DNA from: a virus
Strand: one strand, 5' to 3'
DNA length: 35,528 nt
Virus record (IMG/VR): IMGVR_UViG_3300006920_000112
Location: 1 to 35,528 of that record
Under the pieces are notes generated by a model. The model ran no database searches and had not been told where the DNA came from. It saw only the letters and a program-made list of their open reading frames with translations. Shown one piece after another: positions 1 to 35,528 of this stretch; the stretch's first letter is position 1; each line of letters begins with the position of its first letter. Made by a program: the position numbers and the translations under genes.

Positions 1-96
1 AATAATGCGCCTACATTGTCAGAGCATGAAGCAGCTATGAAGTGGCTTGATGAAGTTGAAGCTAGAAAAGAAGCTAAAAAGAAAGGGGCTAAATAA
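1..96 (+). CDS. C-terminal end of a protein preceding the tape measure gene (partial)
   Basis: The frame is open from base 1 and ends at a TAA whose last base is the first base of the tape measure ATG (TAATG overlap), which indicates translational coupling. The visible 31 residues are charged and helical-looking (EHEAAMKWLDEVEARKEAKK) and end in a lysine-rich tail. Position directly before the tape measure gene is where siphoviruses keep the tail assembly chaperone (lambda G/GT equivalent), so that role is inferred from location only. No convincing slippery heptamer is visible in this fragment, and the start lies outside the window. Confidence 0.7.
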   Translation, partial: NNAPTLSEHEAAMKWLDEVEARKEAKKKGAK

Positions 97-1934
97 TGGC
101 TGGTGAGAATTTAGGCAGTGTTTATTATACTGTTGACGCTAATGTTGGAACGGTTCTTGACGCAAAATCCCAAGTTGCAACATCTACAGCTTCAATGGTT
201 AATAACTTTAAAGGTGTTGATACACAAGTAACTAAAACATCAAAAGCAGTTACTAAGGGTATGAACGGCATGAAAGGTGCTGCTCAAAACTTTAGCTATC
301 AAATACAAGATATTGCAGTGCAGTTAGCTGGTGGTCAAAACCCGTTCCTAGTAATGGCTCAACAGTTACCACAAATGCTTGTTGGCATGGGTGCTGCTGC
401 TGCTGGTATCGGTGCGCTAGTTGCTATTCTTGGCGGCTTAGCAATGGCGATGAACACGACAAAGAAGTCTACCAAAGAACTTGCTGAAGAAGTTTCAGGG
501 CTTTCTGAGGAATACGAAAAGCTAAACAAATCATCAGCCATGCAATTCCTGATAACATCAGAAGGGTTAATTGCAACTTTGGTAAGTGAATCTGCTGAAA
601 TAAACAAGAACATCAAAGAAAAAGAAAAGCAGATAGAAATTAACAAAAAGCTGCTATCTAGTTATGATGAAAGCAGCAAAACCTACAAGAACATGACCAA
701 ATCAATTTTTGACAATGAGCAAGAGTTGAGAGGATTGCGTGCAGAGCTTGGCATTGTTGGTGACTCAATTGATAGCGCAAACAGTAAGCGTGCACAGTAT
801 ACCGCCATCGTTGAAGGTGATAGCGAGGCAATACGTAAAAATAGTAAAGAATACAAAGAGAACATCAAAGAGCTTAACAACCTTCAGTTAGCACTTAGGG
901 CGCAAGTTGATACGCTTGGCATGTCTAGCCGTGGCATGACAATTTACACCGCTAACATGCTAGGCGCTACGGATGCAGACAGAGCAAAGATAAACTCAGC
1001 TTATGATTTGATTGAAGCCGAAGAAGAAAAGAATAGAGTTATATCTGAGCTATCAAGCGCTAAAGGTGGCCTACTAAATCCAACTGAAGAAGCTATTGTT
1101 CAGTACCAAAAAGAGCAGGAAATATTTAAGGCAGCACTTGATCAAAAACTAATTGCAGAGGAAGAATACAACGCACTTAGATTAAGATCTAATCAGGCTT
1201 ATGTTGACAAACTGCAAACTGTTGAAAGCGTTGCAGGCCAATCATTTGTTGATATGCTTGCTGCTAATGGTGCTAGCTTGCAATCATTCCAAGCGTCGGC
1301 TGTAGGTGCATTTGCTAGCATTGCAACTGGAGCGCAGGATGGACAAACTGCCGTCAGAAATCTAGCCCAGTCAATACTTACACAGATGATTGGCGCGCTA
1401 ATTCAGATGGGCATTCAATCATTAATAGGTCAGACTACAGCAGCAGCAGGGGCAGCAGCAACTGGCGCAGCAATAGCCACATCAATGGCACCAGCAGCAG
1501 CATTAGTATCGTTGGCTAGCTTTGGCGCTAACAGTGCGCCAGCTATTGCAGGTATAGCGGCAACTACGGCAGCGGCTGAAGGCGTGGCATTAGCAGGCGC
1601 TCGTTTATACGGTGGCTACACTGCACCAAATAGCATGTATAAAGTCAATGAAAGCGGCAAAGCTGAAATGTTTAGCGATGGTAAAAACGACTTTCTAATG
1701 ACTGGCAGTAAAGGCGGCAATGTAACAAGTGCTAATGATTTGGCTGGCCAACAGAAAGAAACGGTGGTCAACGTTAACAATTACGGCTCTAGTGAGGTTG
1801 ACGTACAGACTCGCACAGAAGGGAGCGGAGCGAATAGGCGTGAAATTATTAACATCGTAGTTGCTGATTTTAACTCTCGAGGCTCAGCATTTAGCGCATT
1901 AAAAAGAAACTCAAACTTAAAGGATAGATTATAA
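96..1934 (+). CDS. Tail length tape measure protein
   Basis: 612 residues. Near residues 65-85 is a stretch (NFSYQIQDIAVQLAGGQNPF) typical of the prophage tail tape measure family, followed by a hydrophobic Ala/Gly-rich segment around 95-120. The middle (about 125-370) is Lys/Glu-rich and coiled-coil-like, with another Ala-rich hydrophobic region near 440-510. The C-terminus contains the lambda gpH-like sequence LYGGYTAPNSMYKV with a following Gly/Asp-rich stretch. The protein sets tail length and is ejected during infection. It is short for the family, so the tail should be fairly short; at the usual rule of about 0.15 nm per residue, roughly 90 nm. AAGAAAGGGG upstream is the ribosome site. 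First gene of the tail-tip block. Confidence 0.92.
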   Translation: MAGENLGSVYYTVDANVGTVLDAKSQVATSTASMVNNFKGVDTQVTKTSKAVTKGMNGMKGAAQNFSYQIQDIAVQLAGGQNPFLVMAQQLPQMLVGMGAAAAGIGALVAILGGLAMAMNTTKKSTKELAEEVSGLSEEYEKLNKSSAMQFLITSEGLIATLVSESAEINKNIKEKEKQIEINKKLLSSYDESSKTYKNMTKSIFDNEQELRGLRAELGIVGDSIDSANSKRAQYTAIVEGDSEAIRKNSKEYKENIKELNNLQLALRAQVDTLGMSSRGMTIYTANMLGATDADRAKINSAYDLIEAEEEKNRVISELSSAKGGLLNPTEEAIVQYQKEQEIFKAALDQKLIAEEEYNALRLRSNQAYVDKLQTVESVAGQSFVDMLAANGASLQSFQASAVGAFASIATGAQDGQTAVRNLAQSILTQMIGALIQMGIQSLIGQTTAAAGAAATGAAIATSMAPAAALVSLASFGANSAPAIAGIAATTAAAEGVALAGARLYGGYTAPNSMYKVNESGKAEMFSDGKNDFLMTGSKGGNVTSANDLAGQQKETVVNVNNYGSSEVDVQTRTEGSGANRREIINIVVADFNSRGSAFSALKRNSNLKDRL

Positions 1935-2434
1935 TGGCTTGCTCATTAGATAAAAATTGGCCGAGTATATTGCCTAGCTGCGAGACGGCTAGCAAGTCAC
2001 GCAATCAGCCGCAGGGGTTTAGATTTAACGATGTAAATAGTGGGCCGCCATTTCAGGAATTATTTACCTCTGACCTACCTACATTTTGGGATGTCACATT
2101 TAAATTTACTCGTGACAATGCGCGCATTTTTATCATGTGGCTTAACCAAAATAACTACCGTGAAAATTCTGGCTGGTTTAATTTTCCGATTCAACTTGAG
2201 GAAGGTTTAACAACTCAGGAAGTCAGATTTTTGACATATCCGCAATCGACTGGTCAGAATGGTGACGCATTCAGTTATTCAGCCAAAATAATGGCTCGTG
2301 ATATTATCAGCAAAGATAAAACTTGCCCTGAAGGTTCGCTTTATATCTTGCTTAATAAAAGCTGCACATCAACATTTGATAAGGCTGCCACTTGTTTTGG
2401 TGAAGCGTTTGATATGGGATGGCCTAAAGTATGA
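1934..2434 (+). CDS. Putative minor tail protein (lambda gpM position)
   Basis: 166 residues, starting in a TAATG overlap with the tape measure stop. The sequence has an aromatic beta-rich core (PTFWDVTFKFTRDNARIFIMW) and a Cys-containing C-terminus (TCPEG..., KSCTSTF..., ATCFGEAF). I do not recognise a named domain with certainty. Its place between the tape measure and the DUF1833-like gene matches the lambda order H-M-L-K-I-J, so it is probably a small tail-tip component. The next gene begins four bases before its stop (ATGA). Confidence 0.6.
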   Translation: MACSLDKNWPSILPSCETASKSRNQPQGFRFNDVNSGPPFQELFTSDLPTFWDVTFKFTRDNARIFIMWLNQNNYRENSGWFNFPIQLEEGLTTQEVRFLTYPQSTGQNGDAFSYSAKIMARDIISKDKTCPEGSLYILLNKSCTSTFDKAATCFGEAFDMGWPKV

Positions 2435-2931
2435 GCAGGGCATTTTTCGAGACAAGAGAGCGTGTAGCTAAATACGAGACTATCGAAGTATATCATCCAG
2501 CGGTTGGCGTTATTCGATACGTCAATAAACAATTTTATGATAAAGAGTTTAAGCTAGAAAGTGGCGCACCAAGAAATGCAGGCGAAACCGTAACGTTCAC
2601 AGCGGGCAATTTTCAGGTACAGCATCCAGACGTAAGCGAAGACGGTGTTATGTCAATGACGGTTCAACTAGGCCGCATAGGAACTGATATTAAATCAAAG
2701 CTAAAGGATATTAAATTATATAACCTAAACTTTGCAAACACACTGCAAACTGAATATATTTACAGAGAGTTTATCAATGGCGTACCGAGTACATTTAGCG
2801 CATGGATTAGTAACATAACAATATCAGGTGATAGCGTGGCGATAACTGCTAGCGATGATAACCCTGCACTTATTAATGTTGCAAAGCGCTATATGTCGCA
2901 AGACTTCCCCGGCTTAAAAGTAATCATATGA
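2431..2931 (+). CDS. DUF1833-like minor tail protein (lambda gpL position)
   Basis: 166 residues. It begins MSRAFFETRERVAKYETIEVY, continues with a beta-rich body and ends DNPALINVAKRYMSQDFPGL. The opening and the closing pattern resemble DUF1833 phage proteins, found next to the NlpC/P60 tail peptidase in siphoviruses. It is probably part of the tail tip complex; a biochemical role is not known. Overlaps both neighbours by 4 bases, which implies tightly coupled translation with the peptidase and tip proteins. Confidence 0.65.
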   Translation: MSRAFFETRERVAKYETIEVYHPAVGVIRYVNKQFYDKEFKLESGAPRNAGETVTFTAGNFQVQHPDVSEDGVMSMTVQLGRIGTDIKSKLKDIKLYNLNFANTLQTEYIYREFINGVPSTFSAWISNITISGDSVAITASDDNPALINVAKRYMSQDFPGLKVII

Positions 2932-3353
2932 TGACACAAACGGAATTTATAAACCATGCAGTTGGTAAGCCTTGGGTTAGTAGAGCTTGCGGCCCAGACT
3001 CATATGACTGCTGGGGTCTAGTTATAGACTCATTTGCTAAAATTGAATGTGTTAAACTGCCTGATATCAGCGCTTACTTAGATTTTAGTGCCAACGACTT
3101 AGCAGGTCTTGAAGGTGTTAATGAGCATGACACAATAATATCAGACGGCCGCGATGGTGATATTATGCTGATGTTTAATGAAAATGGTGACTTTGAACAT
3201 GTCGGGCGTGTTTTGTCGGGTGGTGTTATTCATGCGTGGGGGCAAGGCTCGAACGGGACAGGCCAAGTAAAATGGGATAGAATAGGCTTACTTAAGCGCT
3301 TATATAAAAATAAAGTGGAGTTCAGACGCTATGCCAGTTTTAGTAAGATTTAA
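2928..3353 (+). CDS. NlpC/P60-type tail peptidase (lambda gpK-like)
   Basis: 141 residues, the usual length for the stand-alone phage NlpC/P60 domain. The catalytic Cys is in the YDCWGLV block (Cys28), the catalytic His is in FEHVGRV (His91), and the third polar residue is likely His102 in VIHAWGQG. These enzymes cut peptidoglycan stem peptides and ride in the tail tip to help DNA or tape measure cross the cell wall. Two adjacent ATGs (2928 and 2931) are possible starts; the first overlaps the preceding stop. The 3' end overlaps the tip gene by 23 bases, in a different frame. Confidence 0.88.
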   Translation: MMTQTEFINHAVGKPWVSRACGPDSYDCWGLVIDSFAKIECVKLPDISAYLDFSANDLAGLEGVNEHDTIISDGRDGDIMLMFNENGDFEHVGRVLSGGVIHAWGQGSNGTGQVKWDRIGLLKRLYKNKVEFRRYASFSKI

Positions 3354-5838
3354 CGATCCATCTAACCTATCTGCTAAAGAGGTTTATTATCCGAATGCGG
3401 GTGATAACCTTTTAGACTTTTTAGCTGATAATTTTACTGCTAACTTTGGCGGGCTGCACACTGATATCTACATCAATAAAGAACTGCTACTTTCAACAGC
3501 AGACATAAGCGACAGCGAAAAGCTTAACGATATTGCCGACCGTGTTATTCTTGAAAATGACAGTATTGCCGTTATCACTAGACCAGCAGATCCAGTTACA
3601 GCGCTTTATGTAATTGTTGCAGCATTAGCAATTGCTGCGGTGGTTTTGCTTGCGCCAAAAGTGCCGGGGCAAGCTGAAGGACAAGGTAGCTCACCAAACA
3701 ATCAACTAAATGCAGCAACTAATGAATTTAGGCCGAATCAAGGCATACCCGAAGTGTTTGGTTCGCCCGCATCATATCCTGATTTTGTTCAGCCAAGCTT
3801 TTATCTTTACGAGAACAACCTGAAAATACAGCGTGAATTGTTATGTGTTGGCATGGGCAGATATGACATAACAAAAGTATTAACAAGCGACACCGATATT
3901 AATAGCATTCCAAACTCAAGCTGGACTAAATACGAAACTGGCGACTGGGACGGTCAGCTACCTATACCACCAGTTATTATTCCAGACTGGGAGCAGCGCA
4001 TAACGGTACGCGAAACAAACGAAATTACTAGCCAATCACTTGAGGCTAAAAATACTAAGTCGTTTGAATTTGACGGAACAAATATTGATGTTGCCAATAT
4101 AGGAGCTGATTGCCAGCTAACATATAATGACGGCATTGATTTTATTACCGATATGGAGCTTGTTGTTGGTGATTATCTAACGGTAAATTTAGCAAAAGTT
4201 GTCGGACCAAGTACAGTGATAGCTTTGGTTGGCACATTCCAAGTTGGTGCTATCAATGAAATAGCAAAGACAATACTTTTACTTAGCGCTGTCTCACCAA
4301 ATCCTGACACAGGATGCCAAGGCACTGCAACCGCAACTGATTCAAGTGGCGAGGTTCAAAATTGGATTGGCTGGTATGGCGTTAGCGGCAATAAAAACGA
4401 ACAAGTTTGGTTTCATGTAATTATGCCAAGCGGCATAAGGGCAGAGGATAGCGGCAACATTACTGTTGATTTTGAGATGCAGATTAGAGAAGTTGATGTT
4501 GATGGGCTGCCGATTATCGGTACTGACCAGACATTAGCAGCATCAATATCAGGTGGAACACTAGATCCACAATTCAGGACTTATAAGTTTGAGGGTTTGC
4601 CACAAGGTCGATATCAAGGAAGATTGCGCAGAACAAGTGACGAGATTGGCGGTGCGACTGTTGAGAAAATTGTTGTTGAGCAAATTGTTGGCGTTGAATA
4701 TCAAGACGTGCCGAATTACGGTGATGTGACACTGCTATGGGTTGAGCGTAAGGCAAGTGATCGCGTTGTTGGAGGTAATCAGTCAAAGATTAATGTTGAG
4801 CTGACCAGAAAGTTACCGCACTACAATCGCTCAACTGGATTAATTGAATACAGCAACTTGGTTGCAACTCGTGACTTTGCTGATGCTGCTATGTATACGC
4901 TAGTTATAGCAGGTAAGCGCGACATTAACAGCGTAGACTTAGAGGAGCTTTATCGAATTAATGATGCGCTACCTGAGGCGTTAAGAACGTTTGACTTTAC
5001 ATTTGATGACGCTGATGTTGGCCTTCGAGAGAGGGTTTCGGTTATCTGTAACGCCGCTAGAGTGTTGGCATTTAAAGACTATCAAAGCTGGACGTTTAAC
5101 CGCATTGAAGCAAAGGCTTCACATTCAATGCTATTTAACCGACGTAACACTATTGGTGATTCTAATCAATCGTTCCCACAGTGGCTGCCAAGTGATAAAG
5201 ATTCTGTTTCGATATCTTATGTCACGCAACCAGATAACGTTGAGAAAACAGTGTATAGGCGCATTGTGAATGGCAACATACTTAGCGATGAAGCAGGTAA
5301 TTACCCTCTTGAAATAAACTTAGTTGGATGTCAAAGTGATGATCAAGCCGAAAATCGTGCGGACTATGAAATAAGAAGCCTGCTATATCAGCGTGATAGC
5401 GTTGAATTTCAGACCTATTATTTTGGTTTATCAGCTCGAATAGGTGATAAGGTTAGATGGTGCGATATGAATGACTATGATGTTTTCGGCGGTGAAATAC
5501 TTGATATTTTTGGCAGTGATTATCTAACAAGTGAGCGCATTAACTTTGAGCCGGGCAAAACTTATTACGTTCAAACAACTAGGGATGATGGGTCGATTGG
5601 CGCGCTAGCCACTTGTTCAGCTTTAAGTTATACTGACAAGGGCTTTAGGTCATCTACTTTGGCTGGTGCTTACACTGCAAATGACGGTAATTATGAGTTT
5701 GGATCTAAATATGTAATAGCTCCAGATGATGAGCTAAAAGGCACTGACTATACATTAAAATCAGTGACTAACAGTGGGGATGGAATAGCTACCATTACAC
5801 TTTCTGAATATAACGATAAAATTTTTGAGGCTGACTAA
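3331..5838 (+). CDS. TipJ-like tail tip / host specificity protein (gpI-gpJ type fusion)
   Basis: 835 residues. The N-terminal 80 residues look like the small ubiquitin-like gpI fold, followed by a hydrophobic segment (about 90-112, ALYVIVAALAIAAVVLLAPK). The body then starts with the J-type sequence RPNQGIPEVFGSPASYPDF, and a cysteine-containing block (ELLCVGMGRYDI) follows. This is the central tip hub that contacts the host receptor. It is shorter than lambda gpJ (over 1100 residues) and lacks an obvious fibronectin-rich C-terminal tail, which fits with receptor binding being passed to the separate tailspike next door. Start ATG lies inside the peptidase gene. Confidence 0.85.
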   Translation: MPVLVRFNDPSNLSAKEVYYPNAGDNLLDFLADNFTANFGGLHTDIYINKELLLSTADISDSEKLNDIADRVILENDSIAVITRPADPVTALYVIVAALAIAAVVLLAPKVPGQAEGQGSSPNNQLNAATNEFRPNQGIPEVFGSPASYPDFVQPSFYLYENNLKIQRELLCVGMGRYDITKVLTSDTDINSIPNSSWTKYETGDWDGQLPIPPVIIPDWEQRITVRETNEITSQSLEAKNTKSFEFDGTNIDVANIGADCQLTYNDGIDFITDMELVVGDYLTVNLAKVVGPSTVIALVGTFQVGAINEIAKTILLLSAVSPNPDTGCQGTATATDSSGEVQNWIGWYGVSGNKNEQVWFHVIMPSGIRAEDSGNITVDFEMQIREVDVDGLPIIGTDQTLAASISGGTLDPQFRTYKFEGLPQGRYQGRLRRTSDEIGGATVEKIVVEQIVGVEYQDVPNYGDVTLLWVERKASDRVVGGNQSKINVELTRKLPHYNRSTGLIEYSNLVATRDFADAAMYTLVIAGKRDINSVDLEELYRINDALPEALRTFDFTFDDADVGLRERVSVICNAARVLAFKDYQSWTFNRIEAKASHSMLFNRRNTIGDSNQSFPQWLPSDKDSVSISYVTQPDNVEKTVYRRIVNGNILSDEAGNYPLEINLVGCQSDDQAENRADYEIRSLLYQRDSVEFQTYYFGLSARIGDKVRWCDMNDYDVFGGEILDIFGSDYLTSERINFEPGKTYYVQTTRDDGSIGALATCSALSYTDKGFRSSTLAGAYTANDGNYEFGSKYVIAPDDELKGTDYTLKSVTNSGDGIATITLSEYNDKIFEAD

Positions 5839-8589
5839 ATGAGCGAATATAGCAATCCAAGACCTAACGCTGGCACGCCCTATAGCGATCCATGTGCAGT
5901 CAAAGATATGGCAGTGACATTTGGCAAGGTCGTTGAAGGTGGTGTAAATGTAACCACTTATAACGGCGTTGTCATTAAGTCGCTACAACAGACATTAGAT
6001 GGGCTTGGTGTTATTTATAGCGATCCAATCAAGGACTGGTCAGCGTCACTACTTGTTAGTCAAGTTGAGGCACATCGCTATCCTGCTGTTACTGGCGATA
6101 TTTATGTGCCAATTGCGCCGCTTCCATTTGTTACTGGTGCAACTTTCGATCCTACTAAGTGGGCAATAATACAAGGCACTGGTGATTTAGACGGGATCAC
6201 TGTTAAGCCTGTGTGGGAAACCCCTATCATTGCCAATGGAACACAAACACGTTTTAGCGTACCGGGCACTGTGCTTTATTCGCCAACTAGATATCAGATT
6301 TATTTGGACGGCATGATCCAAACTCAGGTTGATTCTGCCAGCAATAATAGATGGGTCGTTGAGCAAAAAGTTGGCTTTCCTAATGAGTTTGAAGTTGTCT
6401 TTTCTGTAGCTCCATTAGCTGGTGTTGAAGTTGGTCGTGGTTTATGGCAACCAATTGATAACGGTGATAACAACTCTAGTGCAGACTCTGTATTTTTCAA
6501 GCAAGCAGGCGTTGGCGCTGTAACTGTAACTGTTGAAGATAAGCTTTCTGAATCTGCATCATTGCGTGACTATGGTGCAACAGGTATCGAAGGTAACGAC
6601 GCTACACAGGCATTTATTAATGCATGTAATGAGCATAGCGTTGTTTATGTCAACGATGGCTATTACTCTTTAACTGCTGATTCTATCCCTGATACTGCAA
6701 AGGTTAGAAAGATTGTTGTTCAAAACGCTATTTTATGGCTAGAGGATGGTCAGTTTGATTTTAGTGTGGCAGGTCATCATTTAGATCTTGATTTAACAGC
6801 AGGCGGTGATATTCAACTAGGTTTACGTCACACAACATCATCTGCTGATGTCGCTGTTGGTTCGACTGTCATTCCATGCTATGAGACAGCAAAGATAGTT
6901 GTCGGCCAAACTATCGCCACATCATTCCAAGCGGTTGGCGCAACTGGCGGATCTAAGTGGACTAACTCAATCCGTGTAGCTGGTGATGAGTTTAACACTG
7001 TAATAGCAAAAACTGCTGATAGCATTACAGTGCAATATCCTGTTGGCGCTGCTGGCACTAACACAACTAATTCACTATGGAAAAACATGGTGTTAGGTAA
7101 CGCTAACTTTAATAGAGCAGGTCTGCGCTTTAACGGTTACGGTAAGGTGACTATTCGTGGCGGCAAGATACGTGAAAGCTTGGCTGGATATTACGTTTCA
7201 ACTGAAGGTGTTGATACTGATGGTGGTCTGATTGTAGAGTGTCACGATGTAGATTTTAGCGGCCAATTTCTTGACGGATTCCGCATTGCAGGCTACTCAT
7301 CATTCCTAGCTTACGGCGGGTCAATGATTGGCAGCTATGATTACTCAAAGCAGTTATTCGTAACTCGTCACTTTGCAGGCCATAAAGTTAGACTAGAATC
7401 AGTTCGCATTCATCGCGGCAACAATGATTTAGATTTCTACTCGTTCGACGATGCTGGTGGCAAAATTGGTTTAGTTGAGCTTGTTAACTGTGATCTTAAT
7501 GGCACTTGGACTTTACCAATAGCTAAAGATCAATTAAATACAATTACTGGCCAAACACTTAACTCTGTCTATGCCGCACAGGATTCGCTGCATGTATGGA
7601 CTTGTGAACTATTAAAGCCTACTGCACCAGAAACCGTATCACTTATTGAAGGCTTTATTGCAACAGACTGTACGTTTACTAAATACCGCAGAGCTGTAGC
7701 TGGTACGACATTTATTAACTATGCCAGAAACTTTTTAGTTGATAATCTTATATTAAGAAACTGCATATTTAATGAAACAGCACCTTTTTATATATCGGTT
7801 AACAACTTAAACAGCTTTAATATTACAAACAAAGAATTGTCAAACGCCATCATTAAGCGCAACTCTGAAGGTGGATCGTCTTACCCGCTTGGCTATTACA
7901 ATGGCAACAATGCTACATCATTTTTAGATCACACAGGTTCAACGGTTTATGATAACAATGGCGGCACAATAGCTAACGTATTTATACCGCAAAACATGAA
8001 CTTCGAGTCTTTAACAATTAAAGGCTCAGGTACGGCATTAATGACTGGAGGTGGCGCTGTTGTTAAAAGACTTATTCTTGACGGTGGCACACTTCAAATG
8101 TCAGGCAACTTCGATCCAAAAGTGCCTACTGAAGTAACCAAAAAGAATGGCGGGTCTTTCAATGGCTTCATTCCATATGAGGTTGATATTGGGTCTTACA
8201 CTCACAAGCGCGTGACGTTCCCTGAAACAGCATTAAGCTCTCAGGTTTTGCGTAGTGGCGTTGATTTAACAAAGACTTCGCACTATCTAACAATAACTGT
8301 TAGCGGGTTTAGAATTGCTGGTGGCACATATGGAGTTAGTGGTGTAATATTAGCAAACATCAAGACTGATGGAACGGTTACATCCGTTAACATGCCTGCT
8401 GCATTCGGTTATGCAAATAACTTAGCGGTTGATGGCGTAGCTAAATGGGCTGGTAACGCAATGTCACATGGATTTAGTATTAGTGATGGGTTTTTCACGC
8501 TGTCTATATCTGGTGGTAATTTAATTATGAGTAACACAAGTACTCTGCCAGAGGATCTAGGTCTTTCGGTAACAATCATAGGTGGTTAG
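5839..8589 (+). CDS. Tailspike / tail fibre with beta-helix core
   Basis: 916 residues, starting immediately after the tip gene stop. The first 60 residues (SDPCAVKDMAVTFGKV...) look like an attachment domain. A linker with SLRDYGATGIEGNDATQAF near 235-255 is the classic entry motif of right-handed parallel beta-helix (pectate-lyase-like) tailspikes. Short repeated strands with Asn/Gly turns follow to about residue 760 (VRIHRGNNDLDFYSF, VELVNCDLNGTW, IEGFIATDCTF). The C-terminal 150 residues are a separate beta-rich domain. Such spikes bind and usually cut surface polysaccharide. Catalytic residues cannot be assigned by eye, so depolymerase activity is inferred. The next gene encodes a polysaccharide deacetylase. 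Confidence 0.85.
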   Translation: MSEYSNPRPNAGTPYSDPCAVKDMAVTFGKVVEGGVNVTTYNGVVIKSLQQTLDGLGVIYSDPIKDWSASLLVSQVEAHRYPAVTGDIYVPIAPLPFVTGATFDPTKWAIIQGTGDLDGITVKPVWETPIIANGTQTRFSVPGTVLYSPTRYQIYLDGMIQTQVDSASNNRWVVEQKVGFPNEFEVVFSVAPLAGVEVGRGLWQPIDNGDNNSSADSVFFKQAGVGAVTVTVEDKLSESASLRDYGATGIEGNDATQAFINACNEHSVVYVNDGYYSLTADSIPDTAKVRKIVVQNAILWLEDGQFDFSVAGHHLDLDLTAGGDIQLGLRHTTSSADVAVGSTVIPCYETAKIVVGQTIATSFQAVGATGGSKWTNSIRVAGDEFNTVIAKTADSITVQYPVGAAGTNTTNSLWKNMVLGNANFNRAGLRFNGYGKVTIRGGKIRESLAGYYVSTEGVDTDGGLIVECHDVDFSGQFLDGFRIAGYSSFLAYGGSMIGSYDYSKQLFVTRHFAGHKVRLESVRIHRGNNDLDFYSFDDAGGKIGLVELVNCDLNGTWTLPIAKDQLNTITGQTLNSVYAAQDSLHVWTCELLKPTAPETVSLIEGFIATDCTFTKYRRAVAGTTFINYARNFLVDNLILRNCIFNETAPFYISVNNLNSFNITNKELSNAIIKRNSEGGSSYPLGYYNGNNATSFLDHTGSTVYDNNGGTIANVFIPQNMNFESLTIKGSGTALMTGGGAVVKRLILDGGTLQMSGNFDPKVPTEVTKKNGGSFNGFIPYEVDIGSYTHKRVTFPETALSSQVLRSGVDLTKTSHYLTITVSGFRIAGGTYGVSGVILANIKTDGTVTSVNMPAAFGYANNLAVDGVAKWAGNAMSHGFSISDGFFTLSISGGNLIMSNTSTLPEDLGLSVTIIGG

Positions 8590-8591
8590 TA

Positions 8592-9293
8592 ATGTTTAAG
8601 TATCTAGTTTTTTTAATGTTGTCGATTATGTCTGTCACTGCTCAAGCAACTGAGCAGTGCGAGCTACCCAAGCAAGTGTCATTGTCATTTGATGATGACC
8701 TTGCTATTGATGGTTTTTACGACAGTTTATATCTGTTTGAAAAGTATGGTGTAAAAGCTACTTTGTATGTTTCAAAGTGGCCTAACCTTACTAACCTACA
8801 GAAGCAGAAGCTCTTAGCTATTCAGGCAGCAGGCCATGAGGTTGGTAATCATGGTTTGTGGCACAGAAATGCTACTGACTTCGCGCCAACAGAGCATAAG
8901 GCAACTGATGTTGATCCAGCTATCCCTTATGCTCGTGGGATTGGCTTAGGCATTCATACTTTTGCTTACCCTTATGGCGCTAGAACTCCATTGCATGATG
9001 CTGAGTTGTTGAAGTCTTATGTTGCTGTTCGCGGGTTCACTACAAATTATAGCGTTGCATTGCCATCTGGTAAGCCATCAATAACAGCTTATAGTATTGA
9101 TTCTGGTCACTACAATTTTAACAAAGTAGCCACTGCAATTGATAATCTACAACCGGGCGAAACAGTTTATTTTGCTGGCCATGTCATTGGCCCTTGGGCT
9201 AATGAATGGCATATAACCACATCAGACTTGGAGGCTGTATTAAATTACGGTCAAAGTAATAACGTTAAATTTTGCACTGTTAAGGATTGTTAA
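8592..9293 (+). CDS. Secreted polysaccharide deacetylase (NodB homology domain)
   Basis: 233 residues. Residues 1-19 are a signal peptide (MFKYLVFLMLSIMSVTAQA, AxA cleavage). The NodB motifs follow in order: SFDDD (32-36, Asp34 likely base, Asp35 metal ligand), HGLWH (His87 and His91, the HxxxH metal ligands), FAYPYG (124-129) and a final FAGH (His197). All metal-binding residues of carbohydrate esterase family 4 are present, so an active N- or O-deacetylase is likely; the substrate is unknown. It lies two bases after the tailspike and overlaps the next gene by a TAATG. The leader predicts export to the periplasm, which is odd for a virion part. It may instead alter the host envelope or polysaccharide during infection or lysogeny. 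Confidence 0.88.
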   Translation: MFKYLVFLMLSIMSVTAQATEQCELPKQVSLSFDDDLAIDGFYDSLYLFEKYGVKATLYVSKWPNLTNLQKQKLLAIQAAGHEVGNHGLWHRNATDFAPTEHKATDVDPAIPYARGIGLGIHTFAYPYGARTPLHDAELLKSYVAVRGFTTNYSVALPSGKPSITAYSIDSGHYNFNKVATAIDNLQPGETVYFAGHVIGPWANEWHITTSDLEAVLNYGQSNNVKFCTVKDC

Positions 9294-9673
9294 TGGCCAA
9301 CTTAAAAGCAAGTTCTGGGCAGATAGACCAGTCCAGCGATTTTAATTTTACAGGTGATTTAAAAAAGGACGGTGTAGATGTTGCTGTAATTAGCGCAGTA
9401 ATATCTATGACTGGAGGCGGTGTTTTGACCGCTAGAAGAATAAACGAATTAAGGGATGGTAGTTTAGGCTATACGCTGCCACTGGCTAACTCTGTTGATG
9501 CTGGCGTGACTTTGGACGTAACTCTTAACGTCATTGGCGTAAACCCAAAGATAACAGCTACAGGGTCTGACACTATAACAAACATTGAAATAACGGATAC
9601 TAGCATTGTATTTGACGCACCAACATCGATTAAACTTGCTAGTAATGGCGTAGATAACTGGAGGTTTTTATGA
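9293..9673 (+). CDS. Small phage structural protein, function unknown
   Basis: 126 residues from the ATG at 9293, chosen over an upstream TTG because AAGGA (9282-9286) is correctly spaced and the ATG overlaps the deacetylase stop. The sequence is beta-rich with many Thr/Asn and a central TGGGVLTARRINELRDG. Similar short proteins sit after tail fibres in many phages. No named family recognised; a role in the virion is inferred from the operon. Confidence 0.65.
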   Translation: MANLKASSGQIDQSSDFNFTGDLKKDGVDVAVISAVISMTGGGVLTARRINELRDGSLGYTLPLANSVDAGVTLDVTLNVIGVNPKITATGSDTITNIEITDTSIVFDAPTSIKLASNGVDNWRFL

Positions 9674-10299
9674 GTATTAATGTACCAAATAAGGGTGAGA
9701 CAAAATTCACCATGCTTAACAAAACAAGAGGCACTGTTGGTATAACAAGCATAAAAACATCAAACACCACTTCCTCTATACAAACTGCCGCAACATTTGC
9801 ATCTACAATTGCTAGCGCATCTGCTGCGAATCCTTTTTGGTCTGCTGCTCAGTTACAGCCAGCGGTCAACACTTTAGAACAAGTCATTGTTGATATAACT
9901 GGCGAAGGTGTTTTGACTAATGTGATCACACCATATAACGACACCAGTCCTATTGTCACCTACACTGTAAGGGTTGAGGTAGATGACGGTATTCCTATTG
10001 AATATTTAGTTACTACATCAACAACTGGTCAAACTTTAATTTTAGGATATGTATCTAATTTTAACGCATCCACAGCAACAGCAAACAATATAGGATTAGG
10101 ATCTGTATCTGACCACGGCTTTTCAACAAATGAGTACATAACAGTGCACACTCCGTTACAAGTTGTAAATGAAAGTGATTATGGCCTAAAGTTCAAGACA
10201 TCTTTACGAGTAACAGTACAAAGCAGTGTGAACATGTCAGCTACCGCAGCAGCTAAAGCTTACGCTCTTTACACTACGTTTATACCAAAGGGTTTATAA
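9670..10299 (+). CDS. Hypothetical protein of the tail operon
   Basis: 209 residues; ATG overlaps the preceding stop by 4 bases and has GGAGG at 9661-9665. The protein is rich in Ser, Thr and Ala (TTSSIQTAATFASTIASASA near 35-60) and predicted mostly beta, as for accessory tail fibre or virion-surface proteins. No domain recognised. Ends in a TAATG overlap with the last gene of the operon, so it is probably co-translated with it. Confidence 0.65.
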   Translation: MSINVPNKGETKFTMLNKTRGTVGITSIKTSNTTSSIQTAATFASTIASASAANPFWSAAQLQPAVNTLEQVIVDITGEGVLTNVITPYNDTSPIVTYTVRVEVDDGIPIEYLVTTSTTGQTLILGYVSNFNASTATANNIGLGSVSDHGFSTNEYITVHTPLQVVNESDYGLKFKTSLRVTVQSSVNMSATAAAKAYALYTTFIPKGL

Positions 10300-10769
10300 T
10301 GAATATAATTGCATGGGACAAAGACATTAACGCAGCTATAGAGCCAAATAGATTGCCTGTTGACGGTGAGTTTGCTCAATTTAAAAATGAAACTCATACC
10401 GAATACAAGCATTTTTATGAGCCAGTTGAATTGGTTGATTCCGCTATACCAATCATCATCACTAACGTTACAGGCGCATTAATGAATAGCAGTGATTTCA
10501 CTAAAATCACTTGCTATGAAAATTCTAATATTGTTTTTAGTGGTGAGTTGGCAGTACCTGATAGAATGTACGCTATGCCAATACGCCGCGATACTGGTGA
10601 GATAACTCTTTTCGGTGTTGATGTTGTTAATGGTGCGTTTACGGTTACGCTAAATTTCAAAACTTCTGGGGTTTACCGCTACAGCAATGATGAAGCAAAC
10701 AAAGATTTACCTGCTGGCACGTTTTCAATTGAACCGATTAGCATTGATGTGTTAAGAAGTTTAAGCTAA
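10299..10769 (+). CDS. Hypothetical protein, last gene of the tail operon
   Basis: 156 residues. Beta-rich in its middle (IVFSGELAVPDRMYAM, AFTVTLNFKTSGVYRY), compatible with an immunoglobulin- or jelly-roll-like fold, but I cannot name a family. It closes the rightward structural operon and is followed within 20 bases by a strong bidirectional terminator. A virion or fibre-associated role is inferred from position only. Confidence 0.65.
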   Translation: MNIIAWDKDINAAIEPNRLPVDGEFAQFKNETHTEYKHFYEPVELVDSAIPIIITNVTGALMNSSDFTKITCYENSNIVFSGELAVPDRMYAMPIRRDTGEITLFGVDVVNGAFTVTLNFKTSGVYRYSNDEANKDLPAGTFSIEPISIDVLRSLS

Positions 10770-10788
10770 ATATTTAATGCAGTTAAAT

Positions 10789-10818
10789 AAAAAAGCCACT
10801 TTAATAAGTGGCTTTTTT
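10789..10818. terminator. Bidirectional intrinsic terminator between tail and replication operons
   Basis: Stem AAAAGCCACTT (10791-10801) and AAGTGGCTTTT (10806-10816) with the 4-base loop TAAT. T-runs flank it on both strands, so it can end both the rightward tail transcript and the leftward replication transcript that converge here. Confidence 0.93.
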
Positions 10819-10823
10819 ATTAC

Positions 10824-11480
10824 CTAAAATTCACCCCCTTTAAACTCTTCTGCTGGTTGGTATGCTGCCTGCTCAACATGCGCAGGTTCAGCGGCTGGTG
10901 TAAATCCTTTTACTTGCTCATCATTAGCGCCTAGCGAGTTAAGTGCGTTAAGCTGATTATCGGTTAGCGTACCCTTGGCGCTTAATCGCGTAATAACTTG
11001 CGCAACTGTCATTTTGCCAGATGAAATGCTATCAGCCATAGCATCAAAGTTTTTATTAAACACTTCATCAGGATAAAAGTTTTCCTGCAAAATGTTGATC
11101 GTGTGCTGCTTCTTTTTGCCGCGTGTTTCGGATAGGTTTAGTATTAATCGCTTTTCAATGTGCGACAGGTGGCTAATACGAACGCCTCCAGATTCCTTGC
11201 CTGCCCACTTAACAGATGGGTCATTGTAAAGTGTCATTGAACGGCCTAGCCACTGATTACCATCTTCGCCCCACGCTGCTACCAATAATTTACGCATGGT
11301 TTTGCATGGCTCAAATGGGCGGTTATTGTCACCTTCGTAATTTATTGCAATTGGTGAGTCAGCACTTTTGCGGTAAACATTAGCTACTCGAACGGTTAAT
11401 GGGCCAGCCAATAAATCTTCTGCATTAAGGCGGTCAGATTTTGCTAGAATTGTGTCGCTTAGGTTTGTAATGTCATTCAT
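10824..11480 (-). CDS. Conserved phage recombination/replication-associated protein
   Basis: 218 residues. The N-terminal two thirds contain the recurring phage pattern MTLYNDPSVKWAGKESGGVR followed by ISHLSHIEKR, seen in uncharacterised proteins encoded beside RecE-type exonucleases. The last 35 residues are acidic and low complexity, ending EEFKGGEF, like the protein-interaction tail of single-strand DNA-binding proteins. By context (five bases downstream of the exonuclease gene) it may be the strand-annealing or ssDNA-binding partner, but no RecT or Erf signature is visible, so that is a guess. Last gene of the leftward operon. Confidence 0.7.
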   Translation of the reverse strand: MNDITNLSDTILAKSDRLNAEDLLAGPLTVRVANVYRKSADSPIAINYEGDNNRPFEPCKTMRKLLVAAWGEDGNQWLGRSMTLYNDPSVKWAGKESGGVRISHLSHIEKRLILNLSETRGKKKQHTINILQENFYPDEVFNKNFDAMADSISSGKMTVAQVITRLSAKGTLTDNQLNALNSLGANDEQVKGFTPAAEPAHVEQAAYQPAEEFKGGEF

Positions 11481-11485
11481 TTTAA

Positions 11486-12472
11486 TTAATCCTCAACACT
11501 GATTGAAACTGAGTTATCTTCAAACTCATATCGGTTTGCTAAATATGCTGGTGTTGGTAAGTCAACAAAGCCGTTAAAATATGCAGGCCATACATCAGCA
11601 TCATTACTTTTTTTATACTGACTTAGCGCATATTGATATTGATCACGGCCTACTTCTAATTGCTCATTGGTCAGCCAATACCATTGTGGGATATACGGCT
11701 TATTTTTACCTTGCGCTAATAAAGCTGGTCGGAACTCTTTTTTAAACACCGCTTCTAGTACGTCTTTTTGCAATGCCATTTTCAACCAGTAGCCAGCGTC
11801 ATGCGCCTGCTTACTAAACTTTTCAGGGTTCATATCTGCCGTGGTTTTGTAATCAGGTACTGCGCGATCACCCGTTATAATATCAGGCCTGATTTTAATG
11901 CCATACCAAACATCGTCAATCATAACTTCACAGATAATTGACATTTCAACACGACAATCTTTTAATGCAACCTGCAAATCGCGGTCATTAAATATCACCT
12001 CACGCATTTGCATGATGATTTGATAATCATCGTATTTAACAATAGTCTTACCAGCATGTTTGCATTCAGCTTCAAGTATCATCGACTCGAGCTTTAACAC
12101 TGTTGGATACTCACCAGTTTTAAGCATCTGTTCAATCATTTCTGAAAACGTGGCAGTTGATTTAATTGGTACGCCGCGCACTTTAAACCATGATTTTAAT
12201 GCAGCGTCACTTGTGATAACGCTTTCATCATTCTTGTTAATGTCACACTGAAATTCACGCTCGAACTTTTCTGGCTCTAACAGTGCAGCATGTGACGCAA
12301 TACCGAAATGTAACGCCGCTGATTCTGATTTATCTCCATATTTCCAAGCCGCTAAGCAGTCGAAAAATATAGTTACTAGCGATGAACCGCTGATATATTC
12401 GTGAGCGTGGTAATCCTCATTTGATAGCTCATCGGCGTTGTATTTTTTGATGTTTCTGATTTGTTGGATCAT
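11486..12472 (-). CDS. RecE-like exonuclease VIII (PD-(D/E)XK, DUF3799)
   Basis: 328 residues. The sequence has the family hallmarks: NEDYHAHEYISGSSL at 18-32, GIASHAALLEP (57-67, with the conserved His61), Glu176 in RVEMSI, Asp197 in RPDIITGD, and the catalytic PDYKTT (Asp207 and Lys209). This is the PD-(D/E)XK arrangement of the exonuclease VIII C-terminal domain, which resects double-stranded ends 5' to 3' for annealing-type recombination. Full length E. coli RecE is much longer; phage versions of about 300 residues contain just the nuclease. Overlaps the upstream gene by four bases. Confidence 0.87.
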   Translation of the reverse strand: MIQQIRNIKKYNADELSNEDYHAHEYISGSSLVTIFFDCLAAWKYGDKSESAALHFGIASHAALLEPEKFEREFQCDINKNDESVITSDAALKSWFKVRGVPIKSTATFSEMIEQMLKTGEYPTVLKLESMILEAECKHAGKTIVKYDDYQIIMQMREVIFNDRDLQVALKDCRVEMSIICEVMIDDVWYGIKIRPDIITGDRAVPDYKTTADMNPEKFSKQAHDAGYWLKMALQKDVLEAVFKKEFRPALLAQGKNKPYIPQWYWLTNEQLEVGRDQYQYALSQYKKSNDADVWPAYFNGFVDLPTPAYLANRYEFEDNSVSISVED

Positions 12473-12714
12473 GATTGATTTTCCTCAAGCATTTTATCGG
12501 CAATCTTGTACGTAATTTCTTTTAGCGCACAGGCCATAGTGAGCACTTCTGAGCCTGTTCTATCTGAAATATTTTTAAGCCAAGAATCGTTGGACAGCAA
12601 ACCCTGCATCGCAGCCTTCGCAAACTCTTCCCGCTTTGTAAATCCTGTATAGCTGCCCGAGTTATCAATGATTTCACACTCTACTGGCATTGCTGGCATA
12701 TCTGCATTTTTCAT
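12469..12714 (-). CDS. Small conserved phage protein with TKREEFAKAAMQGLLS motif
   Basis: 81 residues. The stretch GFTKREEFAKAAMQGLLSND belongs to a pattern common in short uncharacterised proteins of gammaproteobacterial phages, usually near recombination genes. The C-terminus is a helix (ALKEITYKIADKMLEEN). Overlaps both neighbours by four bases, so it is translationally coupled to the exonuclease. Function unknown. Confidence 0.72.
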   Translation of the reverse strand: MKNADMPAMPVECEIIDNSGSYTGFTKREEFAKAAMQGLLSNDSWLKNISDRTGSEVLTMACALKEITYKIADKMLEENQS

Positions 12715-12941
12715 AATTGTTTCTCCGCTTGATAATCTTCGCCAAAGTGGGCTGTGTTGTCTGTGTAGCCTAAAGTAATAGCTTTACCATCTTGTTTTTT
12801 GATTCTACCAATTATTGCAGAAACTATATCTTGCGTGCTTGTCTTATGGTCTATAGCGCATCTTCTTATATATGCGCAAAACGCTTTTTCATCAGCATTG
12901 CTATTAAACTCTTTCTTACGCTTAGATTGATTTGTGTTCAT
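12711..12941 (-). CDS. Hypothetical small protein, first gene after the 12962-13002 promoter
   Basis: 76 residues with a basic N-terminus (NTNQSKRKKEF) and a helical middle (AFCAYIRRCAIDHKTSTQDI). I do not recognise a family. Its ATG lies about 20 bases downstream of the face-to-face -35 element, so it is the first gene of a transcript that also covers the exonuclease and its partner. Confidence 0.6.
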   Translation of the reverse strand: MNTNQSKRKKEFNSNADEKAFCAYIRRCAIDHKTSTQDIVSAIIGRIKKQDGKAITLGYTDNTAHFGEDYQAEKQL

Positions 12942-12961
12942 AAAAAAATACCTCTGTTTAG

Positions 12962-13002
12962 TTGACAGATGTATTATTGATTAATATTGATATGATTGTC
13001 AA
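12962..13002. promoter_or_regulatory. Face-to-face TTGAC/GTCAA promoter-operator, site 1
   Basis: TTGAC starts at 12962 and GTCAA at 12998, 36 bp apart. Read leftward, TTGACA is followed 18 bases later by AATAAT and then the gene at 12941. Read rightward, TTGACA is followed 17 bases later by TATTGA, but no rightward gene is present. The right arm lies at the 3' end of the VRR-NUC gene. The same architecture occurs at four other places in the window. Confidence 0.7.
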
Positions 13003-13418
13003 GCATTATTGAGATAATCTTTTATTGCCTCAAGTGCTGCGCGAAATCCATAAGCAACAACGCATTTGTAGCCTAGTGATTGCTGTCGGAGTAGGAATGT
13101 TTTTTGTTCTGCCTTTAATGAACCTGCGTGAGCCTGCTTAAGCTCAACGTAAAGTCCGTGGTAGACTCCGATTGGAACCGCAACATGCCAATCAGGTACA
13201 CCTTTCTTTCTGCCTCTGCGGTTTAATATGCCACCGTAATGCTTACTTGCTTTAACCTCATTCACAACATGAAACATTGATTGATACTCAGCAGGCCAAA
13301 GTAATGCACAATGCGAATTTAAATCTTGCTGCTCCAATGACTCAAGACGCTTAGGTTGCTTGGTTGCTGACTTATATGTCGTAATGCCTGTGCGGTTTTT
13401 TGATATGATTACTTTCAT
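12999..13418 (-). CDS. VRR-NUC domain nuclease
   Basis: 139 residues. The VRR-NUC core is clear: GRKKGVPDWHVAVP (Asp76 of GVPD), then GLYVELKQ (Glu92 and Lys94 of the ELK triad), then a Gln-containing helix (KAEQKTFLLRQQSLGY). This is the minimal PD-(D/E)XK fold of phage junction or flap nucleases, which frequently pairs with a helicase. Here it starts inside the stop of the SF2 helicase gene (4-base overlap), so the two products are likely made together and may act on branched replication or recombination intermediates. N-terminal 40 residues are poorly conserved-looking. Confidence 0.85.
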   Translation of the reverse strand: MKVIISKNRTGITTYKSATKQPKRLESLEQQDLNSHCALLWPAEYQSMFHVVNEVKASKHYGGILNRRGRKKGVPDWHVAVPIGVYHGLYVELKQAHAGSLKAEQKTFLLRQQSLGYKCVVAYGFRAALEAIKDYLNNA

Positions 13419-15301
13419 TCCGCTACCTTCTTATTACTAACATTAACAATCGACTCACCTTTCGCATTAATGCGGTGAGTTGCCATTTTTGGTGTGATAA
13501 ATAAATCTTTATTCTGTATTAATAGCGCTGGCGTCATTTGCAGTATTTTTTTCCATAATGCAGGCTTTGCATGTGCTTTCACAAACTTGCTATCCCACAC
13601 ACGTTTACCGCCTGCCATAATAGCCCAATACTTACACTTGGCAATTTCTTGCTGACCATCAATGCCGAACGAATCAAGCCAGTAAGTAACCTGTATTGCA
13701 TCACTTCGAGCGCCGATTATTTCCATATCCATTTTTAAAACTGGCTTACAATCTGCATCGGTATAAGCCTTGTGTGACAAATTGGCATTTGGATCAATCA
13801 AATATTTATTACAGTTTCCACATATTTTGGCTGCAATATCATTTTTATGGCCGCAACCTTTTTCGATTAGGATATTGTTTAGGCGCAGATCTTCACATGC
13901 GCGGAACTTCCACCAATGGCCGCATCTGTGGTCTGGTTGATCTCCTATAATGTCAGTACCAATACATCTCCGCGAATAAACGCCGTTCTGTGTGTCGCAA
14001 ATAGGGCATGTGATAAAGCTACCATCTTGCTTTGAATGGCTTAGGGTCGCATCCTCAAGTAGTGGATCGTTAAATAACTCATGCATTGCGTCCATAGTGC
14101 CTGAATAATCCAAACAAAGGTGATCGCCTTTCGTGTAACCTGCTGCTATATGCCCATCCTTTAGCAATCGCATTCCGCGACCCAACAACTGAGTTAGTAA
14201 TGTTAGGCTGCCAATTCTTCGTAATAACACACTAGTGCACCACAAAGGGACATTTACGCCAGTGGTAAGGCATCCCACTTGAAATATATACTTATAGCGG
14301 AATGTTCCACGGTCATTAAGCAGTCCTTTTTTTGCGTCTTTTAGCACCTGCTGGCGATCAGATTTTTTTGTTGCCTCAGTTATGATTGCGCATTCATCAC
14401 CTGGAACACATGCCGCAGCTTCTTCGCAATGCTTTAATCCTGCACATGTAACTAGTGCTGATAGCCTAGACTGCATGACAGATTGGACTTCATCCATTAT
14501 TAACTTGGTTGTTTCACGCTTCATTTTGGAATGCATTTTTTCCATATCTGCATTGCCAAAATCAGTCGTTCCAACTTCATTAATATTGTTAAACTCTGAC
14601 AAGTCATAACCTACATTATCGTGACCATAACCAAATATTGTCGGCACAATATATTCATTATCAACTAGGAATCGCCTGTCAATAACTGGCTGAATTTCCT
14701 CTTTCCAGAACGGCCCCTTAATTGACTCTAGGCCGCGATATGGCGATCCTGTCATGCCGATAATTATTAGCTTTGGATTAGCGGCTTTAAAGTGGTTTAT
14801 TATTTTTGCATATTGATTTTCAGTTTCATCAAGTACCGACTGCCAGCTAACCTCGTGGCACTCATCGATTAATATGATGCTTGGTATAAATCCAATAACC
14901 TTGCCTGACCGCTCATCAATATCAGAAGAAAACTCTTTATTAAGCGCATTGGCAACAGTACCTTCCGACCCTACAACAGTGCTGTAGTAAGTTGATTTTT
15001 GCCCCAAGCTTGCGGAATAAATAGAGCATGGAGATCCCATATTGAAAACTTCTTCAGCATCTTGATCGACTAGCTCTCCAGTTCTGGCAAGTATTAATAG
15101 CTTATGCTTTGTTTTATGGCATTGATGCGCAAGCGCCCCAGCTATAATTGTTTTTCCTGCTGACACGTAAGCATGAATAAAGCTAGGAGCAATTTCTATC
15201 TCTCCGTTTAATTGCTTTCTTATGTGAGCAAACTTATTTTGTATTATTTCCCACTGGAATGGGTGAGGCGTTATTTTGCCGTATGTTGGTATGTCGGTCA
15301 T
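13415..15301 (-). CDS. Superfamily 2 DNA helicase (DECH-box) with Cys-rich C-terminal region
   Basis: 628 residues. Motif I is YVSAGKT (45-51), motif II IDECHE (145-150), motif III TGSPYRG (184-190), and motif VI QLLGRGMRL (371-379), all in order as in RadD/SSL2-type helicases. After the second RecA-like domain come eight cysteines (432, 435, 446, 460, 469, 483, 494, 497), arranged as likely zinc-binding knuckles for DNA binding. A fourth block at about 505-610 is uncharacterised. It lies between small genes and the VRR-NUC nuclease. It probably unwinds DNA at the phage origin or branched intermediates. No DnaB-like helicase is seen, so it may be the main replicative helicase together with the DUF3987 ATPase. 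Confidence 0.87.
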   Translation of the reverse strand: MTDIPTYGKITPHPFQWEIIQNKFAHIRKQLNGEIEIAPSFIHAYVSAGKTIIAGALAHQCHKTKHKLLILARTGELVDQDAEEVFNMGSPCSIYSASLGQKSTYYSTVVGSEGTVANALNKEFSSDIDERSGKVIGFIPSIILIDECHEVSWQSVLDETENQYAKIINHFKAANPKLIIIGMTGSPYRGLESIKGPFWKEEIQPVIDRRFLVDNEYIVPTIFGYGHDNVGYDLSEFNNINEVGTTDFGNADMEKMHSKMKRETTKLIMDEVQSVMQSRLSALVTCAGLKHCEEAAACVPGDECAIITEATKKSDRQQVLKDAKKGLLNDRGTFRYKYIFQVGCLTTGVNVPLWCTSVLLRRIGSLTLLTQLLGRGMRLLKDGHIAAGYTKGDHLCLDYSGTMDAMHELFNDPLLEDATLSHSKQDGSFITCPICDTQNGVYSRRCIGTDIIGDQPDHRCGHWWKFRACEDLRLNNILIEKGCGHKNDIAAKICGNCNKYLIDPNANLSHKAYTDADCKPVLKMDMEIIGARSDAIQVTYWLDSFGIDGQQEIAKCKYWAIMAGGKRVWDSKFVKAHAKPALWKKILQMTPALLIQNKDLFITPKMATHRINAKGESIVNVSNKKVAE

Positions 15302-15606
15302 TGCTCACCCCGCGCTTTAGATAGCAGCGCTTTAGCCTCGATAGTGTCAGAATCATTTAGCATATCAAACTCTAAAAGCGACTTTATAAACTCATAAATT
15401 TCTGGGGCTGCTGCAATTAGGTGAGCATTCGCCATAGATTCGAATCTTTCATATTGGCACCACTTAGACTCGTCGTGATGAACTTTTAAATCTATCACAT
15501 TGCATATTTTAAACCGACCACCGAGCGAGGCGCCTCGAATTCTAACATATTCCTTATCATGCTCAATTGGCATGATATTCCACTCGCCTTTAGTAAACTT
15601 TTCCAT
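15298..15606 (-). CDS. Conserved phage protein with NAHLIAAAPEIYEFIKSLLE motif
   Basis: 102 residues. The C-terminal half carries ANAHLIAAAPEIYEF, a pattern seen in a large group of uncharacterised phage proteins (usual form NARLIAAAPELL). The N-terminal half is beta-rich and starts FTKGEWNI, also typical of that group. Overlaps the helicase start by four bases. Function unknown. Confidence 0.75.
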   Translation of the reverse strand: MEKFTKGEWNIMPIEHDKEYVRIRGASLGGRFKICNVIDLKVHHDESKWCQYERFESMANAHLIAAAPEIYEFIKSLLEFDMLNDSDTIEAKALLSKARGEQ

Positions 15607-15609
15607 AAT

Positions 15610-15930
15610 CTAACCCTCCAATTCACTAAGCTTTAATTTAAGATCCGCAATTTTACGCTGCCTGTTATTTTCTGCCAATTCATTAGCCCATTGTGATGAC
15701 TGGTCATTGTAATGCTTTAGCGTTTCTAATTTTATGAATAGTAAATTCAAGCCTTCTAGGTCATCAGTGCAAGTCATGCCTAAATTACTTCTATGACCAG
15801 ATTTAAATCCGCCCAAATAGACCTCAACACTCAACCAGTTAACATGGCCTGAATAATTAGCCATTATTGCAAAGTCGTTAGGTTCATTATTTTCTACGCA
15901 CCACGCTAGTATTTCTGCTGCTGTTTTCAT
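15610..15930 (-). CDS. Hypothetical protein with C-terminal coiled coil
   Basis: 106 residues; no family recognised. The N-terminal half (AAEILAWCVENNEPNDFAIM) looks alpha-beta, and residues 65-105 are charged and heptad-like (LETLKHYN..., RKIADLKLKLSELEG), suggesting a coiled coil. Its start overlaps the preceding stop in TAATG, and the downstream gene begins after a gap of only a few bases. Part of the leftward replication operon. Confidence 0.6.
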   Translation of the reverse strand: MKTAAEILAWCVENNEPNDFAIMANYSGHVNWLSVEVYLGGFKSGHRSNLGMTCTDDLEGLNLLFIKLETLKHYNDQSSQWANELAENNRQRKIADLKLKLSELEG

Positions 15931-16286
15931 TAGTAGTTACCTCTTGCGTGGAATTTATCAACCCAATATTGAGTTGTCTCTTTTTCGCTTTTAACCAAAC
16001 TTTCAAGTCGCTGTATTTCTTGGTAAGCCATGTTATTGATGTTTTCAATTAAGCCTCTGATAGCTAACTGTGTTGCTGTATTCGGCGATTCTCCGTAAGA
16101 CATCCAGCCACTATGACCGTTTTCAGTACAACCATGAATAAGCTGGTCGGATACATGTTTGATAACTGATTCACGACAAGATAGTGACTCGATTAACTCT
16201 ATCTGCTCATCATCACTCATTAATTCCAGTAATTCGTTTGGTTCGCTAACTTCAATTGACATATAGCTATTGATTTCAAGTTTCAT
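15930..16286 (-). CDS. Hypothetical acidic protein, first gene after site 2 promoter
   Basis: 118 residues, acidic N-terminal half (SEPNELLELMSDDEQIELIE). The C-terminal half looks helical (LIENINNMAYQEIQRLESLV) and coiled-coil-like. No domain recognised. AAGGA stands seven bases before the ATG, and the face-to-face promoter at 16306-16346 lies just upstream, so this is the head of a transcript covering the helicase and VRR-NUC genes. Confidence 0.6.
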   Translation of the reverse strand: MKLEINSYMSIEVSEPNELLELMSDDEQIELIESLSCRESVIKHVSDQLIHGCTENGHSGWMSYGESPNTATQLAIRGLIENINNMAYQEIQRLESLVKSEKETTQYWVDKFHARGNY

Positions 16287-16305
16287 GATAAATCCTTATT
16301 GTTGA

Positions 16306-16346
16306 TTGACGATGCAAATACTAATAATTAGTTTGCACGCTGTCAA
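16306..16346. promoter_or_regulatory. Face-to-face TTGAC/GTCAA promoter-operator, site 2
   Basis: TTGAC starts at 16306 and GTCAA at 16342, again 36 bp apart. Leftward reading gives TTGACA, a 17-base spacer and TAGTAT, upstream of the gene starting at 16286. Rightward reading gives TTGACG, 17 bases and TAGTTT. The right arm overlaps the last codons of the primase gene, so primase transcripts would run through it. Confidence 0.7.
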
Positions 16347-17376
16347 GTAGTTTAAGTTTAAATAGTAAATTAAGTAATTCAATGCGGCCAAATTTAACAT
16401 CGTAGTCGTTGAAGTCGCTAATACAATCAATTGCTGGAGGCGATATAAAATCACTATTGATTGCTTTAGCCGCTGCCATGCCTTTGATTAAACCAACGTT
16501 ACCGCATTTTTTGCCGTTGTTGTGCCAATCATTATCAGCAATTATCATCTTTTTATTGGATGGATAAAGATTATCAATGATTAAACTAACCGAGTGCAGG
16601 TTGTTAGAGTTAAATCCTACCACGCAAGGCATCGATGTAGCAGCTCGCATTGTATCCATAGTCGCATAACCTTCGCCAATCAGTATCGTGTCTCCAGCGC
16701 GCACTGAACCAATCATATGAAATGCGCCAGTGATTTGCGCGTCTAGCAAAAACATTTTAAATCCGTCGGGTTTAATAATCTGAACGTTCACCAATTCTCG
16801 ACGCTCGTTGATCACGGGTATAATTAGCGATCCAATAATATCAAGCGTTCGGCCTTCGCTAATTGGAATGATGAATTTATTTGGCATAAACCAGGCTGTT
16901 TTACCGGGTATTTGTTTTGTCGTTAAATAGTCATGGCCACTATGCGGTATTGAATGTTGCATAATAAGGCTTGCACCATTAGCCGCAATTGATTGAGCCG
17001 CTAATTTTTGGTCAGCTTCATATTGTGCGCGTAGTTTATTTTTAGCTACTGTTTCGGCTTTACGTGCATCGATAGCTGATTGGTCGATGTTTGTTTCTTC
17101 TGAAATGCCAAGGTAGCCAGCGACAAATTCAATGGCAGGTTTGAAGCCTCCCATGTATAAGTCGATTAAGCCAAGGCCGTCACCGCTTCCGTGGTGATTG
17201 CATATAAACGAGCCATCGCCACGCAAATTGTCAAACCTAAATCTTTTTACGCCATCACCACAAATCGGACATTGTTGGTGGCGATTTGCTTGTCCGTGAA
17301 TATCCATACCGCAAGCATTGATAATATCTAGCCAACGTCCGTTAGCTACTTGTTTTACTTCTTCAACGTTATACAT
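16321..17376 (-). CDS. DNA primase (zinc-binding plus Toprim domain)
   Basis: 351 residues from the ATG at 17376. The reading frame extends 11 codons upstream, but that start falls in the promoter and has no ribosome site. The zinc-binding domain is QCPICGDG (Cys36, Cys39) with CNHHG (Cys59 and His61/62) as the second pair. The Toprim domain has IGEGYAT (Glu235) and IIADND (Asp281, Asp283), the catalytic acid set. This matches the stand-alone primases of many phages, which lay RNA primers and lack a fused DnaB helicase. It is transcribed divergently from the NinX-like and DUF3987 genes; together these genes look like the replisome core. Confidence 0.9.
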   Translation of the reverse strand: MYNVEEVKQVANGRWLDIINACGMDIHGQANRHQQCPICGDGVKRFRFDNLRGDGSFICNHHGSGDGLGLIDLYMGGFKPAIEFVAGYLGISEETNIDQSAIDARKAETVAKNKLRAQYEADQKLAAQSIAANGASLIMQHSIPHSGHDYLTTKQIPGKTAWFMPNKFIIPISEGRTLDIIGSLIIPVINERRELVNVQIIKPDGFKMFLLDAQITGAFHMIGSVRAGDTILIGEGYATMDTMRAATSMPCVVGFNSNNLHSVSLIIDNLYPSNKKMIIADNDWHNNGKKCGNVGLIKGMAAAKAINSDFISPPAIDCISDFNDYDVKFGRIELLNLLFKLKLLDSVQTNY

Positions 17377-17394
17377 AATAAATCTCGGTTGTTG

Positions 17395-17434
17395 TTGACG
17401 GGGTAACAATATTACATTATTATCATTTCGTCAA
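17395..17434. promoter_or_regulatory. Face-to-face divergent promoters between primase and NinX-like gene, site 3
   Basis: TTGAC starts at 17395 and GTCAA at 17430 (35 bp apart). Rightward: TTGACG, 17 bases, TATTAT (17418-17423), serving the gene at 17467. Leftward: TTGACG, 17 bases, TATTGT, serving primase at 17376. Each -35 sits near the start point of the opposite promoter, so polymerase should occupy only one direction at a time. Confidence 0.8.
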
Positions 17435-17466
17435 ACAAAATTACATAATTGTTAGGAGTGGTTAAG

Positions 17467-17817
17467 ATGAATAAATATGATGAAATGAGTGATTTTGAAA
17501 TTAATTATTTGGTTGCGAAAATTGCTACGGATGGAGAGGTTATTGGCAAGGCTGACATGTGGCCTACAAATAATGGAAATGCTGTTCAAATTATTTATAA
17601 AGTCGGTATAAGTGGAGAATATAAAGACTACTGCAACAACCCTGCTGATATGTGGCCTATTATTGTTAGCAATAACATTTCAATTGCTCATTATCCTAGC
17701 GGTGACGCGATGACATTTATTCAAGGTGGCGGATTTATGAAGTTTAAGCATGAAAGCAAAAATGCGCTTATGTCTGCTGCTATTACATTTTTAATGATGA
17801 AGGATATGACAGAATGA
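17467..17817 (+). CDS. NinX/DUF2591-like phage protein
   Basis: 116 residues. ATG 17467 is chosen over an upstream TTG because TAGGAG (17453-17458) is well placed. The opening (YDEMSDFEINYLVAKI) and the block YCNNPADMWPIIVSNNISI match the pattern of NinX/DUF2591 proteins found in lambdoid and other phages (SDFEIN..., then a conserved W-P-I block). No activity is known for the family. The DMWP motif occurs twice (near residues 31 and 61) and again in the DUF3987 protein. Overlaps the next gene by four bases. Confidence 0.72.
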   Translation: MNKYDEMSDFEINYLVAKIATDGEVIGKADMWPTNNGNAVQIIYKVGISGEYKDYCNNPADMWPIIVSNNISIAHYPSGDAMTFIQGGGFMKFKHESKNALMSAAITFLMMKDMTE

Positions 17818-18062
17818 ACCAAATAAATGAATCAGGCGTTAAAAACCTAGTGCAATTTAATATGCCTATCTCGATATTCGCCAACACATCAGAAGATGGA
17901 TCGATGACGCTATCTATTGGATGCCCCAAGTTGAATGTCGAGCCAAAACTATTAATCACAGCTCGTGGTGATGTTCGCAAATTCAAAACCTTTGACGCTG
18001 TGTTTTCAACTTGTCAGCGTATTGGGGTGGATCACTTTCCGCTAACAGTCGTAAAATACTAG
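17814..18062 (+). CDS. Hypothetical small protein
   Basis: 82 residues; no family recognised. Beta-rich (MPISIFANTSEDGSMTLSIG), with one short helix in the middle (KTFDAVFSTCQRIG). The ATG overlaps the stop of the NinX-like gene and the frame ends just before the DUF3987 gene, so it is part of the same transcript. Confidence 0.6.
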   Translation: MNQINESGVKNLVQFNMPISIFANTSEDGSMTLSIGCPKLNVEPKLLITARGDVRKFKTFDAVFSTCQRIGVDHFPLTVVKY

Positions 18063-18071
18063 GTGTTAATC

Positions 18072-19661
18072 ATGGATAAAAATCAAATTCTCACGGATTG
18101 GGCGTCTAACCATAAAGCTAACGGAATATCAGCAGCACAAATGATAGCTGAATATTATCCGCAGCAAATTGGCATGCTGATTGATCCAGATATGTGGCCG
18201 CAAATAGTTGATCAAGCTGCATCAGCTTTTCATGTTGATATTGTTACGCCGAAGCAAGATACTTGGAAGTTGAACATATTGGAGCAATATTCTGATAGCG
18301 TTAGGCGCTCAGTAAAGTTCCCGCCAAACACTTGCTTCCTACATGGATTAGGCTGTTTATCTGCTGCCATGAGCCGCCAATTTACTTATATTCCGTATCA
18401 AGGCAGTGACGAACAGCGGCCAGTAAACTTATTTTGTGTTTCTGGTCAGCCGCCATCGACTGGTAAGTCAGGCGTAAATAATGCTTTTATGCTGCCTATC
18501 CGCATTGCATACGAGTCAATAAACAAAGTTAATGCAACAGAGCGTAAAAAAGCAGAGGGTAACATTCAGGAATTGCGCAAAGAATTAAAAAACGCTACTG
18601 GTGCACAAGCTGAATACATTGAAGGCGATTTAATCAAGGCTGCACAAAAAGTCGAATCATTACCTGACTACGTAACCGATGTGAACGATGCCACGCCAGA
18701 AGGTTTAGAAAAGCTTATTTCAAAGCAAGGTGGCTGGGGCAATATCATATCAGCAGAAGCAGAGGCAATTAACGTAATGTTAGGCTCTGTTTACGGTGAC
18801 AGCAGCAAGAAAGCTAACAACGGTTTATTCTTGGCAATGTGGGCTGGAGAGTGGGTTTCTGTCCAGCGTTCAGGTCGTGATGGTTTTCGCGGCAATGTAA
18901 AAGGTACATGTGCAGTATTAGCACAACCAGATACAGTCGATGCAATTTTAGAAGCTGGCAAACAGGGTCGAGGCATTAGTGAGCGATTTCTATTAATCAA
19001 AGAGCCGCATATGCTTGGCGAGCGTAATCACCATGAATATGTGCCCGTTGATAAATCGCTAAAAGCTGATTACATCGATTTGATTAATAATCTAGTTAAT
19101 GACCAAGGCGTCACATTTTCATTTGATGAGCAAGCGCATAGCGCTATCAATGATTACCGTAATCACATAGAAGCTAAGATGGCAGATAACGGTTTATATA
19201 ATGATTCTATGATCCGCGGCACGATGGGGAAAGCTGGCGAGCAAGTCCAGAAAATCGCCAGTATCATGTGGGGCGCTCAAGAATGGTCTAAAAATGGTCG
19301 ACGTCGCAAAGTCATTGGCTATAAAACAACATGCCGAGCAATTGAGATATTTGACGAACTAAGCAGAACCTATTTAAAAGCGGCCGAGGATTCAGGATGT
19401 GCAGGTTTATCGCCTAAGCTAGCCATCGTTACAAAGCAGCTTAAAAACCGTTTTCAGAAGGATATTAAAGATCGCAAAATACCAAAGATTACTGTCCAAC
19501 AATTGCAGCAAAACCTCAAGAGTAAAAAGGAATTTGCCTCAACTGGCGGGCTAACTGGTTATTTGCGCGAAGTGATATTACCAGCGTTAGTTGATGCTAA
19601 TGTTGTTATGTTGTGTCGTGGAGAATGGTTGATCAACCCTAATGTGTTAGATGGAGAGTAA
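18072..19661 (+). CDS. DUF3987-type replicative ATPase/helicase-like protein
   Basis: 529 residues from ATG 18072, with AGGTG just upstream; an upstream GTG in frame is less likely. The P-loop is SGQPPSTGKSG (124-134), and the sequence NLFCVSGQPPSTGKS is typical of DUF3987 proteins (primase C-terminal-like / helicase-like ATPases of phages and islands). Conserved segments ISAEAEAINVMLG and RGISERFLLIKEP follow, as in the family. The C-terminal 90 residues are basic and may bind DNA. Encoded opposite the primase, it probably supplies the ATP-driven step of replication. Function in this phage is inferred. Confidence 0.85.
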   Translation: MDKNQILTDWASNHKANGISAAQMIAEYYPQQIGMLIDPDMWPQIVDQAASAFHVDIVTPKQDTWKLNILEQYSDSVRRSVKFPPNTCFLHGLGCLSAAMSRQFTYIPYQGSDEQRPVNLFCVSGQPPSTGKSGVNNAFMLPIRIAYESINKVNATERKKAEGNIQELRKELKNATGAQAEYIEGDLIKAAQKVESLPDYVTDVNDATPEGLEKLISKQGGWGNIISAEAEAINVMLGSVYGDSSKKANNGLFLAMWAGEWVSVQRSGRDGFRGNVKGTCAVLAQPDTVDAILEAGKQGRGISERFLLIKEPHMLGERNHHEYVPVDKSLKADYIDLINNLVNDQGVTFSFDEQAHSAINDYRNHIEAKMADNGLYNDSMIRGTMGKAGEQVQKIASIMWGAQEWSKNGRRRKVIGYKTTCRAIEIFDELSRTYLKAAEDSGCAGLSPKLAIVTKQLKNRFQKDIKDRKIPKITVQQLQQNLKSKKEFASTGGLTGYLREVILPALVDANVVMLCRGEWLINPNVLDGE

Positions 19662-19662
19662 T

Positions 19663-19782
19663 ATGCGCGGGTTATGGTGTTACAGGTGTGCAAAGCATCT
19701 TGATGCTGATAAGTTTGAATTGAATAGTAATTATTGGTGCAGGTGGTGTTTAGCATGCCAGAAAAGGCCAATTGGAGAGTGA
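19663..19782 (+). CDS. Small zinc-ribbon-like peptide (CxxC pairs)
   Basis: 39 residues with GGAGAG (19653-19658) placed five bases ahead of its ATG. It contains WCYRC and WCRWCLAC, giving CxxC and CxxCxxC pairs separated by about 20 residues, as in a small treble-clef or zinc-ribbon fold. It starts two bases after the DUF3987 stop and ends just before a terminator, so it is the last gene of this operon. Probably a metal-binding DNA or protein interaction module. Confidence 0.7.
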   Translation: MRGLWCYRCAKHLDADKFELNSNYWCRWCLACQKRPIGE

Positions 19783-19787
19783 TAGCC

Positions 19788-19812
19788 AGCCAGCCTAACC
19801 GCTGGCTTTTTT
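19788..19812 (+). terminator. Intrinsic terminator after the DUF3987 operon
   Basis: Stem AGCCAGC (19788-19794) and GCTGGCT (19801-19807) with loop CTAACC, followed by a T-run to 19812. A second overlapping AGCCAGC copy at 19784 could form a register-shifted stem. Confidence 0.92.
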
Positions 19813-19905
19813 ACACCCACAAATCGACACGTTAACAATTCATGTACACAAAGAACAATAATCTATACATATAACCAAATCACATATCCTTATATCAAAA
19901 AGTTA

Positions 19906-19966
19906 TTAATCTAATTTATCAATCAATAATCTGCATCTTAATCTAATTTTACGCAATAATCTCATA
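19906..19966. repeat. Two imperfect tandem ~31-bp iteron-like units
   Basis: Unit 1 (19906-19937) contains TTAATCTAATTT then CAATAATCT; unit 2 (19938-19966) contains TTAATCTAATTTT then GCAATAATCT. The first block recurs 32 bp apart and the second 30 bp apart, about three helical turns. This is the arrangement expected of initiator-binding iterons. Confidence 0.6.
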
Positions 19967-20222
19967 TTTCAGGGAAAAGCTAAGGCAAATTGGACAACAC
20001 TGGATTTATTTTGCCCGAAGTTAAGCTGATGATTTTAAAAAGGAATAGTGCTATTTTGGACGTTTGGACGACTTTTTAATAAAAGTAACTATTAATACCT
20101 AAATAAAAATCCAGCCAAAAAAGATTTGTAAAAATACCCCTATCTTTATTAAGTAGAAATAGTACTATACAATTACTAATACTATATATAGCTATATGGT
20201 AGCTAAAACTATTTATAAATAA

Positions 20223-20254
20223 GGGCTAGGTCTAATGACTTGGCTCTTTTTTTT
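20223..20254 (+). terminator. Terminator-like hairpin inside the non-coding region
   Basis: GGGCTAGGT (20223-20231) can pair with ACTTGGCTC (20238-20246) over 9 base pairs, three of them G-U, with loop CTAATG and then eight T. No protein gene ends near it, so it implies a short untranslated transcript from somewhere in 19813-20222, or protection of the region from read-through. Confidence 0.65.
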
Positions 20255-20343
20255 GATAAATTTTTAATAAAACATGAATAATAGAGAAAAACATCCAATT
20301 ATACCCTTTATAGAGCGTAAACTATTGATTTGTATAAAGTAAC

Positions 20344-20449
20344 AATCCAATCCAGTTTTCCCTGTGTTTCCCTGAAAACCTTGTTTACTGTTAATAATCA
20401 TATAGTTAACTTCGGGAAAATAAAATCCAATAGCGTCCAGATTTTCCCT
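20344..20449. repeat. Repeated ATCCAAT...CCAG.TTTTCCCT motif
   Basis: The block ATCCAAT-CCAG-TTTTCCCT near 20345-20363 recurs with a small insertion near 20425-20449. Extra TTTCCCTG (20367-20374) and inverted CGGGAAAA (20413-20420) and CAGGGAAAA (19970-19978) copies give five related motifs in about 480 bp. Confidence 0.5.
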
Positions 20450-20485
20450 AAAGCAAACTATTTTATGATTATATACAAATAACGC

Positions 20486-20514
20486 TTGTATTAAACAAAT
20501 GGTAATTGTATAGT
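20486..20514 (+). promoter_or_regulatory. Sigma70-like promoter for the 20557 operon with overlapping operator
   Basis: TTGTAT (20486-20491), 17-base spacer, TATAGT (20509-20514). ATACAA (20473-20478) and TTGTAT (20486-20491) form an inverted repeat overlapping the -35, and the -10 lies in a copy of the 13-bp repeat, so this promoter is probably repressed by a DNA-binding protein. Confidence 0.7.
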
Positions 20515-20556
20515 TACTACATCGAAACGAAACACACCAACTAAAAGGTAAATAAC

Positions 20557-20706
20557 ATGAAATCTAAAACATACGAGCAAGACGGAAACAAAAGCGTTGG
20601 CGTATACGAAAACCAAGACGGAACTTTTACAGCAATGAGCTATTCAGTGAGCAAGGACTTTAAATCGTTCAAATCTGCTGACAAGTGGTTGCAGAAATAT
20701 CTATAA
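20557..20706 (+). CDS. Small hypothetical protein
   Basis: 49 residues with AAAAGG ten bases before the ATG. It begins with a beta-hairpin-like part (SVGVYENQDGTFTAMSY) and ends with a helix (FKSADKWLQKYL). Proteins of this length and shape occur in the early regions of many phages; no function is known. It is the first gene after the promoter at 20486. Confidence 0.65.
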   Translation: MKSKTYEQDGNKSVGVYENQDGTFTAMSYSVSKDFKSFKSADKWLQKYL

Positions 20707-20713
20707 ATAATGT

Positions 20714-20729
20714 CCGCCGTGACTGGCGG
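20714..20729 (+). promoter_or_regulatory. GC-rich hairpin between two small genes
   Basis: CCGCC (20714-20718) and GGCGG (20725-20729) with loop GTGACT, extendable by one pair. There is no T-run, so it is not a standard terminator. It sits just before AAGGA and the ATG at 20747 and may stabilise or separate the two cistrons. Confidence 0.5.
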
Positions 20730-20746
20730 CAAAACAAGGATCTAAA

Positions 20747-20914
20747 ATGAACATAAAAAACCTAAGCGAGTTTGCAAAGTTACACGGCGTTAGTCAGCAG
20801 ACCATGCATGCACGTATTAAATCTGGCTGGATATTTGGAATGCTAGATGGTAAGCAGGTTATGTACAACCCTAAGTCAGTGATGCAGGTAAAGGAGGAAA
20901 ATCAAAATGACTAA
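20747..20914 (+). CDS. Small helix-turn-helix protein (excisionase/Cro-like size)
   Basis: 55 residues, ribosome site AAGGA eight bases before ATG. The sequence LSEFAKLHGVSQQTMHARIK followed by a GWIFGML beta-turn reads as a winged helix-turn-helix as in MerR/Xis-like small DNA-binding proteins. It may regulate the neighbouring promoters or act as a directionality factor, although no integrase is visible here. Overlaps the next gene by eight bases. Confidence 0.65.
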   Translation: MNIKNLSEFAKLHGVSQQTMHARIKSGWIFGMLDGKQVMYNPKSVMQVKEENQND

Positions 20915-21047
20915 CAAACAACTGAAATCAGATTTACGCCTATACAAAGCGCTTACATGGTTTTTCGCTGGCTTGTCACTTGTATGTGCATTTGAGATAT
21001 TAGACTTACATGACAAGCTAAGTGCTTTTGTTGGTGGTGCGTTATGA
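20907..21047 (+). CDS. Small single-pass membrane protein
   Basis: 46 residues. A basic N-terminus (TNKQLKSDLRLYK) precedes a hydrophobic segment (ALTWFFAGLSLVCAF, about 15-29), so it is probably anchored in the inner membrane with its N-terminus in the cytoplasm. GGAGG lies ten bases before the ATG. No function recognised. Its ATG overlaps the preceding frame and its stop overlaps the next start. Confidence 0.6.
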   Translation: MTNKQLKSDLRLYKALTWFFAGLSLVCAFEILDLHDKLSAFVGGAL

Positions 21048-21163
21048 CCCACATACTCGCATTGCTGCTAACCGTATCAACACTGGCATTTGCTGGTCGA
21101 TACATTTATTTATGCATTCAGGATGAAAAAGCTAATGAAAAACAAAACAACGGTAAAGTGTAG
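21044..21163 (+). CDS. Tiny membrane or signal-anchored peptide
   Basis: 39 residues. The first 25 residues (MTHILALLLTVSTLAFAG...) form a hydrophobic signal-anchor; the tail is polar (QDEKANEKQNNGK). Starts in an ATGA overlap with the previous stop. No family recognised. Reality of the gene rests on the overlapping start and the membrane-like sequence. Confidence 0.5.
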   Translation: MTHILALLLTVSTLAFAGRYIYLCIQDEKANEKQNNGKV

Positions 21164-21410
21164 GGCGTTTGATAGACTTAAAGTAACTGGCAGCGTCACA
21201 GAGCCGCTTTTAAATCTAAATACGGTCAATGTACCAGTTTCAACTTTAGACGACGTAGTGACGCATTTTAGGGGCAATATGACAGCAGCCGCTAGATTTT
21301 TGGGGATTGATCGAGGTGTGGTTAATAATGCTGTAAAATCTAGACGATTAAACGTAATAATGGCTTTCGATGCTGGTGACGGCAAAGTTATTTATAAAAT
21401 ATTGAAGTAG
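21135..21410 (+). CDS. Fis/NinH-like helix-turn-helix protein
   Basis: 91 residues from ATG 21135, which follows AGGATGA at a suitable distance; an in-frame ATG at 21123 is possible. The C-terminal half has HFRGNMTAAARFLGIDRGVV, a Fis-type helix-turn-helix reminiscent of lambda NinH (RGN.T..AR.L...RG.V). Likely a small DNA-binding regulator. The start lies within the preceding small gene, in a different frame. Confidence 0.6.
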   Translation: MKNKTTVKCRAFDRLKVTGSVTEPLLNLNTVNVPVSTLDDVVTHFRGNMTAAARFLGIDRGVVNNAVKSRRLNVIMAFDAGDGKVIYKILK

Positions 21411-21420
21411 GGCCAATAAA

Positions 21421-21609
21421 ATGGAAATATTCAAACTAAAACCAGCCGATTTAGATATTGGCGATGTTCAGGCTGTAACCGCATTGACTTTCGGCCATAT
21501 CGACAAGATGGGATTAGAGTTCACTGAAAGCCTGATATTTAATGATTTATCCATGCTGGCTGAGTATTGTGCCAATGTTGTTACTGATGCTATTGCGAGG
21601 TGTGTGTGA
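21421..21609 (+). CDS. Small hypothetical protein
   Basis: 62 residues, mostly helical and acidic (ALTFGHIDKMGLEFTESLIF). No family recognised. The downstream membrane protein starts in a TGATG overlap with its stop, so the two are likely co-translated. Confidence 0.55.
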   Translation: MEIFKLKPADLDIGDVQAVTALTFGHIDKMGLEFTESLIFNDLSMLAEYCANVVTDAIARCV

Positions 21610-21815
21610 TGGATTACGAAATGATTGTGGCTTATATTGTGGTATTTATTGTTTTTTCATTTGGCGCTATACCAATGCTCGGCAGTGGTTTTAGTGGTAG
21701 ATTTTCAACATACAAAGAGGACTTCTTACTTGGTTGGCTGGTTGTAATTGTGATCGCAGTAATATTTGTTGTTGGATTAGTTTCAGTATGGGCCTTTACT
21801 AAGATTTTTTCATAA
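21609..21815 (+). CDS. Small two-pass membrane protein
   Basis: 68 residues. GAGG (21598-21601) marks the ATG at 21609; an in-frame upstream start is less likely. Two hydrophobic segments are seen (about 7-24, IVAYIVVFIVFSFGAIPML, and about 42-64), with a short polar loop between. Function unknown; holin-like or superinfection-exclusion roles are possible but not supported by anything beyond topology. Last gene before a hairpin. Confidence 0.6.
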   Translation: MDYEMIVAYIVVFIVFSFGAIPMLGSGFSGRFSTYKEDFLLGWLVVIVIAVIFVVGLVSVWAFTKIFS

Positions 21816-21826
21816 ACAAAAAAAAC

Positions 21827-21843
21827 GCCCTCATCGCGAGGGC
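21827..21843. terminator. Strong hairpin with its T-run on the minus strand
   Basis: Stem GCCCTC (21827-21832) and GAGGGC (21838-21843), loop ATCGC. The A-run lies on the left of the stem, so the T-run reads on the minus strand. The rightward genes on its left therefore get only a hairpin, while the strong terminator polarity faces leftward transcripts. Confidence 0.65.
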
Positions 21844-21923
21844 TAAAAGGTGTCAACCAAGGAAACTATACAAATCATTAAGAATGGGTTAATCTCGGTA
21901 AAACAATAGCAGAGTACGAGACT

Positions 21924-22172
21924 ATGCGCAAGAAGGAAAAAACAAAAGAGAAGCTTGTTGATAAAATGATAAGTCCAAGATATGGCTTTGGTCAGATGCA
22001 CTATTCATCACTTAGCGTTGATGCCGTTAAAAAGGCGTTTGAATCGTCCTCTGCTGAATTTAAATTAAAACACCGACTCAACATACCTAGACGTGCTTAT
22101 GATATAGTAGAGCATGGCAAAGGGTGTAAAATTGATGTCGTTGGTACTTATTGGGTAATAGAGGAGATTTAG
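21924..22172 (+). CDS. Hypothetical small basic protein preceding terminase
   Basis: 82 residues, very basic N-terminus (RKKEKTKEKLVDKM). The middle (SLSVDAVKKAFESSSAEFKL) is helical, followed by a block with two possible beta strands. No family recognised. It directly precedes the small terminase gene by three bases, so it belongs to the packaging transcript; a DNA-binding role is possible from its charge. Confidence 0.6.
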   Translation: MRKKEKTKEKLVDKMISPRYGFGQMHYSSLSVDAVKKAFESSSAEFKLKHRLNIPRRAYDIVEHGKGCKIDVVGTYWVIEEI

Positions 22173-22175
22173 ATT

Positions 22176-22577
22176 ATGGCAAAGATGGGAGCGCCTAGTA
22201 TGTTGGACGACAAGCCAGCTTTGCTTGATAAAATTAACGATTATATCGAGAACCATACTGATTATGACGACCTTGTACCAAGCGCCGAGGGGCTGTCATA
22301 TCACCTCAATGTTTCACGCAAAACCATCTATAACTGGTCTGATTCTGATGAGGATATTTTACACACGTTAGATAGGCTAAAGACAAAGCAGGCTAAAATG
22401 CTGGTATCTGGAGGGCTTTCTAACTCAATGAATCCGACAATTACAAAGCTTATGCTATCTAATCACGGCTATAGTGAAAAGATAGACAACACATCATCAG
22501 ACGGCTCAATGTCACCAAAAGCGTCTAACGTTGTTGTCACATCATCAGACGTCGAATCAATAATAAGTAAAATATGA
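22176..22577 (+). CDS. Terminase small subunit (P22 gp3 / GP3_package-like)
   Basis: 133 residues. GAGGAG lies 12 bases ahead of the ATG. The N-terminal half has the family pattern: a GAPSMLDDKPALLDKINDYI block, then VPSAEGLSYHLNVSRKTIYNW, a helix-turn-helix that recognises the packaging site. A coiled helix (TLDRLKTKQAKMLVSG) follows for ring assembly. The gene overlaps the large subunit by four bases. Assigned by motif plus position. Confidence 0.85.
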   Translation: MAKMGAPSMLDDKPALLDKINDYIENHTDYDDLVPSAEGLSYHLNVSRKTIYNWSDSDEDILHTLDRLKTKQAKMLVSGGLSNSMNPTITKLMLSNHGYSEKIDNTSSDGSMSPKASNVVVTSSDVESIISKI

Positions 22578-24169
22578 GCACAACACTTGATTGGGAAGAG
22601 TTAACCGAGCAAGAGAAGCAGGCGATCAAGCTTATTAGTGAGAAATCATTTCTAGGCTTTCAACGTTGCTTCTTTCAGTTGATCCAAGGTGAGAAGTGGT
22701 CAGTCAATTGGCATCACCGATACATGGCAAAGCCTATTGAAGAAATTGTACTTGGTAAGCGCGGCTCTACTATCTTTAACATTCCGCCCGGTGCAGGTAA
22801 AACTGAAACGCTATCAATTCATGCGCCTGTTTGGTCGATGCTTGTGTGCGACCGAGTGCGCAACCTTAATATTTCATTCTCTGATACATTGGCCAAGCGT
22901 AACAGTAGGCGAACCCGCGACATTATCACTAGCGATGAGTTTCAATACCTATGGCCTTATCCTGTTGGGGTGAATCAGGCTGATGAGTGGTCATTATTGC
23001 GAAGTGATGGCAAAGTTAAAGCTGAGGTGGTTAGTCGTTCGGCTGGCGGCCAAATTACAGGTGGCCGAGGCGGATACCCTAGTAAATCTTTTTCTGGCTG
23101 GATATGCCTTGATGACGTTGATAAGCCTTCCGATATGTTCAGCGAAGTTAAGCGCACTAGAATACATCAACTATTAGTCAACACGATACGCTCACGCCGC
23201 GGTAATAAATCAAAAGACAACTCGACGCCAATTGTAGCCATACAGCAAAGACTGCATCAATACGACTCTACTTGGTTTATGAGTGAAGGGCATATGGGTT
23301 TAAAGTTTGACCTAATTAAGATACCTGCACTTATTACCGAGGAATATATTCAATCACTACCAGAATGGATACGCGAAGAGTGCTGGAATTGCGTCAAAGA
23401 TACTGAATACAGAGAAAGAGCTGGCGTTAAATACTGGTCTTATTGGCCTGATAACGAGTACATTGGCGATTTAATGGATTTGTGGGATCGTGATGAATAC
23501 ACGTTCATGTCTCAGTACATGCAGCATCCGGTAGCGTTAGGAGGCAATATATTTGATTCATCTTGGTGGCAATTTTACGATGAAACACAATTCCAGGTTG
23601 GCGAAAATAGCCCTCCAATGTTCGAATACCGCTTTATTACTGCTGATACTGCGACCAAAACAAAGACCTATAACGACTTTAGTGTGATGATGGAATGGGG
23701 TGTATACAATGGCAAGGTTTACGCTATTAACCTCAAACGCGGCAAGTGGGAGGCCCCAGAGTTACGAACTGTGTTCAGTAAGTTCATTGATGAAGCTTAT
23801 GAGCGCAACGACCATCAATGGGGTAATTTACGTGCTGCATATGTCGAGGATAAATCAAGTGGAACAGGCTTAATACAAGAGGTGGGTAGGTCATCACCTT
23901 GTCAGATTGTTGCGTTACAACGTAACATCGATAAATTAACACGAGCTATGGACACCGCGCCACAGATTAAAATGGGTAATGTATTCTTGCCAATGAATGC
24001 GCCATGGGTGACTGAGTTTGTTAGTGAGCATTCAACGTTTGCGGCCGATGATAGCCATAAGCACGATGACATAGTCGATAATACAATGGACGCAGTTGAT
24101 ATTGTATTGCTAAAACCTAAGAATGCAGTGTCTGAGTTTATTGCAATGCGCCGCTCAAGAAACCGCTAA
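22574..24169 (+). CDS. Terminase large subunit
   Basis: 531 residues. Walker A is IPPGAGKT (70-77), and the Walker B with catalytic acid is ICLDD (177-181). The RNase H-like nuclease follows: first Asp358 in FITADTA, then Glu425 in AAYVEDKSSG and Asp498/499 in SHKHDDIVD, the metal-binding triad. It cuts concatemers and drives DNA into the prohead. Combined with a P22-type small subunit, a headful (pac) strategy is likely. Unlike most siphoviruses, the portal gene does not follow directly; a 1.9-kb cassette intervenes. Confidence 0.93.
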   Translation: MSTTLDWEELTEQEKQAIKLISEKSFLGFQRCFFQLIQGEKWSVNWHHRYMAKPIEEIVLGKRGSTIFNIPPGAGKTETLSIHAPVWSMLVCDRVRNLNISFSDTLAKRNSRRTRDIITSDEFQYLWPYPVGVNQADEWSLLRSDGKVKAEVVSRSAGGQITGGRGGYPSKSFSGWICLDDVDKPSDMFSEVKRTRIHQLLVNTIRSRRGNKSKDNSTPIVAIQQRLHQYDSTWFMSEGHMGLKFDLIKIPALITEEYIQSLPEWIREECWNCVKDTEYRERAGVKYWSYWPDNEYIGDLMDLWDRDEYTFMSQYMQHPVALGGNIFDSSWWQFYDETQFQVGENSPPMFEYRFITADTATKTKTYNDFSVMMEWGVYNGKVYAINLKRGKWEAPELRTVFSKFIDEAYERNDHQWGNLRAAYVEDKSSGTGLIQEVGRSSPCQIVALQRNIDKLTRAMDTAPQIKMGNVFLPMNAPWVTEFVSEHSTFAADDSHKHDDIVDNTMDAVDIVLLKPKNAVSEFIAMRRSRNR

Positions 24170-24181
24170 ATAACTAAATAG

Positions 24182-24228
24182 TAGTTGACAGCATGATTTG
24201 TATATATTACGATTCTTGTTGTCAACTA
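24182..24228. promoter_or_regulatory. Face-to-face TTGAC/GTCAA promoter-operator, site 4
   Basis: TAGTTGACA (24182-24190) and TGTCAACTA (24220-24228) form a perfect 9-bp inverted repeat; TTGAC and GTCAA starts are 36 bp apart. Rightward reading gives TTGACA, 17 bases, TACGAT, then the gene at 24244. The leftward -10 is poor, and no leftward gene exists here, so this site probably fires one way. Confidence 0.75.
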
Positions 24229-24243
24229 ATTAGGAGATTTAAA

Positions 24244-24912
24244 ATGACAACAGTAAAAGAGTTTAAAGATTTGGGTGTTGAGTTTGTTTATGGCGATAAA
24301 GGTAATCATTATCGCGTTGGTGAAGCAAGCTCTTTTAATTCGCATATACTTTGGGATGATAGCATTCCAGATTCATTCGCATGGCGACCAATTGACATGC
24401 TACCGGTTGCCCTAAAGTATTGCATTGAAATTAATGCTGACAAGTCAATGTGGCGCCCACTACTTGACCAATCAGATGCGGTTAAACCCTATGACTTTGC
24501 TGAGCATGTTAGCGGCATGTTTAAGGATATTAAAAACACCGAGTTCAAGATTCACGAAGATAGCGAGATTACCAAGCCAAAGCCAGTATTCACGCAGGCA
24601 ATGGCTGACAAAAAAGACCCGCCACCAATAGGCAGTAGTGTGATGGTTAATGTTCACGGAAGGGGTGATTTTAAAGCTGTTGTTATTGGCTCTTATCAGC
24701 GATGGGTTTGGCTTGATGTTGCTGGAATTGGTTTAGATACGTTTGACCTAGCATTGGCTCATCCAATAGACACTCGTACACCAAAGCAAAAGGCGGTTGA
24801 TGAGATGTATTACTCATGGATGGACTTTAAAAACAATAAAGGCGATCAGGTTGATTCGCTTCAATATGAATTGTGTGAATATCTTTATGAAAATGATTTT
24901 ATTAAATGCTAG
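24244..24912 (+). CDS. Hypothetical protein of the terminase-portal cassette
   Basis: 222 residues from ATG 24244, which has AGGAG (24232-24236) at the right distance; the frame extends upstream through the promoter, so the longer start is rejected. N-terminal part contains ILWDDSIPDSFAWRPID. The middle (about 120-170) has a beta-rich segment, and the C-terminus begins RTPKQKAVDEMYYSWMDF. A similar RTPxQKAVDEM phrase appears in other phage unknowns. Function unknown. Confidence 0.65.
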   Translation: MTTVKEFKDLGVEFVYGDKGNHYRVGEASSFNSHILWDDSIPDSFAWRPIDMLPVALKYCIEINADKSMWRPLLDQSDAVKPYDFAEHVSGMFKDIKNTEFKIHEDSEITKPKPVFTQAMADKKDPPPIGSSVMVNVHGRGDFKAVVIGSYQRWVWLDVAGIGLDTFDLALAHPIDTRTPKQKAVDEMYYSWMDFKNNKGDQVDSLQYELCEYLYENDFIKC

Positions 24913-25118
24913 GCCTACCTCCTAGCCATTGCGAGTATCAGCAGCAAATAGCTATTGAGATAATGCAATAGGTTAACGATGCTGATTTGATTAAAATCAA
25001 GTCAGCAAACAAAGATAACAAAATACTACGCAAGGCGATTGATAATTACGTTCAAGATAAGCCGCTAAGTGTGAGTGAGTTTTTAATAATGATTTATAAA
25101 GGATGTAGAGATGAGTGA
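24906..25118 (+). pseudogene. Small ORF interrupted by an in-frame TAG (70 codons)
   Basis: ATG 24906 overlaps the preceding stop. The frame reads 21 codons (MLGLPPSHCEYQQQIAIEIMQ), meets TAG at 24969-24971, then continues 48 codons (VNDADLIKIKSANKDNKILR and further) to a TGA that overlaps the next start. The downstream part has no start codon or ribosome site of its own. A single C-to-T change (CAG to TAG) would explain it. It could be a decayed gene, an amber mutation, or a read-through site. Confidence 0.6.
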
Positions 25119-25512
25119 ATTAAAAAACCCTGTAACAATAAAAAAATCCATAGGATCTGTTGTTGGCGCTAAAAAGTTTTATACAGCAAAATCTGTAGTA
25201 TTAAACACTTTCTATGGTGAGGTTATTATTGCTTCATCGGATGAGGACGCGATCAGAAATGTATCAGACATCATTATGCCACCAAGCTTTAAGATAAATA
25301 TTAATGCAGCCCAAACAATAGCTATATTCGATGCAAAGTATGTTACAAGCGCTGATGCACACGACAAACTAACCGAGCAAGTAAAGATGCTGCGAGATGC
25401 TTTGGTTGCGATGGTAAAAATGGTTGATGATGACTTGCTTTCGGATTGCGACGATAATCATGCGTCTATGGTTTTTGGTATGGCAGAGAAAGCGCTAGAG
25501 GAAACAGAGTGA
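25111..25512 (+). CDS. Hypothetical protein with C-terminal helical region
   Basis: 133 residues, AAGGATG ahead of the ATG. The first half is beta-rich (NTFYGEVIIASSDEDAIRNV), and the second half is helical (DKLTEQVKMLRDALVAMVKM). The second half resembles the coiled C-termini of many phage unknowns. Overlaps the next gene by a GTGA. No family recognised. Confidence 0.6.
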   Translation: MSELKNPVTIKKSIGSVVGAKKFYTAKSVVLNTFYGEVIIASSDEDAIRNVSDIIMPPSFKININAAQTIAIFDAKYVTSADAHDKLTEQVKMLRDALVAMVKMVDDDLLSDCDDNHASMVFGMAEKALEETE

Positions 25513-25649
25513 CCTACTACGAAAAAAGAATGGCCGAGTGTATGCAAAAATATAGTGATGCAGTCGATGCTGAGAATGTAATTAAACAAGCCGAGCACAT
25601 GCGCGACTACTTAAACTATGAGCGCATGAGTAAGATGATTAAGGGGTGA
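25509..25649 (+). CDS. Small helical protein with GTG start
   Basis: 46 residues, predicted all helical (YYEKRMAECMQKYSDAVDAE). It starts with GTG in a GTGA overlap with the preceding stop, an arrangement that supports translational coupling. No function recognised. Confidence 0.5.
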   Translation: MTYYEKRMAECMQKYSDAVDAENVIKQAEHMRDYLNYERMSKMIKG

Positions 25650-25653
25650 TGGA

Positions 25654-25842
25654 ATGAATATCGACCGATACAAATACAATCAATCGCTACTTAAAATCTC
25701 TAGGCTTCAAATAAAGGATCTGCATGATAAGATTGCTATTCTTGAAGATGACGCTTATCAGCACAGGATTGATAAAAGAATCTTATATGTGATAATTGCG
25801 ATATTAACGGTAGGATACATAATGTTATTGATAAGCGGGTGA
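25654..25842 (+). CDS. Small membrane protein with coiled-coil stalk
   Basis: 62 residues. Residues 10-40 look coiled-coil (LLKISRLQIKDLHDKIAILE), and 43-61 are a hydrophobic membrane segment (ILYVIIAILTVGYIMLLIS). The layout resembles a C-tail-anchored protein, with its coiled part in the cytoplasm. No family recognised. It lies between two very small genes in the cassette ahead of the portal. Confidence 0.55.
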   Translation: MNIDRYKYNQSLLKISRLQIKDLHDKIAILEDDAYQHRIDKRILYVIIAILTVGYIMLLISG

Positions 25843-25846
25843 TGGG

Positions 25847-26035
25847 ATGAACGAAAAATACTTTTTAAACATTTGGATAAATCATTTTAACCATGCTGAA
25901 AAAAGCAGAAAACTAAACAACGTGAATAAGGGCAATGATTTTGATGATTCAGATTTAACCAAGGGGATAGACAAAAATCTAAAGCCTAGAGGCAGGTGCT
26001 GGCGAAAACTTATTACGCTAGAGTACGGAGAGTAA
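25847..26035 (+). CDS. Small hypothetical protein, last gene of the cassette
   Basis: 62 residues, with GATGGGATG at the start. Polar and basic (HAEKSRKLNNVNKGNDF); no domain recognised. It is followed by 63 bases of leader that contain the inverted repeat over the portal start. Confidence 0.5.
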   Translation: MNEKYFLNIWINHFNHAEKSRKLNNVNKGNDFDDSDLTKGIDKNLKPRGRCWRKLITLEYGE

Positions 26036-26060
26036 CCCACACTTTCACCTTTCCCCTATA

Positions 26061-26102
26061 ACATGTTAAACTCTAATCAATATCACTGAGGGTTTAACAT
26101 GT
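26061..26102 (+). promoter_or_regulatory. 11-bp inverted repeat burying the portal start codon
   Basis: ACATGTTAAAC (26061-26071) and GTTTAACATGT (26092-26102) are perfect reverse complements with a 20-base loop. The loop holds most of the ribosome site (GAGGG 26088-26092) and the right arm holds the ATG (26099-26101). In mRNA this stem would block initiation; in DNA it could bind a dimeric protein. Confidence 0.75.
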
Positions 26103-27514
26103 CATCTAAAAAACAACGGGCAGCTAAAAAAGCCCTCACAAATAATGCACTTGCTCAATCAAGCCGCGACTTGCAGAATATGTTTGCAGGGCGCGGTAAT
26201 TTCATTGGCGAACAGCTAGAAACCAAGCGCAATTTAATCTGCCAATACGGCTACCCTGAATCACCAACATTCAGCAATTTCTATTCATTGTACCGTCGTA
26301 TCGGACTAGCTAAAGCTGGTTGCGATATGCCTGTTGATTCTGTTTGGTCAGACTGGCCTACTATCCGCGACGTTACGGATTTTGATTCTGATGGCGAACC
26401 TGAATATAACGATGAAGTTAAAACACCATTCGAGATTGAACTCAACAAGCTAATCAAAGACCAAAAGATTGCATTTAAAGACCGTGTGCGCTCATTAGAC
26501 CGTAAACAACGAATTGGTCAATATGCTGGTTCGTTGATTGTTGCGCGTGATGCTAATGCAGCTAAAATGAGTGAACCGCTTGAAAATCTATTGCCAGGTA
26601 ACTTGGTAAAACTTGTGCCGCTTTATGAGTCACAGCTAAAAGAATCTGAGTGGGAGACTGATTTAACATCACCTAATTATGGTGAGCCAACCATGTATAT
26701 GGTTGCTGAGTTTAACACTGGCTCAAAATCATTAGGTCAGAATCGCTCATTCAACTGCCATCCAAGTCGATTAATCATGGCCGCTGAAGGTGCAGAAGAT
26801 GGCACTATATACGGCACACCCGCTATGATGGGCTGCTTTTATGCCTTGATGGACTGGGAAAAAATCCGCATGGCATCTGCTGAAGGTACGAAAAAGAATG
26901 CAGACCAGCGCAGCGTTATGGCACTTAAGGAAGGTTCAAACCTTCCTACTGGCGCAACTGCTGAACTAATGGATGCTAATATCAACGACTTTGATAGCGG
27001 TGACTTATCGACATTAGTTATCAGCGACGCATCAATGACCGCATTAAACTCAACAATGGGCGATCCTACTGGTGCGGCAGGGCTTTGCGAAAAGGAAATT
27101 GCTGCAAACTATCGCATCCCAATGACGGTTCTAGTCGGTTTTCAAACTGGCAAACTTGCAAGTGATAAAGACACGCTTCAGTGGAATAGTTTCACGATGG
27201 AACGCCGCGAAGGTTTTGCTAATCACTTGTTAATGTCACACATCAACCGCTTTATCGAGATTGGCGTTTTGCCTATGCCAGACGGTGAAGTTGTTATTGA
27301 TTGGGATGATGCGCGTGAAGCTAGCCAAGCAGATAAGCTTGATATGGGCTTAACCGCTGCAACTATCATTGAAAAGCTTAACCGTTCTGGCGTTAACCCA
27401 GCTATTACCGACGCAATTGCAAATGACTTGCTTGATATGCTTGATATTGACGAGTTCGTTGATTCAGCTAGTGATGTTGGTGAAACGGATGATGGTGATT
27501 TGATTGAAGATTAA
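26099..27514 (+). CDS. Portal protein (DUF1073-like)
   Basis: 471 residues. The order of motifs, SFYSLYRRIGLAKAGCDMP-type start (around 60-80) followed by MAAEGAEDGTIYGTPAMMGC (about 223-245) and MTVLVGFQTGKLASDKDT near 340-360, is that of the DUF1073 portal family. The portal forms the 12-subunit DNA entry ring. GAGGG (26088-26092) is the ribosome site, but the start region can fold into a long stem. Ends with an acidic tail and overlaps the MuF-like gene by 11 bases. Confidence 0.83.
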   Translation: MSSKKQRAAKKALTNNALAQSSRDLQNMFAGRGNFIGEQLETKRNLICQYGYPESPTFSNFYSLYRRIGLAKAGCDMPVDSVWSDWPTIRDVTDFDSDGEPEYNDEVKTPFEIELNKLIKDQKIAFKDRVRSLDRKQRIGQYAGSLIVARDANAAKMSEPLENLLPGNLVKLVPLYESQLKESEWETDLTSPNYGEPTMYMVAEFNTGSKSLGQNRSFNCHPSRLIMAAEGAEDGTIYGTPAMMGCFYALMDWEKIRMASAEGTKKNADQRSVMALKEGSNLPTGATAELMDANINDFDSGDLSTLVISDASMTALNSTMGDPTGAAGLCEKEIAANYRIPMTVLVGFQTGKLASDKDTLQWNSFTMERREGFANHLLMSHINRFIEIGVLPMPDGEVVIDWDDAREASQADKLDMGLTAATIIEKLNRSGVNPAITDAIANDLLDMLDIDEFVDSASDVGETDDGDLIED

Positions 27515-28514
27515 AGCAATAGGCCGCCCAATCATTCACAGCGCAGATGACCCAACGGGATTGGGAAGTCTGCGTGGTAAGTGTCTGCGGGAAATGAGAA
27601 AGCGAGTTAAGTTAATCGCCGACCAAGTTAAACCACTAATCAAAACGATACTTGAGCAGTCGCTAGTCGATAAAGTGCAGGTTAACGTTGTCGAGCTATT
27701 GCCATTAGCGCATATCGTCAATAAGACCCAATACGTGTACGAGATTAGCCCACAACGCATGAGTGAGGTTGACAGGTTTATTAAAAATCTGATTTATCGC
27801 AACATGCTAGGACTTGAGGATAATCTTTGGTCGGCTCAATGGTGGTTTAACACGTATTCACGCCAAGCGGTTGAAACTGGATATAAGGAATCATTGCAAA
27901 CGGCACAGAATTTATCGCCAGCCTCAGTTGTCGGTGCTGAAATATCAAATGAAGTGCGCTCGATTGAATATGAGCAGATATTGCAGCAGCCATATTATAA
28001 GCGCAGATTAGATGCTGTTTACGGTCGCACGTTTAATAGTATGGTCGGGTTTAGTGATGAGTCGGCCAAACAAGTGTCGGGCATATTAGCTAGGGCAATT
28101 ACATCAGGTGTCGGTTACCGTTCAGTCGCCAAGGATGTGACAAAGGCATTTGATGATATGGCAGGGTGGCGAGCATTGCGCATTGTTAGGACTGAATTAA
28201 ACAAGTCTGCAACTGATGCGCATATGGCAAACACTAAAGACTTGAACCGTGATATTTACAGCGCTGGCTCATTTGAAGTTGCTGTTATGCATTTGTCTGC
28301 ACTAGCTGAAAACTCACGCATATGGCATATGTCACGAAGCGGTCAAATATTTACGCCACAGGAACAGGAAGATTGGTGGAATGAGGGATCGAACCGCATA
28401 AATTGCCTCTGTAGTGTTGTCGATATACTGCGAGATAAAAAGACTGGTGAAGTGTTGCAAACAGCGTTACATAAGAAGGCAATAGAGCAAAGGGAAAGGC
28501 GGATAGGTAGTTAA
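27504..28514 (+). CDS. MuF-like minor head / head morphogenesis protein
   Basis: 336 residues. The start is probably TTG 27504 inside the portal 3' end; no in-frame ATG occurs for the next 30 codons. The C-terminal 120 residues carry the Mu gpF fold pattern: IVRTELNKSATDAHM, then a segment with SRIWHMSRSGQIFTP, then INCLCSV (equivalent of NCRC). These proteins are minor head components acting in assembly. The N-terminal half is helical and variable, as usual. It is followed by a terminator; scaffold and capsid genes do not follow. Confidence 0.83.
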   Translation: MKIKAIGRPIIHSADDPTGLGSLRGKCLREMRKRVKLIADQVKPLIKTILEQSLVDKVQVNVVELLPLAHIVNKTQYVYEISPQRMSEVDRFIKNLIYRNMLGLEDNLWSAQWWFNTYSRQAVETGYKESLQTAQNLSPASVVGAEISNEVRSIEYEQILQQPYYKRRLDAVYGRTFNSMVGFSDESAKQVSGILARAITSGVGYRSVAKDVTKAFDDMAGWRALRIVRTELNKSATDAHMANTKDLNRDIYSAGSFEVAVMHLSALAENSRIWHMSRSGQIFTPQEQEDWWNEGSNRINCLCSVVDILRDKKTGEVLQTALHKKAIEQRERRIGS

Positions 28515-28517
28515 AAT

Positions 28518-28543
28518 AAAGCCCTCTTAATTGAGGGCTTTTT
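28518..28543. terminator. Bidirectional terminator between head gene and SSB operon
   Basis: Stem AAAGCCCTC (28518-28526) and GAGGGCTTT (28533-28541), loop TTAATT, T-run to the right and A-run to the left. Ends both the rightward packaging transcript and the leftward SSB transcript. Confidence 0.92.
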
Positions 28544-28545
28544 GT

Positions 28546-28803
28546 TTATCTTGATGTAGACGAGCTTAGCGCGCCGATCCCAAGCATAAAACCGAAATCG
28601 TACCAGCCGCCATTATTGTAAATAGCATAAATTGACACGCTGCCATCAAATAAAGAAACTATCCAAGCAAATGGCGCTATCATTCCATGCCACAAGCCGA
28701 ACCAAAAACCAACCTGATTAATTGCCTCTGCTTGATCAAATGTAACAGTATCAGCACAACCAGACATTAGCATAATAACCATAGCAAAAATAAATAATTT
28801 CAT
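28546..28803 (-). CDS. Small lipoprotein / membrane protein (lipobox LMSGC)
   Basis: 85 residues from ATG 28803 with AAGGGGG eight bases ahead; the upstream extension is rejected. Residues 1-15 form a lipoprotein signal (MKLFIFAMVIMLMSGC). The body contains GFWFGLWHGMIAPFAW and a conserved-looking NNGGWYDFGFMLG block. Small proteins with this WHGMIAPF...NNGGWYDFGF pattern occur on bacterial chromosomes as uncharacterised envelope proteins. In a phage, a host-envelope change such as superinfection exclusion is a reasonable but unproven guess. Last gene of the leftward SSB operon. Confidence 0.72.
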   Translation of the reverse strand: MKLFIFAMVIMLMSGCADTVTFDQAEAINQVGFWFGLWHGMIAPFAWIVSLFDGSVSIYAIYNNGGWYDFGFMLGIGALSSSTSR

Positions 28804-28825
28804 ATCAAACCCCCTTAAACAAAAT

Positions 28826-29002
28826 TTAACCAAACACAATATAGAAAACCCACAAAAACACATTAGCGACTAGCGCATGACTTAGTAATCTTTCAAGCCA
28901 CATCGGGAAAGCCTTATTAAATCCATTTACAACTAAGTCGTAACCCATGATTGCAGCGAGTAATAATGTCATCGCTAAGTTTACGTAAAATAGTGTTTCC
29001 AT
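28826..29002 (-). CDS. Small two-pass membrane protein
   Basis: 58 residues with AAGGA nine bases before the ATG at 29002. Hydrophobic segments at about 5-25 (FYVNLAMTLLLAAIMGYDLV) and 43-57 (ALVANVFLWVFYIVF) with a short basic loop suggest two membrane helices. Sits between SSB and the lipoprotein gene, so both envelope proteins are made together. Function unknown. Confidence 0.65.
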   Translation of the reverse strand: METLFYVNLAMTLLLAAIMGYDLVVNGFNKAFPMWLERLLSHALVANVFLWVFYIVFG

Positions 29003-29054
29003 GTTAAATCCTTATCGCCTCCGAAGAGGCGTTTGGTTAATATAAGTTATTGAA

Positions 29055-29585
29055 TTAAAATGGGATATCCGAGTCGTCCCAATCATCTCCAGCAGGTAAT
29101 CCTGTTTGAGCGTTCTGCTGACCTTGCTGCTGATACCCGCTATTGCTTGGTTGTGCTTGCGGTCGCTGCTGAGGTCTTGCACTTTGTTGCGCGTTGTTTT
29201 GACCATTTGATGCACTTTGTTGCGGGTTAGGTTGGCCTGCATTATCTGATTTGCTATCAAGCATCTGCATATTATCAACAATAATTTTGGTTGCGTACTT
29301 TTCAACACCATCATTACCAGTGTATTTTTCGGTACGCATTTTGCCGTCAATGTAAATCTTTGAACCTTTCTTGACGTACTCACCAATAATTTCAGCAAGC
29401 TTACCAAATGCAGAGCAGTTAACCCACTCGGTTCGCTCCTGTTTTTCGCCAGTGTTTTTGTCTTTCCATGATTCGCCTAATGCAATGCTAAACCCAACAA
29501 CAGCATTACCGTTTGGCATATAGCGAACTTCAGGGTCTTTACCTAAACGCCCGATACACATAAATTTATTTAAATCGTTAGCCAT
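29055..29585 (-). CDS. ssb: Single-stranded DNA-binding protein
   Basis: 176 residues from ATG 29585 (AAGGAAG upstream; longer starts lack spacing). The OB-fold is clear: NKFMCIGRLGKDPEVRYMPN, WVNCSAFGKLAEIIGEYVKK and a GSKIYIDGKMRTEKY block. A low-complexity Gln/Asn/Pro linker (about 115-160) leads to the acidic tip DDSDIPF, the usual docking peptide for replication and repair partners. This is full bacterial-type SSB architecture. It is encoded far from primase and helicase, under the 30497-30541 divergent promoter. A small hairpin (29611-29623) in the leader may allow self-regulation. Confidence 0.95.
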   Translation of the reverse strand: MANDLNKFMCIGRLGKDPEVRYMPNGNAVVGFSIALGESWKDKNTGEKQERTEWVNCSAFGKLAEIIGEYVKKGSKIYIDGKMRTEKYTGNDGVEKYATKIIVDNMQMLDSKSDNAGQPNPQQSASNGQNNAQQSARPQQRPQAQPSNSGYQQQGQQNAQTGLPAGDDWDDSDIPF

Positions 29586-29610
29586 TTTCATCTTCCTTTT
29601 ATTAATCGTG

Positions 29611-29623
29611 TGGCATAGTGCCA
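29611..29623 (-). promoter_or_regulatory. Hairpin in the SSB leader
   Basis: TGGCA (29611-29615) and TGCCA (29619-29623) with a 3-base loop, 26 bases upstream of the SSB start on the minus strand. No T-run follows on that strand. A possible translational or processing element. Confidence 0.4.
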
Positions 29624-29624
29624 A

Positions 29625-29867
29625 TTATTTTACGTAAAGTAAACCGTCTTGAACTAATTTATCATACAGCCCGATAGCGCACTTTATAACCTTACCATCT
29701 GGCGCATCAATTAGCGTTTTGTATAAATCAAACAGAACACTGTCTTTGGTTGTGTCGCGTAATCGTCTGGCGCACTTTCGAATTGCAGCAGCTTGATTTA
29801 GCCCCTCAACTCGCGCAATTTGCCATGCTAGCATGAGTGTTGTTAATTCTGATTGCGCTTGTAGCAT
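29625..29867 (-). CDS. Small helical hypothetical protein
   Basis: 80 residues, starting at an ATG whose last base overlaps the stop of the DUF551 gene (TAATG); longer starts lie inside that gene. Helical throughout (LMLAWQIARVEGLNQAAAIR), with a basic KCARRLRD patch. No family recognised. Located two genes ahead of the methyltransferase-bearing opposite operon and directly before SSB. Confidence 0.6.
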   Translation of the reverse strand: MLQAQSELTTLMLAWQIARVEGLNQAAAIRKCARRLRDTTKDSVLFDLYKTLIDAPDGKVIKCAIGLYDKLVQDGLLYVK

Positions 29868-30085
29868 TATGATAAATCCCATTTTGGCTTAGGCATCCAG
29901 TGAGTTACTTTATATGAACAATTAAAGTTACCCCAAAATGAGCTGCCACCGTTATCGCCTGCACTGTACTCCCCAAATTCAACCTCGCCATCATGTAGGC
30001 GCATAATAACATCCACACAAGCATAGCTACCTTTTAATGTTTCATTTGTTATTGGTAAACTATCTTCAACACTAATCCAATTCAT
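29867..30085 (-). CDS. DUF551 protein
   Basis: 72 residues. The opening NWISVEDSLP and the closing VTHWMPKPK are the signature of DUF551, a short family widespread in enterobacterial phages. Between them are beta strands with the pattern EVEFGEYSAGDNGGSSFWGN. The role is unknown. Overlaps both neighbours by a few bases in the leftward operon. Confidence 0.88.
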   Translation of the reverse strand: MNWISVEDSLPITNETLKGSYACVDVIMRLHDGEVEFGEYSAGDNGGSSFWGNFNCSYKVTHWMPKPKWDLS

Positions 30086-30261
30086 GATAAATCTCCTAAA
30101 TCTAAATTAAGCTCACGTGCCAATTTAATATCTTCAATCTTTCTGCGCGCTTCTTTTCGCTCAAGACTTTCTTCACTGACAGCCTTAGCTCGTCTTGGCC
30201 CGCGATTTATAAATTCGTTATAGCTTCTTATAGCCTGCGTGTGATATCCAGTTTTAGACAT
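30082..30261 (-). CDS. Small basic helical protein
   Basis: 59 residues, rich in Arg and Lys. The middle (RGPRRAKAVSEESLERKEAR) is strongly basic and looks helical, so nucleic acid binding is plausible. It overlaps the upstream gene by eight bases and ends in an ATGA overlap with the DUF551 gene. No family recognised. Confidence 0.6.
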   Translation of the reverse strand: MSKTGYHTQAIRSYNEFINRGPRRAKAVSEESLERKEARRKIEDIKLARELNLDLGDLS

Positions 30262-30478
30262 TATTTAACGCCTCCTGCTCTAGCTTTACCGCAACCAAGT
30301 CCGTCACTTCATCCTCAAACTGGTCGATGTTGTCACACAAGTCTGACATATCGAGCGTTACACCGCTATGATTCAGCTCTGTCTTGTTAATATCAAAATC
30401 AAACTCATCGCCGCTATACTGATCAATCTCAATCAGCCACTTATGCCCGTACATTTCTATTTCTACATTCTTAATCAT
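30254..30478 (-). CDS. Small acidic hypothetical protein, first leftward gene after site 5
   Basis: 74 residues from ATG 30478, with AAGGAG eight bases upstream; the longer frame would start within the promoter. Very acidic (IDQYSGDEFDFDINKTELNH), one helix at the end. DNA mimicry is conceivable for so acidic an early protein, but nothing specific supports it. Heads the transcript that includes SSB. Confidence 0.62.
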   Translation of the reverse strand: MIKNVEIEMYGHKWLIEIDQYSGDEFDFDINKTELNHSGVTLDMSDLCDNIDQFEDEVTDLVAVKLEQEALNNV

Positions 30479-30496
30479 TTTTTTTAACTCCTTTCC

Positions 30497-30541
30497 TGTT
30501 GACAGCTGAATCATATGTTATTAGTATTATCGGTGTCAACA
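30497..30541. promoter_or_regulatory. Face-to-face divergent promoters, site 5
   Basis: TGTTGACA (30497-30504) and TGTCAACA (30534-30541) are perfect reverse complements; TTGAC and GTCAA starts are 36 bp apart. Rightward: TTGACA, 17 bases, TAGTAT for the gene at 30563. Leftward: TTGACA, 18 bases, TATGAT for the gene at 30478. Both directions have genes. Confidence 0.8.
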
Positions 30542-30562
30542 ATAAATAGGAAATAAATTAAG

Positions 30563-30640
30563 ATGAATATGACACCAGAACAACAAGAGAAATTCGATGA
30601 ACAATTTGATTTAGTATTTGGAGGTAAAGGCAATGGGTAA
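30563..30640 (+). CDS. 25-residue leader-like peptide
   Basis: Reads MNMTPEQQEKFDEQFDLVFG and ends KGNG. Its 3' end contains the ribosome site (GGAGG) and overlaps the ATG of the next gene, so its translation would feed the following cistron. It may be a true acidic micro-protein or a coupling leader. Confidence 0.5.
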   Translation: MNMTPEQQEKFDEQFDLVFGGKGNG

Positions 30641-31115
30641 ATTTAAAGTTGGCGATAAGGTTAAGTGCGTTGAGCATGTTGATTTTTTTACTCATAACTG
30701 CGGCAAGGGCTGCGGGATTGTTTCGTGCGTTTCCGCTACGGGTGGGTTTATTGAGGTAGATGGCTGCGATATTCATTGGAATGCAGGCATGTTCGAACTT
30801 GATAGCGATGAGTGGTCTGTATACAACAACGATAAACCACTAAGCGAGCTAACTGATGAGCAGCGAGGGTTGCTAGTACATTACTTATTCAGTAACGGTG
30901 ACGTTCAAACTTTCAACGGTGAAGTGTGGCTTGATATGTTATCTGGATTTAATTTGATAAACCGTGAATTTACATACCGAGCTAAACAAAAGTCAGAGCT
31001 TGAATTGTTTATTGAAGCCGTAAATGAAGCGCAATCAAACGCAGGGTTAATGCCTTTGCCTTATGCTGAGATGTTATTTAACGCTGGGTTTAAAGCGCCT
31101 AAGGTTGGTGAGTGA
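30633..31115 (+). CDS. Hypothetical protein with SH3/KOW-like N-terminus
   Basis: 160 residues from ATG 30633 with GGAGG nine bases upstream. The first 50 residues (KFKVGDKVKCVEHVDFFTHN, then GKGCGIVSCVSATGGFIEVDG) read as a small SH3-like barrel. The centre contains a helical pattern (LTDEQRGLLVHYLF) and the C-terminus another helix pair. I do not recognise a named family. Ends in an overlap with the methyltransferase start. Confidence 0.62.
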   Translation: MGKFKVGDKVKCVEHVDFFTHNCGKGCGIVSCVSATGGFIEVDGCDIHWNAGMFELDSDEWSVYNNDKPLSELTDEQRGLLVHYLFSNGDVQTFNGEVWLDMLSGFNLINREFTYRAKQKSELELFIEAVNEAQSNAGLMPLPYAEMLFNAGFKAPKVGE

Positions 31116-31633
31116 TGGCTAATGACATGTGGCAAACTCCGCCAGAAGTGATTAATTATATTCAGTCGCGTTTTGGTAAAATTGAGCTTGATTTGTGTGC
31201 TAGTGATAAAGGCCATGTATGCGATAAATACATTACAGAAGAAGATGATTTTTTATCTGACAAGCTGCTTCCATTAAAGTTTAATACATTCTTAGGTCGT
31301 CTTTGCTGGATGAACCCGCCATATAGCAATCCTTTACCATTTGTTAAGCAAGCCATCAAGTGGAGTAAAGCAGGCTATGCAGTGGCAGGTGTACTAAACA
31401 ACGATCCATCAACTAAATGGTATGCTGAACTAGCTAATCATGCGGCGATCATCATGCCAATAACGGGTGGTAGAATTGCGTTTTTAGATGAAGATAAGCA
31501 ACCTATTAATGGTAATAACAAGCCTCAATTAATGTTTTATCTTGCGCCATTTGGTGGCCATACCAAAGTGATTGAGCACGTGAGCATCGATGATATTTAT
31601 GTTAATGGTAAGCCAAATAAACGACGCAGTTAA
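31115..31633 (+). CDS. Phage N6-adenine DNA methyltransferase (T1 Dam-like)
   Basis: 172 residues from ATG 31115; a GTG one codon earlier is possible. The family block DMWQTPPEVINYI is followed by LDLCAS (25-30, cofactor binding) and WMNPPYSNP (65-73, the catalytic NPPY motif). This matches the phage Dam family that methylates adenine, often in GATC. It would protect phage DNA from host restriction or mark it for replication and packaging. The end of the gene is followed by a terminator. Confidence 0.9.
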   Translation: MANDMWQTPPEVINYIQSRFGKIELDLCASDKGHVCDKYITEEDDFLSDKLLPLKFNTFLGRLCWMNPPYSNPLPFVKQAIKWSKAGYAVAGVLNNDPSTKWYAELANHAAIIMPITGGRIAFLDEDKQPINGNNKPQLMFYLAPFGGHTKVIEHVSIDDIYVNGKPNKRRS

Positions 31634-31658
31634 ATAATAATTGTTTTAATGATAAACT

Positions 31659-31681
31659 AGCACTCTACGGGGTGCTTTTTT
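31659..31681 (+). terminator. Intrinsic terminator ahead of the lysis cassette
   Basis: AGCACTC (31659-31665) can pair with GGGTGCT (31670-31676), one pair being G-U, with a short loop, followed by a T-run to 31681. It separates the methyltransferase from lysis, so lysis expression needs read-through, antitermination or a promoter in the 60-bp gap. Confidence 0.75.
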
Positions 31682-31692
31682 ATTGGTGAAAT

Positions 31693-32142
31693 ATGACAAG
31701 TAACATGCAGGTTATTGATAGCGCAATCAAACGAACGCTGATTAGGATGAACCGCTATTCTGATGCGGCTCACACGGTGTTACTGATGATTGCGGCTCAC
31801 GAGTCTATGGGTGGAAAATATCGTAAACAAATTAAAGGGCCAGCGTTGAGTGTATTTCAAATTGAACCAGTTACGCATGATTCAATATGGGATAATTGCG
31901 ACTCAATTAATAAGCTTGCCAAGAAATGCGGCTTTACGCGCAACGTTAATCAGTTAGAATTTAATGATGACTATGCGGTTTTCGTGGCCAGATGCTATTT
32001 GCTAATGGACGTTAACCAACTACCAAATGGCATTGATGCAGCGGCTGATTACTGTAAATCATATTGGAACAGAACTGGAAAGGCTACAGCAGAAAAGTAC
32101 AAACAAGACTATATTCAATACGTAATAGGGGTTGATCAATGA
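31693..32142 (+). CDS. Endolysin, lytic transglycosylase-like
   Basis: 149 residues. AAHESMGGKYRKQIKGPALSV (35-54) holds the likely catalytic Glu37, and GPALSVFQIEP (49-59) corresponds to the GALG(L/P)FQ(I/M) motif of the lysozyme/transglycosylase superfamily. No signal peptide is present, so it depends on a holin for release. It is the first gene of a four-gene lysis block; the next gene begins in an ATGA overlap. Assigned by motif and position. Confidence 0.78.
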   Translation: MTSNMQVIDSAIKRTLIRMNRYSDAAHTVLLMIAAHESMGGKYRKQIKGPALSVFQIEPVTHDSIWDNCDSINKLAKKCGFTRNVNQLEFNDDYAVFVARCYLLMDVNQLPNGIDAAADYCKSYWNRTGKATAEKYKQDYIQYVIGVDQ

Positions 32143-32213
32143 TACTAAAATTATTAATGCTTACACAAAAAGACGCTTACCAGCAATTAATCCTTATTGG
32201 TCGTGTGCTATGA
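32139..32213 (+). CDS. 24-residue ORF bridging endolysin and holin-like gene
   Basis: It starts in an ATGA overlap with the endolysin stop and ends in an ATGA overlap with the next gene. The sequence is MILKLLMLTQKDAYQQLILI and four more residues, hydrophobic at the start. It may simply relay ribosomes between the two genes. Confidence 0.4.
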   Translation: MILKLLMLTQKDAYQQLILIGRVL

Positions 32214-32425
32214 GCTTCTTTGATAATTGTAACGGAAAGCGCTCAATGATGCGGCTAGGGTTTATGATTTCAATGGTGGTAGGTAGTGTTGTTTCATTGA
32301 CTGGCTGCATTGCCATGTTTATGTCATTACCTGATGCTGGAATGGCGATTACGATTGGCACCGGGTTAATTGGCTCAAGTGCATTTGCCAAAGCCGTTCA
32401 ATCTAAATACGAGTCAAGCAAATGA
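32210..32425 (+). CDS. Small two-pass holin-like membrane protein
   Basis: 71 residues from ATG 32210. An in-frame extension upstream runs through the preceding ORF and lacks a ribosome site. Two hydrophobic stretches (about 15-40, RLGFMISMVVGSVVSLTGCIA, and 46-62) fit a class II holin-like topology, with a basic tail (FAKAVQSKYESSK). Location between endolysin and spanins supports a holin role. It overlaps the i-spanin start by four bases. Confidence 0.7.
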   Translation: MSFFDNCNGKRSMMRLGFMISMVVGSVVSLTGCIAMFMSLPDAGMAITIGTGLIGSSAFAKAVQSKYESSK

Positions 32426-32805
32426 TAAACCTAGCCACGATTAAAATAGTCGGTATCATTGCGGGCCTAGTTATTTATGGTTGGCTTGCATATGATTACG
32501 GCTCAACAAAGGTGCAATCAGATTGGAATGATGCAATCGCAAAATTAAACGACTCAACCAGTGAGGCGTTAATTGCGGTTAATGTTAAAAATGCAGACTT
32601 GCAAGCTGACCTAATTGCTAGCCAAAACAAACAGGCTGAAGTCATCGAGATAATTAAAACTCAAACGGTTGAAGTTGAAAAAGAGGTATTAAAATATGTT
32701 ACGAAATACCGCGATACTGATTGCAATGCTATTGATGACGAGTGGTTGCGCATCTACAATCAATCAGTTGGACGCACAAAGGCAATTACCACCAAAGCCA
32801 AGTAA
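32422..32805 (+). CDS. Rz-like inner-membrane spanin
   Basis: 127 residues. An N-terminal membrane anchor (about 5-25, ATIKIVGIIAGLVIYGWLAY) is followed by a long periplasmic coiled-coil-like region (AKLNDSTSEALIAVNVKNAD, and on) as in lambda Rz. It would bridge to the outer membrane partner and fuse the membranes at lysis. The partner gene starts inside it in another frame. Confidence 0.82.
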   Translation: MINLATIKIVGIIAGLVIYGWLAYDYGSTKVQSDWNDAIAKLNDSTSEALIAVNVKNADLQADLIASQNKQAEVIEIIKTQTVEVEKEVLKYVTKYRDTDCNAIDDEWLRIYNQSVGRTKAITTKAK

Positions 32806-32974
32806 TCACCAGTGCAATGAGTTAAAGCCGATAGAAAGTGCGAATAAGGCGCTTATACTTGCTGAGTTGGTTAGCGTGCATACTCAATATGTCGAGTGCC
32901 AACAAACAGTAGAAGCTTGGTTAATTTGGTATGACACTGTTTTTGAGTCGTTTAGTGTTGACAGCAAAAAGTGA
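32696..32974 (+). CDS. Rz1-like outer-membrane spanin (lipoprotein), nested
   Basis: 92 residues, beginning inside the Rz-like gene (shifted frame) and extending about 170 bases past its stop. The lipoprotein signal is LIAMLLMTSGCAS (lipobox TSGC, Cys18), and PPKPSNH gives the proline-containing stretch typical of Rz1. The C-terminal helical part (LILAELVSVHTQYVECQQTV) is longer than lambda Rz1. Nested Rz/Rz1 architecture is diagnostic. Its last codons contain the -35 of the orphan RNA promoter. Confidence 0.85.
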   Translation: MLRNTAILIAMLLMTSGCASTINQLDAQRQLPPKPSNHQCNELKPIESANKALILAELVSVHTQYVECQQTVEAWLIWYDTVFESFSVDSKK

Positions 32975-32986
32975 TTGTTATATTGT
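32958..32986 (+). promoter_or_regulatory. Promoter of the orphan non-coding RNA
   Basis: TTGACA (32958-32963), exactly 17 bases, TATTGT (32981-32986), predicted start near 32993. The -35 lies in the end of the Rz1-like gene. A close match to sigma70 consensus, pointing into 390 bases with no protein gene. Confidence 0.75.
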
Positions 32987-32992
32987 TTGTTG

Positions 32993-33383
32993 TGAAATCT
33001 GTAGTAATAGTTTGGTCATCCTAGATATCTTGTAAATATCTTGCCGTGAACAAATAATAAGTGAGACAACACTACGAAAACCGACTCACTCACGTTACGA
33101 GTGGATATTTCATTCGATAATAAGGATGGTGATAATATCTGCCAGCTACGAGGCTATGACTAGCAAGCTGATTTAACGCTGCGAAGCGTGAATGATGCAA
33201 ACCAAATTCAATTACCTCCATCCCCGCGCAACATGGGCAGAGGCGAAAAGGTCATCTATAATAGCAAAAATCTCCTGCTTAGACCCTGACGAAATGTTGC
33301 AGACAAAGGTGTTGATTTAGACCTTCATAACGATTAACCATCGTGTCGATTCGGTAACAAGTGCCCTCATGTGAGGGTTTTTT
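32993..33383 (+). ncRNA. Putative ~390-nt structured non-coding RNA
   Basis: A consensus promoter and an intrinsic terminator bracket a segment without a credible gene. Hairpins seen: ACGCT-GCGA-AGCGT (33176-33189, a GNRA tetraloop), nested CCTC/GAGG (33215-33218 with 33240-33243) and CCC/GGG (33222-33224 with 33235-33237), AAGGT/ACCTT (33306-33310 with 33321-33325) and ACGAT/ATCGT (33330-33334 with 33340-33344). Loop bases GCAACAT (33228-33234) are exactly complementary to ATGTTGC (33294-33300), a possible pseudoknot. Two ATATCTTG repeats lie at 33026 and 33037. No tmRNA, RNase P or tRNA hallmarks were seen. Could be a decoy, antisense or structural RNA; unknown. Confidence 0.6.
33364..33383 (+). 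terminator. Terminator of the orphan RNA
   Basis: CCCTC (33364-33368) and GAGGG (33373-33377) with loop ATGT, followed by six T (33378-33383). Confidence 0.88.
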
Positions 33384-33407
33384 ATTGCCTGAATTTTAGA
33401 TATTAAA

Positions 33408-33427
33408 AAGCCCAAGTTAATGGGCTT
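33408..33427 (-). terminator. Leftward terminator after the MazG-like gene
   Basis: AAGCCCA (33408-33414) and TGGGCTT (33421-33427) with loop AGTTAA; the T-run reads on the minus strand. A second hairpin TGTAAG/CTTACA (33433-33449) precedes it. Ends the leftward operon back to back with the RNA terminator. Confidence 0.85.
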
Positions 33428-33454
33428 GAAGTTGTAAGTTAGGCTTACAGGTTG

Positions 33455-33889
33455 CTAGATGAACGCTTTTAAGTTTGGCTTAATATATGTAGCAGGCTTA
33501 TCTATTTTGCCGTTTTTATCAAACACTGGTTTACCATCAGTAAACTTACTGTAATTAGAATCATTAACCTCACCTAGCGCACCAATAAGATCGAACCCTA
33601 GCGAGTGAGCGACACCTGCCGCGGTTACTATTTGATCGCATAAGGCATCTAGTAATTTTATCTTATCAGCATTATTTAGGTTATAAAGCACATCTAGGTA
33701 GTGCGAGTTTTTAGACTTGTATTCAACTCCTACGCGCTCAGCCTCTATTAGCAAATCGTTATCACCTGTGGCTTGCGCCATCTCTGCAACTTCTTCGTAG
33801 TGACAACCAATTTGCACACAGGCGCTTTCAATTGTCGGATTCGGCACAGCTTGCTTATGCCATTCTACAGCGCGTTTTAATTCGTCCAT
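33455..33889 (-). CDS. MazG-like / phosphoribosyl-ATP pyrophosphohydrolase-like NTP-PPase
   Basis: 144 residues; GAGGAA before the ATG. The all-alpha NTP pyrophosphatase motif is seen as HYEEVAEM (Glu32, Glu33, Glu36) with DALCDQIV (Asp81, Asp85) completing the metal site. The C-terminal block NDSNYSKFTDGKPVFDKNGK is characteristic of the phage and bacterial PRA-PH-like group. Likely hydrolyses a nucleoside triphosphate, perhaps lowering alarmone signalling or removing non-canonical nucleotides; the substrate is unknown. Confidence 0.85.
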   Translation of the reverse strand: MDELKRAVEWHKQAVPNPTIESACVQIGCHYEEVAEMAQATGDNDLLIEAERVGVEYKSKNSHYLDVLYNLNNADKIKLLDALCDQIVTAAGVAHSLGFDLIGALGEVNDSNYSKFTDGKPVFDKNGKIDKPATYIKPNLKAFI

Positions 33890-33952
33890 TTCTTATTCCT
33901 CAGTGTAACATCAGTTACTTTATTGATTTATATGTTGTAATTTGCCGCTAAA

Positions 33953-33968
33953 GTGTATTTAAATACAC
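33953..33968. promoter_or_regulatory. Perfect 16-bp palindrome GTGTATTTAAATACAC
   Basis: It spans the stop of the HTH gene and lies 64-80 bases upstream of the MazG-like start, near a possible -10 TATAAA (minus strand). Symmetry and size suit an operator for a small dimeric regulator, possibly the HTH protein encoded beside it. Confidence 0.55.
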
Positions 33969-34216
33969 ACACGACTGTGCATCAGCCTTAACGCCATTGA
34001 GTAAACCGTTTCGAAACTTGGTAGCGCTTGGTGATTCAGTGGGCCACCTTTTTTGCGTGATAAACCATTTCTTTTTAGATGGCGAGAAATTGCAGACTCA
34101 TCAATAGGCTTACCAATCTGCTGAAAATACAAAGCAATGTTTTTCATACTCACGCCATCTTCTGTATACATTGATTCAATCATTAGTCTTTGCCTTTCTG
34201 TTAGTTGTTTGCTCAT
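33959..34216 (-). CDS. Small helix-turn-helix DNA-binding protein
   Basis: 85 residues from ATG 34216 with GGAGAATAAA directly ahead; the longer frame overlaps the upstream gene without a ribosome site. The sequence LTERQRLMIESMYTEDGVSM, then KNIALYFQQIGKPIDESAIS and RHLKRNGLSRKKGG, reads as an HTH followed by a basic stretch, as in small homeodomain-like phage regulators. It may bind the palindrome that overlaps its own 3' end. Confidence 0.65.
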   Translation of the reverse strand: MSKQLTERQRLMIESMYTEDGVSMKNIALYFQQIGKPIDESAISRHLKRNGLSRKKGGPLNHQALPSFETVYSMALRLMHSRVCI

Positions 34217-34217
34217 T

Positions 34218-34691
34218 TTATTCTCCAAATAGCGATGTAGTTCTGCATAGGTTTTTATATTTAGCGAATAACTCTTTGTACTTATTTGCCTTACCAATTT
34301 CCTGATTAACATCATCTTTGCCGCCAACACGAGCGCGATACTTTAGTAAATTACCAAAACAGTATCCGCGAAACTCGACCTCTGTCATTGATGATGCTAG
34401 TAATTGGATGGCTTCAACATTTTCAAATAGTGAGTAGTGTGATGGTGCATTCACAGCGTCATTTGTATCTAATTTCTGATACGCTGATTCGGTTTTGTCT
34501 TTGTTTTTGATTACAAGATCAGGTCTAGATACTGAGCTATTCCAAATATTCCTGTTTTTATGACTAGGCTCAATTATCAACCATTCACCATTCTTGTATC
34601 TTAGTAATGTTGATCCTAGCATCATCATCCAGCCAATCACGCTAAATTTAGCCGCACCCTCTGGCGCTTCATCCCAATTAATATTGCTCAT
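34218..34691 (-). CDS. Protein with C-terminal DUF3310 domain
   Basis: 157 residues, AAGGAG ahead of ATG. The C-terminal 70 residues (80-150) have the DUF3310 pattern: NAPSHYSLFENVEAIQLL, then GYCFGNLLKYRARVGGKDDV and a closing NKYKELF. This family is widespread in phages and sometimes labelled nucleotide kinase without evidence. The N-terminal 78 residues are a separate beta-rich part (WMMMLGSTLLRYKNGEWLII) that I cannot place. Function unknown. Confidence 0.78.
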   Translation of the reverse strand: MSNINWDEAPEGAAKFSVIGWMMMLGSTLLRYKNGEWLIIEPSHKNRNIWNSSVSRPDLVIKNKDKTESAYQKLDTNDAVNAPSHYSLFENVEAIQLLASSMTEVEFRGYCFGNLLKYRARVGGKDDVNQEIGKANKYKELFAKYKNLCRTTSLFGE

Positions 34692-34710
34692 GTGAATCTC
34701 CTTAAAATGC

Positions 34711-34726
34711 GCCAGCGTTAACTGGC
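34711..34726 (-). promoter_or_regulatory. Hairpin GCCAG-N6-CTGGC in the gap between two leftward genes
   Basis: Five-base-pair stem (34711-34715 with 34722-34726), 8 bases downstream of the antirepressor-like stop and 20 bases ahead of the DUF3310 gene start. No T-run. Possibly slows read-through from the antirepressor-like gene. Confidence 0.4.
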
Positions 34727-34734
34727 TATAATGG

Positions 34735-35397
34735 TTATTGTGTGCGTAAGCCGTGTTTAATTTCTTGCTTGATTAGAAAATTAACAGCTTTAGTTAGTGA
34801 GTCAAAATATCCATAATCAATGCGATCAGTTCCTCTTGACCATCCATCCGGCGCAAGTATTACGCGCCAATATTGCGAAGCAGATGAGGCGACGCCTTTT
34901 ATGCCGCTAGCTGATTTTGATTCCATTCCGTCAGGTTGCAAGCCGTTAAAGTAATTAAGTCTAACTTCAATAGCTTCACATGTGCTTAGGTGGTTAGCGT
35001 TAGCAACCTGAATAGATAACCCTACATCTTGTCGGTCAAACTTATCCTGTTTGAATAGCAAATCAGAGTTACTATAAATATCACCAGCACTCTCAATAGC
35101 GGTTAATCTTTGATCTAAATCCGTATATGATATTAGTTGGTTTGTTTTGTCTTGAATGCGATCCCAGTAATCAATTACCTTAGACGCTAATAGGGGGTAA
35201 GATTGGGCGACAATTATAATTGAGTCCACTCTAGTTAGGTTGCATTCGCCAGCATTTTTATGGTTTGGGTTTGTTGATATAATTCCTGCACAATACAATC
35301 TAGTTGCGATGGAATTTATTTCTTGATAGTTATTGCTACCAATGAGTAAAGCTAGTGATAAGCTACTTATTGTTGGTTGTGTCGGAATTTCTTGCAT
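34735..35397 (-). CDS. Putative antirepressor/regulatory protein with C-terminal AP2-like domain
   Basis: 220 residues. The N-terminal 85 residues (ISSLSLALLIGSNNYQEINS, then NLTRVDSIIIVAQSYPLLAS) follow the pattern of phage Rha/antirepressor N-terminal domains, a helical DNA-binding type. The C-terminal segment from GIKGV (165-169) through YWRVIL and GYFDSLTKAVNFLI (about 197-209) resembles an AP2/ERF-type DNA-binding domain as found in phage HNH and regulatory proteins. The middle (90-160) is variable. Preceded by a structured leader with a c4-like element. An antirepressor role is inference. Confidence 0.55.
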   Translation of the reverse strand: MQEIPTQPTISSLSLALLIGSNNYQEINSIATRLYCAGIISTNPNHKNAGECNLTRVDSIIIVAQSYPLLASKVIDYWDRIQDKTNQLISYTDLDQRLTAIESAGDIYSNSDLLFKQDKFDRQDVGLSIQVANANHLSTCEAIEVRLNYFNGLQPDGMESKSASGIKGVASSASQYWRVILAPDGWSRGTDRIDYGYFDSLTKAVNFLIKQEIKHGLRTQ

Positions 35398-35430
35398 TGT
35401 GAGTTACCTAATTTGGGCGAGCTACTAAGG

Positions 35431-35517
35431 GTGGCGCGGAGGTGAAAGTGCCTCCTGTCCTTTTCGCTCATAGTCAAATTCTTTCGTTTTAAGGTTTGCT
35501 TTGTTCATATGCGCCAC
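35431..35517 (-). ncRNA. c4-like antisense RNA candidate / structured leader
   Basis: On the minus strand a 7-bp outer stem (GTGGCGC with GCGCCAC, ends 35517 and 35431) encloses a second stem GGAGG/CCTCC (35451-35455 with 35438-35442), total 87 nt. It lies 34 bases upstream of the antirepressor-like gene, co-directional with it. Phages P1, P7 and P22-type carry c4 antisense RNAs of similar size in the same place. It lacks D-loop, T-loop and anticodon features, so it is not a tRNA. Assignment as c4 is tentative. Confidence 0.45.
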
Positions 35518-35528
35518 ACATCCGAACG

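Follow-up and report, generated by a model that had tools for sequence, protein, structure and literature searches.

A conserved pseudoknot RNA of phage tRNA operons with complementarity to the 3' end of 16S rRNA

The nearest known kind to the RNA described here is represented by GOLLD and ROOL, phage RNAs found near tRNA islands. GOLLD, which was reported to bind ribosomes in pull-downs, resembles our unit in being a structured RNA of phages and prophages that lies by tRNA islands, has a conserved 3' part and a variable 5' part, and sometimes has tRNAs inside it (PMC12286853); unlike our conserved core of about 95 nt, many of its members exceed 800 nt, and it forms 14-mer nanocages. ROOL, likewise an orphan phage RNA of large size, also lies by tRNA islands (PMC12286853), but its model has 574 positions. 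A precedent for the location of our RNA is the orphan noncoding RNA of phage ICP1, which adjoins the lysis cluster and is the most abundant ICP1 transcript (PMC7567579), although it is about 800 nt long, ICP1 has no tRNAs, and the two are likened by description and not by sequence. Finally, the folded pseudoknot mRNA of rpsO docks on the 30S platform by pairing of its Shine-Dalgarno (SD) sequence with the anti-SD, and S15 traps the docked mRNA (PMC3858243). The rpsO leader resembles our core in joining an SD, which in the core is an SD-like segment, to a pseudoknot; it differs in acting in cis on a gene of its own, for which it has a start codon, and Rfam gave no match between this leader and the core.

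The DNA analysed was a 35,528-nt stretch (hereafter the window; IMG/VR record IMGVR_UViG_3300006920_000112) of a phage whose host we infer from its relatives. An earlier note, made from the letters of the window, had proposed an orphan structured RNA of about 390 nt, transcribed from its own promoter, after the lysis genes.

Borders and content of the transcription unit

The orphan unit is flanked by the Rz/Rz1 spanin genes, which belong to PHROG lysis families, and by a leftward operon headed by a MazG-like gene. A sigma-70-type promoter (TTGACA-17-TATTGT; 32958 to 32986, plus strand), the -35 box of which lies inside the end of Rz1, matches the consensus at 10 of 12 positions and is kept in three relatives (L013, L022 and L111), while promoter-like matches in the region as a whole numbered 12 against 13.6 in shuffles, i.e. 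no excess. An intrinsic terminator (CCCTCATGTGAGGGTTTTTT; 33363 to 33384, plus strand, comprising 33363-33378 with a T tract) is kept in L013, L028 and L111, and back to back with it stands a leftward terminator at 33427-33408. All three signals had been named in the earlier note and were borne out. Promoter and terminator together predict a transcript of about 391 nt (32993 to 33384, plus strand). The DNA between them is free of protein genes, as had been claimed: ORFs in the unit do not exceed 43 aa, they gave no PHROG match, and the 3' part differs between relatives by 1-nt indels, on which grounds a protein-coding reading was dropped.

The folding energy of the whole 391 nt was no better than that of dinucleotide shuffles (z = -0.01), and that of the core alone gave z = -1.1 against shuffles. 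The sequence by itself would thus not make the case for a structured RNA, which is carried instead by homologues and covariation, and the proposed structure holds for a core of about 95 nt and not for the 391 nt as a whole. The view that the RNA belongs to none of the known families was upheld, since no Rfam family (tmRNA, RNase P, 6S, group I intron and others) matched at the gathering score; a weak match to AaHKsRNA82 was rejected, as it was on the opposite strand, at the terminators, and far under the gathering score. In the comparison with large phage RNAs that the earlier note had suggested, the GOLLD model (RF02032) matched none of 11 records at E ≤ 10, with the controls below the cut-off too, so that a very remote relation is possible, and GOLLD gave nothing at E ≤ 3 in the Rfam scan; with the ROOL model (RF03087) none of the 11 records scored at E ≤ 10, though neither did the controls respond, and the Rfam scans gave no ROOL match. 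Elsewhere in the window (8592-9293), an ORF 3' of the presumed tail spike gene has a translation that looks like a putative secreted polysaccharide deacetylase.

Homologues and covariation of the core

A sensitive blastn search of phage records detected unannotated intergenic matches (about 84%) in Shewanella phages 3/49 (40 kb), 1/4 and 1/40 (134-139 kb), each in a differing gene neighbourhood, and alignment of the window with these copies pointed to an H-type pseudoknot with compensatory changes. A second blastn search added Shewanella phage ZP9 (L102). Blastn, viral-contig pattern scans and one protein-anchored scan gathered in all 19 distinct members, which are related to one another and occur in at least five phage lineages (the window, L002, L003, L005, L008, L010, L013, L019, L022, L044, L058, L060, L075, L096, L102, L104, L105, L108 and L111), a conservation in keeping with the earlier proposal. 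Three viral-contig pattern scans required neither complementarity of the pseudoknot stems nor the P4 hairpin described below, and matches were retained only if the pseudoknot pairs were present; the percentages of pseudoknot pairing are therefore partly selected. Many pattern matches, L012, L045, L053, L071 and L072 among them, were discarded for having no pseudoknot pairing or not the rest of the core. For matches from these three scans the P4 hairpin is a selection-independent check, but it is none for L104, L105 and L108, because the pattern that found them included P4. The full pseudoknot was present in 13 of 66 distinct pattern matches, and 10 of these 13 have 6-7 of the 7 P4 pairs, the fixed P4 columns being shifted by indels in the other three (L005, L044 and L075); the remaining 53 matches mostly have 1-4 of the 7. 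A covariance model (R1) scored members outside its training set at 43.8-80 bits, against noise of at most 17.8 bits, with E-values that are rough.

A core of about 95 nt (33104 to 33198, plus strand) is the conserved heart of the unit; in it a hairpin with the SD-like segment is followed by an H-type pseudoknot and then by a hairpin with a GNRA cap. The first of these, P1 (33104 to 33139), is predicted by folding: GATATT (33104-33109) would pair with AATATC (33134-33139) and enclose the SD-like segment, and stems like it, judged by eye, surround that segment in other copies. Covariation supports the remaining helices. Pseudoknot stem S1 (33141 to 33154; GCC 33141-33143 with GGC 33152-33154) is 100% paired, with GC/CG switches in 7-8 sequences that exchange GCC/GGC for CGC/GCG. 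Stem S2 (33145 to 33164; GCTA 33145-33148 with TAGC 33161-33164) is also 100% paired, has five pair types at one position, and occurs as GCUA/UAGC, GCAU/AUGC, GCUC/GGGC, GCUC/GAGC, GCGU/ACGC and a shortened GCC/GGC. Hairpin P4 (33167 to 33198; 33167-33169 with 33196-33198, 33173-33174 with 33191-33192, and 33176-33180 with 33185-33189) varies widely in sequence, and a GNRA-type loop is kept in most copies. All of these features are on the plus strand.

In the alignment of 19 sequences, which was fitted to S2 and P4 and not to S1, standard pairs occupied 96.9% of the cells over 17 pairs (78.0±1.5 when shuffled), and 54 cells had changed on both sides (17.6±2.9 when shuffled). The covariation score was 0.491, against 0.165±0.020 for shuffled alignments and at most 0.081 when partners were slid by 1-3 columns; a gapless subset of the alignment was scored as well. 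The covariation check proposed in the earlier note thus came out strongly for the core, and its GNRA-capped hairpin (33173-33192, loop GCGA at 33181-33184) was among the best-supported features. Its pseudoknot fared less simply: one is present, formed by GCC/GGC crossed with GCTA/TAGC, but it is not clearly the version with a 7-nt loop complementary to a later strand, which failed in that the sole loop with an exact 7-nt complement is GATATTT and AAATATC (33034) lies upstream.

Protein comparison, in which phage 1/4 was represented by part of its genome, sorts several carriers into groups that have few structural genes, or none, in common with one another (window/L075/L108; 3/49/L044/L010/L060; 1/4; ZP9; L008; L096), which argues for horizontal spread of the core among otherwise unrelated marine phages. 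Plasmids gave no core match. One strict pattern run over 84,980 species genomes gave a single match, in coding sequence of a Flavobacteriales MAG, which we took as chance; this pattern would miss several core subtypes, and absence from host genomes is not implied. A literature search returned no description of the core in Shewanella phages, although one may have been published. We consider it nearly certain that the core is a new conserved structured phage RNA.

Complementarity to the 3' end of 16S rRNA

Directly 5' of the pseudoknot, every copy of the core carries a purine-rich segment. The window's SD-like segment, TAAGGATGGTGAT (33121 to 33133, plus strand), would pair with the 3' end of 16S rRNA over 12 base pairs interrupted by one bulge (-15.7 kcal/mol; p = 0.001 within the contig and 0.003 against shuffles). 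The purine-rich segments include UAAGGAuGGUGAU in the window and five other copies, UUAAGGAGGUGAU in L022 and L102, AAGGAGGUGAUC in L096 and L108, GGGAGGUGAU in L058 and L060, and AAGGGGGUAAU in L008; others exist. E. coli rrsH (L103) supplied the 16S tail, GGAUCACCUCCUUA. Duplex energies with this tail ranged from -12.4 to -21.9 kcal/mol in 18 of 18 loci measured, so that the pairing ranks within roughly the best 1% of all 22-nt windows of each contig. When compared with dinucleotide shuffles, 11 of 12 distinct segments gave p < 0.02, and the L008 segment was borderline (p = 0.052). Combination over the segments gave p-values of 6e-27 and 2e-17, which are optimistic and overstate the significance, because segments from related members were counted as independent. 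The SD-like segment itself was part of none of the selection patterns. This complementarity, absent from the earlier note, is the most informative functional clue.

No reading frame 3' of the SD-like segment is common among the members, and a start codon at usable spacing is found only in L104 and L111 (AUG) and in L102 (UUG). As in rpsO-like docking RNAs, a pseudoknot of the core adjoins a segment strongly complementary to the 16S 3' end, and because the SD-like segment, the spacing of about 10 nt, the pseudoknot and the lack of a start codon in most copies resemble 30S-docking mRNAs, a trans-acting docking RNA is favoured. The core RNA would be expressed in infected cells by its own promoter; in copies with a tRNA close behind, an RNase P cut at the tRNA 5' end would make its 3' end. 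It would then bind the host 30S by pairing with the anti-SD of 16S rRNA; such docking through the SD has about an even chance of being correct. Given that the pseudoknot starts about 10 nt after the SD and that a start codon is missing from most copies, the RNA would remain on the 30S platform in the manner of an rpsO mRNA that is not accommodated. The docked RNA might compete with mRNA or tether ribosomes, and so favour phage over host translation. A decoy role, already raised in the earlier note, is plausible but unproven, and decoy or tether function in trans is the more tentative part of the scheme, with somewhat less than an even chance. The best explanation overall, to which we assign a probability of roughly 0.45, is a folded, non-accommodated RNA from phage tRNA/noncoding RNA operons that docks on the 30S as a decoy or tether. 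Against docking, the purine-rich composition of the SD-like segments would also suit some other ligand; these segments are partly base-paired in predicted folds, and the 16S pairing is bulged in some copies.

The tRNA-operon context and alternative roles

The core recurs as the invariant component of small operons in which tRNAs or tRNA-like elements abound, with tRNAs for Gly/Arg (L003), Gly/Trp (L019), Arg/Ser (L022), Ser/Arg (L044), Gly (L102), Ser/Thr (L104) and Pro (L111). Closeness to phage tRNA genes, a GOLLD-like trait, is thus seen in several members, but ARAGORN called no tRNA or tmRNA in the window. When loci were fetched through the Rz protein, the core was in the same place in six of six (four distinct arrays), and the tRNA cassette differed or was missing among them. 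Compared with L022 and L111, the window keeps module A, core, module C and terminator and is without Domain I, Domain II and tRNAs; its copy is best read as the constant part of a modular tRNA/noncoding RNA operon, without the two upstream domains and the tRNAs of its relatives. Module A (33060 to 33103, plus strand) is a GTGAG...CTCAC stem followed by the hairpin CACTC-ACGTTAC-GAGTG (33087-33103); it is near-identical in L013, L022 and L111, and by reading it is changed in L096, L104 and L108 with pairing kept. Module C (33213 to 33360, plus strand) is a conserved noncoding 3' part about 90% identical in L013, L028 and L111, with 1-nt indels. An automated search of the basal stems of Domains I and II gave mixed per-locus significance, and these stems are described but not relied on.

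Several further elements were observed in these arrays. Module A (GTGAG...YACGAAAACC(C)GACTCAC plus a paired hairpin) looks like a second conserved RNA element, found also at about 607-650 in L013 and 5' of the cores in L022, L111, L096 and L108. Module C lies between tRNA cassette and terminator in L013 (1200-1350), L028 (10490-10650) and L111 (5000-5150). An element TTCCGCAGCACCTT..CGCGCATAGAGATATGCGC, a hairpin with a GAGA loop, occurs 3' of the core in L005, L010, L060, L102 (about 4227-4263) and L108. Shewanella phage 1/4 (L003 5096-5245) has a pseudo-tRNA inside a long inverted repeat, AATATTATTTTTATGCTAAC, and ZP9 has a similar enclosed element 5' of its tRNA-Gly (L102 4054-4148), as well as an annotated int-alpA RNA (L102 3362-3431) about 550 nt 5' of the core and in the same direction. 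Sequences like a tRNA T-arm, GGTTCGAGTCC and GGGTTCGAATCCC, are present in L013 (944-1032) and in the domain 5' of the L105 core, where ARAGORN called no tRNA; these upstream domains appear to be tRNA-like domains fused to the RNA.

The strongest rival to 30S docking is a cis role in maturation of the tRNA operon, in which the core would be a stable folded spacer that guards the precursor and sets up processing, the long double-stranded Domain I serving RNase III and a cut by RNase P falling directly 3' of P4; the core would not act in trans. Closeness to tRNAs suits this role equally: tRNA or tRNA-like elements are present in many core operons, and the first tRNA starts 8-12 nt 3' of P4 in L022/L112, L044, L104 and L111. 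However, the core is kept without an intact tRNA nearby in the window, 3/49, L008, L058, L075 and L096, the 3/49 core is equipped with a promoter and a terminator of its own, and this role would leave the kept 16S complementarity unexplained, so that we consider a purely cis role unlikely.

Less probable still is that the core is a decoy for a protein or toxin, be it a CsrA/RsmA sponge, a ribosomal-protein mimic or a mimic of a type III antitoxin that neutralises an abortive-infection toxin. The hairpin of many copies does contain an AAGGA/GGA-like sequence, and type III antitoxins also use a compact H-type pseudoknot such as that of the core. Yet those antitoxins are usually tandem repeats and the core is single-copy, none of the antitoxin and ribosomal leader families of Rfam matched, and a CsrA decoy is disfavoured because the required GGA is missing in four copies (L002, L008, L013 and L105).

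The SD and the few start codons noted above, with the AUG in L104 and L111 (MPATRL, then a stop), would accommodate a translated leader, in which ribosomes load at the strong SD, translate a mini-ORF and remodel the pseudoknot to control the downstream RNA; this is very improbable, given that most copies have no AUG, GUG or UUG at usable spacing, that frames are not conserved, and that a tRNA or terminator, not a gene, follows. A DNA-level element, such as a recombination site shuffling tRNA cassettes, or a non-functional relic would fit the shuffling of modules and tRNAs around the core between relatives, but is hardly credible in view of the compensatory changes in two crossing stems and a GNRA hairpin and of a core that runs in the direction of the promoter and neighbouring genes wherever checked.

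The core adds a compact RNA family with pair-level covariation to the few RNAs known from phage tRNA islands. To the question of what such RNAs do, the core brings a concrete hypothesis, pairing with 16S rRNA; because it is present in isolated Shewanella phages (1/4, 1/40, 3/49 and ZP9), RNA-seq, 30S-binding and deletion tests are feasible. In its most general form, which we regard as a doubtful conjecture, a horizontally spread class of phage RNAs would occupy the host anti-SD through a folded, SD-bearing pseudoknot that in most cases has no start codon, so that phages would take over translation initiation by means of an RNA launched from their tRNA operons. If docking of the core on the ribosome is true, it would represent an RNA route to the takeover of host translation and would give a handle on why such RNAs adjoin phage tRNAs.
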